NCBI RefSeq assembly: GCF_014268885.2
Contig: NZ_CP077095.1
Span: 5,346,001-5,410,000, forward strand
Direction of reading: 5' to 3'
Source of the DNA: Pseudomonas xantholysinigenes
GTDB taxonomy: Bacteria > Pseudomonadota > Gammaproteobacteria > Pseudomonadales > Pseudomonadaceae
Length of the DNA: 64,000 nucleotides
The notes under the pieces were generated by a model, which did not search any database, was not told the origin of the DNA, and saw only the letters and a program-made list of their open reading frames with translations. Positions 1-64,000 of this stretch are shown in pieces (within the stretch, counting starts at the first letter, position 1; each line of letters starts with the position of its first letter). Position numbers and translations under genes: made by a program.

Positions 1-741
1 GATGACGAACTCGCCCACCACCGGGATGAACACCAGCATGCAGCCGGCGATGATGCCGTTCTTCGACAGCGGCACGGTGATCTTCCAGAAGCTGTTGAAG
101 GTGCTCGAACCCAGGTCCGAAGCGGCCTCGAGCAGGCTCTCGTCGTGCTTCACCAGGTTGGCGTACAGCGGCAGGATCATGAACGGCAGGTACGAATAGA
201 CCACGCCGATGTACACCGCCAGGTTGGTGTTGAGGATCTGCAACGGCTGGTCGATCAGCCCCAGCCACATCAGGAAGCTGTTGAGCAGGCCGTTGTTGCT
301 GAGGATGCCCATCCAGGCATAGACGCGGATCAGGATCGCGGTCCAGGTCGGCATCATGATCAGCAGCAGCAGGACGGTCTGCGACTCCTTCTTGGCCTTG
401 GAGATGGCATAGGCCATCGGGTAGCCGATCAGCAGGCAGAGCAAGGTGCTGAAGAAGGCCACTTTCAACGAGCCAAGGTAGGCCGCGATGTACAGTTCAT
501 CCTCGGTGAGCAGGCCGTAGTTGGCCAGGTTCAGCACCAGCTGGACCTTGCCTTCGAGATAGGTGTAGATCTCGGTGTACGGCGGAATCGCCACGTCGGC
601 TTCGGCAAAGCTGATCTTCAGGACGATGAAGAACGGCAGCATGAAGAACAGGAACAGCCAGATGAACGGCACGCCGATCACCATGTGCCGTCCTTCGGGG
701 ATCAAGCGCTGGAGGGCTCGTTTGAGCTTTCGTGGTTTCAT
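1..741 (-). CDS. spuG: Polyamine ABC transporter permease, SpuG/PotH type (3' part beyond the window)
   Basis: Inner-membrane permease of the putrescine/spermidine importer. The 247 codons present run from the start to the left edge without a stop. The protein begins MKPRKLKRALQRLIPEGRHM and then enters a hydrophobic segment near residues 20-40 (VIGVPFIWLFLFFMLPFF). Further membrane segments follow, and GYPMAYAISKAKK resembles binding-protein-dependent permeases. Its ATG overlaps the stop of the ATPase gene before it (ATGA, 738-741), so the two are translationally coupled. PotH-type permeases pair with a PotI-type subunit, which would lie to the left of the window. The spu name follows the order of the P. 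aeruginosa cluster. Confidence 0.9.
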   Translation of the reverse strand, partial: MKPRKLKRALQRLIPEGRHMVIGVPFIWLFLFFMLPFFIVLKISFAEADVAIPPYTEIYTYLEGKVQLVLNLANYGLLTEDELYIAAYLGSLKVAFFSTLLCLLIGYPMAYAISKAKKESQTVLLLLIMMPTWTAILIRVYAWMGILSNNGLLNSFLMWLGLIDQPLQILNTNLAVYIGVVYSYLPFMILPLYANLVKHDESLLEAASDLGSSTFNSFWKITVPLSKNGIIAGCMLVFIPVVGEFVI

Positions 742-1880
742 GAGCGCAGTACCACGCCACTGTCGTCTTCCCACCACACGTAGACTTCGTCATCCCAGGT
801 CGGCCGAGTGCCCTGACGCTCGGCGTTGGCGACGAACGACTGGACGATCTTGCCGCCGGGCAGCTCGACGTAGAACACCGAATGACCACCAAGGTAGGCG
901 ATGTCGTGGACCTTGCCGCGCGACCAGTTGTGCTCGCAGGTCGGCTGCTCGGTGGTGACCAGCAGCTTCTCCGGGCGCAGGGCGTAGGTGATGTGCTTGT
1001 CCTCGACCGAGGTGGTGACGCCGTGGCCGACGTAGATCTTGCGCTCCAGTTCCGGGCTGGCAATGATCGCGTGGCCTTCGGCGTCGTCGACCACTTCACC
1101 TTCGAACAGGTTGACGTTGCCGATGAACTCGCAGACCAGGCGGCTGGTCGGGGTCTCGTAGACGTCGATCGGGCTGCCGATCTGGGCGATCCAGCCCAGG
1201 TGCATGATGGCGATGCGCTGGGCCATGGTCATGGCCTCTTCCTGGTCGTGGGTCACCATCACGCAGGTCACGCCCACGCGCTCGATGATCTCCACCAGCT
1301 CCAGCTGCATCTGCGAGCGCAGCTTCTTGTCCAGCGCGCCCATTGGCTCGTCGAGCAGCAGCAGCTTCGGGCGCTTGGCCAGCGAGCGGGCCAGGGCCAC
1401 GCGCTGGCGCTGGCCACCGGACAGCTGGTGCGGCTTGCGCTTGGCGTACTGGGTCATGTGCACCAGCTTGAGCATCTCGGCCACGCGGGCTTCGATCTCG
1501 GCCTTGGGCATCTTGTCCTGCTGCAGGCCGAAGGCGATGTTCTGCGCCACGGTCATGTGCGGGAACAGCGCGTAGGACTGGAACATCATGTTGATCGGCC
1601 GCTCGTAGGGCGGCATGTCGGTGATGTCGACGCCATCGAGGAAGATCCGCCCTTCGGTCGGACGCTCGAAACCGGCCAGCATGCGCAGCAAGGTGGACTT
1701 GCCGGAACCGGAGCCGCCCAGCAGGGCGAAGATCTCGCCCTTGCGGATTTCCAGGGACACATCGTCCACGGCTACCGTTTCGTCGAACTTTTTCGTGACC
1801 CGGTCGATCTTGACCAGCACCTGCTTGGGTTGCTGGCCACCCTCGAGGGCTTTCTTATAGGCACCGGAGGCAACTGCCAT
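738..1880 (-). CDS. spuF: Polyamine ABC transporter ATP-binding protein
   Basis: ATPase subunit that drives polyamine uptake at the inner face of the cytoplasmic membrane (PotG/SpuF type, 380 aa). Walker A GGSGSGKST lies at residues 55-63, the signature LSGGQRQRVALARSL near 155-170, and Walker B LLLLDEP followed by MGALD just after. A C-terminal TOBE-like region (residues ~290-375) is usual in PotA/PotG proteins. I chose the ATG at 1880 because GGGAG lies just upstream. An in-frame ATG at 1913 would add eleven residues and has no such site. It lies 57 bp after spuE and overlaps the permease gene, so it belongs to the same operon. Confidence 0.95.
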   Translation of the reverse strand: MAVASGAYKKALEGGQQPKQVLVKIDRVTKKFDETVAVDDVSLEIRKGEIFALLGGSGSGKSTLLRMLAGFERPTEGRIFLDGVDITDMPPYERPINMMFQSYALFPHMTVAQNIAFGLQQDKMPKAEIEARVAEMLKLVHMTQYAKRKPHQLSGGQRQRVALARSLAKRPKLLLLDEPMGALDKKLRSQMQLELVEIIERVGVTCVMVTHDQEEAMTMAQRIAIMHLGWIAQIGSPIDVYETPTSRLVCEFIGNVNLFEGEVVDDAEGHAIIASPELERKIYVGHGVTTSVEDKHITYALRPEKLLVTTEQPTCEHNWSRGKVHDIAYLGGHSVFYVELPGGKIVQSFVANAERQGTRPTWDDEVYVWWEDDSGVVLRS

Positions 1881-1937
1881 GAGTGAAACTCCCAACAAGA
1901 TTTGTGTGCCCACCGCTGCGCTGGCGGGCCTGGATTG

Positions 1938-3104
<1,167 letters not shown>

Positions 3105-3155
3105 TTACCTTCACGGCGTGGATGCCGCAAACTTATTTGCCTCAAGCGTCCCCCA

Positions 3156-3173
3156 GGCCGGGAAACCCCGGCC
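3156..3173 (-). promoter_or_regulatory. GC-rich hairpin between spuD and spuE
   Basis: A perfect 7-bp stem (GGCCGGG/CCCGGCC, four-base loop) lies 20 bases after the spuD stop. No run of T follows it on the coding strand, so it is probably an mRNA-protecting or partially terminating hairpin rather than a full intrinsic terminator. Confidence 0.5.
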
Positions 3174-3193
3174 CAGAGGCTCCTGCATCGGGC

Positions 3194-4291
3194 TTACTTG
3201 CCCGACTTGATCTTGGTCCAGCTGCGGGTGATCACACGCTGGGCGGCAGCCTCGGGGGCGGCGATCGCGTACAGCTGTTTCTTCACTTCGGCCGGCGGGT
3301 AGATGCTCGGGTCGCTGGTGATGTCCTTGTCGACGAAAGCGGTGGCCGCCTTGTTGCCGTTCGGGAAGCGCACGGCATTGGTGATCTCGGCCATGACTTC
3401 AGGCTGCAGCAGGAAGTCCATGAACTTGTAGGCGGCTTCCTTGTGCTCGGCATCCTTGGGGATGGCGACCATGTCGTAGAAGGTACCGGCGCCTTCCTTC
3501 GGAATGATGTAGTCCAGCTTGACCTTGTCGCCGGCTTCGTGGGCGCGGGCCTTGGACTGCTCCAGGTCGCCCGAGTAACCGACGGCCAGGCAGATGTTGC
3601 CGTTGGCCAGGTCACCGATGTACTTGGAGGAGTGGAAGTAGGTGATCGAAGGACGGATGCTCAGGAACAGGTCCTCGGCGGCCTTCAGGTCTTCTTTCTT
3701 GGTGCTGTTGCTCGGCTTGCCCAGGTAGTGCAGCGCGGCCGGGAGCATTTCGGTCGGTGCATCGAGGAAGCTCACGCCGCAGCTCTTGAGCTTGGCGATG
3801 TTCTCGGGCTTGAACACCACGTCCCACGAGTCGATCTTGTCCACGCCCAGCGCGGCCTTGACCTTCTCCGGGTTGTAGCCGATGCCGATGGAGCCCCACA
3901 TGTACGGGAACGCGTGCTTGTTGCCCGGGTCGCTGGCGTCGCCGACGGCCTTGAGCAGGTCTTCGTCGAGGTTCTTCCAGTTGGGCAGCTTGGAGCGGTC
4001 CAGCTCGTCATAGACGCCGGCCTTGATCTGCTTGGCCAGGAAGTTGTTGGACGGCACCACGATGTCGTAGCCCGACTTGCCGGCCAGCAACTTGGCTTCG
4101 AGGGTTTCGTTGCTGTCGAACACGTCGTACTTGACCTTGATGCCCGACTGCTTCTCGAACTTGGCGATGGTGTCCGGCGCGATGTAGTCCGACCAGTTGT
4201 AGACGTTCAACACCTTGTCTTCAGCCTGAACAGCGGTGGCCATGGCGCCCATCAGGGCGGCGGCCAGCAGCGTCTTGCCCATTTTCTTCAT
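3194..4291 (-). CDS. spuD: Periplasmic putrescine-binding protein, SpuD/PotF type
   Basis: Periplasmic binding protein of the polyamine importer (365 aa). The signal peptide [20 protein letters not shown] ends at VQA-ED. The mature start [12 protein letters not shown] and the segment [22 protein letters not shown] are characteristic of PotF/SpuD. It is clearly a paralogue of spuE, sharing the NWSDY and VFDSN(E/D)TLE segments. It is bracketed by two intergenic hairpins (4388-4427 upstream, 3156-3173 downstream). These could give this abundant binding protein an mRNA level different from the enzymes before it and the transporter subunits after it. Confidence 0.95.
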
Positions 4292-4387
4292 GCGTTATGC
4301 TCCAGAATTTATTATCAAGCCATCTGTTCAGCAGCCAGGTCCCACGGGTCACGCGCTGGGCGACTGAAACAGCCGTTAGTCTGGCAA

Positions 4388-4427
4388 GTTACAAGGCGCT
4401 GTTTCAACCGAAGCAGGGCCTTGTAAC
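4388..4427 (-). promoter_or_regulatory. Long intergenic hairpin between spuC and spuD
   Basis: A 10-bp perfect inverted repeat (GTTACAAGGC at 4388-4397, GCCTTGTAAC at 4418-4427) encloses a second inner stem (CTGTTTC with GAAGCAG, one G-T pair) around an AACC loop. There is no T run, so it is not a classical terminator. Its position before spuD suggests attenuation or mRNA processing. Confidence 0.55.
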
Positions 4428-4460
4428 GACTTAATGTCACCTCGCCAGCCTAGCAGACCG

Positions 4461-5822
4461 TCATTTGATCGCTTCGTACGTCAAATCCAGGCACTTGCGC
4501 GCCTTTTCCACCAGTTCGTCCACCTCTTGGCGGCTGATCACCAGCGGCGGCGCGATGATCATGGTGTCGCCCACCGCGCGCATGATCAGGCCGTTGTCGA
4601 AGCAGAAGTTGCGGCAGATCATGCCCACGCCCTTGCCCTCGTAACGGCTGCGGGTGGCCTTGTCCTTGACCAGCTCGATCGCGCCGAGCAGGCCCAGGCC
4701 GCGCACCTCGCCCACCAACGGGTGGTCCTGCAGCTCACGCAGACGTTTTTGCAAGTACGGTGCCACTTCCGTGCGCGCCTTCTCGACGATCTGCTCGTCG
4801 CGCAGGATGCGCAGGTTTTCCAGGCCCACCGCCGCCGCCACCGGGTGGCCGGAGTAAGTAAAGCCGTGGTTGAAGTCGCCACCTTCGCTGATTACCTTGG
4901 CCACACTGTCACGCACGATCACACCGCCCATGGGGATGTAACCGGAGGTCAGGCCCTTGGCGATGGTCATCAGGTCGGGGGCGAGGTCGTAGTAGTCCGA
5001 GCCGAACCATTCGCCGGTGCGGCCAAAGCCACAGATCACCTCGTCGGCGACGAACAGGATGTCGTACTTGGCCAGGATCTCCTTGATCTTCGGCCAGTAG
5101 GTCTCTGGCGGAATGATCACCCCACCGGCGCCCTGGATCGGCTCGGCGATGAAGGCGGCGACGTTGTCCTCGCCGACTTCGAGAATCTTCTTCTCCAGCT
5201 GTTCGGCCGCCCACACGCCGAACTCGTCCGGAGTCATGTCGCCACCCTCGCCGAACCAGTACGGTTGCGGGATGTGCACGATGCCCGGGATCGGCAGGCC
5301 GCCCTGCTCGTGCATGCCGCTCATGCCGCCCAGGCTCGCGCCGGCCACGGTGGAGCCGTGGTAGCCGTTGACCCGGCCGATGATGGTCTGCTTGCTCGGC
5401 TTGCCCTTGAGCGCCCAGTAGTGGCGGACCATGCGCAGCACGGTGTCGTTGCCCTCGGAACCGGAACCGGTGAAGAACACATGGGTCATGCCCTTGGGCG
5501 CCACCTCGGTGATCGCCTTGGCCAGCTCCAACGCTGGCGGGTGGGCGGTCTGGAAGAACAGGTTGTAGTACGGCAGCTCGCGCATCTGCTTCTCTGCCGC
5601 CTGCACCAGTTCCTCACGGCCGTAACCGACCGCCACGCACCACAGGCCGGCCATGCCGTCGAGGATCTTGTGCCCCTCGCTGTCCCACAAATGCACACCC
5701 TGGGCCTTGGTGATGATGCGCGGCCCCTTCTCCTTCAGCTGCTTGTAGTCACTGAACGGAGCCAGGTGGTGCTCGCCGCTGAGGGCTTGCCATTCACGGG
5801 TTTGCGGGTTGTTGACGCTCAT
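4461..5822 (-). CDS. spuC: Putrescine-pyruvate aminotransferase
   Basis: Class III PLP-dependent aminotransferase (453 aa) that moves the amino group of putrescine (and probably cadaverine) to pyruvate, feeding 4-aminobutyrate formation in the cytoplasm. The phosphate-binding loop GSGSEGND is at residues 119-126, the PLP-nitrogen aspartate in VADEVICGFGR at 260, and the Schiff-base lysine in TIAKGLTSGY at 289. The start at 5822 has GGAG six bases upstream; a start at 5834 would add four residues only. It follows spuB by 48 bp in the same operon. Confidence 0.95.
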   Translation of the reverse strand: MSVNNPQTREWQALSGEHHLAPFSDYKQLKEKGPRIITKAQGVHLWDSEGHKILDGMAGLWCVAVGYGREELVQAAEKQMRELPYYNLFFQTAHPPALELAKAITEVAPKGMTHVFFTGSGSEGNDTVLRMVRHYWALKGKPSKQTIIGRVNGYHGSTVAGASLGGMSGMHEQGGLPIPGIVHIPQPYWFGEGGDMTPDEFGVWAAEQLEKKILEVGEDNVAAFIAEPIQGAGGVIIPPETYWPKIKEILAKYDILFVADEVICGFGRTGEWFGSDYYDLAPDLMTIAKGLTSGYIPMGGVIVRDSVAKVISEGGDFNHGFTYSGHPVAAAVGLENLRILRDEQIVEKARTEVAPYLQKRLRELQDHPLVGEVRGLGLLGAIELVKDKATRSRYEGKGVGMICRNFCFDNGLIMRAVGDTMIIAPPLVISRQEVDELVEKARKCLDLTYEAIK

Positions 5823-5870
5823 GTGCCTCTCCATTTTCCGGTGGCCGCCCAGCGGCGGCCTCAGGGTTGA

Positions 5871-7229
5871 TCACACAGCAAACAGCAGGAACTCACGCTC
5901 CCAGGAGCTGATGACGCGTTTGAAGTTCTCGTGCTCGGCGCGCTTGGTGGCGACGTAGCCGGCGATGAATTTCTTGCCCAGGTACTGCTCCAGCGCCCGG
6001 CTGTTCTCCATGCGCTCGAGGGCGTCCTCGATGGTCAGCGGCAGGCGCAGGTTGCGTCGCTCGTAACCACGGCCCTGTACCGGCGCGCTGGCCTCGATGC
6101 CCTCGACCATGCCGATGTAACCGCACAGCAAGCTGGCGGCGATGGCCAGGTAAGGGTTGGCGTCGGCGCCCGGCAGGCGGTTCTCGACACGGCGGTTCTG
6201 CGGGCCGGCATCCGGCACGCGCAGGCCGACGGTGCGGTTCTCCTCGCCCCACTCGACGTTCACCGGCGCCGAGGTGTCGGGCAGGAAGCGGCGGAACGAG
6301 TTGACGTTGGGGGCGAACAGCGGCAACGCCTCGGGGATGAACTTCTGCAGGCCGCCGATATGGTTGAGGAACAGCGCGCTCATGCTGCCGTCTTCATTGC
6401 TGAAGATGTTCTTGCCGGTGGCCACGTCGACCACGCTCTGGTGCAGGTGCATGGCGCTGCCCGGCTCGCCGGTCATCGGCTTGGCCATGAAGGTGGCGGC
6501 CACGTTGTGCTTGAGCGCGGCCTCGCGCATGGTGCGCTTGAACACCAGGATCTGGTCGGCCAGGTGCAGCGCGTCGCCGTGACGGAAGTTGATCTCCATC
6601 TGCGCCGTGCCGTCCTCATGGATCAGCGTGTCGAGGTCCAGTTGCTGCAGTTCGCACCAGTCGTAGACATCCTCGAACAGCGGGTCGAATTCGTTGGCGG
6701 CCTCGATGGAGAACGACTGGCGACCGGTTTCCGGACGCCCGGAACGGCCCACCGGCGGCTGCAGCGGGAAGTCCGGATCTTCGCTACGCTTGGTCAGGTA
6801 GAACTCCATCTCTGGCGCGACAATCGGCTGCCAGCCCTTGTCGGCATAGAGCTTGAGGACTTTTTTCAGGACGTTGCGCGGCGACAGCTCGACCGGGTTG
6901 CCCTTCTTGTCGTAGGTGTCGTGGATCACCTGGGCGGTTGGCTCGATGGCCCAGGGCACGAGGTACACCGCGTTCTCGTCGGGGCGGCAGATCATGTCGA
7001 TGTCGGCCGGGTCGAGCAGTTCGTAATAGATGTCGTCGTCGACGTAGTCGCCGGTCACGGTCTGCAGCAGCACGCTCTCGGGCAGGCGCATGCCCTTCTC
7101 GGCGATGAACTTGTTGGTGGGCGAGATCTTGCCGCGGGTAATGCCGGTCAGGTCGCTGATCAGGCATTCCACTTCGGTGATCTTGTGCTCTTTCAACCAA
7201 TCGGTGAGCTGGTCGAGGTTGGTACTCAT
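5871..7229 (-). CDS. spuB: Gamma-glutamylpolyamine synthetase (glutamine synthetase family)
   Basis: ATP-dependent ligase of the glutamine synthetase fold (452 aa) expected to join glutamate to putrescine or related amines, the first step of the gamma-glutamyl route. GS-type segments include the N-terminal beta-grasp LISDLTGITRGK, the metal-binding region around APEMEFYLTKR, the ATP-site region AKPMTGEPGSAMHLHQS and the late NPYLAIAASLLCGYIG. It lacks the adenylylation loop of GlnA. The start at 7229 has a GAGG site five bases upstream; an earlier in-frame ATG at 7298 has none. It is the first gene of the leftward operon and is divergent from a paralogue at 7897. Confidence 0.9.
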   Translation of the reverse strand: MSTNLDQLTDWLKEHKITEVECLISDLTGITRGKISPTNKFIAEKGMRLPESVLLQTVTGDYVDDDIYYELLDPADIDMICRPDENAVYLVPWAIEPTAQVIHDTYDKKGNPVELSPRNVLKKVLKLYADKGWQPIVAPEMEFYLTKRSEDPDFPLQPPVGRSGRPETGRQSFSIEAANEFDPLFEDVYDWCELQQLDLDTLIHEDGTAQMEINFRHGDALHLADQILVFKRTMREAALKHNVAATFMAKPMTGEPGSAMHLHQSVVDVATGKNIFSNEDGSMSALFLNHIGGLQKFIPEALPLFAPNVNSFRRFLPDTSAPVNVEWGEENRTVGLRVPDAGPQNRRVENRLPGADANPYLAIAASLLCGYIGMVEGIEASAPVQGRGYERRNLRLPLTIEDALERMENSRALEQYLGKKFIAGYVATKRAEHENFKRVISSWEREFLLFAV

Positions 7230-7896
7230 AAATACCTCAGGAGGTAATGTGGCCCGGTTGCACAGAACCGGCCGCCACTGACGCCAGGCGTCGGGCAAAG
7301 TCGGCGCGCACGGCGCCGAGGGGCCTGGACAGGCCCGCGCCTTGATTCTGGATGGTGTCGCTGGCTAAAGCAAAACCCCTCGCGCAGGGCGGCAGCGCAG
7401 GCACGCGATGAGCGTGGCCACGGGCACGAAGCGAAAGGCTGACAGGAAGGAGGTGCGGCGCTAAAGCGTTACGAGGTATGGCCTTTTTAGGCGAACCGTC
7501 AATTATTGCGGCCAGCGCGGCGCCCTGTTCGGGCAGGCGTGCAATGACCGGACGGTAACCGGGAGATGTACCTGAACGCACCGTGCATGCGGTGCTGGCA
7601 GGTCTCGACAGGCGGACCATGTGACCCTCGTATTATTGTGTTCTGGGTTGTGACCGAGCTTAGCCTCGTTCATTTTTTTACACAACTCCTCCGTAAAAAA
7701 TAAAACACGGCCTGCTCGGGATAACCCTTCAGGACGAAAATAGCGGATAATGGCACGCCCCGATATGCGGCAAATCTGCCGTAGATGTGCCATTTAAGGG
7801 CATCATGGGGCTGGCTTGACTTCACCTGGTCTTTCCGATTGACTGGGGTTGCAAGCCCCCCTTGATTGATATTTTTAACAACAAAGGTGTTGCATC
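7230..7896. other. Divergent intergenic region between two polyamine-ligase genes
   Basis: These 667 bases hold no gene I can support. The part next to spuB is GC-rich. The stretch 7635-7710 is AT-rich, with several A and T runs, and is the likeliest place for divergent promoters. P. aeruginosa has the amidase gene spuA beside spuB; nothing coding for such a protein is present here. Small open frames in this stretch have no ribosome site or recognisable content. Confidence 0.6.
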
Positions 7897-9273
7897 ATGT
7901 CGGTACCCCCGCGTGCCGTTCAGCTTAACGAAGCGAACGCGTTCCTTAAGGAACATCCTGAGGTTCTCTACGTTGACCTTCTGATTGCAGATATGAATGG
8001 TGTGGTGCGCGGCAAGCGCATCGAGCGCACCAGCCTCCACAAGGTTTACGAGAAAGGCATCAACCTGCCGGCCTCCCTCTTCGCCCTGGATATCAACGGT
8101 TCGACCGTCGAAAGCACCGGCCTTGGCCTGGACATCGGCGATGCCGACCGCATCTGCTATCCGATCCCAGACACACTCTGCAATGAGCCGTGGCAGAAAC
8201 GCCCGACCGCCCAGTTGCTGATGACCATGCACGAGATCGAAGGCGAGCCGTTCTTCGCCGACCCTCGTGAAGTGCTGCGCCAAGTGGTGAGCAAGTTCGA
8301 CGAGCTCGGCCTGACCATCTGCGCCGCGTTCGAGCTGGAGTTCTACCTGATCGACCAGGAGAACGTGAACGGCCGCCCGCAGCCGCCGCGCTCGCCGATC
8401 TCGGGCAAGCGCCCGCAGTCGACCCAGGTCTACCTGATCGACGACCTCGACGAATACGCCGACTGCCTGCAAGACATCCTCGAAGGCGCGAAGGAACAAG
8501 GCATCCCCGCCGACGCCATCGTCAAGGAAAGCGCCCCGGCCCAGTTCGAAGTCAACCTGCACCACGTTGCCGACCCGCTCAAGGCCTGTGACTATGCGGT
8601 GCTGCTCAAGCGCCTGATCAAGAACATCGCCTACGACCATGAAATGGACACCACCTTCATGGCCAAGCCCTATCCGGGCCAGGCAGGCAACGGCCTGCAC
8701 GTACACATCTCCGTGCTGGACAAAGATGGCAACAACATCTTCACCAGCGAGGATCCCGAGCAGAACGCCGCGCTACGTCACGCTGTCGGCGGTGTGCTCG
8801 AGACCCTGCCCGCCTCGATGGCGTTCCTCTGCCCCAACGTCAACTCGTACCGCCGTTTCGGCGCCCAGTTCTACGTGCCCAACGCACCGAGCTGGGGCCT
8901 GGACAACCGTACCGTGGCCCTGCGCGTACCGACCGGCTCGCCGGACGCGGTGCGCATCGAGCACCGCGTGGCCGGCGCCGACGCCAACCCGTACCTGCTG
9001 ATGGCGGCCGTGCTGGCCGGCGTGCACCATGGCCTGGTCAACAAGATCGAGCCGGGCGAGCCGATCGAAGGCAACTCGTACGAGCAGTTGGAGCAGAGCC
9101 TGCCGAACAACCTGCGCGATGCCCTGCGCGAGCTGGACGACAGCGAGATCCTCAACAAGTACATCGATCCGAAGTACATCGACATCTTCGTCGCGTGCAA
9201 GGAGAGCGAGCTGGAGGAGTTCGAACACTCGATCTCCGACCTCGAGTACAACTGGTACCTGCATACCGTGTGA
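7897..9273 (+). CDS. spuI: Glutamine synthetase family protein, SpuI/PuuA-like gamma-glutamylpolyamine synthetase
   Basis: Second GS-fold ligase (458 aa), transcribed away from spuB. Recognisable segments are VDLLIADMNGVVRGKRIE near the N-terminus, the metal/glutamate region CAAFELEFYLID, AKPYPGQAGNGLHVHIS at the ATP site, and VAGADANPYLLMAAVLAG. It probably glutamylates a polyamine such as putrescine or spermidine. The exact amine cannot be told from sequence, and the split of labour with SpuB is inference. It is monocistronic and ends in a strong terminator two bases after the stop codon. Confidence 0.88.
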   Translation: MSVPPRAVQLNEANAFLKEHPEVLYVDLLIADMNGVVRGKRIERTSLHKVYEKGINLPASLFALDINGSTVESTGLGLDIGDADRICYPIPDTLCNEPWQKRPTAQLLMTMHEIEGEPFFADPREVLRQVVSKFDELGLTICAAFELEFYLIDQENVNGRPQPPRSPISGKRPQSTQVYLIDDLDEYADCLQDILEGAKEQGIPADAIVKESAPAQFEVNLHHVADPLKACDYAVLLKRLIKNIAYDHEMDTTFMAKPYPGQAGNGLHVHISVLDKDGNNIFTSEDPEQNAALRHAVGGVLETLPASMAFLCPNVNSYRRFGAQFYVPNAPSWGLDNRTVALRVPTGSPDAVRIEHRVAGADANPYLLMAAVLAGVHHGLVNKIEPGEPIEGNSYEQLEQSLPNNLRDALRELDDSEILNKYIDPKYIDIFVACKESELEEFEHSISDLEYNWYLHTV

Positions 9274-9275
9274 AT

Positions 9276-9305
9276 AAAAACGCCGCCCACAAGGGCGGCG
9301 TTTTT
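9276..9305 (+). terminator. Intrinsic terminator after spuI
   Basis: An 8-bp GC stem (CGCCGCCC/GGGCGGCG) with a four-base loop is flanked by five A and five T. It can end transcription in either direction, starting two bases after the stop codon. Confidence 0.93.
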
Positions 9306-9324
9306 CATTCCGTTCGGTGTCGCC

Positions 9325-9416
9325 TGCTTCGCGGGCAAGCCCGCTCCCACAGGTATAGCGCCAGCCCCAAGGCCTGTGCAGTACCTGTGGGAGCGAGCTT
9401 GCCCGCGAAGAGGCCG
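9325..9416. repeat. REP palindrome pair
   Basis: Two REP units in opposite orientation (arms 9327-9355 and 9382-9410) with the core CGCGGGCAAGCCCGCTCCCAC. The right arm carries one change. The pair lies between the spuI terminator and the end of argA. Confidence 0.9.
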
Positions 9417-9424
9417 GTACAGGC

Positions 9425-10723
9425 TTACAGGGATTTCTCGAAAATCTTCGAATTACGCTGGTAGTTGTACAGCGAAGCCCGCGCCGCCGGCAGCTGCTCC
9501 ACACCACAAGGCGCAAAGCCTCGTTCGCGGAACCAGTGCGCGGTACGGGTCGTGAGCACGAACAGGGTCTTCAACCCCAACTGTCGCGCCCGCGTCTCGA
9601 TGCGTTCGAGCAACTCGTCGCCACGCCCACCATGACGGTACTCCGGGTTAACCGCCAGACACGCCAGCTCCCCCGCCTCGGAATCGGCGATCGGGTACAG
9701 CGCCGCGCAGGCGATGATCATGCCCTCGCGCTCGACTACGCTGAACTGCTCGATCTCACGCTCCAGCACCTCGCGAGAACGCCGCACCAGGATGCCCTGC
9801 TCTTCCAACGGACTGATCAGGTCGAGCAAACCACCGACATCGTCGATGGTCGCCTCACGCACCACCTCGAACTGCTCCTGGGATACCAAGGTGCCACCGC
9901 CACCACGGGTGAACAGCTCGGTCAGCAACGCGCCGTCCTCGGCATAGCTGACGATATGACTGCGCGCCACGCCCCCCTTGCAGGCCTCGGCGGCGGCATC
10001 GAGCAATTCGCCCTGATAGTCGCTGCCCAAACGCAGCAAGTGCGGGCCGATATGCTGTGGACGCAGTTCGCGCACCAGTTGCCCCCGCTCATCCAGCAAG
10101 CCCGGCTCGGCGCCGAACAACAGCAGCTTGTCGGCCCCCAGCTCGATGGCCGCGCGCGTGGCGACGTCCTCGCAGGCCAGGTTGAAAATCTCGCCGGTGG
10201 GCGAATAGCCCAGCGGCGACAACAACACGATGGAACGTTCGTCGAGCAGGCGGCTGATGCCTTTGCGGTCGACCCGCCGCACTTCGCCGGTGTGGTGGTA
10301 GTCGACCCCTTCGAGCACGCCGATCGGCCGTGCGGTCACCAGGTTGCCGGACGCCACCCGCAGGCGCGAACCCTGCATCGGCGAAGCCGCCATGTCCATC
10401 GACAGGCGCGCCTCGATGGCCAGGCGCAAAGCGCCGACCGCGTCGATCACGCAATCGAGCGTCGCCGCGTCGGTGATGCGCATGCCGCGATGGTAGTGCG
10501 GGGTCAGGCCGCGGGCGGCCAGGCGGCTTTCGATCTGCGGGCGCGAGCCGTGGACCAGCACCAGCCGCACGCCGAGGCTGTGCAGCAGTACCAGGTCGTG
10601 GACGATGTTGCCGAAATTCGGGTGCTCAACGCCGTCGCCCGGCAGCATGACCACAAAGGTGCAGTCGCGGTGGGCGTTGATGTAGGGAGAAGCATGGCGC
10701 AGCCAGTTGACGTAATCGGGCAT
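9425..10723 (-). CDS. argA: N-acetylglutamate synthase
   Basis: Catalyses acetyl-CoA plus glutamate to N-acetylglutamate, the entry to arginine synthesis (432 aa, cytoplasmic). The N-terminal amino-acid-kinase-like domain (about 1-285) has LVLVHGSRPQIESRL and a long arginine-sensing region. The C-terminal GNAT acetyltransferase domain (about 290-432) has LACLAVNPEYRHGGRGDELL, the acetyl-CoA-binding motif. I chose MPDYVNWLRHASPYINAHRD at 10723; an upstream ATG at 10768 adds 15 residues not typical of the family. It is preceded on the same strand by argE. Confidence 0.95.
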   Translation of the reverse strand: MPDYVNWLRHASPYINAHRDCTFVVMLPGDGVEHPNFGNIVHDLVLLHSLGVRLVLVHGSRPQIESRLAARGLTPHYHRGMRITDAATLDCVIDAVGALRLAIEARLSMDMAASPMQGSRLRVASGNLVTARPIGVLEGVDYHHTGEVRRVDRKGISRLLDERSIVLLSPLGYSPTGEIFNLACEDVATRAAIELGADKLLLFGAEPGLLDERGQLVRELRPQHIGPHLLRLGSDYQGELLDAAAEACKGGVARSHIVSYAEDGALLTELFTRGGGGTLVSQEQFEVVREATIDDVGGLLDLISPLEEQGILVRRSREVLEREIEQFSVVEREGMIIACAALYPIADSEAGELACLAVNPEYRHGGRGDELLERIETRARQLGLKTLFVLTTRTAHWFRERGFAPCGVEQLPAARASLYNYQRNSKIFEKSL

Positions 10724-10848
10724 GACAGGGCCTGTGGATAAGTGAACGGAGAACGAAAAGGCGCACAACGTTCGAAAGTCATCGTCGGAACAGGCTTGCG
10801 GTCACGCGCGGTCTCCTCTAGGCAGAAACGAATCAGGTCAGTGGACGT

Positions 10849-11991
10849 TTAGCTCAGGCAATAGTGCCGGATCAGCTCACGCAATAGACGCACGGTAGGC
10901 TCGATACGTGACATTTCAAGGTATTCGCCAGGCTGGTGGGCACAGGCGATGTCGCCCGGGCCGAGCACGATGGTCTGGCAGCCAAGCTGCTGAAGATAAG
11001 GCGCTTCGGTGCCGAAGGCCACTGCTTCGGCGCGATGGCCGGTCAAACGTTCGGCCACTTTCACCAGCTCGCTGTCGGCGGCCTGTTCGAATGCAGGCAC
11101 CTCTGGGAACAGCGGCGCGTAGTCGATGCGCACGTCATGACGCTCGGCCAGCGGTTGCAGCTTGGCCCGGATGGCGGCGCGCAACGGCTCTGCATCCATG
11201 CCTGGTAGCGGTCGCAGGTCGAACTCCAGGGCACACTGGCCACAGATGCGGTTGGGGTTGTCGCCACCGTGGATGCAACCGAAGTTCAGGGTCGGGGTAG
11301 GCACGCTGAACTGGGGATTGCGGTACTTTTCCTGCCAGCCCAGGCGCAGTGCCATCAACTCGCCCATCACCGCGTGCATGGCCTCCATGGCGCTGCGCCC
11401 CAGGCTGGGATCCGACGAATGGCCACTGCGCCCGAGGATATCGATGCGCTCCATGAGGATGCCTTTGTGCATACGGATCGGCTTGAGCCCGGTGGGTTCG
11501 CCGATCACCGCTGCCCGGCCGAGCGGCTGGCCGGCTTCGGCCAACGCCCGGGCGCCGGACATGGAGCTTTCTTCGTCACAGGTGGCGAGGATCAGCAAAG
11601 GTTGCTTGAAGTCGTGTTCGAGCAGCGGGATCACCGCGTCGATGACCAGGGCGAAGAAGCCTTTCATGTCGCAACTGCCCAGCCCTACCCAGCGGCCATC
11701 GACCTCGGTCAGCTTGAGCGGGTCGCTGCTCCATAGTTGTGGATCGTAGGGTACGGTGTCGCTGTGCCCGGCCAGCACCAGGCCGCCCGGGCCGGTGCCA
11801 CGGCTGGCCAGCAGGTTGAACTTGCCGGGCGTGACCTGCTGGATTTCGCAGGCAAAGCCCAGATCGCCGAGCCAGCCGGCCAGCAGGTCGATGACAGGGC
11901 GATTGGACTGATCCAGCGCGGCCTGGGTGCAACTGACCGAGGGCGTGGCGATCAGGGCGGCGAACTGGTCTTTCAGCGACGGCAACGGCAT
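10849..11991 (-). CDS. argE: Acetylornithine deacetylase
   Basis: M20-family metallohydrolase (380 aa) releasing ornithine from N-acetylornithine. Metal-site residues are visible: H76 and D78 in GHSDTV, D108 in GSCDMKG, and the E140-E141 pair in TCDEESSMSG. The late histidine is in DIACAHQPGEYLE. The start at 11991 has GGAG seven bases upstream. It lies 125 bp upstream of argA on the same strand, so the two may be cotranscribed. Pseudomonads usually recycle the acetyl group through ArgJ, so ArgE could be auxiliary or act on related acetylated substrates; that is inference. Confidence 0.93.
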   Translation of the reverse strand: MPLPSLKDQFAALIATPSVSCTQAALDQSNRPVIDLLAGWLGDLGFACEIQQVTPGKFNLLASRGTGPGGLVLAGHSDTVPYDPQLWSSDPLKLTEVDGRWVGLGSCDMKGFFALVIDAVIPLLEHDFKQPLLILATCDEESSMSGARALAEAGQPLGRAAVIGEPTGLKPIRMHKGILMERIDILGRSGHSSDPSLGRSAMEAMHAVMGELMALRLGWQEKYRNPQFSVPTPTLNFGCIHGGDNPNRICGQCALEFDLRPLPGMDAEPLRAAIRAKLQPLAERHDVRIDYAPLFPEVPAFEQAADSELVKVAERLTGHRAEAVAFGTEAPYLQQLGCQTIVLGPGDIACAHQPGEYLEMSRIEPTVRLLRELIRHYCLS

Positions 11992-12119
11992 GCACGAACT
12001 CCTCGAAAGCATGAAGGGCATCATAGCAATGAGGCCCCTTTACCTGGCAATCCACAGAATTCTCTTGGCACAAGTGCGGTAGACTGCCCGACAACGATGC
12101 CCCTCCTTCCGAGCCCGCG

Positions 12120-13499
12120 ATGCACAAAGAAACCGAACTCAAACTCCGCGCCAGCCGCGAGACCCTTGCCGCCCTGCGCGAGCACCCCCTGCTGAAGAAG
12201 CGCAACAAGTCCGGCTGGCAGACCCGCGAACTGCTCAACCAGTACTTCGACACCCCCGAGCGCGACCTGTCCGCCGCCCGTGTCGCCCTGCGCCTGCGCC
12301 GTGACGGCGAGGCCATCATCCAGACCCTCAAGTGCCGCGGCCAGAGCGTGGCCGGGCTGTCCGAGCGCAACGAGTACGAATGGTCGCTGGACAAGGTCAA
12401 GCTGGACCTGAAGAAGCTCGACGCCACCTGCTGGCCCGAACAATTGGCCGGGCTCGACAAGAAGACCATCAAGCCGCTGTTCACCACCGACTTCACCCGC
12501 GAGTACGCCGAGATCGCCTGGGGCCGCGGCAAGGCCAAGGTAGTGATCGAAGCGGCCATCGACCAGGGCTTTGTCATCGCCGGCAAGCGCAAGGAAGAAA
12601 TCTGCGAGCTGGAACTCGAACTGCGCGAGGGCGCACCGGAGGCGCTGCTGGAGCTGGCCGCCGAGCTGTCGGCGAGCCTGGCGCTGATGCCTTGCGACAT
12701 CAGCAAGGCCGAGCGCGGCTACCGCCTGCTCGACCCGGACAGTTACGAGCTGGGCCTGCCGGGCACCGAGCTGGACGCCGAGATGCCGCTGGACGACGCC
12801 TACGCCGCCCTGGCCTGGCAACTGCTGGGCGGCAGCCAGCGCCTGGCCGAGCAATATCGCCACAATGGCCACTGGCGCCTGCTGCAGGACTGGGTGAACA
12901 ACCTGGCCGAACTGCGCGCCCTGACCGCGAGCCTGGGCCAGGCCGCGCCGCGTCCGACCACCCGGGCCTTGCGCGCCAGCCTCGACGCGCTGCTGGAAGA
13001 CTGGCGCCCGCTGGTACAGGCCGGCAACGACGACGAAGACATCCGTCGCGCCGCCCCCGAGCAGTTCGCCGAAGAGCTGGAGGACCCACGCTGGGGCCAG
13101 TTCTCGCTGGAAACCGCACGCTGGCTGACCGCGCGGGCCTGGACCGTTGAGCGCAAGGGCCGTGGCGAGCGCCAGGGCAAGGCGCAGCTGGCCAGCTGGC
13201 TACAGCACCAGCTCGGCGAGGAAGCCCGCGCCCTGAAGCTGCCGCTCTACGTGCAACGCCCCGAGGACCTGGCCGAGCAACTACCACGCATCGAAGGCAT
13301 CCAGGCCTGGCTGCACCATGCCCGCCAGGTGCTCGAGCTGCCGCAGCTGGACCGCTTGTATGGTGAGCTGAACAAGCTGCACCAACTGGCCGAGCAACCG
13401 CTGGGCGAGGAAGACAAGAGCGAGCTGCTGGAAGCACGCATCGAGCAGGCCCGCGCCATCGAGCAGAACCGCGCCTGGAAGCACCTGCTCAAGGCCTGA
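12120..13499 (+). CDS. CYTH and CHAD domain protein, probable inorganic triphosphatase
   Basis: The N-terminal CYTH domain (about 1-200) begins with the ExExK motif (E4, E6, K8 in MHKETELKLR), which binds metal and triphosphate in this family. The C-terminal CHAD domain (about 215-455) is helical and rich in basic and acidic residues, a type that binds polyphosphate. YgiF-type proteins with this architecture hydrolyse tripolyphosphate. The length (459 aa) fits. A role in polyphosphate metabolism is plausible, but the ppx/ppk pair is 34 kb away. It is divergent from argE. Confidence 0.88.
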   Translation: MHKETELKLRASRETLAALREHPLLKKRNKSGWQTRELLNQYFDTPERDLSAARVALRLRRDGEAIIQTLKCRGQSVAGLSERNEYEWSLDKVKLDLKKLDATCWPEQLAGLDKKTIKPLFTTDFTREYAEIAWGRGKAKVVIEAAIDQGFVIAGKRKEEICELELELREGAPEALLELAAELSASLALMPCDISKAERGYRLLDPDSYELGLPGTELDAEMPLDDAYAALAWQLLGGSQRLAEQYRHNGHWRLLQDWVNNLAELRALTASLGQAAPRPTTRALRASLDALLEDWRPLVQAGNDDEDIRRAAPEQFAEELEDPRWGQFSLETARWLTARAWTVERKGRGERQGKAQLASWLQHQLGEEARALKLPLYVQRPEDLAEQLPRIEGIQAWLHHARQVLELPQLDRLYGELNKLHQLAEQPLGEEDKSELLEARIEQARAIEQNRAWKHLLKA

Positions 13500-13512
13500 T
13501 GGCGCAACCCAA

Positions 13513-13580
13513 CCTGTAGGAGCCACGCGGTGGATGGCACCGGCTTCGCCGCTGTTCGCCGGCAGGCCGGCTCCTACGGG
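13513..13580. repeat. Diverged REP pair
   Basis: Inverted arms CTGTAGGAGCC (13514-13524) and GGCTCCTAC (13569-13577) surround a degenerate REP interior. They sit between the convergent ends of the CYTH/CHAD gene and the Lrp-type regulator. Confidence 0.75.
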
Positions 13581-13592
13581 CTGTGTTCGCGC

Positions 13593-14063
13593 TCAGCGCC
13601 CCAACGGCAGGCTCGTGGTGCTCTTGATTTCCGACAGCGCCACGATCGAATTCACTTCCTGAATCCCCGGCACGTTCGACAGCTTTTCGAAGAAGAACCG
13701 TTCGTACGCCTCGATATCCGAGGTCACGATGCGCAGCAGGAAATCCACCGCGCCCATCAGCACATAGCACTCCAGCACTTCAGGAAAGCCGCGGATCGCC
13801 TCGGTGAATTCGGCGAAGTTCGAACGCCCGTGGGCATTGAGCTTCACCTCGGCGAAGATCTGCGTATTGAGCCCAACCTTCTTGCGATCCAGCAACGTCA
13901 CCTGCCCACGAATCACCCCCTCCTCCCTCAGGCGTTGAATACGCCGCCAGCAAGGTGACTGCGACAGGCCTACACGCTCGGCGATCTGCGCACTGGATAA
14001 CGAGGCGTCTTCCTGCAGCAGTTCCAGAATGCGCCGATCATAAGCGTCCAACTCGCCAAGCAT
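13593..14063 (-). CDS. Lrp/AsnC-family transcriptional regulator
   Basis: DNA-binding regulator of 156 aa. The N-terminal helix-turn-helix SSAQIAERVGLSQSPCWRRI lies at about residues 23-42. It is followed by an AsnC/Lrp ligand-binding ACT-like domain (about 65-150) with FPEVLECYVLMGAVDFLLRIV. Proteins of this type respond to amino acids. It is divergent from a small gene at 14189, with a 125-bp AT-richer spacer that is a good place for its operator, so that gene is the first candidate target. Confidence 0.92.
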   Translation of the reverse strand: MLGELDAYDRRILELLQEDASLSSAQIAERVGLSQSPCWRRIQRLREEGVIRGQVTLLDRKKVGLNTQIFAEVKLNAHGRSNFAEFTEAIRGFPEVLECYVLMGAVDFLLRIVTSDIEAYERFFFEKLSNVPGIQEVNSIVALSEIKSTTSLPLGR

Positions 14064-14188
14064 TGATAATCCTCCAAAATAACTTTTAACGAATTAAACA
14101 ATTCGCAAATAACCGAAATACCTGAATCATAGCGAAGAAATGCCCCGCGCGAGCTGCAAGAATTTCTCCACTTCCGCGGAGACCCAGC

Positions 14189-14515
14189 ATGAACGCACTC
14201 GAACGCCCCCTGATCTCGCCCCGCCTCGATGCCTGGGCCGCCAACGCTGTCCACTGCACCGTGCACTACCGTTTGCAGGCCGATGCCGAACCGGACAGCC
14301 TGTGCCGTGTGCTCAACCTGTTCGCCCTGCAGTTCCTCACCCCCCACAGCGTCAACGTGAGCCAGCGCGACGACCTGCTGGACGTGGCGATCGGCGTCGG
14401 CGGCCTGAGCTGGCACCGCGCCGAGGTGATCGCCCAGAAACTGCGCAACCTGGTCTGCGTCAGCGAGGTCTGCCTGGCGAACCTGCCACAACTGGTGGAG
14501 GTCGCCAGCCGCTGA
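14189..14515 (+). CDS. Small conserved-looking protein divergent from the Lrp-type regulator
   Basis: 108 aa, no signal peptide or membrane segment. I do not recognise a named family. The order of hydrophobic strands and helices (VHCTVHYRL, SLCRVLNLFALQFLTP, DLLDVAIGV, WHRAEVIAQKLRNLVCVSEVCL) resembles a single ACT-like domain, as in small regulatory subunits; this is inference from pattern only. GGAGA lies a few bases upstream of the ATG. Its position next to an amino-acid-type regulator suggests an amino-acid-responsive role. Confidence 0.7.
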   Translation: MNALERPLISPRLDAWAANAVHCTVHYRLQADAEPDSLCRVLNLFALQFLTPHSVNVSQRDDLLDVAIGVGGLSWHRAEVIAQKLRNLVCVSEVCLANLPQLVEVASR

Positions 14516-14615
14516 AACCTGGTGCGGGTAACGTCCGGAAATCCTTTGCTCCGACACTGACGTCCCCGCCCGGCTAGCCTTGCCCAGGCCTTCGCAGCCC
14601 GGCCAGGACGCCCCC

Positions 14616-16298
14616 ATGCTCGCCAATGACCACCATGACCTCGACCTCAATCACCTGCTGGACGCCCTGCTCGCCGAACGGCTGATCGCCCCCGGCACGG
14701 CCCTTGCCGCACTCGAGCGGGCCAAGGCGCGCCCCGCCGATCATCCCCTGGAGTTGATCGCCGAGCTTGCCGAGCCAGACCCACGCCACCCTGGCCGCCA
14801 GCTGGACCTGGAGGCCCTGTGCCGCTGGCTGGCCGAACGAGTGGGCCAACCGTTCATGACGATAGATCCCCTGCAAGTCGACCTGGTACGCATCGCCGGG
14901 CTGATGTCGGCAGCCTTCGCCCAACGCCATGGCATCCTCGCCGTGGCCGTTGACGAACACAGCGTCACCGTCGCCAGTGCCCAGCCCTACCAATCGGACT
15001 GGGAAGCCGACCTGGGCCGCAGCCTGGGCAAGACCGTGCGTCGGGTACTGGCCACGCCCCGGCAGATCCGCCAACTGCGTCCGACCTTCCTCGGCCTGGC
15101 CCAGTCGGTGCGAGGCGCGGGCCAGGGGCAGTCGGTACGCCTGGGCGAGCTGGAGCAACTGCTCGAACTGGGTGCCCAGCAACCCCAGGCCAACGCGGAC
15201 GATGCCCATATCGTGCACATCGTCGACTGGATGCTGCAGTACGCCATCGAACAGCGCGCCAGTGATATCCACCTGGAACCTCGCCGGGACCAAGGCCAGC
15301 TACGCCTACGCATCGATGGCCTGCTGCATGCGGTGTATGCGTTTCCGGCGGGCGTTACCCTGGCGATGGTCAGTCGCCTGAAACACCTGGGCCGCATGAA
15401 TGTCGCCGAAAAACGCCGGCCACAGGATGGCCGCCTGAAATCCCGCCTGGCCGGCGGGGCCGAGGTCGAACTGCGGCTGTCCACCCTGCCCACCCCGTTT
15501 GGCGAAAAACTGGTGCTGCGCCTGTCCGACCCTCAGCAGCAGCACGACAGCCTGGAAACCTTGGGCCTGGAAGGCTCGCTGCTCACGCAATGGCTCACCC
15601 TGTTGCAACGGCGCCAGGGCATGCTGCTGGTGACCGGCCCGACCGGTTCGGGCAAGACCAGCACCCTCTATGCCAGCCTCCGGCACCTGGCCAGCCCCCA
15701 GGTGAACCTGTGCAGCATCGAGGATCCGATCGAGCGCCTGGAGCCCATGATCAATCAGTTGCAGGTCCAGCCCAGCCTGGAGCTGGACTTCGCCAGCGGC
15801 GCCCGTGCCCTGCTGCGCCAGGATCCGGACATCATCATGATCGGCGAGATCCGCGACCGCGAAACCGCCCAGGTAGCCGTGCAGGCGGCGCTCACCGGGC
15901 ACCTGGTGCTGTCGACCCTGCACACCCAGGATGCCTGTGGCGCGATCACCCGCCTGCTGGAGCTGGACGTGGCCGACTACCTGATCAAGGCCACCCTGCT
16001 CGGGGTCATGGCCCAACGCCTGGTACGCACGTTGTGCCCTCTTTGCCGCAACGGCGGGGCTCGGCAAGGCCAGGCCTGCCAGCAGTGCCGGGGTACAGGG
16101 TTCCATGGCCGCACCGGGCTATTCGAACTGCTTGAGGTCAGCGCCAGCCTGCGCGAGCGGATCAGCCCCGCCAGCGACCTCGCGGCCTTGAGGCAACAGG
16201 CCGTGGTAGACGGTCTGCGTGATCTGCAACGGCATGGCAGGGACAAGGTCGCTCAAGGCCGCACCAGCCTCGAAGAGGTCCTACGGGTCTGTGGATAA
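14616..16298 (+). CDS. GspE/PulE-type secretion ATPase (orphan)
   Basis: 560-aa ATPase of the type II secretion/type IV pilus class. The N-terminal domain (1-190) is followed by an N2-like segment with SDIHLEPRRDQGQLRLRIDG. Walker A GPTGSGKTST is at 341-350, the Asp-box region near 370, Walker B DPDIIMIGEIRD at 404-415, and the His-box HLVLSTLHT near 429-437. A four-cysteine zinc motif (C474, C477, C488, C491) is typical of GspE and intact. The ATG at 14616 has AGGA upstream; a TTG at 14580 is also in frame. No pseudopilin, secretin or GspF gene is adjacent, so the machine it powers must be encoded elsewhere. Confidence 0.88.
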   Translation: MLANDHHDLDLNHLLDALLAERLIAPGTALAALERAKARPADHPLELIAELAEPDPRHPGRQLDLEALCRWLAERVGQPFMTIDPLQVDLVRIAGLMSAAFAQRHGILAVAVDEHSVTVASAQPYQSDWEADLGRSLGKTVRRVLATPRQIRQLRPTFLGLAQSVRGAGQGQSVRLGELEQLLELGAQQPQANADDAHIVHIVDWMLQYAIEQRASDIHLEPRRDQGQLRLRIDGLLHAVYAFPAGVTLAMVSRLKHLGRMNVAEKRRPQDGRLKSRLAGGAEVELRLSTLPTPFGEKLVLRLSDPQQQHDSLETLGLEGSLLTQWLTLLQRRQGMLLVTGPTGSGKTSTLYASLRHLASPQVNLCSIEDPIERLEPMINQLQVQPSLELDFASGARALLRQDPDIIMIGEIRDRETAQVAVQAALTGHLVLSTLHTQDACGAITRLLELDVADYLIKATLLGVMAQRLVRTLCPLCRNGGARQGQACQQCRGTGFHGRTGLFELLEVSASLRERISPASDLAALRQQAVVDGLRDLQRHGRDKVAQGRTSLEEVLRVCG

Positions 16299-16390
16299 GT
16301 AATAAATCCCCTTTGTGAGTGGGAACTTGCGGCCCTCGGTCGTGATCAAATCGGCATCTCAACCGCCCTCATCCACCGAGGTGATACATC

Positions 16391-16705
16391 ATGCGTTTCA
16401 AAACAGCCATCGCAGCCACCGTCCTGTTGTCGCTGCCCCTGGGCTCCGCCATGGCCGACACGTTCTGGCGCAACATCATCTCCTCCGGTGCCACCACCGC
16501 CTCGACCTATCTGACCTTCAAGGACCACAAACTGATCGTCGCCGCCCAGGACGATGCTGGCAGCTTCGTCGCCAGTGACGGCGCGATTCGGGGTCCGTTC
16601 CTGGAGGCCGCGATGCGCCAGGTGCGCGCCGACAACCCAGGCATCCAGGCCAGCGACATGGAACTGGCCAACGCGATCCTCGCCAAGAATGCAGTAGCGC
16701 AGTAA
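16391..16705 (+). CDS. DUF2388-type small secreted protein
   Basis: 104 aa with a clear signal peptide (MRFKTAIAATVLLSLPLGSAMA, cleavage before DTFWRN). The mature part, including SSGATTASTYLTFKDHK and DDAGSFVASDGAIRGPFLEAA, fits the DUF2388 family, which is common in Pseudomonas and of unknown function. It probably lies in the periplasm. It has its own 92-bp upstream spacer with GAGGTG just before the ATG, so it is likely expressed alone. Confidence 0.82.
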   Translation: MRFKTAIAATVLLSLPLGSAMADTFWRNIISSGATTASTYLTFKDHKLIVAAQDDAGSFVASDGAIRGPFLEAAMRQVRADNPGIQASDMELANAILAKNAVAQ

Positions 16706-16742
16706 CCGTCCAGCGCCCACGGCGATTGCGCGGGATTTCAAA

Positions 16743-16935
16743 TCCTGTGGGTGCGGGCTTGTCGGACCGCCGCACCGCCACGAAGTAAGCGACGCGGTGC
16801 CTGGCACCGGCTGCGCCGGTGTTCGCGGCTAAAGCCGCTCCCACAGGGATCGCTCTAGCTTTAGCAGTCGAGCAAGACAGTTGCGCCCACAGGTACAGCG
16901 CAAGCTTGAGATTTTGCCCAATCCTGTGGGAGTGA
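16743..16935. repeat. Cluster of degenerate and intact REP units
   Basis: Several REP-like segments follow one another: a degenerate unit at 16744-16780, an intact one at 16821-16850 (GTTCGCGGCTAAAGCCGCTC), and a half unit near 16922. They fill the gap between the DUF2388 gene and the convergent end of gcvP. Confidence 0.8.
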
Positions 16936-16938
16936 GCC

Positions 16939-19812
16939 TCAGCGATACGCCTCCAGCGGCACGCACGCACAGAACAGGTTACGGTCCCCATACACGTTGT
17001 CGACCCGGTTCACCGCCGGCCAGTATTTGTGCTGACGCGTGTGCGCACTGGGGGCAATGCCCTGCTCGAGCGCATAGGGCCGGGTCCAGGGCGCCAGCAC
17101 GTCGGCCAGTGTATGCGGCGCATGCTTGAGCGGGTTGTCCTCGGCCGGCCAACTGCCCTCCTGCACGGCGGCGATTTCCGCGCGGATCGCCAGCATCGCC
17201 TCGACGAAACGGTCCAGCTCGGCCTTCGACTCGCTCTCGGTAGGCTCCACCATCAGCGTGCCCGGCACTGGGAACGACATGGTCGGGGCATGGAAGCCAT
17301 AGTCCATCAGGCGCTTGGCCACATCCTCCTCGGTGATCCCGGTCAACGCCTTGAGCGGACGCAAATCGAGTATGCATTCATGGGCCACCCGCTGGTTACG
17401 CCCGCGGTAGAGCACCGGGTACGCGTCACGCAGCTGGCTGGCCAGGTAGTTCGCCGAGAGGATCGCCACCTCGCTGGCATCGGCCAATTGCGGCCCCATC
17501 ATGGCGATGTACATCCAGCTGATCGGCAAGATGCTCGCACTGCCCCAGGGCGCGGCGCTGACGGCACTGTTGTTCGGATCGAGCCCCGGCACCGGCACCA
17601 CCGGGTGGCTGGCGACGAACGGCTTGAGGTGGGCGCGGATACCGATCGGCCCCATGCCCGGGCCACCGCCACCGTGGGGAATGCAGAAGGTCTTGTGCAG
17701 GTTCATGTGGGAAACGTCGGCGCCGATATCCGCTGGCCGCGCCAGCCCCACCTGGGCATTGAGGTTGGCGCCGTCCATGTACACCTGGCCGCCGTGCTGG
17801 TGCACCACCTCGCAGATTTCGCGAATACCTTCCTCGTACACGCCGTGGGTCGACGGGTAGGTGATCATCAGGCAGGAAAGGCGCTCGCCAGCCTGACGCG
17901 CCTTGGCCTTAAGGTCATCGAGGTCGACGTTGCCCGCCTCGTCGCACTCGACGATCACCACCTCCATGCCGGCCATCTGCGCCGACGCCGGGTTGGTGCC
18001 ATGGGCCGACGACGGGATGAGACAGAGCGTGCGTCCAGGCTGGTGGCGGCTGCGATGGTAGCGGGTGATCGCCATCAGCCCGGCGTACTCGCCCTGGGCG
18101 CCGGAGTTCGGTTGCATGCAGATGGCATCGAAGCCAGTGATGGCGCACAACCAGGTTTCCAGCTCGTCGATCATCGCCTTATAGCCCTGCACCTGCGCCG
18201 CCGGGGCGAATGGATGCGGCTGGGCGAACTCGGGCCAGGTGATGGGGATCATCTCGCTGCTGGCGTTGAGCTTCATGGTGCAGGAACCCAGCGGGATCAT
18301 CGACTGGTTGAGCGCCAGGTCCTTGTTCTCCAGCTGCTTGAGGTAGCGCAGCATCTCGGTTTCGCTGTGATGCAGGTTGAACACCGGGTGCTGCAGGATC
18401 GGCGAACGCCGCACCAGGGTGCCGGGGATACCCTCGGGCAGCGCCAGCTGGTCGAGGCTGGCGATGTCCAGGCCGTGATCGACACCGAGGAAGATGTCGA
18501 ACAGCTTGAGCACGGTGGCCTCGTCACAGGTCTCGTCCAGGCTCACGCCCAGGTGACCACGGCCGAGGATGCGCAAGTTGATGCGGGCGTGCTCGGCGCT
18601 TTCCAGGATCGCCGCCTGGGTGCCGCCGACGTCCAGGGTCAGGGTGTCGAAGAAGTGCTGGTTGAGGCGTTTGATGCCCTTGGCCTCGAGCCCGGCGGCG
18701 AGGACGAAGGTCAATCGGTGCACGCGCTGGGCGATGCGCTGCAAGCCCTCGGGGCCGTGATACACGGCATAGAAGCCGGCCATGTTGGCCAGCAGCACCT
18801 GGGCGGTGCAGATGTTGGAGTTGGCCTTCTCACGGCGAATATGCTGCTCGCGGGTCTGCAGGGCCATGCGCAGGGCGGTGTTGCCACGGGCGTCGCGGGA
18901 CACGCCGATGATGCGTCCGGGCATGGCCCGCTTGTACTCGTCGCGGCAGGCAAAGTAGGCCGCGTGCGGGCCGCCGAAGCCCATGGGCACGCCAAAACGC
19001 TGGGTCGAGCCGAGCACCACGTCGGCACCCAGTTCGCCCGGCGGCGCCAGCACCACCAGGCTGAGAATATCGGCAGCCACGCAGGCCAGGGCTTGCTGAG
19101 CATGCAACTGGTCGATCAGCGGGCGCAGGTCACGCACCTCGCCGTGGGTGTCTGGGTATTGCAGCAAGGCCCCGAACACCGAGTGCTTGGCAAGGTTATC
19201 CACAGCATCGACGATCAACTCGAAACCGAACCCTTCAGCGCGGGTTTTGAGCACCGACAGTGTCTGTGGATGGCAGTGCTCGTCGGCGAAGAAGGCGTTG
19301 CTCTTGTTGCGCGCCACCCGTTTGGCCAGGGCCATCGCCTCGGCGGCGGCGGTGGCTTCGTCGAGCAGCGAGGCGTTGGCCAGGGCCAGGCCGGTGAGGT
19401 CGATGACCATCTGCTGGAAGTTCAGCAAGGCCTCCAGACGCCCCTGGGCGATCTCGGGTTGGTAGGGCGTGTAGGCGGTGTACCAGCCTGGATTCTCCAG
19501 TACATTGCGCAGGATGACCGTGGGCGTAATGGTGGCGTGGTAGCCCATGCCGATCAGGCTGGTCCACAGCTGGTTCTGCGCGGCATAGCCGGCGAGCTTG
19601 GCCAGCGCGGCCTGTTCGTCGAGGGCCGGAGGTAGGTCGAGCAGGCGGTTGAAGCGAATGCCCGGAGGCACCGTCTGCTCGATCAGTTCGTCGCGACTGG
19701 CGATGCCGAGGGCCTCGAGCATGGCCTGCTGCTCCTGGGCATCAGGCCCCAGGTGGCGACGCAGGAAGGGGTTGCTCTCTTGCAGCTGACGCAGGGATGG
19801 CGACTGGGACAT
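16939..19812 (-). CDS. gcvP: Glycine dehydrogenase (decarboxylating), P-protein
   Basis: PLP enzyme that decarboxylates glycine and passes the aminomethyl group to lipoyl-GcvH. The length (957 aa) is that of the fused alpha/beta P-protein of gamma-proteobacteria. The PLP lysine is K707 in [21 protein letters not shown]-terminal landmarks include FLRRHLGPD and SLIGMGYH. An ATG three codons earlier (19821) is also possible and sits closer to an AGGA site; I kept the start giving [11 protein letters not shown]. It is the last gene of gcvT-gcvH-gcvP and is separated from gcvH by a REP pair. Confidence 0.97.
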
Positions 19813-19904
19813 GGCGATCATCTCTTCCTGGACCAGTTCTCATGGAGACTTACAAGTCTAGGAAGGATTGCCGAATGTGCGGGGATTATTGCATTGGCCG
19901 TGCA

Positions 19905-19989
19905 GGCCTCATCGCGGGGCAAGCCCGCTCCCACGCATGGAGCACATGGTCATGGCGTCGTGGGAGCGGGCTTGCCCCGCGATGAGGCC
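19905..19989. repeat. REP pair inside the gcv operon, 30-bp perfect arms
   Basis: Arms 19905-19934 and 19960-19989 are perfect inverted repeats around a 25-base loop. The pair lies between gcvH and gcvP, so the mRNA would carry a long hairpin there. Confidence 0.93.
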
Positions 19990-19996
19990 GTTCCTG

Positions 19997-20380
19997 TCAC
20001 TCGCCGATCAGGGCTGCGTAACCAGCGGCATCCAGCAGCTTGTCCAGCTCGGACTTGTCGCTTGGCTTGAGCTTGAAGATCCACGAATCATAGGGTCCTT
20101 CGTTGAGCAGCTCCGGGCTGTCGGTCAGCTCTTCGTTGACGGCGATCACTTCACCGCCAACCGGCGCGTAGATATCCGAGGCAGCCTTCACCGACTCCAC
20201 CACGCCAGCGGCGTCGCCGGCGGCGAACACCTTGCCGACTTCGGCCAGTTCGACGAACACCACATCACCCAGCGCCTCCTGGGCATGGTCGCTGATGCCC
20301 ACGGTCACCGTGCCATCGGCTTCCAGGCGGGCCCACTCGTGGCTTTCGGCAAAACGCAGGTCGGCGGGGATTTGGCTCAT
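19997..20380 (-). CDS. gcvH: Glycine cleavage system H-protein
   Basis: Small lipoyl carrier (127 aa) shuttling the aminomethyl intermediate among the P, T and L proteins. The lipoylated lysine is K65 in [14 protein letters not shown], and the N-terminal [22 protein letters not shown] is typical. It lies 49 bp after gcvT. The lipoamide dehydrogenase (L-protein) gene is not in this window. Confidence 0.97.
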
Positions 20381-20429
20381 TGTCTTGTATTCCTCGTAAT
20401 GGGTCAGCGGTCGGCCCGCCGTTAAGTAT

Positions 20430-21512
20430 TCAGATCAGGATCTTGCCATGGCGCACGAAGGTCGGCTTGACCACCCGCACCGGGTACCACTTGCCACGGA
20501 TCTCCACCTCGGCGCGATCGCCGGTGGCCATGGGCACCCGTGCCAGGGCAATGGACTTGCTCAGCGTAGGCGAGAAACTACCACTGGTGATCTCCCCTTC
20601 GCCAATCCCGGATACACGGACCACCTGGTGGGCACGCAACACGCCGCGCTCCTCGAGCACCAGGCCGACCAGTTTTTCCTTCACGCCCTGCTCGATTTCC
20701 GCCAGCAGCCCGGCACGTCCGATGAATTCGCGAGCGGCCGGCTCCCAGGCGACGCTCCAGCCCAGGTTGGAGGTCAGCGGGGTATGGGCTTCATCGATGT
20801 CCTGGCCGTACAGGTTCATGCCGGCCTCCAGGCGCAGGGTGTCACGGGCGCCCAGGCCGCTTGGGGCGATGCCGGCGCCGACCAGGTCGTTGAAGAACGC
20901 CGGGGCTTGCTCGGCCGGCAGCATGATTTCCAGGCCATCCTCGCCGGTATAGCCGGTGCGTCCGATGAACCAGTCACCTTCGGCCATCCCTTCGAACGGG
21001 CGCAGTTCGCGAATCAGCGCGGCGCGCGGCGCACTGACCAGCGCAGCGACCTTGTCCCGGGCATGCGGGCCCTGGATGGCGAGGATCGCCAGCTCTGGGC
21101 GGTGCTTGAAATCGGCCTTGAAACCTTCGCTGCGTACCCGCAGCCAGGCCAGCACCTTGTCGCGGGTGGCGGCGTTGGCCACCAGGCGGTAGCCGTCTTC
21201 GGTGCGGTAGGCGATCAGGTCGTCGATGACCCCACCCGCGTCGTTGAGCAGCGGGCTGTAGAGGGCTTTGCCGGGGCTTTCCAGGCGCGTCACATCGTTG
21301 GCCAGCAGGTGTTGCAGCCACGCAGTGGCGGCACAGCCATCGATGTCGATGACGGTCATGTGGGAGACATCGAATACCCCGCAGTCACTGCGCACCTGGT
21401 GGTGCTCCTCGACTTGCGAGCCATAGTGCAGGGGCATGTCCCATCCGCCGAAATCGACCGTCTTGGCGCCAAGCGCCAGGTGCAGGTCATACAGAGGCGT
21501 ACGCTGTCCCAT
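20430..21512 (-). CDS. gcvT: Aminomethyltransferase, T-protein
   Basis: Transfers the methylene group from lipoyl-GcvH to tetrahydrofolate, releasing ammonia (360 aa). Typical segments: [29 protein letters not shown] at the start, CGVFDVSHM near residue 50, and [13 protein letters not shown] near residue 195. The start at 21512 has AAGGAG upstream; an open frame continues to 21569 but its extra residues are arginine/proline-rich and not family-like. It is first in the operon. The 124-bp leader is too short for a typical tandem glycine riboswitch and I see none. Confidence 0.96.
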
Positions 21513-21636
21513 GGGTTTCTCCTTCCGGGCGTGGCGAGGCGGCGGCGGTCGGCGATGTTCAAGCATCACCTGTTTTTGTAGGACCCGTCGCTGCGAATGC
21601 CGCGCATTGTAGCCGCAAGGGCGCCGCGTGGCACCC

Positions 21637-23259
21637 TCAGCGCGGTTGCCCCGGACGTTGCGCCGAACGGCGAATCAGGCCGATCACCGGTAGCAGGCCA
21701 ACCAGCACCAGGGTCAGCGCCGGCAATGAAGCACGCGCCCATTCGCCCTCGCTGGTCATCTCGAACACGCGCACGGCCAGGGTGTCCCAGCCAAACGGTC
21801 GCATCAGCAAGGTCGCCGGCATTTCCTTGAGCACGTCGACGAACACCAGCAAGGCGGCGCTGAGAGCACCGGGCACCAGCAACGGCAGATACACCTTGAA
21901 AAACAATCGTGGGCCGGCGACCCCAAGGCTGCGCGAGGCCTCCGGCAGAGACGGGCGGATCCGCTCCAGGCTGCTTTCCAGCGGACCATAGGCCACGGCA
22001 ATGAAGCGCACCAGGTACGCCAGCAGCAAGGCCGACAGGCTGCCCAGCAACAGCGGCTTGCCTGCGCCGCCCAGCCATTGCGACAGCGGAATCACCAGCT
22101 GGTTGTCCAGGTAGCTGAACGCCAGCATGATCGACACCGCCAGCACCGAGCCAGGCAACGCGTAGCCCAGGTTGGCCAGGCCAACCCCGGCACGAATACC
22201 CCCGGTCGGCGCCTGGCGCCGGGCGAAGGCCAGCAGCAATGCCACGCAGACCGTGATCAACGCGGCCATGGCGCCCAGGTAGAGGGTATGCATGACCAAC
22301 CCGAGATAACGCTCGTCCAGGTCATGCCGGCCGCGCTGCCAGCACCACGCGAGCAACTGCAGCATCGGGATCACGAAAGCGCAAGCGAATACCAGCAGGC
22401 ACCAGCCACTGGCCGCCAACGCCTTGAGCCCACGCAGGTGGTACAGCGCCTGCCCGCGCGGGCGCTCGTTGGCGCTGCGGCTGGCGCCACGGGCGCGCCG
22501 CTCGCCGTACAGCACCAGCATCACCGCCAGCAGCAGCAGGCTGGCCAGCTGCGCCGCGCTGGACAGGCTGAAGAAGCCGTACCAGGTCTTGTAGATCGCG
22601 GTGGTGAAGGTGTCGAAATTGAACACTGCCACCGCCCCGAAATCGGCCAGGGTCTCCATCAGCGCCAAGGCGATACCCGCACCGATGGCCGGTCGTGCCA
22701 TCGGCAGCGCCACCCGCCAGAACGCCTGCAAAGGCGACAAACCCAGGACCCGCGCCGCTTCCATCAGGCCCTTGCCCTGGGCCAGGAAAGCGCTGCGCGC
22801 CAGCAGGTAGACATAGGGGTAGAACACCAGCACCAACACCGTGATCACCCCGCCGGTGGAGCGCACCCGCGGCAGGCGCATCGGGCCGAAGGCCTCGCGC
22901 AGCGAGGTCTGCACCGGGCCGGCAAAGTCCAGCAGGCCGACGAAGACGAATGCCAGCACATAGGCGGGGATGGCGAACGGCAGCATCAACGCCCAATCCA
23001 GCCAGCGCCGGCCTGGGAACTCGCAGAGGCTGGTGAGCCAGGCCAGGCTCACCCCCAGCACGGTCACGCCGACGCCCACCCCCAGCACCAGCGTGAGGGT
23101 ATTGCCCAGCAGGCGGCTCATCTGGGTGTCGAGCAGGTGCGACCAGATCTGTGTGTCGACCGATTGCCAGGACAGCAGCAGGACGCTCAGTGGGAGCAGG
23201 ACCAGGGCGGCGGTCAGGGAGACTGGCAGGTACCAGCGGCGTTGGGGGGTGTGGGGCAA
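21637..23259 (-). CDS. Iron(III) ABC transporter permease, FbpB/SfuB type
   Basis: 540-aa inner-membrane protein with about twelve membrane segments and two binding-protein-dependent permease domains in one chain, the architecture of FbpB/HitB/SfuB. The first-half loop [29 protein letters not shown] and the second-half loop [29 protein letters not shown] are the two EAA motifs that contact the ATPase. Its partner binding protein is the next gene upstream. No ATP-binding subunit gene is adjacent on either side. Confidence 0.92.
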
Positions 23260-23300
23260 TGCAGGAGTCTCGGTTGCAGGTGGCGACCGCTGTGCGGTCG

Positions 23301-23400
23301 TTCGCGGCTAAAGCCGCTCCCACAGGGATCGCGCCAACCTGCCAGGCAGCGCAGAACCTGTGGGAGCGGCTTTAGCCGCGAAGGGGCCCTTGAGGGCCCC
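23301..23400. repeat. REP pair plus short hairpin between iron-transport genes
   Basis: Perfect 26-bp arms (23301-23326 and 23357-23382, core CGCGGCTAAAGCCGCTCCCAC) are followed by a 7-bp hairpin GGGGCCC/GGGCCCC at 23383-23400. These lie between the binding-protein and permease genes. Confidence 0.9.
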
Positions 23401-23420
23401 GCAAGGATAAGCGCTGAAAC

Positions 23421-24422
23421 TCAGTTCCAGCCAGCCCGGTCCATCAGGCGAATGGCCTCGGCCTGGCGCTTGCCAGCCACTTCCACCGGGATGCTGTCGG
23501 CCTTGAAGCTGCCCCAGGCCGCCACTTCCGCGGACGGTTTCACCTTCGGGTTGGCCGGGAATTCCTGGTTGATATCGGCGAACAGCTTCTGCGCTTCTTC
23601 GCCGGTCATCCACTCCACCAGCTTCTTCGCCGCTTCCGGATGCGGTGCATGCTTGGTCAGGCCGATGCCCGACAGGTTCACGTGCACGCCACGGTCAGCC
23701 TGGTTGGGCCAGAACAGCTTCACCGGCAGGTCGGGTTTGTCCTTGTGCAGGCGGCCGTAGTAGTAGGTGTTGACGATGCCCACGTCGCACTGGCCGGCAG
23801 CGATGGCCTGGAGTACCGCGGTGTCGTCGGAGAACACATCGGTGGACAGGTTGTTGACCCAGCCCTTGATCAGCTTCTCGGTCTCGGCCTCGCCGTGGTT
23901 CTCGATCAGGGTGGCGGTCAACGACTGGTTGTAGACTTTTTTCGCCGTGCGCAGGCACAGGCGGCCTTCCCAGTGCTTGTCGGCCAAGGCCTCGTAGGTG
24001 CTCAGCTCTTCGGGTTTGACCCGATCGGTGGAGTAGGCGATGGTCCGCGCGCGCAGGCTCAGGCCGGTCCAGTCATGGGACGAGGCGCGGTACTGCGCGG
24101 GGATGTTCTGGTCGATGACCGTCGACTTGATCGGCTGCAGGATGCCCATCTGCTCGGCCTGCCAGAGGTTGCCGGCATCGACGGTCAGCAGCAGGTCGGC
24201 CACGCCGTTCTGCCCTTCGGCCTTGATGCGCTGCATCAAGGGCGCTTCCTTGTCGGTGATGAACTTGATCTTGACGCCGGTCTTGGCGGTGTAGGCGTCG
24301 AACACCGGCTTGATCAGCTCGTCGATGCGCGAGGAATACACCACCACTTCGTCCGCCGCCTGGGCGGTGCCACCGAACAATGTGAGGGCCAGGGCGGCCA
24401 GAAGAGGCTTGCGGGGCAACAT
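23421..24422 (-). CDS. Iron(III)-binding periplasmic protein, FbpA/FutA type
   Basis: 333-aa periplasmic iron-binding protein. The signal peptide ends at GTAQA-AD. The mature protein begins [21 protein letters not shown]. The paired tyrosines in [12 protein letters not shown] (near residue 222) correspond to the Fe3+-ligating tyrosines of FbpA proteins. It lies 161 bp upstream of the permease with a REP pair between. An imperfect palindrome at 24454-24474 is a candidate operator. Confidence 0.93.
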
Positions 24423-24453
24423 CGGGAGTACTCCTCGCTGATTTCAAAGGTGT

Positions 24454-24474
24454 AAATGGTAGTGAATCCCATTT
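24454..24474 (-). promoter_or_regulatory. Palindrome upstream of the iron-binding-protein gene
   Basis: AAATGG and CCATTT are separated by nine bases, 32 bp before the ATG. It could be an operator. It matches the Fur consensus only weakly, so Fur control is a guess. Confidence 0.25.
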
Positions 24475-24515
24475 TCCCGCTCATCTGCGACGCAGTTACC
24501 AGATGTTGCAAAGGC

Positions 24516-24559
24516 CTGCCGACGCTCACGCGATAGCAATACCTCGTGGACGTCGGCAG
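24516..24559 (-). terminator. Hairpin after ssuF, possible end of the ssu transcript
   Basis: A 9-bp perfect stem (CTGCCGACG/CGTCGGCAG) with a 26-base loop lies 17 bases after the ssuF stop. There is no T run, so termination efficiency is uncertain. Confidence 0.4.
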
Positions 24560-24576
24560 CCCGACAAACATGGCCT

Positions 24577-24792
24577 TCACAGCTTGGCGATGGAGACCTC
24601 GGTCGATTTGACGAAGGCGATCACCTCGCTGCCGACTTGCAATTCCAGCTCGCGCACGGAACGGGTGGTGATCACCGAGGTGACGATGCCGGAGGCGGTC
24701 TGCACGTCGATTTCCGACAGCACCGGGCCTTCGAGGATTTCTTTCACGGTGCCTTTGAACTGGTTGCGAACGTTGATGGCTTTGATGGTCAT
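24577..24792 (-). CDS. ssuF: TOBE-domain (molybdopterin-binding-like) protein SsuF
   Basis: 71 aa, a single TOBE/Mop domain: IKAINVRNQFKGTVKEI, VDVQTASG-like and VTSVITTRSVRELELQVGSEVIAFVKSTEVSIAK. It is last in the ssu operon, as in P. putida, where ssuF is needed for organosulfonate use although its biochemical role is unclear. Mop domains bind oxyanions such as molybdate. GGAAT lies upstream of the ATG. Confidence 0.9.
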   Translation of the reverse strand: MTIKAINVRNQFKGTVKEILEGPVLSEIDVQTASGIVTSVITTRSVRELELQVGSEVIAFVKSTEVSIAKL

Positions 24793-24822
24793 GGCGTTAT
24801 TCCTTTTGCGGTCTTCGTAGGT

Positions 24823-25638
24823 TCAATGGGCCCAACGCAACTGCGTGGGCAAAGGGGCTACAGGTTCCGGTTCGGGCGGGGTGCCCGGCACGGACAGGAC
24901 ACGGTTGAGCACTTCGCTTTCCAGCGCCGCCAGGCGGTGCGAACCGCGCACCCGCGGTCGTGGCAGGTCGACCGCCAGGTCCAGGCCGACGGCGCCGTCC
25001 TCGATCAGGATCACCCGGTCGGCCACGGCAACGGCTTCGCTGACGTCGTGGGTGACCAGCAGCACGGTGAAGCCATGCTGGCGCCACAGGCGCTCGATCA
25101 GTTGCTGCATCTCGATACGGGTCAGTGCATCCAGCGCGCCCAATGGCTCGTCCAACAACAACAGACGCGGCTGGTGGATCAGCGCGCGGGCCAGGGCCAC
25201 CCGCTGTTTCTGGCCACCGGAAAGCGCCGCCGGCCATTCGTGGGCGCGCTCGGCCAGGCCGACCGCCTCCAGGGCCTCCAGGGCGCGCCGGCGCCAATTG
25301 CCGGTCAAGCCCAGGCCGACGTTGTCGATGACTTTCTTCCAGGGCAGCAGGCGCGCGTCCTGGAACATCAGCCGGGTGTCTTCACGAGCCTCGGCCAACG
25401 GCGCGGCGCCGGCCAGCAGCTCGCCGGCACTGGGCTGGTCGAGCCCGGCCAACAGGCGCAGCAAGGTGCTTTTACCGCAACCGCTGCGGCCGACGATGGC
25501 GACGAACTGGCCAGCCGGAATGTGCAGGTCGATGCCGCGCAGCACTTCACGCTGGCCAAAGGTGCGCCGCAGACCATTGGCCGCGAGCGGGATGCCGGGC
25601 AGCAGGCGCGGCGGCCGTTCCTTGAGCACGGTCATCAT
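24823..25638 (-). CDS. ssuB: Aliphatic sulfonate ABC transporter ATPase
   Basis: 271-aa ATPase of the alkanesulfonate importer. Walker [10 protein letters not shown] is near residues 50-58, the signature [15 protein letters not shown] near 140, and Walker [13 protein letters not shown] after it. The ATG at 25638 overlaps the ssuC stop (ATGATGA, 25635-25638) and has AAGGAGG five bases upstream. An adjacent second ATG could also serve. Confidence 0.95.
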
Positions 25639-26432
25639 GCGCCCTCCTTCCTGGCCACCTGGTACGCCGGGTGCCAGCGCAGCCACACGCGCTCAAGGCC
25701 ACGAGCCGCCAGGTCGGCAAGCTTGCCGAGCACGGCGTACAGCACGATCGCCAGCACCACCACGTCGGTCTGCAGGAACTCCCGGGCGTTCATCGCCAGG
25801 TAGCCGATGCCAGCATTGGCCGAGATGGTCTCGGCGACGATCAGGGTCAGCCACATGAAGCCCAGGGCGAAGCGCACGCCGACCAGGATCGAGGGCAAGG
25901 CGCCCGGCAGGATCACCTGGCTAAATAGCGCGAAGCCCGACAGCCCATAGCTGCGCGCCATCTCCACCAGCGCCGGGTCGACGTTGCGGATGCCGTGGTA
26001 GGTGTTGAGGTAGATGGGGAACAACGTCCCCAGCGCCACCAGGAAGATCTTCGCCGACTCGTCGATGCCGAACCACAGGATCACCAGCGGGATCAGTGCC
26101 AGGTGCGGCACGTTGCGGATCATCTGCACCGAGCTGTCGAGCAGGCGCTCGCCCCAGTTCGACAGGCCGGTGACGAAGCCCAGCACCAGGCCGATGGCGC
26201 CGCCAATGACGAAGCCCAGGCCGGCGCGCCAGCCACTGATGGCCAGGTGGGTCCAGATTTCGCCGCTGCGCACCAGCTCGACGCCGGCCGCGACCACCGC
26301 GCTCGGCGCCGGCAGAATGCGCGTCGACAGCCAGCCGGCGCTGACCGCCAGCTGCCACACGGCCAGCAGCAGCACCGGCAGGGCCCAGGGGGCCAAGCGT
26401 TGGCGCCAGGTGCTTGAGGGTGCATGACTCAT
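25635..26432 (-). CDS. ssuC: Aliphatic sulfonate ABC transporter permease
   Basis: 265-aa inner-membrane permease with about six membrane segments. It contains the EAA-type loop [30 protein letters not shown] that docks the ATPase. The start [15 protein letters not shown] at 26432 lies 10 bp after the ssuD stop. The open frame continues upstream but overlaps ssuD and has no membrane-protein features. It forms the importer with SsuA and SsuB. Confidence 0.94.
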
Positions 26433-26442
26433 GGCCGGGCCC

Positions 26443-27591
26443 TCAGCTCTGCGCCACGGACTTGGGCAGGATGTCGTTGGCCACCATTTCCCCGAACGGG
26501 CTGACGTAACCACCGGTCTGCGCCTGCTCCGGGCGCTGCACGTCCAGATGCGGGAACAGCAGTTCGGCGACGCGGTACGACTCCTCGAGGTGGGGATAGC
26601 CGGAGAAGATGAAGGTGTCGATGCCCAGTGCCGCGTATTCCTTGACCCGGGCGGCGACGGTCGGGCCATCGCCCACCAGCGCGGTGCCGGCCCCGCCACG
26701 CACCAGGCCGACGCCAGCCCACAGGTTCGGCGCGACCTCCAGCTTGTCGCGCTTGCCGCCATGCAGCGCGGCCATGCGCTGCTGGCCAACCGAGTCGAAA
26801 CGCGCCAGCGAGGCCTGGGCACGGGCGATGGTGTCGTCGTCCAGGTGCGAAATCAGCTTGTCGGCGGCGGTCCAGGCTTCGTCGTTGGTTTCCCGCACGA
26901 TCACGTGCAGGCGAATGCCGAAGCGCACTTCACGGCCCTGGGCCGCGGCTTTCTCGCGCACCTGGGCGATCTTCTCGGCCACGGCGGCCGGCGGCTCGCC
27001 CCAGGTCAGGTACAGCTCGACCTGCTCGGCGGCCAAGTCCTGGGCGGCCTCGGACGAACCACCGAAGTACAGCGGCGGGCGTGGCTGCTGGATCGGCGGA
27101 TAGAGCAGCTTGGCGCCCTTCACCTGGATGTGCTTGCCGTCGTAGTCGACCACCTCGCCTTCGAGCACCTTGCGCCAGATGCGGGTGAACTCCACCGAGG
27201 CTTCGTAGCGCTCCTGGTGGTTCAGGTGCAGGCCATCGCCCGCCAGTTCGTCCGGGTCGCCGCCGGTGACCAGGTTGAACAGCGCGCGGCCATTGGACAG
27301 GCGGTCCAGGGTGGCGGCCTGGCGCGCGGCGACGGTCGGCGAGATGATCCCCGGGCGCAGCGCCACCAGGAACTTCAGGCGCTCAGTCACGGGGATCAGC
27401 GAGGCGGCGACCAGCCAGGAGTCCTCGCATGAGCGCCCAGTGGGGATCAGCACGCCGCCAAAGCCGAGGCGGTCGGCGGCCTGGGCGATCTGCGTCAGGT
27501 AACCGTGGTCGACGGCGCGGGCGCCTTCGGTGGTGCCCAGGTACTTGCCGTCACCGTGGGTAGGAAGGAACCAGAAGATGTTCAGGCTCAT
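26443..27591 (-). CDS. ssuD: FMNH2-dependent alkanesulfonate monooxygenase
   Basis: 382-aa luciferase-fold enzyme cleaving alkanesulfonates to aldehydes and sulfite, using reduced FMN from SsuE. The N-terminal [17 protein letters not shown], then [15 protein letters not shown] and [26 protein letters not shown], are hallmark SsuD segments. The active-site cysteine is in GRSCEDSW near residue 54. It lies 60 bp after ssuA in the operon ssuE-A-D-C-B-F. Confidence 0.96.
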
Positions 27592-27651
27592 TGGAGTTGT
27601 CTCCTCAGGGGTGGCGAGGGCCGGGGCGACGCCCCGGCGCAGGCGAATCGT

Positions 27652-28617
27652 TCAAGGCGCGCTGGCGACCTTGGCCGGGGGTGTCCAGATCACGTCCTTG
27701 ATGCTCAAGGGTTTGGGAATCAGCTTCAGGGCCTGGAAGGTGTCGGCGATCTTCTGCTGCGCGGCGACCACCTCCGGGGTCAGCGGCGCGGCGCCGTAGC
27801 CCTGGCGCTTGACCGAGGTGAGAGTGATGTCGGCGGGCAGGCCGAGCAGCGGCGCGACCTGGTCGGTGACCTGCTGCGGGTTGGCCTGGGACCATTCGCC
27901 CACCGCGCGCACTTCCTCGACCAGGGTGTTGATCACCGCCGGGTGCTGGGTCGCATAGCTGCGAGTGGCGAGGTAGAACTGATGGTTGTCGACCAGGTCC
28001 TTGCCGTCGCGCAGGGTGCGAGCCTGCAGCTGTTGCTCGGCCGCGGCCTGGTAGGGATCCCAGATCACCCAGGCATCCACGCTGCCGCGCTCGAAGGCAG
28101 CGCGAGCGTCGGCCGGGGGCAGGTAGACCGGCTGGATATCGCTGTACTTGAGGCCGGCGTCTTCCAGGGCGCGGACCAGCAGGTAATGCACGTTGGAGCC
28201 TTTGTTGAGGGCGACCTTCTTGCCCTTGAGTTCCTTGACCGACTGGATCGGCGAGCCCTTGGGCACCAGGATCGCCTCGCTGTGCGGGGCGGGTGGCTCA
28301 TAGGCGACATACAGCAGGTCGGCGCCGGCGGCCTGGGCGAACACCGGCGGGGTCTCGCCGGTGACGCCGAAGTCGATCGAGCCGACGTTCAATCCTTCGA
28401 GCAGTTGCGGGCCGCCGGGGAACTCGGTCCATTGCACCTGGATGCCCTGCTCGGCCAGGCGCTTCTCCAGCGAGCCCTTGGCCTTGAGCAGCACCAGGGT
28501 GCCGTATTTCTGGTAACCGATGCGCAGGCTCTCAGCCTGGGCCTGGGTGATGGCGCCGAACGATACAGCCGCCGCGAACAGGGCGACCAGACCGCGACGC
28601 AAGAAGACTGTGCGCAT
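27652..28617 (-). CDS. ssuA: Periplasmic aliphatic sulfonate-binding protein
   Basis: 321-aa binding protein of the SsuA/TauA/NrtA superfamily. The signal peptide MRTVFLRRGLVALFAAAVSF ends near AQAES. The mature start LRIGYQKYGTLVLLKAKGSLE and WTEFPGGPQLLEGLNVGSIDFG are characteristic. It delivers alkanesulfonates to SsuBC. It lies 93 bp after ssuE. Confidence 0.95.
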   Translation of the reverse strand: MRTVFLRRGLVALFAAAVSFGAITQAQAESLRIGYQKYGTLVLLKAKGSLEKRLAEQGIQVQWTEFPGGPQLLEGLNVGSIDFGVTGETPPVFAQAAGADLLYVAYEPPAPHSEAILVPKGSPIQSVKELKGKKVALNKGSNVHYLLVRALEDAGLKYSDIQPVYLPPADARAAFERGSVDAWVIWDPYQAAAEQQLQARTLRDGKDLVDNHQFYLATRSYATQHPAVINTLVEEVRAVGEWSQANPQQVTDQVAPLLGLPADITLTSVKRQGYGAAPLTPEVVAAQQKIADTFQALKLIPKPLSIKDVIWTPPAKVASAP

Positions 28618-28710
28618 GGCGCTCTCCTGTGCGAGTGGGTTCGGGTAGCACCTGCTTGCCTCGTTGGCGGGCGAGTAAGGTGGGAACAGCGATGAAACGG
28701 TAGCGGTGGC

Positions 28711-29304
28711 TCAGATGCTCCAGCGGGCACTGAGCAGGCGTTCGTTGAGCAGGCCTGGCGCAACGGGCCGAGGCCGCCGCGCCAGGGCACCGTGGAAGGT
28801 GTCCAGTGCGTCCAGCAGGCGTTGCTCCAGCGCCGGGTCCAGGCGCGCCGGGCGGTCGCCGTCGGCATAGGCGATCTGGCTGTCGTCGGCGAAGATCCCT
28901 TGCAGGGTCTCCTGCGCCTTGAGCGCCGCCAGCACCGGCTTGAGGGCGTAGTCCACCGCGAGCATGTGGGCGATGCTGCCGCCGCTGGCGATCGGCAACA
29001 CCACCTTGTGTTCCAGGGCCCGCTCGGGCAGCAGGTCGAGCAGGGTCTTCAGGGCACCAGCAAACGATGCCTTGTACACCGGAGTGGCGACCAGCAGGCC
29101 GTCGGCCTGGGCCACCAGTTCGTTGAAGTGACGCACCTGCGGGCTGTCGAAGCGTGCGTGCAGCAGGTCCTCGGCGGGGAATTCCCGCACCTGGAAGGTC
29201 ACCACCTCGACACCGCGCTGTTGCAGCCAATCGCGCGAGTGTTCCAGCAGCACGCCGGAGCGGGAACGAAGACTGGGGCTACCACCGACAGATACAACCA
29301 GCAT
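28711..29304 (-). CDS. ssuE: NAD(P)H-dependent FMN reductase
   Basis: 197-aa flavodoxin-like reductase that supplies FMNH2 to SsuD. The N-terminal phosphate loop [18 protein letters not shown] and the flavin-site segment [23 protein letters not shown] are typical. It is the first gene of the ssu operon and is preceded by an AT-rich promoter region (29305-29445). Confidence 0.95.
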
Positions 29305-29479
29305 TGAAAGCGCTTCCTTCGAATCAATTCAGGGCCGCGAGGGGTTGGCCCCGCTGGATGGGAATGACATTAACAGTTCGTCATATATATCTATAAATCA
29401 TATTTTCGTATTTATTTATTCCATAAAGAGATATTCAGATTTATCTCTGAGCGGCCTTGCCGAGGCGTCGGACCGGCCG

Positions 29480-29582
29480 GAAAGGGCCGCAAAGCGGCCC
29501 CGGCGATAGGTGCATTGATGCTGAGATCCTGGGGGTGCTGTGCACCCCTTTCGCGACACAAGGCCGCTCCTGCAGGGGATAT
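29480..29582. repeat. Composite REP-spacer-REP unit, copy A (diverged)
   Basis: A unit with the same order of segments as copies at 55450 and 62733: GGCCGC...GCGGCCCCGGCGAT, then GAGATCCTGGGG, then a REP half ending CGACACAAGGCCGCTCCTGC. The left REP arm is largely lost. Confidence 0.75.
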
Positions 29583-29603
29583 GCGTAGCTTTCTGCCAGG
29601 CAT

Positions 29604-29628
29604 AAAAAAGGGCCGTCGAAACGGCCCG
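29604..29628 (-). terminator. Intrinsic terminator of lsfA
   Basis: A 7-bp stem GGGCCGT/ACGGCCC with a CGAA tetraloop is followed on the minus strand by six T. It lies about 40 bases after the lsfA stop. Confidence 0.9.
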
Positions 29629-29669
29629 AAGATCCCTGCTTGGCTAAGAACAATGCAACGAGGAATTCA

Positions 29670-30308
29670 TCAGCGGTTGGGCTGCGGGGTCAGGCGCAGG
29701 TAGGGTTTGACCGCCCGGTAACCTTTCGGGAAGCGCTGCTTGATTTCGTCCTCGTCCTTGAGCGACGGCACGATCACCACCTCGTCGCCATCCTGCCAGT
29801 TGGCGGGGGTGGCGACCTTGTGGTTGTCGGTCAGCTGCAGCGAGTCGATCACCCGCAGGATCTCGTTGAAGTTGCGCCCGGTACTGGCCGGATAGGTGAT
29901 GGTCAGGCGCACCTTCTTGTTCGGGTCGATGACGAACAGCGAGCGCACCGTGAGGGTATCGCTGGCATTCGGATGGATCAGGTCGTACAGGTCGGAGACC
30001 TTGCGATCGGCATCAGCGATGATCGGGAAGTTGACCACGGTGTTCTGGGTCTCGTTGATGTCATCGATCCACTTGTGGTGCGAGTCCACCGGGTCGACCG
30101 ACAGGGCGATGGCCTTGACCCCGCGCTTGGCGAATTCGTCCTTGAGCTTGGCGGTCAGGCCCAGCTCGGTGGTGCACACCGGGGTGAAGTCGGCCGGATG
30201 GGAGAACAGCACGCCCCAGCTGTTGCCCAGCCATTCGTGGAAACGGATCTTGCCGGCGCTGGAATCCTGTTCGAAATCGGGGGCGATGTCGCCGAGTTTG
30301 AGGCTCAT
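29670..30308 (-). CDS. lsfA: 1-Cys peroxiredoxin LsfA
   Basis: 212-aa peroxiredoxin reducing peroxides in the cytoplasm. The peroxidatic cysteine is C45 in SHPADFTPVCTTELG. The C-terminal extension (KVRLTITYPASTGRNFNEILRVIDSLQL) is that of the Prx6/1-Cys class. LsfA is induced by sulfur limitation in Pseudomonas, which fits its place beside ssu and tau. It has its own AT-rich upstream region and its own terminator. Confidence 0.94.
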   Translation of the reverse strand: MSLKLGDIAPDFEQDSSAGKIRFHEWLGNSWGVLFSHPADFTPVCTTELGLTAKLKDEFAKRGVKAIALSVDPVDSHHKWIDDINETQNTVVNFPIIADADRKVSDLYDLIHPNASDTLTVRSLFVIDPNKKVRLTITYPASTGRNFNEILRVIDSLQLTDNHKVATPANWQDGDEVVIVPSLKDEDEIKQRFPKGYRAVKPYLRLTPQPNR

Positions 30309-30427
30309 GGAAGCGGCTCCTGTGCTGTGTCTGGCCTTGTGGGTTCAATGTGCCTGCTTCCATATAAAAACAAAAAGAATAAATATCGATTTATTTATAA
30401 CCAGAACGAATACGAATGCGCAGGCAC

Positions 30428-30456
30428 AAAAAAGCCTCGCATCAGGCGAGGCTTTC
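30428..30456 (-). terminator. Intrinsic terminator of the porin gene
   Basis: The stem AAGCCTCGC/GCGAGGCTT with loop ATCAG or similar is followed on the minus strand by a T run. It lies about 20 bases after the porin stop. Confidence 0.9.
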
Positions 30457-30473
30457 TTGCGTAGCGCTACGAC

Positions 30474-31829
30474 TTACATGAAGGCGTAAGTGTAGTTGAC
30501 GATGAAGCGAGTCTGGTCCTGGTCGGCAGCGGAGCCCGAACCGGTACCACGGTAGACACCCTGGCGCAGGCTGAAGCCCAGGCCTTTGAGGGCGCCGCCC
30601 TGCAGGACGTAGTCGATACGCGCATCGCGTTCCCACTCGCTGAAGGTGCCATGGCCATTGGTGGCACGGCCGTCTTCACCACGCAGGTAGGCAACGGATG
30701 CCTTCAGGCCCGGAACACCCAGGCCAGCGAAGTCGTAGGAGTACTGACCGAAGGTGGTGTTTTCACCGGCCTTGGCGAACTGGTTGATCATGCTGTCGGT
30801 GAACAGGTAGAAGCTCGCGCCGCCGTTACCTTCCAGCGGGGAGTTCAAGCCGTCCTTGCGCACGTTGCCCTGGTTCAGCCAGACGAAGCCGCCGTCATCG
30901 CTGATCTGCTGGTGGCCCAGCATCAGCGCGTGGCTACCCAGGGTATAGGTGAACATCGCCGACCAGGTCTTGTTGTCGACTTCGCCGGCATGCTTGGCGT
31001 AACCGCCGTTGTTGCCGAAGGCGTAGCCGGTCTCACCGTTCTTGCCGTCCTTGCTGCTGTCGAAGTAGCGCAGGTCGGTCTTGAACGATTGGTTCTGGTC
31101 GATCTGGTAAACGTGGGTCAGGCCCAGGAAGTGCTGCTTGTAGTAGTCTTCCAGGTTCGAGTAGTAGTACTGCAGGGTCAGGTCTTTGGTGACCTTCCAG
31201 TCGCCACCGGCGAACTGGAACTTGTTGCTGTCGCGGAACGCGCCGTTACCGGAAACGGCCAGGCCGGTACGGTTGCTCGAGGCACGACCCATGGCATGGG
31301 TCAGCTGACCGGCGTTGATGGTGAGATTATCGATCTCTTTGGTCTGCAGGGTGCCACCCTCGAAGGTTTGTGGCAGCAGACGACCATCGTTGGACACCAG
31401 GATCGGCAGGTTCGGCGCCAGCGCGCTGCCGTAGTGAACCTCGGTCTTGGAGAAGCGTGCTTTGGCATTGGCACCGAAACGGGCCCACTGGGCCACGGAG
31501 GAACCATTGCTTTCGCTTGGCATGAAGGTACTGCCATCCTGGTGGTAGCCTTTGCCGCCATCCAGGTGGATGCCCCACAGGGCCTGGGCATCGACACCAA
31601 AGCCAACGGTGCCTTGGGTGAAGCCGGAGATGTAGTCAAGCTTGAAGCCTTGACCCGACTCACGCACGTCAGGGCGTGGCTTGCTGCCATGCGCTTCACG
31701 GTTGTCGTTGTTGAAGTACATGGTGCGCGAGCTCACGGACAGCTTGCTGTCCTCGATGAACCCTGCAGCGCCTGCTTGTTGGGCGATTACCCCCAGTGCC
31801 ACGGCCAGGGCCAGGCTGGACTTGTACAT
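30474..31829 (-). CDS. OprD-family outer-membrane porin
   Basis: 451-aa outer-membrane channel. The signal peptide MYKSSLALAVALGVIAQQAG is cleaved near GAAGF. The opening FIEDSKLSVSSRTMYFNNDNR and the repeated alternating beta-strands with GxxAQA-type segments fit the OprD/OprE/OprQ family. The last residue is an aromatic-methionine pair (YAFM), close to the C-terminal aromatic signal used by Bam. Located between lsfA and tau, it may admit sulfonates or other sulfur compounds; that substrate is inference from position. Confidence 0.9.
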   Translation of the reverse strand: MYKSSLALAVALGVIAQQAGAAGFIEDSKLSVSSRTMYFNNDNREAHGSKPRPDVRESGQGFKLDYISGFTQGTVGFGVDAQALWGIHLDGGKGYHQDGSTFMPSESNGSSVAQWARFGANAKARFSKTEVHYGSALAPNLPILVSNDGRLLPQTFEGGTLQTKEIDNLTINAGQLTHAMGRASSNRTGLAVSGNGAFRDSNKFQFAGGDWKVTKDLTLQYYYSNLEDYYKQHFLGLTHVYQIDQNQSFKTDLRYFDSSKDGKNGETGYAFGNNGGYAKHAGEVDNKTWSAMFTYTLGSHALMLGHQQISDDGGFVWLNQGNVRKDGLNSPLEGNGGASFYLFTDSMINQFAKAGENTTFGQYSYDFAGLGVPGLKASVAYLRGEDGRATNGHGTFSEWERDARIDYVLQGGALKGLGFSLRQGVYRGTGSGSAADQDQTRFIVNYTYAFM

Positions 31830-32391
31830 GTTTTGCTCCTCTACGTTCTAATTTTTGTGCGTCTCAAGTGGTGGGATCTGCTGCCCCACTCACCCGGATC
31901 GGCGATTTAGCACCAAAGCGTGACCGCCAAGTCAACCCTCAAGGGTCGATTCGCGACTTTCGTCTAAGACCGCGTCCTGCGCTACAGGATAATGACAATC
32001 CTATAAATCCAAAATGACCGTTTTATGAATCGGTAAGATTTTTACGGAATAACTTTGGAACCTTTACTGCCAAAAGTTGTATCGACGACGTCAATCATAC
32101 CTTTAGGTTATTTGCAAACGTTTGCCGGTGGGCAAACCGGTGACCGGCAAGCGGAACCGAAAAAGGCTAGCAGCCCCTTGCGATTACGCCACCCAGCCCC
32201 CCCACCCAATAGGAGCCAGGCTGGCTGGCGACGCAGCCGCCACGGTGTTCGCCACAAACCAACGGTGTCGCTGCTCACCGGCAAGGCCAGCTCCGACTAA
32301 GCTAATGCAAAAAGGTTATTTATTTTAAGTTTCTTAGATCACTTAGGCTTCTCGCCATCCATTCCCCGAATGCCTGACGAGAGGTTCAACC
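31830..32391. other. Divergent control region between porin and tauA
   Basis: These 562 bases hold no supported gene. AT-rich parts occur at 31960-32120 (upstream of the porin) and 32300-32350 (just before tauA). The middle (32160-32290) is GC-rich and resembles eroded repeat DNA. It should contain both promoters. Confidence 0.65.
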
Positions 32392-33363
32392 ATGATCCCG
32401 CACGCTCCGCTGCGCCTGTTCGCCGCCCTGACCCTCGCCAGCGCCAGCTGGGCGGCCCAGGCCGCCGACCTGACCGTGGCCTACCAGACCACCGTCGACC
32501 CGGCCAAGGTCGCCCAGGTCGACGGCGCCTATGAAAAAGCCAGCCAGGCCAGCATCGACTGGCGCAAATTCGACAACGGCGCCGATGTGATCACCGCCGT
32601 GGCCAGCGGCGACGTGCAGATCGGTTACCTCGGCTCCAGCCCGCTGGCCGCCGCCGCCACCCGCAAGCTGCCGGTGGAAACCTTCCTGATCGCCACCCAG
32701 ATCGGCGCCGGCGAAGCGCTGGTCGCCCGCGACAGCATCAAGACCCCGCAGGACCTGGTCGGCAAGAAGGTCGCCGTGCCATTCGTTTCCACCGGCCACT
32801 ACAGCCTGCTGGCCGCGCTGAAGAGCTGGAACATCGACCCGGCCAAAGTGCAAATCCTCAACCTCGCGCCGCCGGCGATCATCGCTGCCTGGAAGCGCAG
32901 CGACATCGACGCCACCTATGTCTGGGACCCGGCCCTGGGCGTGGCCAAGGAAAACGGCAAGGTACTGATCACCTCAGGCGAGCTGGCAAGCAAGGGCGCA
33001 CCGACCTTCGATGCCTGGATCGTGCGCAAGGACTTCGCCGCCAAGCACCCAGAGATCGTCAAGTCGTTCGCCAAGGTCACCCTTGACGCCTACGCCGACT
33101 ACCGCAAGGACCCGCAGGCCTGGCTGGCCGACAAGGACAACGTCGCCAAGCTGGCCAAGCTGTCCGGGGCCAAGCCCACTGACATCCCGGTGCTGCTGCA
33201 GGGCAACGTCTACCCATTGGCCGCCGACCAGGCCAGCGCCCTCGGCGCGCCGACCACCCAGGCGCTGACCGACACCGCGACCTTCCTCAAGCAACAAGGC
33301 AAGGTCGACGCGGTACTGCCGGACTACTCGCCGTACGTCAGCGCCCAGTACCTCCCCAACTGA
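32392..33363 (+). CDS. tauA: Periplasmic taurine-binding protein
   Basis: 323-aa binding protein. The signal peptide ends at AAQA-AD. The mature start LTVAYQTTVDPAKVAQVDGAYEKAS and the later IDWRKFDNGADVITAVASGDVQIGYLGSSPLA are typical TauA segments. It delivers taurine to TauBC. It is the first of four rightward tau genes, preceded by GAGAGG ten bases before the ATG. Confidence 0.95.
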   Translation: MIPHAPLRLFAALTLASASWAAQAADLTVAYQTTVDPAKVAQVDGAYEKASQASIDWRKFDNGADVITAVASGDVQIGYLGSSPLAAAATRKLPVETFLIATQIGAGEALVARDSIKTPQDLVGKKVAVPFVSTGHYSLLAALKSWNIDPAKVQILNLAPPAIIAAWKRSDIDATYVWDPALGVAKENGKVLITSGELASKGAPTFDAWIVRKDFAAKHPEIVKSFAKVTLDAYADYRKDPQAWLADKDNVAKLAKLSGAKPTDIPVLLQGNVYPLAADQASALGAPTTQALTDTATFLKQQGKVDAVLPDYSPYVSAQYLPN

Positions 33364-33381
33364 TACCGCCCGGAGCCCGTC

Positions 33382-34172
33382 ATGGCCTTGCTCGAGCTGG
33401 AGCGCATCAGCGCACAGTACCCCGGCGCCAGCACCCCGGTGCTGGCCGACATCAACCTGAGCCTGGGTCCGCGCCAACTGCTGGTGGCCCTCGGCCCTTC
33501 CGGTAGCGGCAAGACCTCGCTGCTCAACCTGATCGCCGGCTTCGTCGCCCCCAGCGGCGGGCACATCAGCCTCGACGGCGTGCCGGTGCAAGGCCCGGGC
33601 GCCGAACGCGGCGTGGTGTTCCAGGACGACGCCCTGCTGCCCTGGCAGGATGTGCTCGGCAACGTCGCCTTTGGCCTGGCCCTGGCCGGCGTGCCGCGCC
33701 CGCTGCGCGAAGCCAAGGCCCGTGAGATGCTGGCGCTGGTCGACCTCGCCGGCTTCGGCGAACGGCGCATCTGGCAATTGTCCGGTGGCCAGAAACAACG
33801 CGTGGGCCTGGCCCGGGCGCTGGCCGCCGACCCACGGGTGCTGCTGATGGACGAGCCGTTCGGCGCCCTCGACGCCTTCACCCGTGAGCAGATGCAGGAA
33901 CTGCTGCTGCAGGTCTGGCAGCGCACCGCCAAGCCGGTGTTCCTGATCACCCACGACATTGAAGAAGCGGTGTTCCTCGCCACCGAGCTGGTGCTGCTGG
34001 CGCCCAATCCGGGACGGGTGGTCGAGCGCTTGCAACTGGACTTCGGCCAGCGCTATGCCGCCGGTGAGTCGGCCCGGGCGATCAAGTCCGATCCCCGCTT
34101 CATCGAGACCCGCGAACATGTGCTGGCGCGGGTGTTCTCCCAACGCCAAGCCACACGACAGGAGGCATCCGC

Positions 34173-34176
<4 letters not shown>
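33382..34176 (+). CDS. tauB: Taurine ABC transporter ATPase
   Basis: 264-aa ATPase. Walker [10 protein letters not shown] is near residue 40, the signature [15 protein letters not shown] near 133, and Walker [13 protein letters not shown] near 155. The switch histidine is in LITHDIEEA. It starts 18 bp after tauA and overlaps tauC by four bases (34173-34176). Confidence 0.95.
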
Positions 34177-35892
<1,716 letters not shown>

Positions 35893-35905
35893 GGTTTCCT
35901 GTGCG

Positions 35906-35983
35906 GGCCTCTTCGCGGGACAAGCCCGCTCCTACAGGGATCGCGTAACCCTTGTAGGAGCGGGCTTGTCCCGCGAAGAGGCC
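35906..35983. repeat. REP pair with 31-bp perfect arms
   Basis: Arms 35906-35936 and 35953-35983 are perfect complements around a 16-base loop. They lie between the convergent ends of tauD and betT and may block read-through in both directions. Confidence 0.93.
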
Positions 35984-35992
35984 GGAACAGGC

Positions 35993-37996
35993 TTACCTCA
36001 CCAGATGCAGGAACTGCATGTGCCGCTCGTACTGGTCGAGGATGTCGTTGATGATCTGCTCCTTGCTGTAGCCGACCAGGTCGTAGTTCTGGCTACCCTC
36101 GGACAAATGCACCTCCGCCCGGTAATAGCGGCGGTTCTTCAACTCCTGCGTGCCCAGCCCACCCAAGGCGAACGAGGGGGTGAAATACCCGCGCATCTGC
36201 ACCTGGTAGATGAACGGCTGTTCCTCGCCATGGCCGATCTTCAGGCTGACGTTGTCGTGGCTCGGGTCGTCCTGGGTGATCAGCACCAGGCCCTTCTGCT
36301 CGAACACTTCACGCACGTCGGCGATCGCCGGGCGCACTACATCGTCCATGAAGCGGTACACCTCATCGCGTGACGGGAAGTGCACCGCCTGGCTCAGGCG
36401 CTGGCGCCAGCCTCCACGACCACGTCGGGACTGGGCGAACGGCGCCAGCGAATGCATCTGCGCGATCTGCCGCTGCGACTCGAGGTAGAAGGCCTTGTGC
36501 AGCCCCCACATCATGCACAGCAGGATCAGCGAGAACGGCAGCGAGGTCAGCACCACCGCCGACTTCAGCGAATCGATGCTGCCGGCGAACAACAACCCGC
36601 TGGTGATCAGCGCGGTCATCGCGCCCCAGAAGATGCGCAGCCAGTTCGGCCCGTCCTCGTCGGCGCCACCGCCCTTGGCCGACAGCGTCGACAGCACCAC
36701 GGTGCCGGAGTCGGCCGAGGTGACGAAGAACACGAAGCTGATGAACACCGTCACGGCGATCACCGTCTTGCTCCACGGGTAGGTCTCCAGCAGCAGGTAC
36801 AGGCTCATCGACGGGTTGTCGATGGCCGACTGGCCGAGGGCGGTCATGCCGTGGTTGATCACCTGGTCCAGGGCGCTGTTGCCGAAGATCGACATCCACG
36901 CCAGGGTGAAGCCCAGCGGGATCAGCAACACGCCAAAGACGAACTCGCGGATGGTGCGCCCACGCGAAATGCGCGCGATGAACAGCCCCACGAACGGCGC
37001 CCAGGCAATCCACCAGGCCCAGTAGAACACCGTCCAGCCGCCCAGCCAGTCGCGTTGCTCGCCGTAGGCGTAGACATCGAAGCTCTTGCGCGGCAAGGCG
37101 CCGAGGTAGTCGCCCAGGTTCTGGATCAGGGTATTGAACAGATGCTGGGTAGGCCCGGCGAACAGTACGAACAGCAGCAGCGCGCAGGCCAGGAACAGGT
37201 TGATGTCGCTCATCACCCGCACGCCCTTCTCTACCCCGGCGACCGCCACCGCCACCGCCGCGCCCATCATCAGGGTAATGAGGATCACCTGGATCCACTG
37301 GCTGTGGCTGATGCCGAACAGGTAGTCGAGGCCGGCATTCAGGTGCAGTACGCCAAAGCCCATGTCGGCGCCCAGGCCGAACACCGTGGCGATGATGCCG
37401 AAGCCGTCCACCGCGTAGCCGATCGGGCCGTTGATGCGCTTGCCGATCAGCGGGTACAGCGCCGAGCGCAGGGCCAGCGGCAGGTTGTGGCGGTAGGCGA
37501 AGTAGGCCAGCGCCATGCCGACGAAGGCGAACACGCCCCAGCCATGCAGGCCCCAGTGCAGGAACAGGATCTGCATCGCCTGGCGCCCGGCCTCGGCCGT
37601 GCCCGCCTCGCCTTGCGGCGGCTGCAGCATGTGGGTCAGAGGCTCGGAGACGCAGAAGAAGAACAGCGTGATGCTGATGCCGGCGGCGAACAGCATGCCG
37701 GCCCAGGACAGGTAACTGAACTCGGGTTCGTCGTGGTCGGCACCGAGCTTGATCTTGCCGTAGCCAGACAAGGCGGTGACCACCACGAAGACCAGGTACA
37801 GGGTCATGGCCAGCATGTAGTACCAGCCGACCGTGTTGGCCGCCCAGTTCTGCGCCGCCAGCAACCATTCACCCGCCGCTTGTGGGAAGGCGATGACCAC
37901 CAGGCCGAAAAGGAGGATGAAACTTGCCGCGAAGTAGAACACGGGGGGGTTCATGCGGATCTTGCCATTGGCAAGGTCGGGGGTCGGTGCACTCAT
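35993..37996 (-). CDS. betT: BCCT-family transporter, BetT-type choline carrier
   Basis: 667-aa inner-membrane carrier with about twelve membrane segments, followed by a long cytoplasmic C-terminal domain (about 500-667). That long tail is the feature of BetT, which regulates uptake in response to osmotic stress. Family landmarks include FLHWGLHGWGVFAFVGMALAYFAYR and YWAWWIAWAPFVGLFIARISRGRTIREF. The predicted substrate is choline. Its place inside a sulfur-acquisition region is odd and could mean a sulfur-containing quaternary amine, but no residue seen here shows that. Confidence 0.88.
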   Translation of the reverse strand: MSAPTPDLANGKIRMNPPVFYFAASFILLFGLVVIAFPQAAGEWLLAAQNWAANTVGWYYMLAMTLYLVFVVVTALSGYGKIKLGADHDEPEFSYLSWAGMLFAAGISITLFFFCVSEPLTHMLQPPQGEAGTAEAGRQAMQILFLHWGLHGWGVFAFVGMALAYFAYRHNLPLALRSALYPLIGKRINGPIGYAVDGFGIIATVFGLGADMGFGVLHLNAGLDYLFGISHSQWIQVILITLMMGAAVAVAVAGVEKGVRVMSDINLFLACALLLFVLFAGPTQHLFNTLIQNLGDYLGALPRKSFDVYAYGEQRDWLGGWTVFYWAWWIAWAPFVGLFIARISRGRTIREFVFGVLLIPLGFTLAWMSIFGNSALDQVINHGMTALGQSAIDNPSMSLYLLLETYPWSKTVIAVTVFISFVFFVTSADSGTVVLSTLSAKGGGADEDGPNWLRIFWGAMTALITSGLLFAGSIDSLKSAVVLTSLPFSLILLCMMWGLHKAFYLESQRQIAQMHSLAPFAQSRRGRGGWRQRLSQAVHFPSRDEVYRFMDDVVRPAIADVREVFEQKGLVLITQDDPSHDNVSLKIGHGEEQPFIYQVQMRGYFTPSFALGGLGTQELKNRRYYRAEVHLSEGSQNYDLVGYSKEQIINDILDQYERHMQFLHLVR

Positions 37997-38173
37997 TGAA
38001 CGGGCACCTCGTCGAAGGACGTGAGGTTCGGATTGAACGGGTTCAGCAAAGGCAATTCCTCCTTTTGAACACCGGCAATGGACCAGCGTTTTTCGTTGAA
38101 CAAGCGTTCAAGTTAAACATGGATCGAGTTTCAATGCGACCCGATGCCGCTGGGCGGGGCATCGGCGGCGGTG

Positions 38174-38260
38174 CCTTCGCGGGTAAACCCGCTCCCACAG
38201 GATCGCGCTGTCAGACGATTCTGCGCCATGCCTGTGGGAGCGGGTTTACCCGCGAAAAGG
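38174..38260. repeat. REP pair upstream of betT
   Basis: Arms at 38174-38201 and 38231-38260 share the core CGCGGGTAAACCCGCTCCCAC. They lie between the betT leader and the end of the serine acetyltransferase gene. Confidence 0.92.
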
Positions 38261-38271
38261 CCGGGACAGGG

Positions 38272-39204
<933 letters not shown>

Positions 39205-39257
39205 GGTGTTTCTCCTGCCGAGTAGGCCATCTGCCTTGTTATTGCCTGTTCCGGCGT

Positions 39258-39327
39258 CTTCGCGGGCAAGCCCGCTCCCACAGGCTTGGTGCTGCACCTG
39301 AGGGAGCGGGCTTGCCCGCGAAAAGGC
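39258..39327. repeat. REP pair
   Basis: Arms with core CGCGGGCAAGCCCGCTCCCAC (39260-39280) and its complement (39302-39322) lie upstream of the serine acetyltransferase gene. Confidence 0.9.
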
Positions 39328-39532
39328 CAATACGGGATAGATGCGATCCACAATACGTCAAATTCACCTCTTGGAAAAAACAACGCTTTATTCCATCCTG
39401 AGCTAAGTCGGGCATAAGCCCCTGAAAAGTAAAAACAGGAATAACAACCTGATTTTTTATTATTTCCAGACCTATAAAGCTCACCTCTATAGTCGCCACC
39501 TCACTACTTCCACAACAAGCGCGGGGCATGCC

Positions 39533-40339
39533 ATGACCAAATTCACCAAACCCCTTCTCAATGCCAGCCTGGCGCTGCTGCTCGGCACCGGTCTGCTCGG
39601 CCAGGCCTTCGCCGGCGAGCAACTGAAGACCATCCAGGAAAAAGGCGTGCTCAACGTCGGCCTGGAAGGCACTTATCCACCGTTCAGCTTCCAGGATGAA
39701 AACGGCAAGCTGACCGGCTTCGAGGTCGAACTGTCCGAGCTGCTGGCCAAGGAGCTGGGGGTCAAGGCCAAGGTCCAGCCGACCAAGTGGGACGGCATCC
39801 TCGCCGCCCTGGAGTCCAAGCGCCTGGACGTGGTGATCAACCAGGTGACCATCTCCGAGGAGCGCAAGAAGAAGTACGACTTCTCCGAGCCCTACACCGT
39901 TTCCGGCATCCAGGCCCTGGTGCTCAAGGGCAGCGACAACGAGAAGAACATCAAGACCGCCGCGGACCTCGGCGGCAAGAAGGTCGGCGTCGGCCTGGGC
40001 ACCAACTACGAGCAATGGGTGAAACAGGACGTGCCGACCGCCGATGTCCGCACCTACGAAGACGATCCGACCAAATTCGCCGACCTGCGCAACGGCCGTA
40101 TCGACGCCATCCTGATCGACCGCCTGGCCGCGCTCGAATACGTGCAGAAAACCGCCAAGGACAAGAAGCCAACCGCGCTTGCCGGCGAGAAATTCTCCAA
40201 GCTGGAATCGGGCGTGGCCCTGCGCAAGGGTGAACCAGAGCTGCTCGAGGCGCTGAACAAGGCCATCGACAAGCTCAAGGCCGACGGCACGCTGGCCAAG
40301 CTGTCCGAGAAGTACTTCGGTGCCGATGTCACCAAATGA
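39533..40339 (+). CDS. tcyJ: Cystine-binding periplasmic protein, FliY/TcyJ type
   Basis: 268-aa binding protein of the polar amino-acid class. The signal peptide ends at GQAFA-GE. The mature start LKTIQEKGVLNVGLEGTYPPFSFQDENGKLTGFEVELSE and the VVINQVTISEERKKKYDFSEPY segment are characteristic of the cystine-binding FliY group. It is followed directly by its permease (overlap) and ATPase genes. The AT-rich 39380-39510 region upstream should hold the promoter. Confidence 0.92.
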   Translation: MTKFTKPLLNASLALLLGTGLLGQAFAGEQLKTIQEKGVLNVGLEGTYPPFSFQDENGKLTGFEVELSELLAKELGVKAKVQPTKWDGILAALESKRLDVVINQVTISEERKKKYDFSEPYTVSGIQALVLKGSDNEKNIKTAADLGGKKVGVGLGTNYEQWVKQDVPTADVRTYEDDPTKFADLRNGRIDAILIDRLAALEYVQKTAKDKKPTALAGEKFSKLESGVALRKGEPELLEALNKAIDKLKADGTLAKLSEKYFGADVTK

Positions 40340-41004
40340 TCGCTGAAAGCCTGCAACTCGTTGTCGATTCCGCGCCCTTCCTGCTCAAGGGCGCGGGTTA
40401 TACCGTGCTGCTCAGCGTCGGCGGCATGTTCTTTGGCCTGGTGCTGGGCTTTGCCCTGGCGCTGATGCGTCTGTCGAAGATCCTGCCGCTGGACTGGCTC
40501 GCGCGCATCTATGTGTCGTTCTTCCGCGGCACGCCGCTGCTGGTGCAGCTGTTCGTGATCTACTTCGGCTTGCCACAGATCGGCATCGAACTCGATCCGA
40601 TCCCGGCGTCGCTGATCGGTCTGTCGCTGAACATGGCGGCGTACATCTGCGAAATCCTCCGCGCGGCGATCTCTTCGATCGATCGTGGCCAGTGGGAAGC
40701 CGCCGCCAGCATCGGCATGACCCGGACCCAGGCCATGCGCCGGGCGATCCTGCCGCAAGCCTTGCGCACCGCCCTGCCGCCGCTGGGCAACAGCTTCATC
40801 TCGCTGGTCAAGGACACCGCCCTGGCGGCGACCATCCAGGTGCCCGAGCTGTTCCGCCAGGCGCAGTTGATCACCGCGCGGACCTTCGAAGTCTTTACCA
40901 TGTACCTGGCTGTCGCCGTGATCTACTGGATTCTCTGCAGCATCCTGGCGCACTTCCAGAACCGCATGGAAGCGCGAGTCAACCAGCACGACCAGGAGCA
41001 CTGA
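40336..41004 (+). CDS. tcyL: Cystine ABC transporter permease, YecS/TcyL type
   Basis: 222-aa HisMQ-class permease with about five membrane segments. SFFRGTPLLVQLFVIYFGLPQIGIEL and the coupling loop WEAAASIGMTRTQAMRRAILPQALRTALPPLGN are typical. Its ATGA start overlaps the binding-protein stop (40336-40339). Confidence 0.93.
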   Translation: MIAESLQLVVDSAPFLLKGAGYTVLLSVGGMFFGLVLGFALALMRLSKILPLDWLARIYVSFFRGTPLLVQLFVIYFGLPQIGIELDPIPASLIGLSLNMAAYICEILRAAISSIDRGQWEAAASIGMTRTQAMRRAILPQALRTALPPLGNSFISLVKDTALAATIQVPELFRQAQLITARTFEVFTMYLAVAVIYWILCSILAHFQNRMEARVNQHDQEH

Positions 41005-41005
41005 G

Positions 41006-41767
41006 ATGATCGAAGTACAAGGCCTGACCAAGCAGTTCAAGGGCCACACCGTGCTCAACGGCATCGACCTGACCGTGCAGGCCGGCGAGGTAGTGGCCAT
41101 CATCGGCCCCAGCGGCTCGGGCAAGACCACCTTCCTGCGTTGCCTGAACCTGCTGGAGACACCCGACGCCGGGCGGATCCAGATCGGCGACATCAGCATC
41201 GATGCCAACCGCCCGCTGGGAAGCCAGCAAGGCGCGATTCGCCGCCTGCGCCAACAGGCCGGCTTCGTGTTCCAGAACTTCAACCTGTTCCCTCACCGCA
41301 CCGCCCTGGAGAACGTCATCGAAGGGCCGGTGATCGTCAAGAAGACCCCGCGGGACAAGGCCATCGAACTGGGCAAGCGACTGCTGGCCAAGGTCGGCCT
41401 GGCAGGCAAGGAAGACGCCTACCCGCGGCGCCTGTCCGGCGGGCAGCAGCAGCGGGTGGCCATCGCCCGCGCCCTGGCCATGGAGCCGGAGGTGATCCTG
41501 TTCGACGAACCCACCTCGGCGCTCGACCCCGAGCTGGTGGGCGAAGTGCTGGCGACCATCCGCGGCCTGGCCGAGGAAAAGCGCACGATGATCATCGTCA
41601 CCCACGAGATGAGCTTCGCCCGCGACGTGGCCAACCGGGTGATCTTCTTCGACAAGGGGGTGATCGTCGAGCAAGGCGAGGCCAAAGCATTGTTCGCCAA
41701 CCCTAAGGAAGAACGCACCCGGCAGTTCCTACGCAAGTTCCTCGGCACCGCCGCCGCCCAGGACTGA
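41006..41767 (+). CDS. tcyN: Cystine ABC transporter ATPase, YecC/TcyN type
   Basis: 253-aa ATPase of the polar amino-acid import class. Walker [10 protein letters not shown] is near residues 33-41, the signature LSGGQQQRVAIARALAMEPEVILFDEPTSALDPELVGEVL spans Walker B, and the switch histidine is in IVTHEMSFA. It begins one base after the permease stop, with GGAG upstream. Confidence 0.95.
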   Translation: MIEVQGLTKQFKGHTVLNGIDLTVQAGEVVAIIGPSGSGKTTFLRCLNLLETPDAGRIQIGDISIDANRPLGSQQGAIRRLRQQAGFVFQNFNLFPHRTALENVIEGPVIVKKTPRDKAIELGKRLLAKVGLAGKEDAYPRRLSGGQQQRVAIARALAMEPEVILFDEPTSALDPELVGEVLATIRGLAEEKRTMIIVTHEMSFARDVANRVIFFDKGVIVEQGEAKALFANPKEERTRQFLRKFLGTAAAQD

Positions 41768-41785
41768 CCGGCAACCGCGCGGGGC

Positions 41786-42436
41786 TCAGGCCTCGCGCAG
41801 GTTGTGGCAACGGCGGAATCGCGCCTCCAGGTTGCGGTCGGGCATCTGGTGGCTGCGCAGGGCGTTGAGGGTCTGCTCCACGTATTCCCGTGTGCTGCCA
41901 TAGCGCCCCTTGGCGCTGGCGAGGATCTGGCTGAGCAGGGTATCCGGCAGGTTGCCGGCGTAGCACGGCAGGTGCCGCTCCAGCACGAAACCCAACGCCT
42001 GTACCTTGCTGCCGTCATCCAGACGACAGCTGAGCCAATGCGGGCGATAAGCCGGATAAGGCATTTCGCGCTGCCAGAGGGCCATGAGCGAGTCGTGCAG
42101 ATTGTGTTCGTCCAGGCGGAAGGCAAAGCCGCTGCAGGAGCCGCCACGGTCCAGGCCAAACACCAGACCTGGGCATTCCGGCGTGCCGCGGTGCTCGTGG
42201 GACCACAGGTACAAGCCACGGTGGTAGCCATGCACCCGGGCCCGCTGGCGCTCAACCGAGTTGCATTCAGGGCGCCAGATCAATGAACCATAAGCGAACA
42301 GCCACACCGGGCCGCCTTCATGCTGGGACATGGTGTCCTGCATCGAGCGCTGCAGTTGTTCGGGGGTGAGTTGCTGGCCGAAGTCGAGCGACGGTGGATA
42401 GGTTATTTGCCAGGATGAACTTTCAAGTGTCGACAT
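41786..42436 (-). CDS. chaC: ChaC-type gamma-glutamylcyclotransferase
   Basis: 216-aa enzyme expected to split glutathione into 5-oxoproline and Cys-Gly. The substrate loop WLFAYGSLIWRP lies near residues 45-56. The acidic catalytic candidate is in RYGSTREYVEQTL near residue 180. It converges on the cystine importer genes with 18 bp between stops. Placed next to cystine uptake and serine acetylation, it fits cysteine salvage from glutathione. Confidence 0.9.
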   Translation of the reverse strand: MSTLESSSWQITYPPSLDFGQQLTPEQLQRSMQDTMSQHEGGPVWLFAYGSLIWRPECNSVERQRARVHGYHRGLYLWSHEHRGTPECPGLVFGLDRGGSCSGFAFRLDEHNLHDSLMALWQREMPYPAYRPHWLSCRLDDGSKVQALGFVLERHLPCYAGNLPDTLLSQILASAKGRYGSTREYVEQTLNALRSHQMPDRNLEARFRRCHNLREA

Positions 42437-42770
42437 GAGCTGCCGCCATTAATTCCTGTGAACTACAAAGTTACGCGTTCCACTGCGATTTATGCACAGC
42501 CTTCGCGGCTAAACCCGCTCCCACCCGGTTGTGTGAAAGGCCTGTGGGAGCGGGTTTACCCGCGAAGGCCCTGGTGCTTAACCTAAGGGATAAATCACTG
42601 CCGACTCAAGCCGGAATTAAGGATTTCATTAAAGCATCCGCCGAACGGAAACTAATAGACCGAGTATAGCGAAACTTATTACCCGCACCGGTAACAATCC
42701 TCGCCATATAATCAACAGGACAACACTTGGTTATTAAACCCGGCACGCCCTTGCAGCGTGCCGCGCTGTT
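42437..42770. other. Gene-free stretch upstream of chaC
   Basis: These 334 bases hold a REP pair (42500-42570) and an AT-richer part (42590-42740). A short perfect hairpin CGGCACGC/GCGTGCCG lies at 42741-42763, just after the reductase stop, and may terminate its transcript weakly. No gene is visible. Confidence 0.65.
42500..42570. repeat. REP pair
   Basis: The left unit (CCTTCGCGGCTAAACCCGCT) and the right unit (AGCGGGTTTACCCGCGAAGG) are inverted. The left arm has one mismatch. Confidence 0.9.
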
Positions 42771-43739
42771 TCAACCCCGTGGCGCGTAGGCGAACACGTC
42801 GGCACGCATGCGGTGGGCATCCATGCCTGCCTCGACCAAGGCATCGAGGGTGGCATAGACCATGTTCGGCGAGCCGCTGGCATAGACATGCACCTGGTTC
42901 AGGTCGCCGATATCCTCGCACACCGCCTCATGCAGCAGGCCGCAGCGCCCTTCCCAACCGCACAGATCGCTGACCACCTTGTGCAGGAACAGGTTGGGCA
43001 GGCGCTCCCACTCGTCCCAGTGCTCGATCTCGTAGAAGTCTTCAGGCCGGCGCACGCCCCAATACAGGTGCACCGGGTGCTTGAAGCCGCTGGCCCGGCA
43101 ATGCTCGACCAGGCTGTGCATCTGTCCCATGCCGGTGCCCGCCGCGATCAGTACCAACGGGCCATCGGGCAGTTCGGCCAGGTGGGCGTCGCCAAACGGC
43201 AGCTCGACCCGGGCGATGCCGTTGCGCCGTAACTGCTCGATCAACTGCACCGCGCTGCTTTCGCGGGCCAGCACATGCAACTCGAGGTCGCGTCCGCCAT
43301 GGGGCGCCGAAGCCAGGGAAAACGCGGCCTTGTCCATGCCCTCACGTTCGATCATCAGGTACTGCCCGGCATGATAGCGCGGCGGCTTGCCGGCCGGCGC
43401 GCGCAGGCGCACACGCCAGACGTCGCCACCAACCTCGACGCACTCGCTCACGGTACAGGCGAGCTTGCGCACCGGCAGCTCGCCCAAGGCCAGCACACCA
43501 TCCCACAGCAACACGCAATCCTCCAACGGCTCGGCGATGCAGGTGAACAGTTCGCCATGATCACGGACCTGGCCTTCCTGGCGCACCCGGCCTTCGACCA
43601 GCAACGCGGCACACACATGGCAGTTGCCGTTGCGGCAGCTGCTTGGGCAGTCATAGCCCAGGCGCCGCGCGGCATCCAGAATCCTTTCACCCGGTTCGAC
43701 CGCCAGTACCGCCCCGGAAGGCTGCAAGGTTACCTGCAT
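42771..43739 (-). CDS. 2Fe-2S ferredoxin/flavin reductase beside ubiD
   Basis: 322-aa electron-transfer protein. The N-terminal plant-type ferredoxin domain has ligands C35, C40, C43 and C67 (CRNGNCHVC and FTCIAE). It is followed by an FAD domain (about 95-195, RYHAGQYLMIE near the flavin site) and an NAD(P)-binding domain (about 200-322, LVLIAAGTGMGQMHSLVEH). The family is often annotated as CDP-6-deoxyglucoseen reductase, but no dideoxysugar genes are near. Its ATG overlaps the ubiD stop by one base, so coupling to UbiD or to flavin supply is more likely. Confidence 0.85.
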   Translation of the reverse strand: MQVTLQPSGAVLAVEPGERILDAARRLGYDCPSSCRNGNCHVCAALLVEGRVRQEGQVRDHGELFTCIAEPLEDCVLLWDGVLALGELPVRKLACTVSECVEVGGDVWRVRLRAPAGKPPRYHAGQYLMIEREGMDKAAFSLASAPHGGRDLELHVLARESSAVQLIEQLRRNGIARVELPFGDAHLAELPDGPLVLIAAGTGMGQMHSLVEHCRASGFKHPVHLYWGVRRPEDFYEIEHWDEWERLPNLFLHKVVSDLCGWEGRCGLLHEAVCEDIGDLNQVHVYASGSPNMVYATLDALVEAGMDAHRMRADVFAYAPRG

Positions 43740-45205
43740 CAATCTATTCCCAACTGGTCCCACAGCTCATCGATACGGCGGGTGACGGCCTCGTCCTTGA
43801 CGATGACCCGGCCCCATTCGCGTGTAGTCTCGCCCGGCCACTTGTGGGTGGCGTCCAGGCCCATCTTCGACCCCAGGCCCGACACCGGCGACGCGAAGTC
43901 GAGGTAGTCGATCGGGGTATTGTCGATCATTACCGTATCACGCTTGGGGTCCATGCGCGTGGTGATGGCCCAGATCACATCGTTCCAGTCACGGGCGTTG
44001 ATATCGTCGTCGGTGACGATAACGAACTTGGTGTACATGAACTGTCGCAGGAACGACCACACACCCAGCATCACGCGCTTGGCATGACCAGGATACTGCT
44101 TCTTCATGGTCACCACCGCCATGCGGTACGAGCAGCCTTCCGGCGGCAGGTAGAAGTCGGTGATCTCGGGGAACTGCTTCTGCAGGATCGGCACGAACAC
44201 TTCGTTCAGCGCCACGCCGAGGATCGCCGGCTCATCCGGTGGCCGACCGGTGTAGGTGCTGTGGTAGATCGGCTTTTGCCGATGGGTGATGCGCTCGACG
44301 GTGAACACCGGGAAGCTGTCCACTTCGTTGTAGTAGCCGGTGTGGTCGCCGTATGGGCCTTCCGGGGCCATCTCGCCGGGGTGGATCACGCCTTCGAGGA
44401 TGATCTCGGCGGTGGCCGGCACCTGCAGGTCGTTGCCACGGCATTTGACCAGTTCAGTGCGGTTGCCACGCAACAGGCCGGCGAAAGCATATTCGGAGAG
44501 CGTGTCCGGTACCGGGGTCACGGCGCCGAGGATGGTCGCCGGGTCCGCGCCCAGGGCCACGGCTACCGGGAACGGCTGGCCGGGGTGTTTCTCGCACCAC
44601 TCGCGGTAGTCCAGCGCGCCGCCCCGGTGGCTCAGCCAGCGCATGATCACCTTGTTGCGGCCGATTACTTGCTGACGGTAGATGCCCAGGTTCTGGCGGT
44701 CCTTGTTCGGCCCGCGGGTGACGGTCAGGCCCCAGGTGATCAGCGGCGCCACGTCGCCCGGCCAGCAGTGCTGGATCGGCAACTGGCCCAGGTCGACATC
44801 GTCGCCTTCGACCACGATTTCCTGGCATACCGCGTCCTTGACCACCTTCGGCGCCATGGACACGACCTTCTTGAAGATCGGCAGCTTCGACCAGGCGTCC
44901 TTCAGGCCCTTCGGCGGCTCGGGCTCCTTGAGGAACGCCAGCAGCTTGCCGATCTCGCGCAGCTCTTCGGTGGACTCGGCCCCCATGCCCATGGCCACGC
45001 GCTCGGGCGTGCCGAACAGGTTGCCCAGCACCGGGATGTCGAAGCCAGTGGGTTTTTCGAACAGCAAGGCCGGGCCCTTGGCACGCAGGGTGCGGTCGCA
45101 GACTTCGGTCATTTCCAGTACAGGGGAGATGGGAACCTGGATGCGCTTGAGTTCACCGCGCTGTTCCAGGCCACGGATGAAGTCGCGTAGATCGCGATAC
45201 TGCAT
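43739..45205 (-). CDS. ubiD: 3-octaprenyl-4-hydroxybenzoate decarboxylase
   Basis: 488-aa prenyl-FMN-dependent decarboxylase of ubiquinone synthesis. The N-terminal [22 protein letters not shown] and the core [23 protein letters not shown], with the catalytic-loop region [21 protein letters not shown], are typical. The cofactor is made by UbiX, whose gene is not in this window. It is followed by the ferredoxin-reductase gene with a one-base overlap. Confidence 0.96.
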
Positions 45206-45285
45206 GCAAGGGCCTCGTATGGGGCATGTCGGTCGGGGTGCAGAGTGTAGCGCCGTTCACGCCTTGTTTGGGGGCAAAAATGAAC

Positions 45286-45387
45286 TGGGGCCGCTCCGCG
45301 CCCCTTCGCGGGTAAACCCGCTCCCACAGGTTTCGAGTGATCCCTGTGGGAGCGGGTTTACCCGCGAAGGGGCGCGGAGCGGCCCCA
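45286..45387. repeat. REP-based inverted repeat with 44-bp perfect arms
   Basis: Arms 45287-45330 and 45343-45386 are perfectly complementary around a 12-base loop, with one more T-A pair outside. The inner part is a REP pair. The outer part (GGGGCCGCTCCGCGCCCC and its complement) extends it. It begins 24 bases after the rho stop. Confidence 0.95.
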
Positions 45388-45409
45388 ATTACTTCCTGGT
45401 CGCCAGCGC

Positions 45410-46669
45410 TTACTTGCGCTTCATCGACAGGAAGAACTCATCGTTGGTCTTGGTCTGCTTGAGCTTGTCGACCAGGAACTCGATGGCGGCGATCTCGTCC
45501 ATCGGGTGCAGCAGCTTGCGCAGGATCCACATGCGCTGCAGTTCGTCGTCGGCGGTCAGCAGCTCTTCGCGGCGAGTACCGGACTTGTTGATGTTGATGG
45601 CCGGGAACACACGCTTCTCGGCGATGCGGCGGTCCAGCGGCAGCTCCATGTTGCCGGTACCCTTGAACTCTTCGTAGATCACTTCGTCCATCTTCGAGCC
45701 GGTCTCGACCAGCGCGGTGGCGATGATGGTCAGCGAACCGCCTTCCTCGATGTTACGGGCGGCACCGAAGAAGCGCTTGGGCTTTTCCAGGGCATGGGCA
45801 TCGACACCACCGGTCAGCACCTTGCCGGAGCTCGGGATCACGGTGTTGTAGGCACGGGCCAGTCGGGTGATGGAGTCGAGCAGGATGACCACGTCCTTCT
45901 TGTGCTCGACCAGGCGCTTGGCCTTCTCGATGACCATCTCGGCGACCTGCACGTGGCGGGTCGGCGGCTCGTCGAAGGTCGAGGCGACCACTTCGCCGCG
46001 CACGGTGCGCTGCATTTCGGTCACTTCTTCCGGGCGCTCGTCGATCAGCAGGACGATCAGGTGGCACTCGGGGTTGTTGCGGGTAATGTTGGCCGCGATG
46101 TTCTGCAGCATGATGGTCTTACCGGCTTTCGGCGGGGCGACGATCAGGCCACGCTGGCCTTTGCCGATCGGGGCGCACAGGTCGATGACACGACCGGTGA
46201 GGTCTTCGGTGGAGCCGTTACCGGCTTCCATCTTCAGACGCTTGTTGGGGAACAGTGGCGTCAGGTTTTCGAACAGGATCTTGTTCTTCGCGTTTTCCGG
46301 ACGGTCGAAGTTGATGGTGTCGACCTTCAGCAGCGCGAAGTAACGCTCGCCTTCTTTCGGTGGGCGGATCTTGCCGACGATGGTGTCGCCGGTGCGCAGG
46401 TTGAAGCGGCGGATCTGGCTGGGCGAAACGTAGATGTCGTCGGGGCCGGCCAGGTAGGAGGCATCCGCCGAACGCAGGAAACCGAAACCATCCTGGAGAA
46501 TCTCCAGCACGCCGTCACCCGAGATCTCTTCGCCGCTTTTCGCATGCTTTTTCAGCAGGGCGAAAATCACGTCCTGTTTGCGCGAACGGGCCATGTTTTC
46601 GATGCCCATCTGTTCGGCCATTTCCAAAAGATCGGTAATCGGCTTTTGCTTGAGTTCTGTCAGGTTCAT
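45410..46669 (-). CDS. rho: Transcription termination factor Rho
   Basis: 419-aa hexameric RNA helicase/ATPase. The N-terminal helical part and cold-shock-like RNA-binding domain (about 48-125, [18 protein letters not shown]) precede Walker A APPKAGKT at 178-185, the Q/R-loop region and [12 protein letters not shown]. The length equals the usual Rho core without insertions. A leader of about 155 bases between the proposed promoter and the ATG carries a terminator-like hairpin (46701-46723). Confidence 0.98.
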
Positions 46670-46700
46670 AAGGGGAGTGACGTAATCATGTAAGGAAGGG

Positions 46701-46723
46701 AAAAATTAAGCATGTGGCTTAAT
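46701..46723 (-). promoter_or_regulatory. Terminator-like hairpin in the rho leader
   Basis: On the minus strand a perfect 7-bp stem ATTAAGC/GCTTAAT with loop CACAT is followed by TTTTTCCC. It lies 31 bases before the rho ATG. rho is known to be autoregulated by termination in its leader in other bacteria; a link here is inference. Confidence 0.5.
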
Positions 46724-46824
46724 GAGGCCGCGCCGCTAGATGGCGACAGGATCGCGTACTGATTCGAATTAGGGATGCTTCGGCGACGGCGTGCAGAGGG
46801 CACTGGAGAAGCAGTGCGAGGCCG

Positions 46825-46853
46825 AATGTAACACTTGCTTTTTTCGACGTCTA
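46825..46853 (-). promoter_or_regulatory. Candidate rho promoter
   Basis: On the minus strand TAGACG and TACATT are spaced by 17 bases, each matching four of six positions of the sigma-70 hexamers. It lies about 155 bases before the rho start. Confidence 0.35.
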
Positions 46854-46948
46854 GTGGTTTTGCCCATTGATTTCCGGGGCTATCCACCTGAATAGGCCTG
46901 GGCCTGGAGCCTGTCGCATAGCAAGGAAATTGCCTACAACAGATAAAG

Positions 46949-46974
46949 AAAAGCCCCGCATCTGCGGGGCTTTT
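46949..46974 (-). terminator. Intrinsic terminator of trxA
   Basis: The stem AAGCCCCGCA/TGCGGGGCTT with a two- to four-base loop is followed by TTC TTT on the minus strand, five bases after the trxA stop. A/T runs flank both sides. Confidence 0.9.
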
Positions 46975-46978
46975 CACA

Positions 46979-47308
46979 TCACAGGTTGGCGTCGAGGAAC
47001 GCCTTGAGCTGCGACTTGGACAGCGCGCCGACCTTGGTCGCCTCGACGTTGCCGTTCTTGAACAGCATCAGCGTCGGGATGCCACGCACGCCGTGCTTGG
47101 CTGGAGTCTGGTCGTTTTCGTCGATGTTCAGCTTGGCGACGGTCACCTTGCCCTGATATTCAGCGGCGATGTCGTCCAGTACCGGAGCGATCATCTTGCA
47201 TGGGCCGCACCATTCAGCCCAGTAGTCGACCAGCACCGCGCCTTCCGCCTTGATTACGTCGGCTTCGAAGCTGGCGTCGGTGACATGTTTGATAAGATCG
47301 CTGCTCAT
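46979..47308 (-). CDS. trxA: Thioredoxin 1
   Basis: 109-aa cytoplasmic disulfide reductase. The active site WCGPCK has C34 and C37, and the cis-proline segment is [12 protein letters not shown]. The start at 47308 has GGAG six bases upstream; the frame stays open to 47416 but that part is outside the family. It is monocistronic with its own terminator, upstream of rho on the same strand, an arrangement common in gamma-proteobacteria. Confidence 0.98.
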
Positions 47309-47550
47309 GGATATCTCCAGGTCGTAAGCAAAAAAACGTTGCCCATCATAGCCGCACCCTCGTCCGACAGGAAGCCACAGACGATTGAGTGTATCTATAG
47401 TTGAGCAAGACGCCACGAATCGGAACGGTCATATCGCTGTCACAGGATTGCGATCACATTGCCATGCATCAAACCCCGGGATGACGCGCGTTGGCGTAAC
47501 GCCACGATCGTGGCAGGATTGCCGGGTTAACGACCGAGAACTTGCAGATC

Positions 47551-49053
47551 ATGCCGCAAACCACCGCGAAGAACCTGTCCCTGATCGCCGCCATCGACCT
47601 TGGCTCCAACAGTTTCCACATGGTCGTGGCCAAGGCCCATCACACGGAAATCCGCATTCTCGAAAGGCTCGGGGAGAAAGTGCAGCTGGCCGCCGGTATC
47701 GACGACGAGCGCAAGCTCAGCGAAGAAGCCATGCAGCGCGGGCTCGAATGCCTCAAGCGCTTCGCCCAGCTGATCAACGGCATGCCGCAAGGGTCGGTGC
47801 GCATCGTCGGCACCAACGCCCTGCGCGAAGCCCGCAACCGCAACGAATTCATCCAGCGCGCCGAGGCCATCCTCGGTCACCCGGTGGAGGTCATCTCCGG
47901 CCGTGAAGAGGCGCGCCTGATCTACCTGGGCGTCTCGCACACCCTGGCCGACACCCCCGGCAAGCGCCTGGTCGCCGACATCGGCGGCGGCAGCACCGAG
48001 TTCATCATCGGCCAGCGTTTCGAGCCTCTGCTGCGCGAAAGCCTGCAGATGGGCTGCGTGAGCTTCACCCAACGCTACTTCCGCGACGGCAAGATCACCC
48101 CGGCGCGCTACGCCCAGGCCTATACCGCCGCGCGCCTGGAGCTGATGAGCATCGAGAACGCCCTGCACCGCTTGACCTGGGACGAAGCCATCGGCTCGTC
48201 CGGGACCATCCGCGCCATCGCCGCGGCGATCAAGGCCATGGGCCAAGGCAGCGGCGAGGTCAACGCCGAGGGCCTGGCGGCGCTCAAGCGCAAGCTGTTC
48301 AAGCTCGGCGAGACCGACAAGATCGACTTCGAAGGGGTCAAGCCCGACCGGCGCACCATCTTCCCGGCCGGCCTGGCGATTCTCGAGGCGATCTTCGACG
48401 CCCTGGAGCTGGCGCGCATGGACCACTGCGACGGCGCCCTGCGCGAAGGCGTGCTGTTCGACCTGCTGGGCCGCCACCACCATGAAGACGTGCGCGAGCG
48501 CACCCTGAACTCACTGATGGAGCGTTATCACGTCGACCAGGGCCAGGCGGCACGGGTCGAGCGCAAGGCCCTGCATGCCTTCGACCAGGTGGCCAAGGCC
48601 TGGGACCTGGAATGCGGCAACTGGCGCGATCTGCTGGGATGGGCGGCAAAAGTGCATGAAGTGGGGCTGGATATTGCCCATTACCACTACCACAAGCACG
48701 GCGCCTACCTGATCGAGCACTCCGACCTGTCGGGGTTCTCCCGCGAGGACCAGCAAATGATGGCCCTGCTGGTGCGTGGCCACCGCCGCAACATCCCCAA
48801 GGACAAGTTCGCTGAGTTCGGCGACGAAGGCATCAAGTTGATCCGTCTATGCGTGCTGCTGCGTTTTGCCATCCTGTTCCACCACATCCGTGGCACCCAG
48901 CAGATGCCCAAGGTGGTGTTGCAGGCCGGCGACAACAGCCTGGAAGTGGTCTTCCCCGAGGGCTGGCTGGAGCAAAACCAGCTGACCCAGGCCGACTTCG
49001 CCAACGAGGCGGAGTGGCTGGCGCGGGTTGGGTTTGTGCTGAGCGTGCGCTGA
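47551..49053 (+). CDS. ppx: Exopolyphosphatase
   Basis: 500-aa ASKHA-fold phosphatase removing terminal phosphate from polyphosphate (and possibly pppGpp). The phosphate-1 motif [15 protein letters not shown] is at the N-terminus, phosphate-2 [15 protein letters not shown] near residues 140-154, and the C-terminal HD-like helical domain follows. I chose the ATG at 47551; a TTG three codons earlier is in frame. It is divergent from trxA and convergent with ppk. Confidence 0.95.
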
Positions 49054-49093
49054 CGAGGTTCGGGGTCGCCGTTTGGCTTGAGGCTGCCTGGGG

Positions 49094-49320
49094 GCGCTTT
49101 GCGCCCCTTTCGCGACACAAGGCCGCTCCTACAGGAAACGCGCCGGCCTCAGGGCATGCACCACACCTGTGGGAGCGGGTTTACCCGCGAAGCAAGCAAC
49201 GCGGTGCCTGGCACCGGCTGCGCCGGTGTTCGCGGCTGAAGCCGCTCCCACAGGGACCGCGCCGACCTCGGGGCATGCACTACACCTGTGTCGCGAAAGG
49301 GCCGCAAGGCGGCCCCCATA
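49094..49320. repeat. Cluster of REP units between convergent ppx and ppk
   Basis: In order: a unit TTTCGCGACACAAGGCCGCT at 49108, an inverted unit at 49168-49195 (GTGGGAGCGGGTTTACCCGC), another at 49228-49258, and a final half unit near 49288 with an 8-bp hairpin GGGCCGC...GCGGCCC. The whole 273-bp gap is repeat DNA. Confidence 0.85.
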
Positions 49321-49326
49321 TCGGTA

Positions 49327-51558
49327 CTACCGCACGTTCAACACCGGGTTGCTCAGGCGCTCCAGCAGCGTCGCCTGGGCGCTGCGCGGGTTCTGGTTGC
49401 CCGTCGGCGTGCTGCGCACGTAGCGCCCGTCCGGCTGCAAGGTCCAGGCCTGGGTGTTGTCGGTGAGGTAACCCTCCAGCTCCTTCTTCACCCGCAGCAG
49501 CAGCTTCTTGCCTTCCACCGGGAAGCAGGTCTCCACACGCTTGTCGAGATTGCGCTCCATCCAGTCGGCGCTGGACAGGTAGATCTGCTCCTCGCCGCCA
49601 TTGAGGAAGTAGAACACCCGGGTGTGCTCGAGGAAGCGGCCGATGATCGAACGCACGTGGATGTTGTGCGACACTCCCGGAATACCCGGGCGCAGGCAGC
49701 ACATGCCGCGCACCACCAGGTCGATGCGCACGCCCGACTGGCTGGCCTTGTACAGCGCCTTGATGATCTTGGCGTCGGTCAGCGAGTTGAACTTGGCGAT
49801 GATGTGCGCCGGCTTGCCTTCCAGGGCGAACTGGGTTTCCCGGGCGATCATGTCGAGCATGCCCTTCTTCAGGGTGAAGGGGGCGTGCAGCAGCTTCTTC
49901 ATGCGCAGGGTCTTGCCCATGCCGATCAGCTGGCTGAACAGCTTGCCGACGTCCTCGGTGAGGGCGTCGTCGGAGGTCAGCAGGCTGTAGTCAGTGTACA
50001 GACGGGCGTTGCCGGCGTGGTAGTTGCCGGTGCCCAGGTGCGCGTAACGGACGATTTCGCCCTGTTCGCGACGCAGGATCAGCATCATCTTGGCGTGGGT
50101 CTTGAAGCCGACCACGCCGTAGATCACCACCGCGCCCGCAGCCTGCAAGCGGCTGGCCATCTGCAGGTTGGACTCTTCGTCGAAGCGCGCGCGCAGTTCG
50201 ATCACCGCGGTGACCTCCTTGCCGTTACGCGCCGCGTCCACCAGGGCGTCGACAATCTCCGAGTTGGCGCCCGAGCGGTACAGGGTCTGGCGCACGGCAA
50301 GCACGTGCGGGTCCTTGGCGGCCTGGCGCAGCAGGTCGATCACCGGGGTGAACGACTCGAACGGGTGCATCAGCAGCACGTCCTGCTTGCCGATAACGCT
50401 GAAGATGTTGTCGGCGTTCTGCAGCAGCTTGGGGATCGCCGGGGTGAACGGTGTGTATTGCAGCTCCGGGTGGCTGTCGAGCCCGGTGATGCTGAACAGG
50501 CGGGTCAGGTTGACCGGACCGTTGACCTGGTACAGCTCACTCTCGCTCAGGCTGAACTGCTTGAGCAGGTAGTCCGACAGATGTTTCGGGCAGGTGTCGG
50601 CCACTTCGAGACGCACGGCATCACCGTAGCGGCGCGAGAACAGCTCGCCACGCAGGGCCCGGGCCAGGTCGTCGACCTCCTCGGAGTCCAGCGCCAGGTC
50701 GGCGTTGCGGGTCAGGCGGAACTGGTAGCAACCCTTGACCTTCATGCCCTGGAACAGGTCGTCGGCGTGGGCGTGGATCATCGACGAGAGGAACACATAG
50801 TTGTCGCCCGGGCCACCCACCTCCTCCGGCACACGAATCACCCGTGGCAGCAGGCGCGGCGCCGGGATGATCGCCAGGCCCGAGTCGCGGCCGAAGGCGT
50901 CGACGCCTTCGAGTTCGACGATGAAGTTGAGGCTCTTGTTCACCAGCAACGGGAACGGATGGGTCGGGTCGAGGCCGATCGGGGTAATGATCGGCGCGAT
51001 TTCGTCGCGGAAGAACCGGCGCACCCAGGTCTTGAGCTTGGGCGTCCAGTAACGGCGGCGGATGAAGCGAATGGCGTGCTTTTCCAGCTCCGGCAGCAGC
51101 ACGTCGTTGAGGATCGCGTACTGGCGGTCCACCTCCAGGTGCACCAGCTCGCTGATGCGTGCCAGCGCCTGGTGCGGCTGCAGGCCGTCGGCGCCGGCCT
51201 GCTCGCGGGCGAAGTTGATCTGTTTCTTCAGGCCCGCCACGCGGATTTCGAAGAACTCATCGAGGTTGCTGGAGAAGATCAGCAGGAACTTCAGGCGCTC
51301 AAGCAGCGGGTAGGACTCGTCCAGCGCCTGTTCCAGCACGCGGATATTGAACTGCAGCTGCGAGAGCTCGCGATGAATGTACAGGCTGCTGTCGTCCAGG
51401 CTCGGCACGGCGATCGCCGGCGCAGGCGCCGGTGCGGGCGCGGCGGGCTCTACCACCGGCTCCGGGGCGGCTGGCAGGTCGGGCGGGGTCTGTACCAGCT
51501 CTTCGGGCACGGCCTGGGCGTCCTTGATCTCGACAGGGGTTAGCACTTCGTTATTCAT
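49327..51558 (-). CDS. ppk: Polyphosphate kinase 1
   Basis: 743-aa enzyme reversibly making polyphosphate from ATP. An alanine/proline-rich N-terminal extension (about 20-50) precedes the PPK core, which starts [19 protein letters not shown]. The phosphorylated histidine is H488 in [16 protein letters not shown]. The later [17 protein letters not shown] and [17 protein letters not shown] are also family signatures. It ends convergently with ppx, and its start is 20 bp after the hemB stop... on the same strand, so hemB and ppk may share a transcript. Confidence 0.96.
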
Positions 51559-51577
51559 CTGACGTTCCTGGAGGGCG

Positions 51578-52714
<1,137 letters not shown>

Positions 52715-52796
52715 TCACGTCGAGACACATTTGGACACTTTCCCGAACGCGCCGTAAGGGGTAGGCTGCGCGTTCATTTCGCCAGCACGCCAGAAA

Positions 52797-53441
52797 ATGC
52801 TTCAACAATTCCTGAACGATTTCGGCTACTTTGCCCTTTTTCTCGGCACGTTCTTCGAAGGCGAGACCATCCTGGTGCTCGCCGGATTTCTTGCGTTCCG
52901 CGAGTACATGGATATCAAGCTGGTGGTGCTGGTGGCCTTCTGCGGCAGCTACGCCGGCGACCAGCTGTGGTACTTCATGGGCCGCCGCCACGGGCGCAAG
53001 ATCCTCGCCCGCAAGCCGCGCTGGCAGGCCATGGGTGACCGGGCGCTGGAACACATCCGCCGCCACCCCGACATCTGGGTGCTGAGCTTCCGCTTCGTCT
53101 ACGGCCTGCGCACGGTGATGCCGGTGGCCATTGGCTTGTCCGGCTACCCGCCACGCCGCTACCTGCTGCTCAACGGCATTGGCGCCGCGGTGTGGGCCCT
53201 GGCCCTGGGCCTGGCCGCCTACCACTTTGGCGCAATCCTCGAAGGCATGCTGGGCAGCATCAAGAAATACGAGCTATGGGTGCTCGGCGGCCTGTTGGTG
53301 CTGGGCCTGCTGCTGTGGCTGCGCCGGCGTTTTCGCAACAGCCGCGCCGAGCGCCGCGCGGCGGCACAGGGCCAGGCCGCCGAGGCTGAGCAGGCTGTAG
53401 CCCAGGAGCAACAGCCAGAACACGGGCGTGACCAGCGCTAA
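52797..53441 (+). CDS. DedA-family membrane protein
   Basis: 214-aa inner-membrane protein of the DedA/SNARE-associated class, which acts in lipid-carrier recycling and membrane homeostasis. The N-terminal FGYFALFLGTFFEGETILVLAGFLA (EGE motif), the GDQLWYFMGRRHGRK loop and FRFVYGLRTVMPVAIGLSGYPPRRYLLLNGIGAAVW are typical. The C-terminal tail (about 180-214) is charged and Gln/Ala-rich and lies in the 168 bp that overlap the convergent gene. The conserved domain ends before that overlap. Confidence 0.9.
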   Translation: MLQQFLNDFGYFALFLGTFFEGETILVLAGFLAFREYMDIKLVVLVAFCGSYAGDQLWYFMGRRHGRKILARKPRWQAMGDRALEHIRRHPDIWVLSFRFVYGLRTVMPVAIGLSGYPPRRYLLLNGIGAAVWALALGLAAYHFGAILEGMLGSIKKYELWVLGGLLVLGLLLWLRRRFRNSRAERRAAAQGQAAEAEQAVAQEQQPEHGRDQR

Positions 53442-54569
53442 GCCCAACGCGCCGGCCAGGTACAGGGCCGGCGCATTCGACACCAACCGCACCAGTTCCA
53501 GCCGCCGCGCCCAGGGCCGATCCTCCAGCGCCGCGCCAAGCACGAACAAGCCGAACGCCATCAGCGCCCAGCCCAGCACCAGGGCCGTGGGCGACAACCG
53601 CTCGGCCGCATCCATCAGGTAACTGCCCAACGCCACGTAGACCGCGAACTGCGCCGTCACGTACAGCTGCTGCACGCCGCCCAGCGGGATGGCGAACTTG
53701 TGGAAACGCGCCAGGTCCTGCTTGGGCTGAGGATCAGCCGCCGCCACGTCCGCCGGGCGCCAGCCGGTGGGCATGAACCAGATGCGCAGCTTGTCCCACC
53801 AGCTGCCGGCGCGACGGGCGTCGTGCCAGAGCTGGGCGTAGAACTGCACATTGGCCCACAGGGGGTTCCAGCTCGCCAGGGGCGTGGTCACGCCGAAGAT
53901 CACCGGCTCGCGCTCGTCCTCTTCCTGGAAGGTGCCGAACAACCGATCCCAGATTATGAACACGCCACCGTAGTTGCGATCCAAGTACAGAGGATTCTGC
54001 GCATGGTGGACACGATGGTTGGATGGCGTGATGAACACCCACTCGAGCCAGCCCAGCTTGGGCACGTGGCGGGTGTGCACCCAGAACTGGTAAAGCAGGT
54101 TCAGCGAGGCCACGGTGATGAATACCACCGGCGGCACGCCCAGCAGCGCCAGCGGCAGGTAGAAGATCCACGAGAAGATAAAGCCGCTGCTGGTCTGGCG
54201 CAGGGCGGTGGTGAGGTTGTATTCCTCGCTCTGGTGGTGCACCGAATGCGCCGCCCACAGCACGTTGCGCTCGTGGCCGAGGCGATGCAGCCAGTAGTAG
54301 CACAGGTCGTAGAGCACGAAGGCGAACACCCAGGTCCACCAGGCGGCGGCGGGCAAGCGCAACAGCGCCAGGTGCTCCCAGGCCACGGCGTAGGTGACCA
54401 GCCCCACGCCTTTGGTCAGCAGGCCAGTGCTGGTGGACAGCGCACCAGTGCTCAGGCTGTTGATCGAATCGGCGAGCTGGTAATTGCGGCGCCCACGCGC
54501 GTAGTCGGCGATCAGCTCCACGGCGATCAGCACGAAGAAGAACGGCACGGCCAGCAGAATCAGGTCCAT
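53274..54569 (-). CDS. Sterol desaturase/fatty acid hydroxylase family membrane protein
   Basis: 431-aa di-iron membrane oxygenase-type protein. Histidine clusters are visible: WLHRLGHERNVLWAAHSVHHQSEEYN (HxxxH then HSVHH) near residues 92-117 and SNHRVHHAQNP near 180. Several membrane segments surround them, and a second hydrophobic block occupies about 290-415. The substrate is unknown; the family includes sterol, fatty-acid and ether-lipid oxidases. Its last 56 codons overlap the dedA 3' end on the other strand; the tail (PAQPQQQAQHQQAAEHP) looks low-complexity. Confidence 0.85.
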   Translation of the reverse strand: MDLILLAVPFFFVLIAVELIADYARGRRNYQLADSINSLSTGALSTSTGLLTKGVGLVTYAVAWEHLALLRLPAAAWWTWVFAFVLYDLCYYWLHRLGHERNVLWAAHSVHHQSEEYNLTTALRQTSSGFIFSWIFYLPLALLGVPPVVFITVASLNLLYQFWVHTRHVPKLGWLEWVFITPSNHRVHHAQNPLYLDRNYGGVFIIWDRLFGTFQEEDEREPVIFGVTTPLASWNPLWANVQFYAQLWHDARRAGSWWDKLRIWFMPTGWRPADVAAADPQPKQDLARFHKFAIPLGGVQQLYVTAQFAVYVALGSYLMDAAERLSPTALVLGWALMAFGLFVLGAALEDRPWARRLELVRLVSNAPALYLAGALGLALVTPVFWLLLLGYSLLSLGGLALCRRAALGAAVAKTPAQPQQQAQHQQAAEHP

Positions 54570-54682
54570 GAACGGCCACCTCCAAGGTTATCCAGGAAGA
54601 TTAGGCCCGGCGAAAGGCAAATCCCATGGATACATCTGCCAAACTAGAAGACATTTAGCGCCTCGACACTGGAGTATTGAGC

Positions 54683-55348
54683 ATGACGAAAAAAGTAGCG
54701 GTGATTCTGTCCGGATGCGGCGTGTACGACGGCGCTGAAATCCACGAAAGCGTGATCACCCTGCTGCGCCTCGACCAGCGCGGCGCCCAGGTGCAGTGCT
54801 TCGCGCCAAACATCGCGCAACTGCATGTGATCGACCACCTGACCGGTGAAGAAATGCCCGAGTCGCGCAATGTGCTGGTGGAATCGGCGCGCATCGCCCG
54901 GGGCGAGGTGAAGGACATTCGCGAAGCCAAGGCCGAGGACTTCGACGCGCTGATCGTGCCCGGCGGCTTCGGCGCGGCGAAGAACCTGTCCAACTTTGCC
55001 GTCGAAGGCGCCAACTGCACCCTGAACCCGGATGTACTGGCCCTGGCCGAGGCCTTTGCCGATGCCTGCAAGCCGGTCGGCCTGATCTGCATCTCGCCTG
55101 CGCTGGCGGCGAAGATCTACGGGCCGGGCGTGGTCTGCACCATCGGCAAGGATGCCGGCACCGCGGCGGCCGTGGTGAAAATGGGTGGCACCCATGAAGA
55201 ATGTGATGTGCACGACATCGTCGAGGATGTGCAACGCAAGCTGGTGACCACTCCGGCATACATGGAGGCCAAGTCGATCAGTGAGGCGGCAGGCGGGATC
55301 TACAAGCTGGTGGACCGGGTGCTGGAGCTGACCCACGAGAACGACTGA
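54683..55348 (+). CDS. elbB: ElbB-type glyoxalase/class I amidotransferase-like protein
   Basis: 221-aa DJ-1/PfpI-like cytoplasmic protein. VAVILSGCGVYDGAEIHESV at the start, LIVPGGFGAAKNLSNFAVEG, and GLICISPALAAKIYG with the nucleophile-elbow cysteine are typical of ElbB, which has weak glyoxalase activity and was linked to isoprenoid synthesis in E. coli. The ATG at 54683 has GGAG eight bases upstream; a TTG at 54677 is too close to that site. Confidence 0.92.
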   Translation: MTKKVAVILSGCGVYDGAEIHESVITLLRLDQRGAQVQCFAPNIAQLHVIDHLTGEEMPESRNVLVESARIARGEVKDIREAKAEDFDALIVPGGFGAAKNLSNFAVEGANCTLNPDVLALAEAFADACKPVGLICISPALAAKIYGPGVVCTIGKDAGTAAAVVKMGGTHEECDVHDIVEDVQRKLVTTPAYMEAKSISEAAGGIYKLVDRVLELTHEND

Positions 55349-55388
55349 TAAACGCTGGTGCAGGGACAACTGTCTTGTGCTGCCCGTA

Positions 55389-55424
55389 CCGGCCTCATCG
55401 CCGGCAAGCCGGCTCCTACAGGTA
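55389..55424. repeat. Single REP unit (CGCCGGCAAGCCGGC type)
   Basis: Core CCGGCCTCATCGCCGGCAAG followed by CCGGCTCCTACAGG, a variant REP, directly after elbB. Confidence 0.85.
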
Positions 55425-55449
55425 AAGCGCAGGCCCATGACTGCTGCGG

Positions 55450-55568
55450 TCCCTGTAGGAGCGGCCTTGTGTCGCGATGGGCTGCGTAGCGGCCCCGGCG
55501 ATTTTGCATGATGCCGAGATCCTGGGGCCGCTACGCGCCCCATCGCGACACAAGGCCGCTCCTACAGG
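55450..55568. repeat. Composite REP-spacer-REP unit, copy B (intact)
   Basis: REP arms GTAGGAGCGGCCTTGTGTCG (55456-55475) and its complement (55545-55564) flank a spacer with its own inverted GGCTGCGTAGCGGCCCC / GGGGCCGCTACGCGCCCC segments and the constant middle TTTTGCATGATGCCGAGATC. It is almost identical to copy C at 62733. Confidence 0.9.
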
Positions 55569-55593
55569 CTAGGCGAATACTTCCGGGATAGCG

Positions 55594-56046
55594 TCAGCCT
55601 TTGGACAGGCGGGTGAGGATCCGGTCCAGCGCATTGGCAAACGCTTGCTTCTCACGCTCGCCATAAGGCGCCTGGCCACCGCCGACCTGGCCCTGCTCGC
55701 GCAGCTCGGTGAACAGGTTGCGCACCGCCAGGCGCTCGCCCATGTTGCGCTCGTCGAACTCGCGACCACGCGGGTCCAGCGCCGCCACGCCCTTCTTGAT
55801 CAGGCGATCGGCCAACGGCACGTCGCTGCAGATCACCAGCTCGCCAGGCACGGCGTTGTCCACCAGGTAGTCATCAGCCGCATCCATGCCGCTGGGTACC
55901 ACGATCAGCCGCACGCAGGCGAACGCCGGCTTGATCTGCGGCTGACCGGCGACCATCACCACCTCCAGCTTGCGCTTGAGGGCGAACTTGACGATCAGGT
56001 CCTTGGCCGCCTTGGGGCAGGCGTCGGCATCGATCCATACACGCAT
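55594..56046 (-). CDS. YaiI/YqxD (DUF188) family protein
   Basis: 150-aa cytoplasmic protein. MRVWIDADACPKAAKDLIVKF, then VPSGMDAADDYLVDN and VICSDVPLADRLIKKG, are the conserved acidic (PIN-like) segments of the family, whose function is unproven. The true start is 56046; the open frame continues far upstream only because it runs antisense to the iron permease gene. Confidence 0.9.
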   Translation of the reverse strand: MRVWIDADACPKAAKDLIVKFALKRKLEVVMVAGQPQIKPAFACVRLIVVPSGMDAADDYLVDNAVPGELVICSDVPLADRLIKKGVAALDPRGREFDERNMGERLAVRNLFTELREQGQVGGGQAPYGEREKQAFANALDRILTRLSKG

Positions 56047-56129
56047 GGTTTTTTTCCTGGGTTTGGCGGATGGCCATTGTCGCAGGTTCGGCTCTTTCGC
56101 GGGTAAATCGGGGCGCCGAACCACCGCTC

Positions 56130-58028
56130 TCAGTTGGCCGCCGCGCGGCGTTTCTCGGCCAGGCGGCTGCGCCCGTAGAGGAACAGGATCGCCAGCAACG
56201 CCAGCGCCTGCGCGCTCAACGAATAAGCATCGGCATGGATCCCCAGCCAATCGAACTCGAAGAACGCCACCGGCCGCGTGCCCAGCACGCCGGCCTCCTG
56301 CAGCGCCTTGACGCCATGCCCGGCGAACACCACCGACAACGCGCACAGCAGCGCCGCGTTGATGCTGAAGAACAGCGACAGCGGCAACTTGGCCGAGCCG
56401 CGCAGGATCACCCAGGCCAGGCCCACCAGCAGCACCAGCGCCGTGGCGCCACCGGCCAGCACCGCCTGGTGTCCGGCCGGCCCGGCCTGCAGCCACAGGG
56501 TTTCGTAGAACAGGATCACCTCGAACAGCTCGCGGTACACCGAGAAGAACGCCAGCACGGCAAAGCCGAAGCGCCCACCACCGCTGACCAGGCTGCTCTT
56601 GATGTAGTCCTGCCAGGCCGCGGCGTGGCGGCGGTCGTGCATCCACACCCCCAGCCACAACACCATCACCGCGGCGAACAGCGCGGTGCAACCCTCGAGC
56701 AGTTCGCGCTGGGCGCCGCCCACATCGATCACATAGGCCGCCAGCGCCCAGGTGGCGAAACCGGCCACCAGCGCCAGGCCCCAGCCGATGTTGACGCTGC
56801 GCACCGCCGACTGCTGCCCGGTATTGCGCAGGAACGCGAGGATCGCCGCCAGCACCAGGATCGCCTCGAGGCCCTCGCGCAGCAGGATCAGCAGGCCGGA
56901 AATGTAGCTCAGCGACCAGCTCAGGCCGTCACTGCCCAGCAGCTTGGCAGCCGCGTCCAGCTTGGCCTTGGCCTCGGCCAGGCGCTGTTCGGCCTGGGCC
57001 ACCGGCAGGCCGTCCTGCAACGACTGGCGGTAGGCCATCAAGGTTTTTTCAGTGTCCTTGCGGGCCTGGGTGTCGATGTTGTCGAGCGAGCTTTCCACCA
57101 GCTCGAAGCCTTCCAGGTAGGCCGCCACCGACAAGTCATAGGCCTGGTCGTGGTCGCCGGCGCGATAGGCCGCCAGGCTCTTGTCCAGGGTGCTGGCGGT
57201 GTATTCGAGCAACTGCGCCGGGCCACGCTTGGCCTGCGGCGGCTGCGCGCGCTGGGCGCGGAACGCGGCCACGGCTCCGGCGCCTTCGCTTGCGGCAACC
57301 TCGGCCGGGGTCTGGCGGGCCAGGTCAGCGAGGTTCCAGGCCTTGTCGCTTTTGGCGGCCTGCGGATCGGCGGTGAAGCTGGCGATGTAGGCCGCCACGT
57401 CCCAGCGCTGACGCTCGTCGAGCTGGTCGGCGAACGAGGGCATTTCGGTGCCTTCGATGCCCAGGCCCAAGGTGTTGTACAGGTCGAACAGGCTCAGGTG
57501 ATCGAGGCGCTCGACGCTGCGCAGGTTGGCCGGCGGCGGCTCAAGGCCGGTACCGGCCGGGCCGTCGCCCAGGCCACTGTCGCCGTGGCAGATGGCGCAG
57601 TTCTGCGCGTACAGCGAGGCGCCACGGGCCGGGTCGGGGGTGATCACCGGGGCCTGGCTGACCTCGTAGGCCACCGCCAGGCGGGCGCCCAGCTGGCGTG
57701 CCTGACGCGCCACCCCGGCACCGTCCTGGCGCTGGTCGATGGCCTGGCGCAGGTCTTTCACGCCCTGCTCCAGCGCGCCCCGTTCGGGATTGTCCGGCAG
57801 GCCCTTGATCAGCTCGGCGAGCACGCCGCTGAACTCCTGCTGCTCGCGGTATTCGCCGTCATCCACCACCTTGCCGTCGCGCACGGTAGGTGGGTAGTCG
57901 GCACCGATGTAGTCCAGCAAGTGCAGGGCCTTGGTCGCATCGGCAGGGGCTTCGGCCAGCGCCAGGACGCTGCACAGCGCCAACACCGGACCGAGCACCA
58001 GGGCAAGCAGACGGGAACGGGAAATCAT
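56130..58028 (-). CDS. FTR1-type iron permease fused to a cytochrome c domain
   Basis: 632-aa protein. A signal peptide (about 1-26) leads into a periplasmic part with a heme-binding motif CAICH (C144, C147, H148) in a cytochrome c domain (about 130-230). A helical linker follows, and then a C-terminal FTR1 domain with about seven membrane segments. The iron-binding REGLE motif is near residue 385 (LLREGLEAILVL), and a second degenerate RELFE motif near 497. It should oxidise and import iron. The start at 58028 gives a good leader; 58061 is also in frame. An 11-bp palindrome lies upstream. Confidence 0.9.
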   Translation of the reverse strand: MISRSRLLALVLGPVLALCSVLALAEAPADATKALHLLDYIGADYPPTVRDGKVVDDGEYREQQEFSGVLAELIKGLPDNPERGALEQGVKDLRQAIDQRQDGAGVARQARQLGARLAVAYEVSQAPVITPDPARGASLYAQNCAICHGDSGLGDGPAGTGLEPPPANLRSVERLDHLSLFDLYNTLGLGIEGTEMPSFADQLDERQRWDVAAYIASFTADPQAAKSDKAWNLADLARQTPAEVAASEGAGAVAAFRAQRAQPPQAKRGPAQLLEYTASTLDKSLAAYRAGDHDQAYDLSVAAYLEGFELVESSLDNIDTQARKDTEKTLMAYRQSLQDGLPVAQAEQRLAEAKAKLDAAAKLLGSDGLSWSLSYISGLLILLREGLEAILVLAAILAFLRNTGQQSAVRSVNIGWGLALVAGFATWALAAYVIDVGGAQRELLEGCTALFAAVMVLWLGVWMHDRRHAAAWQDYIKSSLVSGGGRFGFAVLAFFSVYRELFEVILFYETLWLQAGPAGHQAVLAGGATALVLLVGLAWVILRGSAKLPLSLFFSINAALLCALSVVFAGHGVKALQEAGVLGTRPVAFFEFDWLGIHADAYSLSAQALALLAILFLYGRSRLAEKRRAAAN

Positions 58029-58349
58029 GGCCAATCTCGAGGTAAATACGAAAGAGAACATTGTTCACTTCCACTCTGCATCGCTCAAGGCTCAGGGGCA
58101 GATTTCATGAAAAATCCCGTGACAATTTGCCGAAAGGCCACTTCGAGCAGGCTTTTTCGACTGCTGGCAAACCTGCGGAAGTTGCGAAGCATTTCGCCAT
58201 CATGGCGCTACTACTTTGGGTATAATCCCGCGCCGCCGTAATAGCCATTAGCAATCAAGGCGCCTCCATCGAGAGGTTCTGGCGATAAACAGAGGGATCT
58301 GCCGCCCCCGCCCGCGCGGCTCATTTGTTTCAGGGAAAGAAGAAGTCCG
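58029..58349. other. Divergent promoter region of the iron permease and lipoprotein operon
   Basis: These 321 bases hold no gene. The palindrome GAACATTGTTC (58056-58066) lies 28 bases before the permease start. TATAAT at 58221-58226 is a perfect -10 hexamer facing the lipoprotein operon, without an obvious -35 hexamer. Confidence 0.55.
58054..58068 (-). promoter_or_regulatory. Palindrome before the FTR1 fusion gene
   Basis: GAACA-T-TGTTC is a perfect odd-length palindrome, extended to 15 bases with one mismatch pair. A repressor or activator could bind here. It is not a Fur-type site. Confidence 0.35.
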
Positions 58350-59741
58350 ATGGTATCCCGCGCTTTGACCCTGGCGACCCTGTTCGCCGCCGTGCAGCTC
58401 ACCGGCTGCTCGGTCTTCCGCAGCTACGACAGTGAATTGCAGGAGACCAACCAGCAGTTGGCCGCCGGCAATGTCGATGCCGCCCTCGCCTTGCTGGAAA
58501 GCCACAACAAGGGCGAGCAGAAAGACCTGCTCTACTACTTCGAAAAAGGCGAACTGCTGCGCTCCAAGGGTGACCTCAAGGGCAGCCAGGATGCCTGGCG
58601 CTCGGCCGACAGCGTGGTGTTCCAATGGGAAGAGTCGGTCAAGCTCGACACCGACAAGTACCTCAGCCAGTTCGGCAGCTACCTGGTCAACGACAAGGTC
58701 CGTCGCTACGAAGGCTACGACTACGAAAAAGTCATGCTGACCACGCAGATGGCCCTGAACCTGCTGGCGCAGAACGATTTCGACGGTGCCCGCACCGAGA
58801 TCAAGAAAACCCACGAACGCGAGGCGATCATCGCCGAGCTGCGCGACAAGGAATACCTCAAGCGCGAGGAAGACGCCGAGAAGGAAGGCATCAAGACCGA
58901 GTACAAGGATTTGCAGGGCTACCCGGTCGCCAGCCTCGACGCGCCGGAAGTGGTCAACCTGAAGAACAGCTACCAGAGCGCCTTCAGCCACTACCTGTCC
59001 GGCTTCGTCTATGAGGCCCTGGGCGAAAAAGGCCTGGCCGCGCCGGGCTACCGCAAGGCCGCCGAACTGCGCCCGAACACGCCGCTGCTGGAGCAGGCCC
59101 TGCTCGACCTGGACAAGAACAGCGCCAAGGCCGGTGAAAGCGACGTGCTGATCGTGGTGCAGAGCGGCCTGGCCCCGGCCCGCGACTCGATCCGCATCCC
59201 CCTGCCGCTGCCGATCGAGGACAACCTGGTGATCACCCCGCTGTCGTTCCCGATCATGCGCGAGGACACCTCCACCGCCCCCCTGGGCGCGATCAACCTC
59301 GACGACCAGGCCTTGGCCCTGACCGCGCTCAACAGCACCAGCGCCATGTCGCGCCGCGCCCTGCGCGACGACATGCCGGGCATCATCCTGCGCACCAGCG
59401 TGCGCGCCATCAGCCGCGGCGTGGCGCAGAAGAACCTGAACAAGACCAACCCCATGGCCGGCCTGGTGGTCGGCATCGCCTCCACCGTGCTCGAAGGCGC
59501 CGATACCCGCACCTGGCGCACCCTGCCCGACCAGACCCAGGTGGCGCGGGTACGCCTCAAGCCCGGCGAGCATCGCCTGAACCTGCCGTCGAGCCTCGGC
59601 GGCACCCAGGTCAAGGTGAAGATCGACCGGCCCTACCAGGTAGTGAACCTGCGTGTGCTCGGCAACCGTGTATTCGCCGGCGGCCCGGCCGTCGAAGTCG
59701 CCCCGCAGGCCCCGGCGCAAGCCGTCGCCAGCCTCAAGTAA
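58350..59741 (+). CDS. COG3014-type lipoprotein
   Basis: 463-aa predicted lipoprotein: lipobox LTGCS with C20 after a hydrophobic leader. The mature N-terminal part (about 30-230) is helical with TPR-like features (LAAGNVDAALALLESHNKG, QMALNLLAQNDFDGARTEI). The C-terminal part (about 265-440) is beta-rich. I recognise it as the COG3014 family, of unknown function. It is first of four rightward genes, followed 14 bp later by a YcfL-type lipoprotein. Confidence 0.85.
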   Translation: MVSRALTLATLFAAVQLTGCSVFRSYDSELQETNQQLAAGNVDAALALLESHNKGEQKDLLYYFEKGELLRSKGDLKGSQDAWRSADSVVFQWEESVKLDTDKYLSQFGSYLVNDKVRRYEGYDYEKVMLTTQMALNLLAQNDFDGARTEIKKTHEREAIIAELRDKEYLKREEDAEKEGIKTEYKDLQGYPVASLDAPEVVNLKNSYQSAFSHYLSGFVYEALGEKGLAAPGYRKAAELRPNTPLLEQALLDLDKNSAKAGESDVLIVVQSGLAPARDSIRIPLPLPIEDNLVITPLSFPIMREDTSTAPLGAINLDDQALALTALNSTSAMSRRALRDDMPGIILRTSVRAISRGVAQKNLNKTNPMAGLVVGIASTVLEGADTRTWRTLPDQTQVARVRLKPGEHRLNLPSSLGGTQVKVKIDRPYQVVNLRVLGNRVFAGGPAVEVAPQAPAQAVASLK

Positions 59742-59755
59742 GCAAAGGATCGAAC

Positions 59756-60124
59756 ATGCGCAAAACATGCCTCGCCCTGGCCGCCGTCGCCCTGCTGGCC
59801 GGCTGTGCCACCCCGCCACCCGCGCCCGGCAGCGCCGCCAGCAAGGTGGTGACCATGGGCCAGCTCGATGACATCAAGATCGGCCAGATGCGCGTCGCCC
59901 GCGAGAACGGTTTCCTCACCGTCAACGTGGCGCTGAACAACACCAGCCGCGGCAACCAGACGCTCTACTACCGCTTCGCCTGGCTAGGCGACGACGGTTT
60001 CCCGGTGGCCGACGAAGAAAGCTGGAAGGCCCTGCCGCTGTACGGCAAGCAGGCCAAGTTCCTGCCCGCCATCGCCCCAACCCCTGCCGCCCGCGACTTC
60101 CGCCTCGAAGTCCACACCCGGTAA
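59756..60124 (+). CDS. YcfL-type (DUF1425) lipoprotein
   Basis: 122-aa lipoprotein with lipobox LLAGCAT (C17). The mature domain has MRVARENGFLTVNVALNNTSRGNQTLYYRFAWLGDDGFPV, as in YcfL, whose gene lies beside lpoB in E. coli too. It is probably anchored in the outer membrane. It lies between the COG3014 and lpoB genes with short spacers. Confidence 0.87.
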   Translation: MRKTCLALAAVALLAGCATPPPAPGSAASKVVTMGQLDDIKIGQMRVARENGFLTVNVALNNTSRGNQTLYYRFAWLGDDGFPVADEESWKALPLYGKQAKFLPAIAPTPAARDFRLEVHTR

Positions 60125-60145
60125 CCCCTTTCAGGAGCACGTTTC

Positions 60146-60733
60146 ATGTTTGCACGCCTTTCCCTCGCCGCCATCGCCATTGCCCTGGTCAGCGGCTGCA
60201 GCACCCCGTCGCCGGTCCTCGGCGGCAAGAACATCAGCTACGGCGACAGCAAGGCCGTCGAGCTGGTCACCAACGAGTTCGGCTCCACCGACCTGCAGAT
60301 GATCGCCGAGAGCATGACCCGCTCCCTGGCCCAGTCCGGCGTGCTGCACGGCCGTCCGGTGGTGCAGGTGTACGACGTGAAGAACAAGACCAGCGAGTAC
60401 ATCGATACCCGCGAGATCACCACCTCGATCAAGACCCAGCTGATGAAGTCCGGCGTGGCGCGCTTCGCCAGTGACAACACCGACATGCAGAGCCAAGTCG
60501 ACCAGCTCAAGCTGCAGAACCAGAGCGGCCTGTACAAGAAGAAGACCGTGGCCAAGACCGGCAACATGATCGCCGCCAAGTACCGCCTGGAAGGCTCGAT
60601 CAGCTCCATCGTCAAGCGCAGCAGCGACTACAAGGACGTGTTCTACAAGTTCAGCCTGCAACTGGTCGACGTCGAAAGCGGCCTGGCCGAGTGGATGGAC
60701 GAAAAAGAAATCCGCAAGACCACGGAGCGCTGA
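60146..60733 (+). CDS. lpoB: Penicillin-binding protein activator LpoB
   Basis: 195-aa lipoprotein with lipobox LVSGCST (C18). The mature part has SYGDSKAVELVTNEFGSTDLQMIAESMTRSL, RPVVQVYDVKNKTSEYIDTREITTSI and YRLEGSISSIVKR, all typical of LpoB. LpoB reaches through the peptidoglycan to stimulate a class A penicillin-binding protein from the outer membrane. Pseudomonas PBP1b is also reported to use a different activator, so the partner here is uncertain. AGGAG precedes the ATG. Confidence 0.85.
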   Translation: MFARLSLAAIAIALVSGCSTPSPVLGGKNISYGDSKAVELVTNEFGSTDLQMIAESMTRSLAQSGVLHGRPVVQVYDVKNKTSEYIDTREITTSIKTQLMKSGVARFASDNTDMQSQVDQLKLQNQSGLYKKKTVAKTGNMIAAKYRLEGSISSIVKRSSDYKDVFYKFSLQLVDVESGLAEWMDEKEIRKTTER

Positions 60734-60736
60734 TCG

Positions 60737-61480
60737 ATGCGTGCATGGATGGCAATCATTGGCCTGGCCTGCGCCTTCGGTGCGCAGGCGGCCCCCAAGG
60801 TGGCGGTGACCGACCTGGCCTACCAGGCGCAGGTGGAGGAATACATCCACACCGTCAACGCCCAGAGCAGCGGCCAGGCCGGCATGTACCACGCCAGCGG
60901 GCAGTCGAGCTACAGCGAGTACGAGAGCCTCAACAGCTACATCGAGCAGACCGAACTGCGCAAGTTCGGCGGTGACATCAAGGGCGAGCTCCTCAAGACC
61001 GGCATGTTCCAGCTGGTCCAGGGCCGCCCGTATACCGCCGACTCGAAGGAAGACGTGTACGACGTGATCCGCCGTATCAAGAACGGCGCGTTCAAGGGCG
61101 CCGACTACGTGCTGTTCGGCACCCTGTCGGACATCGACTTCCAGCAGGACATCAACTCGCTGGACCACACCGACAGCTACTCGGCGGTGCTGGGCCTGAC
61201 CGTGGTCGCCGACTTCAGCCTGATCAACACCCGCACCTACGAGATCACCTCGGCGTTCACCGCCATGGGTGAAGGGCAGGACACCAAGCTGGTGAAGGGC
61301 CAGGACCGCCGCGTGACGTTGAACCGTCCGCGGGTGGTGCGGGAGGTGTCGAAGGCGCTGGGCGAGGATGTGGCGCAGCAGCTGGCCGAGCAACTGGGTG
61401 GCTCGCTGCCTGGGCAACCAAAAGCGCCGCGTGGTCGCGACAACCTGCCGCCGGATGAACCTGCGCGGGTGCTGAACTAG
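60737..61480 (+). CDS. Secreted LpoB/CsgG-like protein
   Basis: 247-aa protein with signal peptide MRAWMAIIGLACAFGAQA but no lipobox cysteine. The fold pattern (KVAVTDLAYQAQ..., FGGDIKGELLKTGMFQLVQG, GADYVLFGTLSDID, VVADFSLINTRTYEIT) matches the CsgG/LpoB alpha/beta domain. It is probably periplasmic and may work with the LpoB-type lipoprotein encoded three bases upstream. The last residues (about 225-247) are proline- and charge-rich. Confidence 0.8.
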   Translation: MRAWMAIIGLACAFGAQAAPKVAVTDLAYQAQVEEYIHTVNAQSSGQAGMYHASGQSSYSEYESLNSYIEQTELRKFGGDIKGELLKTGMFQLVQGRPYTADSKEDVYDVIRRIKNGAFKGADYVLFGTLSDIDFQQDINSLDHTDSYSAVLGLTVVADFSLINTRTYEITSAFTAMGEGQDTKLVKGQDRRVTLNRPRVVREVSKALGEDVAQQLAEQLGGSLPGQPKAPRGRDNLPPDEPARVLN

Positions 61481-61524
61481 CCCCCCTGAGCCACACGCAA
61501 TCCCTGTAGATACCGTCTTGACCC

Positions 61525-62496
61525 TCACCCCGCAAGAGGGATTTTGGGGTCAAACGGTATCCCCGACTTCACCACCCCGTAAACCAGGTGCAGCAGCTTG
61601 CGCATCGCCGCGCAGACGATCTGTTTGTAAGCTTTGTGCCGGCTGCTCAACCGCTCTGCCAGTTCCTTCACAACAGGGTTATGTCTGATTGAGACAGTGC
61701 CTGACATCCACAAGCCTGCACGCAGCCTTGAGGCGCCTGTACGCGAAATAGTGCTCTTACCTATGAACTCTCCCGATTGCTGCACCACTGGGTTTAAGCC
61801 TGAAAACGCGACAATCGCAGAAGGGCTTTGGTATTTCAGTGGATCGCCCAGTTCGGCGAGCAGCAACGTAGCAGTGGTGTCACCCAAACCATCAATCGAG
61901 GTAATCAGCTCACGTCGCTTGCGCAGGTCTGGATCATCATCGATCGTCTGCTCGATGGCCTTCCTGGTCTTTTCCAGCTCTTCGTTGATGTGCCCGATTA
62001 CGTCTTGAATCGACTGCTGTACCGCATCTAGTGCGACATCCAAACGATTCTGCTCCATCTGGCGCATTTCCTTGAGGTCGTCCAGTCGCCGCACCAGAGC
62101 ACGCAAGCGGCGCTGCGCAGGGGGCTCAGGCTCCCACTGGCGAAGCGAGACAGCCTTTTGTTGGCCATAGGCAGCAATGACTTTGGCGTCAGCCTTATCT
62201 GTTTTGACGCGCCGAAGCTCCACGTCAGCGAATTTCGCAATCACCGCCGGGTTCAGAATGCACACCCGATAACCTTGGTTGTGACAGTGCTCGGCCAGCG
62301 CTTCGTGATAGATGCCTGTAGCCTCCATAACAATCCAGGCGCCTGGTTCAGCATGGCGCTCAAGCCAGTCGCTAAACTGCCTGAACCCTCCAGGATCATT
62401 GGACAGCTTGGCTTTGGTGCGCATCTTGCCATTGGGGAGCGGGATGGCAATGTCGAAAGATTTTTTGGCGACATCAACGCCAACAAAGACGGACAT
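61525..62496 (-). CDS. IS110-family transposase (bridge-RNA-guided recombinase type)
   Basis: 323-aa recombinase. The RuvC-like DEDD residues are D8 (FVGVDVAKK), E58 (VMEATG), D100 and D103 (VKTDKADAKV). A coiled-coil-rich middle (about 130-190) follows. The C-terminal transposase-20 domain has ITSIDGLGDTTATLLLAELGD and FSGLNPVVQQSGEFIGKSTISRTGASRLR; the candidate catalytic serine is S241 in QQSGEF. The start at 62496 has AAGGAGGAG upstream. It is full length with no frameshift, so the element may be active. The stop lies 15 bases from the element end. Confidence 0.95.
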   Translation of the reverse strand: MSVFVGVDVAKKSFDIAIPLPNGKMRTKAKLSNDPGGFRQFSDWLERHAEPGAWIVMEATGIYHEALAEHCHNQGYRVCILNPAVIAKFADVELRRVKTDKADAKVIAAYGQQKAVSLRQWEPEPPAQRRLRALVRRLDDLKEMRQMEQNRLDVALDAVQQSIQDVIGHINEELEKTRKAIEQTIDDDPDLRKRRELITSIDGLGDTTATLLLAELGDPLKYQSPSAIVAFSGLNPVVQQSGEFIGKSTISRTGASRLRAGLWMSGTVSIRHNPVVKELAERLSSRHKAYKQIVCAAMRKLLHLVYGVVKSGIPFDPKIPLAG

Positions 62497-62539
62497 GATC
62501 TCCTCCTTCAAACTACGAAAGTCGATCACCCTACACTCA

Positions 62540-62730
62540 GTTCAACCTTGTTAATGCGTGCTCACGCCGGGGGCGGGCACTAGATACCGTTCGAACTCGT
62601 CGAGTGGGGTTGGAAGACCAGAGCGTTATCTACAGTGCGGGCTTGATGCCCTTGGAGCGGCTCTGCTTCAAGGCCTTCCCTCGATGATCAGTCGAGAACT
62701 TTCGCCTCTAGGGAGGCGAAAGTCGAGATA
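62540..62730 (-). ncRNA. Candidate bridge RNA of the IS110 element
   Basis: Read on the minus strand, a 5' hairpin with an 11-bp stem (62698-62723) is followed by two larger stem-loops. The first (62613-62669) has a basal CAGAG/CTCTG stem and an apical GGGC/GCCC hairpin. Its internal loop carries CCGCTCC (62654-62660), identical to the left target, and CTGTAG (62630-62635), complementary to the right target. The second (62540-62596) has a basal GTTCGA/TTGAAC stem and an apical hairpin (62558-62580). Its loop carries ACGGTATCT (62582-62590), identical to the element's right end, and ACAAG (62547-62551), complementary to its left end. RNA ends are not determined. Confidence 0.72.
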
Positions 62731-62732
62731 CA

Positions 62733-62846
62733 AGGAGCGGCCTTGTGCCGCTATGGGCTGCGTAGCGGCTCCGGCAATTTTGCATGATGCCGAGATCCTG
62801 GGGCCGCTACGCGCCCCATCGCGGCACAAGGCCGCTCCTACAGGGG
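62733..62846. repeat. Composite REP-spacer-REP unit, copy C (interrupted by the IS)
   Basis: Nearly identical to copy B at 55450 in order and sequence, including TTTTGCATGATGCCGAGATC. Its left REP arm lacks the outer CCCTGT, which lies on the far side of the IS at 61502-61507. Confidence 0.9.
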
Positions 62847-62862
62847 TCTGTATTCGCAGCCA

Positions 62863-64000
62863 TCAAGGCCTGGCGCTGTTCTTCCAGCCGCCCCCCAAGG
62901 CCAGGAACACCCCGATCTGCCCCATCGCCACCTGGCTGTTGGCCGCCGCCAGTTGCGCGCGGACATCGGTGTAGGTACGGGTCGCCTGCAAGTCCGCCAG
63001 GAACGACTCGCGCCCGACCTGGTAGCGCAGGTGGGTCTGGTCCGCCGACTCTTTCGCCGAACGCTCGGCATCGGCCAGCGCATCACGCCGGTCCAGCAGC
63101 GCGCTGTACTGCGCCAGGCGGGTCTGGGTCTCGCGAATGGCGTTGAGCACCACCCCGTCGAAATGCGCCAGCGCCGCCTGGGTCGAGGCCTCGGCCATGC
63201 GAATGCGCGCGCGGGTGCCGTTGGTGGGGATGTTCCAGCTGATCTGCGGGCCGAAGCCCCAGCGATTGGTCGAAGGATCGCCAAGATTCTTGGCCAGGCC
63301 AATGGTGCCGATCTGCGCGCCGATGCTGATATCCGGATACAACGCGCCAGTGGCTACGCCGATGGTCGCGGTGGCGGCGGCCAGCTGGCGTTCGGCCTGG
63401 CGCACATCAGGGCGGCGCTTGAGCAGCGCGGCGCCGTCACCGATCGGGATCAGCTGCGCCAATTGTGGCAGCTCGGCGCAGTCGGCGGTGCCCGCCGGCA
63501 GTTGCTCGACCGGCTTGGCCAGCAGCGCGGCCAAGGTATACAAGCCGGCCTCGCGCTCTGCCTTGAAGCGCGGCAGCTCGGCACGCAGCGACTTGAACTG
63601 GGTCTGCGAACGGGTCACCTGGGTCTCGTCGCCACGGCCGGCGTCGCGCAGGCGTTGGGTCAGCTGCACGCTCTGCTGCTGCAAGTCCAGCGACTCATGG
63701 GCGATATGGTATTCCTCGTTGGCCGAGCATACCTGGGTATAGGCCTTGACCACGTCGGCCACCAGGGTGATGCGTGCGGTGTCGGCCGCGGCCTGCACCG
63801 CGTCGGCGTTGGCCTTGGCGGCCTCGGTGCCACGCTTGAAAGTGCCCCACAGGTCGAACTGGTAGCTGGCGCTGACAATGGCCTCACCGATGTTGCCCAC
63901 CGGCACCTTCTCTGGCAGCAGGAAGGCTTCGCCGGACTCCTGCAGGCGCTGGGCGGCCAGCTTGACGCCACCGTTGAAGCCGCCTTGCGACTCGGCCACT
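62863..64000 (-). CDS. Outer-membrane efflux channel, TolC/NodT family (5' part beyond the window)
   Basis: The last 378 codons of an RND-type outer-membrane factor; the N-terminus lies past the right edge. Repeated helical segments are typical: YQFDLWGTFKRGTEAAKANADAVQAAADT, RLRDAGRGDETQVTRSQTQF, then the second-half counterpart LLKRRPDVRQAERQLAAATATIGVATGALYPDISIGAQIG. The tail ends ALGGGWKNSARP. The family forms the outer-membrane exit of multidrug or solvent pumps; the matching inner-membrane and adaptor genes would lie to the right. Confidence 0.9.
   Translation of the reverse strand, partial: VAESQGGFNGGVKLAAQRLQESGEAFLLPEKVPVGNIGEAIVSASYQFDLWGTFKRGTEAAKANADAVQAAADTARITLVADVVKAYTQVCSANEEYHIAHESLDLQQQSVQLTQRLRDAGRGDETQVTRSQTQFKSLRAELPRFKAEREAGLYTLAALLAKPVEQLPAGTADCAELPQLAQLIPIGDGAALLKRRPDVRQAERQLAAATATIGVATGALYPDISIGAQIGTIGLAKNLGDPSTNRWGFGPQISWNIPTNGTRARIRMAEASTQAALAHFDGVVLNAIRETQTRLAQYSALLDRRDALADAERSAKESADQTHLRYQVGRESFLADLQATRTYTDVRAQLAAANSQVAMGQIGVFLALGGGWKNSARP

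Follow-up and report, generated by a model that had tools for sequence, protein, structure and literature searches.

An IS110 insertion sequence of Pseudomonas xantholysinigenes with a predicted bridge RNA whose left target guide varies with the insertion site among relatives

The element and its copies in the genome

The window analysed here, a 64,000-nucleotide stretch of the Pseudomonas xantholysinigenes genome (contig NZ_CP077095.1), contains a complete 1,227-bp IS110 element on the minus strand at 61508-62734, with both CT cores counted in its length (Table 1). The genome (5.61 Mb, one contig) carries 22 near-identical copies, every one 1,227 bp long with both CT cores, that fall into six sequence variants, 12 of the copies being identical. 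The noncoding region at the left end is the same in all 22 copies. This region extends for 238 nt from the left end to the ATG of the recombinase gene, an arrangement of the IS110 rather than the IS1111 type, and only 15 nt separate the end of the gene from the right core.

The mechanical ORF of the recombinase begins earlier than the gene in Table 1, at a GTG codon at position 62529. The likely start is the ATG, from which the protein has the length of most of its relatives among the best 120 of the 640 listed. The recombinase matches two Pfam families, PF01548 (DEDD_Tnp_IS110) and PF02371 (Transposase_20), and has two sequence relatives in the PDB, the transposases of ISCro4 (E 5.7e-60) and IS621 (E 2.7e-57). 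The DEDD residues (D8, E58, D100 and D103) and the serine of the SG motif (S241) were assigned by eye, as was the surrounding G--P----SG motif, which reads GLNPVVQQSG. As to a name for the element, the protein names of relatives gave merely 'IS110 family transposase' or 'transposase', and plasmid records were without one.

Table 1. Features of the IS110 element and of its predicted bridge RNA, in window coordinates
Feature	Position	Strand	Basis
IS110 element	61508..62734	-	Ends shared by all 22 copies in the genome
CT cores	62733-62734 and 61508-61509	-	Included in the element
Recombinase gene, 323 aa	61525..62496	-	ATG at 62496 after GGAGGAG
Left target GCCGCTC in REP	62735..62741	-	Comparison of copies in the genome
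Right target ACAGG	61503..61507	-	Comparison of copies in the genome
5' hairpin of RNA	62697..62724	-	Folds; helix 1, 5 of 11 pairs changed on both sides
Second 5' hairpin	62680..62696	-	Folds; helix 2
Target-binding loop, basal stem and apical hairpin (62639-62651)	62612..62679	-	Folds, helices 3-5; covariance model
Left target guide GCCGCTCC (GCCGCTC plus first core base C)	62654..62661	-	Equals left target; covaries
Right target guide CTGTAG (GTAG conserved)	62630..62635	-	Complement of CT-ACAG
Probable handshake guide AUA	62627..62629	-	Complementary to donor TAT beside the core
Donor-binding loop, basal stem and apical hairpin (62558-62580)	62534..62606	-	Helices 6-8; covariance model
Left donor guide ACGGTATCT	62582..62590	-	Equals right end of element with core (61508-61516)
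Right donor guide ACAAG (62547-62551) plus handshake G	62546..62551	-	Complementary to CTTGT of the left end and to target base 7

Target sites and REP repeats

All 22 copies have AAGGCCGCTC to the left of the core and AC to its right, creating the arrangement AAGGCCGCTC-CT-AC, and in 19 of them the next two bases are AG. The common left flanks, TTCGCGACGCAAGGCCGCTC and TTCGCGACACAAGGCCGCTC, taken together with CT-ACA, are the reverse complements of two REPs of P. putida W619, for which TGTAGGAGCGGCCTTGcGTCGCGAA and its t variant are listed in the excerpt of PMC2817692. Thus, the CT core corresponds to the AG of the GTAG tag of the REP. In six copies (L023, L024 and L027-L030) the left flank reads ACGCCTCGGCAAGGCCGCTC instead, and in L019 it is different again, unlike either the common flanks or ACGCCTCGGCAAGGCCGCTC. 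These copies nevertheless keep the part matched by the guide, and diverge upstream of CAAGGCCGCTC or GGCAAGGCCGCTC. Since the left flanks vary in this way, what is common to all 22 copies is a short linear stretch covered by the guide, plus about three bases.

The targets in the genome are all REP-like, and the element sits in the tagged end of the REP. The 11-mer target GCCGCTCCTAC has 394 further exact sites in the genome, as compared with 68 for a reversed control; with 22 of 416 exact sites carrying the element, about 5% are occupied. Free exact copies of the 11-mer also occur in the window, at 49122, 55555 and 62831 on the plus strand and at 55455 on the minus strand, that at 62831 lying about 100 bases from the element.

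Organisation of the predicted bridge RNA

An earlier note, made from the letters of the window, had placed two guide-bearing loops in the 238 bases upstream of the transposase. The loops are located there, on the minus strand, and all four guide strings (GCCGCTCC, CTGTAG, ACGGTATCT and ACAAG) were found at the positions it gave. The order along the minus strand is two 5' hairpins, the target loop and the donor loop; the two hairpins and the handshake guide had escaped the earlier note, and both are present. In the case of the left target guide, the proposed position was right and the proposed length was not, as the match covers 8 nt (GCCGCTC and the first core base), one more than claimed. The donor guides correspond to the ends of the element, as had been proposed. 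The right target guide, read as six nucleotides, is present as a string, although relatives bear out only its GTAG (core plus AC). A basal stem and an apical hairpin, described for each loop, are seen in both, with the basal helix of the donor loop (helix 7) being weaker at 76.7% paired. The broader claim, that the code can be read from a single copy, holds for the left target guide and the donor guides, and fails for the right target guide, which had been read overlong.

The four guide strings never occurred together in order when the noncoding region, minus its left 12 bases, was randomised 200,000 times with a first-order Markov model. Taken singly, GCCGCTCC, CTGTAG, ACGGTATCT and ACAAG were met with frequencies of 0.8%, 4.6%, 0.03% and 17%, respectively, so that the short strings CTGTAG and ACAAG, being frequent by chance, carry little weight alone.

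Conservation of the RNA structure

When the noncoding region is folded as a single sequence, its fold is equalled by one in 200 shuffles (z -2.54). RNAalifold, applied to 19 aligned noncoding regions, predicted 43 pairs, 18 of them changed on both sides. In this fold the 5' end is paired with the right donor guide and the donor basal stem is left open, a pairing that is possible for any RNA beginning CTTGT. Substitution of the donor stem from the single-sequence fold gives a structure of 51 pairs, in which 94.0% of cells are paired as against 87.2% in shuffles. Changes on both sides are found at 20 of these pairs (11.1 in shuffles), and the covariation score is 0.258 (0.128 in shuffles), with none of 500 shuffles as high by either measure. 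The number of further pair types, 42 as compared with 38.3, is less striking, having been reached by 25 of the 500 shuffles.

The proposed RNA was also recovered by a covariance model of 18 relatives (one row, W15Oct28, being a close relative) from which the P. xantholysinigenes element had been left out. The model gave 156.9 bits (rough E 6.5e-37) at 62531-62679, a single match with nothing else in the 64-kb window up to E 10, and shared ancestry remains inside this score as it does inside the shuffle statistics. No Rfam family matches the noncoding region at gathering cut-offs. Elsewhere in the window, Rfam matches are to the Pseudomonas sRNA P1 (7624-7803, plus strand) and the Pseudomon-Rho RNA (46727-46826, minus strand).

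Covariation of guide and target among relatives

The 22 copies in the genome are uninformative for covariation, because they combine an identical noncoding region with a single common target. Relatives were drawn from two sources, namely 15 of 198 other Pseudomonas genomes (with up to 10 candidates scored per genome) and seven of nine loci of three named species, and 64 relative copies with a left end were compared, a truncated one (L092) having been dropped.

As the earlier note had anticipated, loop 1 varies with the target. In the close clade, the 7-nt left guide equals the left target in all 12 distinct pairs (84 of 84 positions), whereas shuffled pairings of guides and targets agree at a mean of 41.5 of 84 positions and, the true pairing apart, at 73 in the best of 200,000 shuffles. 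The lineages share ancestry, and the shuffle result is thus no strict probability, yet wherever a position has changed and guide and target still agree, both have changed together. The guides are GCCGCTC, CCAGCTC, CGCGCTC, ACCCAGC, CCGGCTC, GCCCACC, GCAGCTC, GTCCGCC, GCAGCGG, ACCCACC, GTACGCC and ACAGCTG; eleven pairs come from one comparison of guides and targets, and the twelfth (G101) was read from its 12-base flank.

Among the 64 relative copies, 60 match at seven of seven left positions, and the remaining four are all in the distant genome G012 (39% identity, guide ATCCACC), where four of eight copies match in full, three have U opposite G, and one has this together with A opposite C. In addition, the covariance model matches 27 of 398 genomes, including 11 that had not come up before. 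From 10 of these, 11 loci were read; nine match at seven of seven positions, and in two a single G of the guide faces a T in the DNA. This is a weak independent test, given that several of these loci share guides with, or look to be of the same species as, earlier ones.

Two further loci are of note in their own right. L078 (genome G041) has two relative copies in the same orientation, separated by 1,332 bp and each with a GTCCGCC-CT-ACG target of its own. In L123 (genome G082), a bridge-RNA-like match of 73.8 bits at 1501-1643 on the minus strand lies in 2,855 bp without a recognisable IS110 gene and without a CTTGTAT end, next to ORFs that look by eye like nuoA and nuoB; the match is, to judge from the sequence, a decayed or orphan copy.

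On the right side of the target, AC follows the core in 61 of 64 relative copies, the exceptions being one AT, one GC and one that is cut off. It is matched by the guide GTAG (ATAG in G079), AC itself hardly varying, and the guide fails to predict the third right-target base in G018, G060, G181, G163, G128 and G034. The left guide base opposite the core T is an A in the P. xantholysinigenes element (a mismatch), a G in W15Oct28, and a T in the other 17 of 19 rows. All 19 rows have AT after the right target guide (TAG), complementary to the donor bases beside the core, and 18 have G after the right donor guide; according to the excerpt of PMC11208158, the handshake positions of IS621 are the bases after the right target guide and the right donor guide. 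Target base 7 is G in two lineages, and the donor handshake base follows in G101 (C) and does not in G086. The element ends, CAAGACGGTAT-CT and CT-TGTATC, are near constant among relatives. So too is the donor loop, which the earlier note had expected to stay fixed, with one matched change in G181, where the right end reads ACGATATCT and the donor guide likewise.

Interpretation and alternative explanations

Taken together, the anatomy, ends and target of the element, the correspondence of guides with target and donor, the covariation of the structure and the homology of the recombinase are what we observe, and the locus is very probably an IS110 insertion sequence with a gene for a DEDD/serine recombinase and, in the left end ahead of that gene, the template of a bridge RNA. 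By analogy with IS621, this RNA would be transcribed and the element would pass through a circle intermediate. Loop 1 would pair with the chromosomal target, its left guide with the bottom strand and its right guide with the top strand across CT, and loop 2 with the joined ends of the element. The recombinase would hold both DNAs and, with strand pairing and catalysis as in IS621, strands would be exchanged at CT. Such an exchange would place the element within the GTAG tag of a P. putida-type REP, at its AG.

It is very unlikely that the region serves chiefly as a structured 5' leader for the transposase mRNA, under antisense regulation as in ISPpu9, with the guide matches arising as by-products. 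The leader of ISPpu9, a P. putida IS110 that likewise targets REPs, is 244 nt in length, close to the 238 nt between left end and ATG here, and ISPpu9 also has an antisense RNA (Asr9) and a further RNA, Ssr9, lying downstream (PMC8450116, in excerpt). Nothing in the function of a leader, however, calls for a 7-mer whose letters follow the insertion site, as they do in 12 of 12 pairs. The promoter search argues against it as well, as it does against the bridge RNA reading itself, since no convincing sigma-70-like promoter, or promoter-like site, was found on either strand of 61400-63000. The joined ends do present TTG, 17 bases and TATCTT in nearly all lineages, with a match of 7/12 in the P. 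xantholysinigenes element (reached by 38% of shuffles) and of 7-8 of 12 across lineages (reached by 5-53%). This score is ordinary, and the TTGC of the match falls in codons of the end of the gene, so that a junction promoter is at most a candidate. Roles as leader and as bridge RNA could also coexist.

Least probable of all is that the recombinase protein itself recognises the REP, by sequence or hairpin, and that the matches are binding sites repeated in the element: although the targets in the genome are all REP-like, REP targeting was described before bridge RNAs (PMC1525189, in excerpt), and in many relatives the target forms the foot of a palindrome (with 9-nt arms for six of eight G041 copies and 8-nt arms for six of seven G112 copies), an exact upstream stem arm of at least 5 nt is missing in several copies, the P. 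xantholysinigenes copies with other left flanks keep the guide-matched part, recombinases with 53-63% identity to the present one go to other 7-mers, each paired with a matching guide, and the six imperfect matches, five purely of G:T or U:G type and one also with A:C, suit RNA pairing.

Comparison with known systems

The bridge RNA reading places the element beside several systems, described here from excerpts of the cited articles. The element is like IS621 of E. coli in its recombinase family, in an RNA upstream of the gene and in two loops that each have left and right guides, as well as in the CT core, the right target AC, the REP target and the handshake bases (PMC11208160, PMC11208158). 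It is unlike IS621 in the REP and left guide used, in a left guide that covers 8 nt with a mismatch at the core T, and in being known from sequence. The mechanism has been published for IS621, as have REP targeting by IS621 and the concordance of guides and targets across IS110 orthologues, and a figure legend records that the loops, target and donor of ISPpu10 (P. putida KT2440) were inspected and a bridge RNA predicted (PMC11208160). Thus, the kind of system is known.

Both ISPpu9 and ISPpu10 target REPs, ISPpu10 inserting between REP bases 9 and 10 (PMC1525189). Compared by description only, the present element resembles ISPpu10, a REP-targeting IS110 of P. putida that gives 2-bp repeats (PMC1525189). 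Its likeness to ISPpu9, also by description, lies in the REP target, the AG (= CT) repeat and a long leader of similar length (PMC8450116). Unlike the case of ISPpu9 with Asr9 and Ssr9, the P. xantholysinigenes genome has no separate RNA copies, the 22 RNA matches being the 22 elements (all 32 first-look candidates were scored). The Ssr9 RNA sits behind a 'BA' box, and non-REP sites harbour orphan ssr9 copies that have A and B boxes (PMC8450116). The 'BA' box looks like the joined ends of an element, and the orphan copies may be mini-elements in which loop 1 is set for a different target.

A noncoding RNA that chooses the target is likewise described as the seekRNA of ISEc21 and of IS1111 elements. 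In the IS110 type it lies upstream of the gene, and natural reprogramming between relatives has been described; IS1111 members differ in having the RNA downstream and subterminal inverted repeats (PMC11187229). In a literature search with partial coverage of subscription papers and preprints, we recognised no paper that connects the guides of bridge RNAs with the GTAG tag of REPs.

A possible clade of guide settings in Pseudomonas

The proposal that every guide corresponds to whichever REP is most abundant in its host is only partly borne out by exact 11-mer counts, made for seven of the 12 settings in 16 genomes each. The target of the P. xantholysinigenes element is most frequent at home, with 394 sites as compared with 129 in the next genome (G078). 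The same is true of the G079 setting (103 at home, 53 in the next genome, G128) and of the GCAGCTC group (790 in G128, 323 in G011, 57 in G034 and 42 in G100). The G018 setting has 21 sites at home versus 553 in G181, that of G041 two free sites at home versus 29 in G078, and that of G112 four at home versus 43 in G078; the G078 setting has 18 at home and 14 in G060. These counts support a clade-wide view of the elements, of one scaffold and a near-fixed donor code with a guide that tracks tagged repeats, for the P. xantholysinigenes element, G079 and the GCAGCTC group, and less so for G018, G041 and G112. That view may be new, and the natural reprogramming of the left guide is unusually clean.

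What these elements offer is a bridge RNA that is readable from raw sequence, with a code that can be checked against natural relatives, and a destination that has been shown, namely the tagged end of a REP. The 12 left-guide settings, with nearly the same donor code, allow guide length, tolerance of G:U, core mismatch and handshake pairing to be compared within Pseudomonas. For the genus as a whole, the balance is even on whether the elements form a single clade, in which one recombinase scaffold with near-fixed donor ends has had its left guide rewritten by lineage after REP-type repeats, always around CT-AC, the complement of the GTAG tag. Such a clade would amount to a library, assembled in nature, of 13 or more guide settings for one kind of programmable recombinase, tied to the hallmark tag of RAYT-associated repeats.
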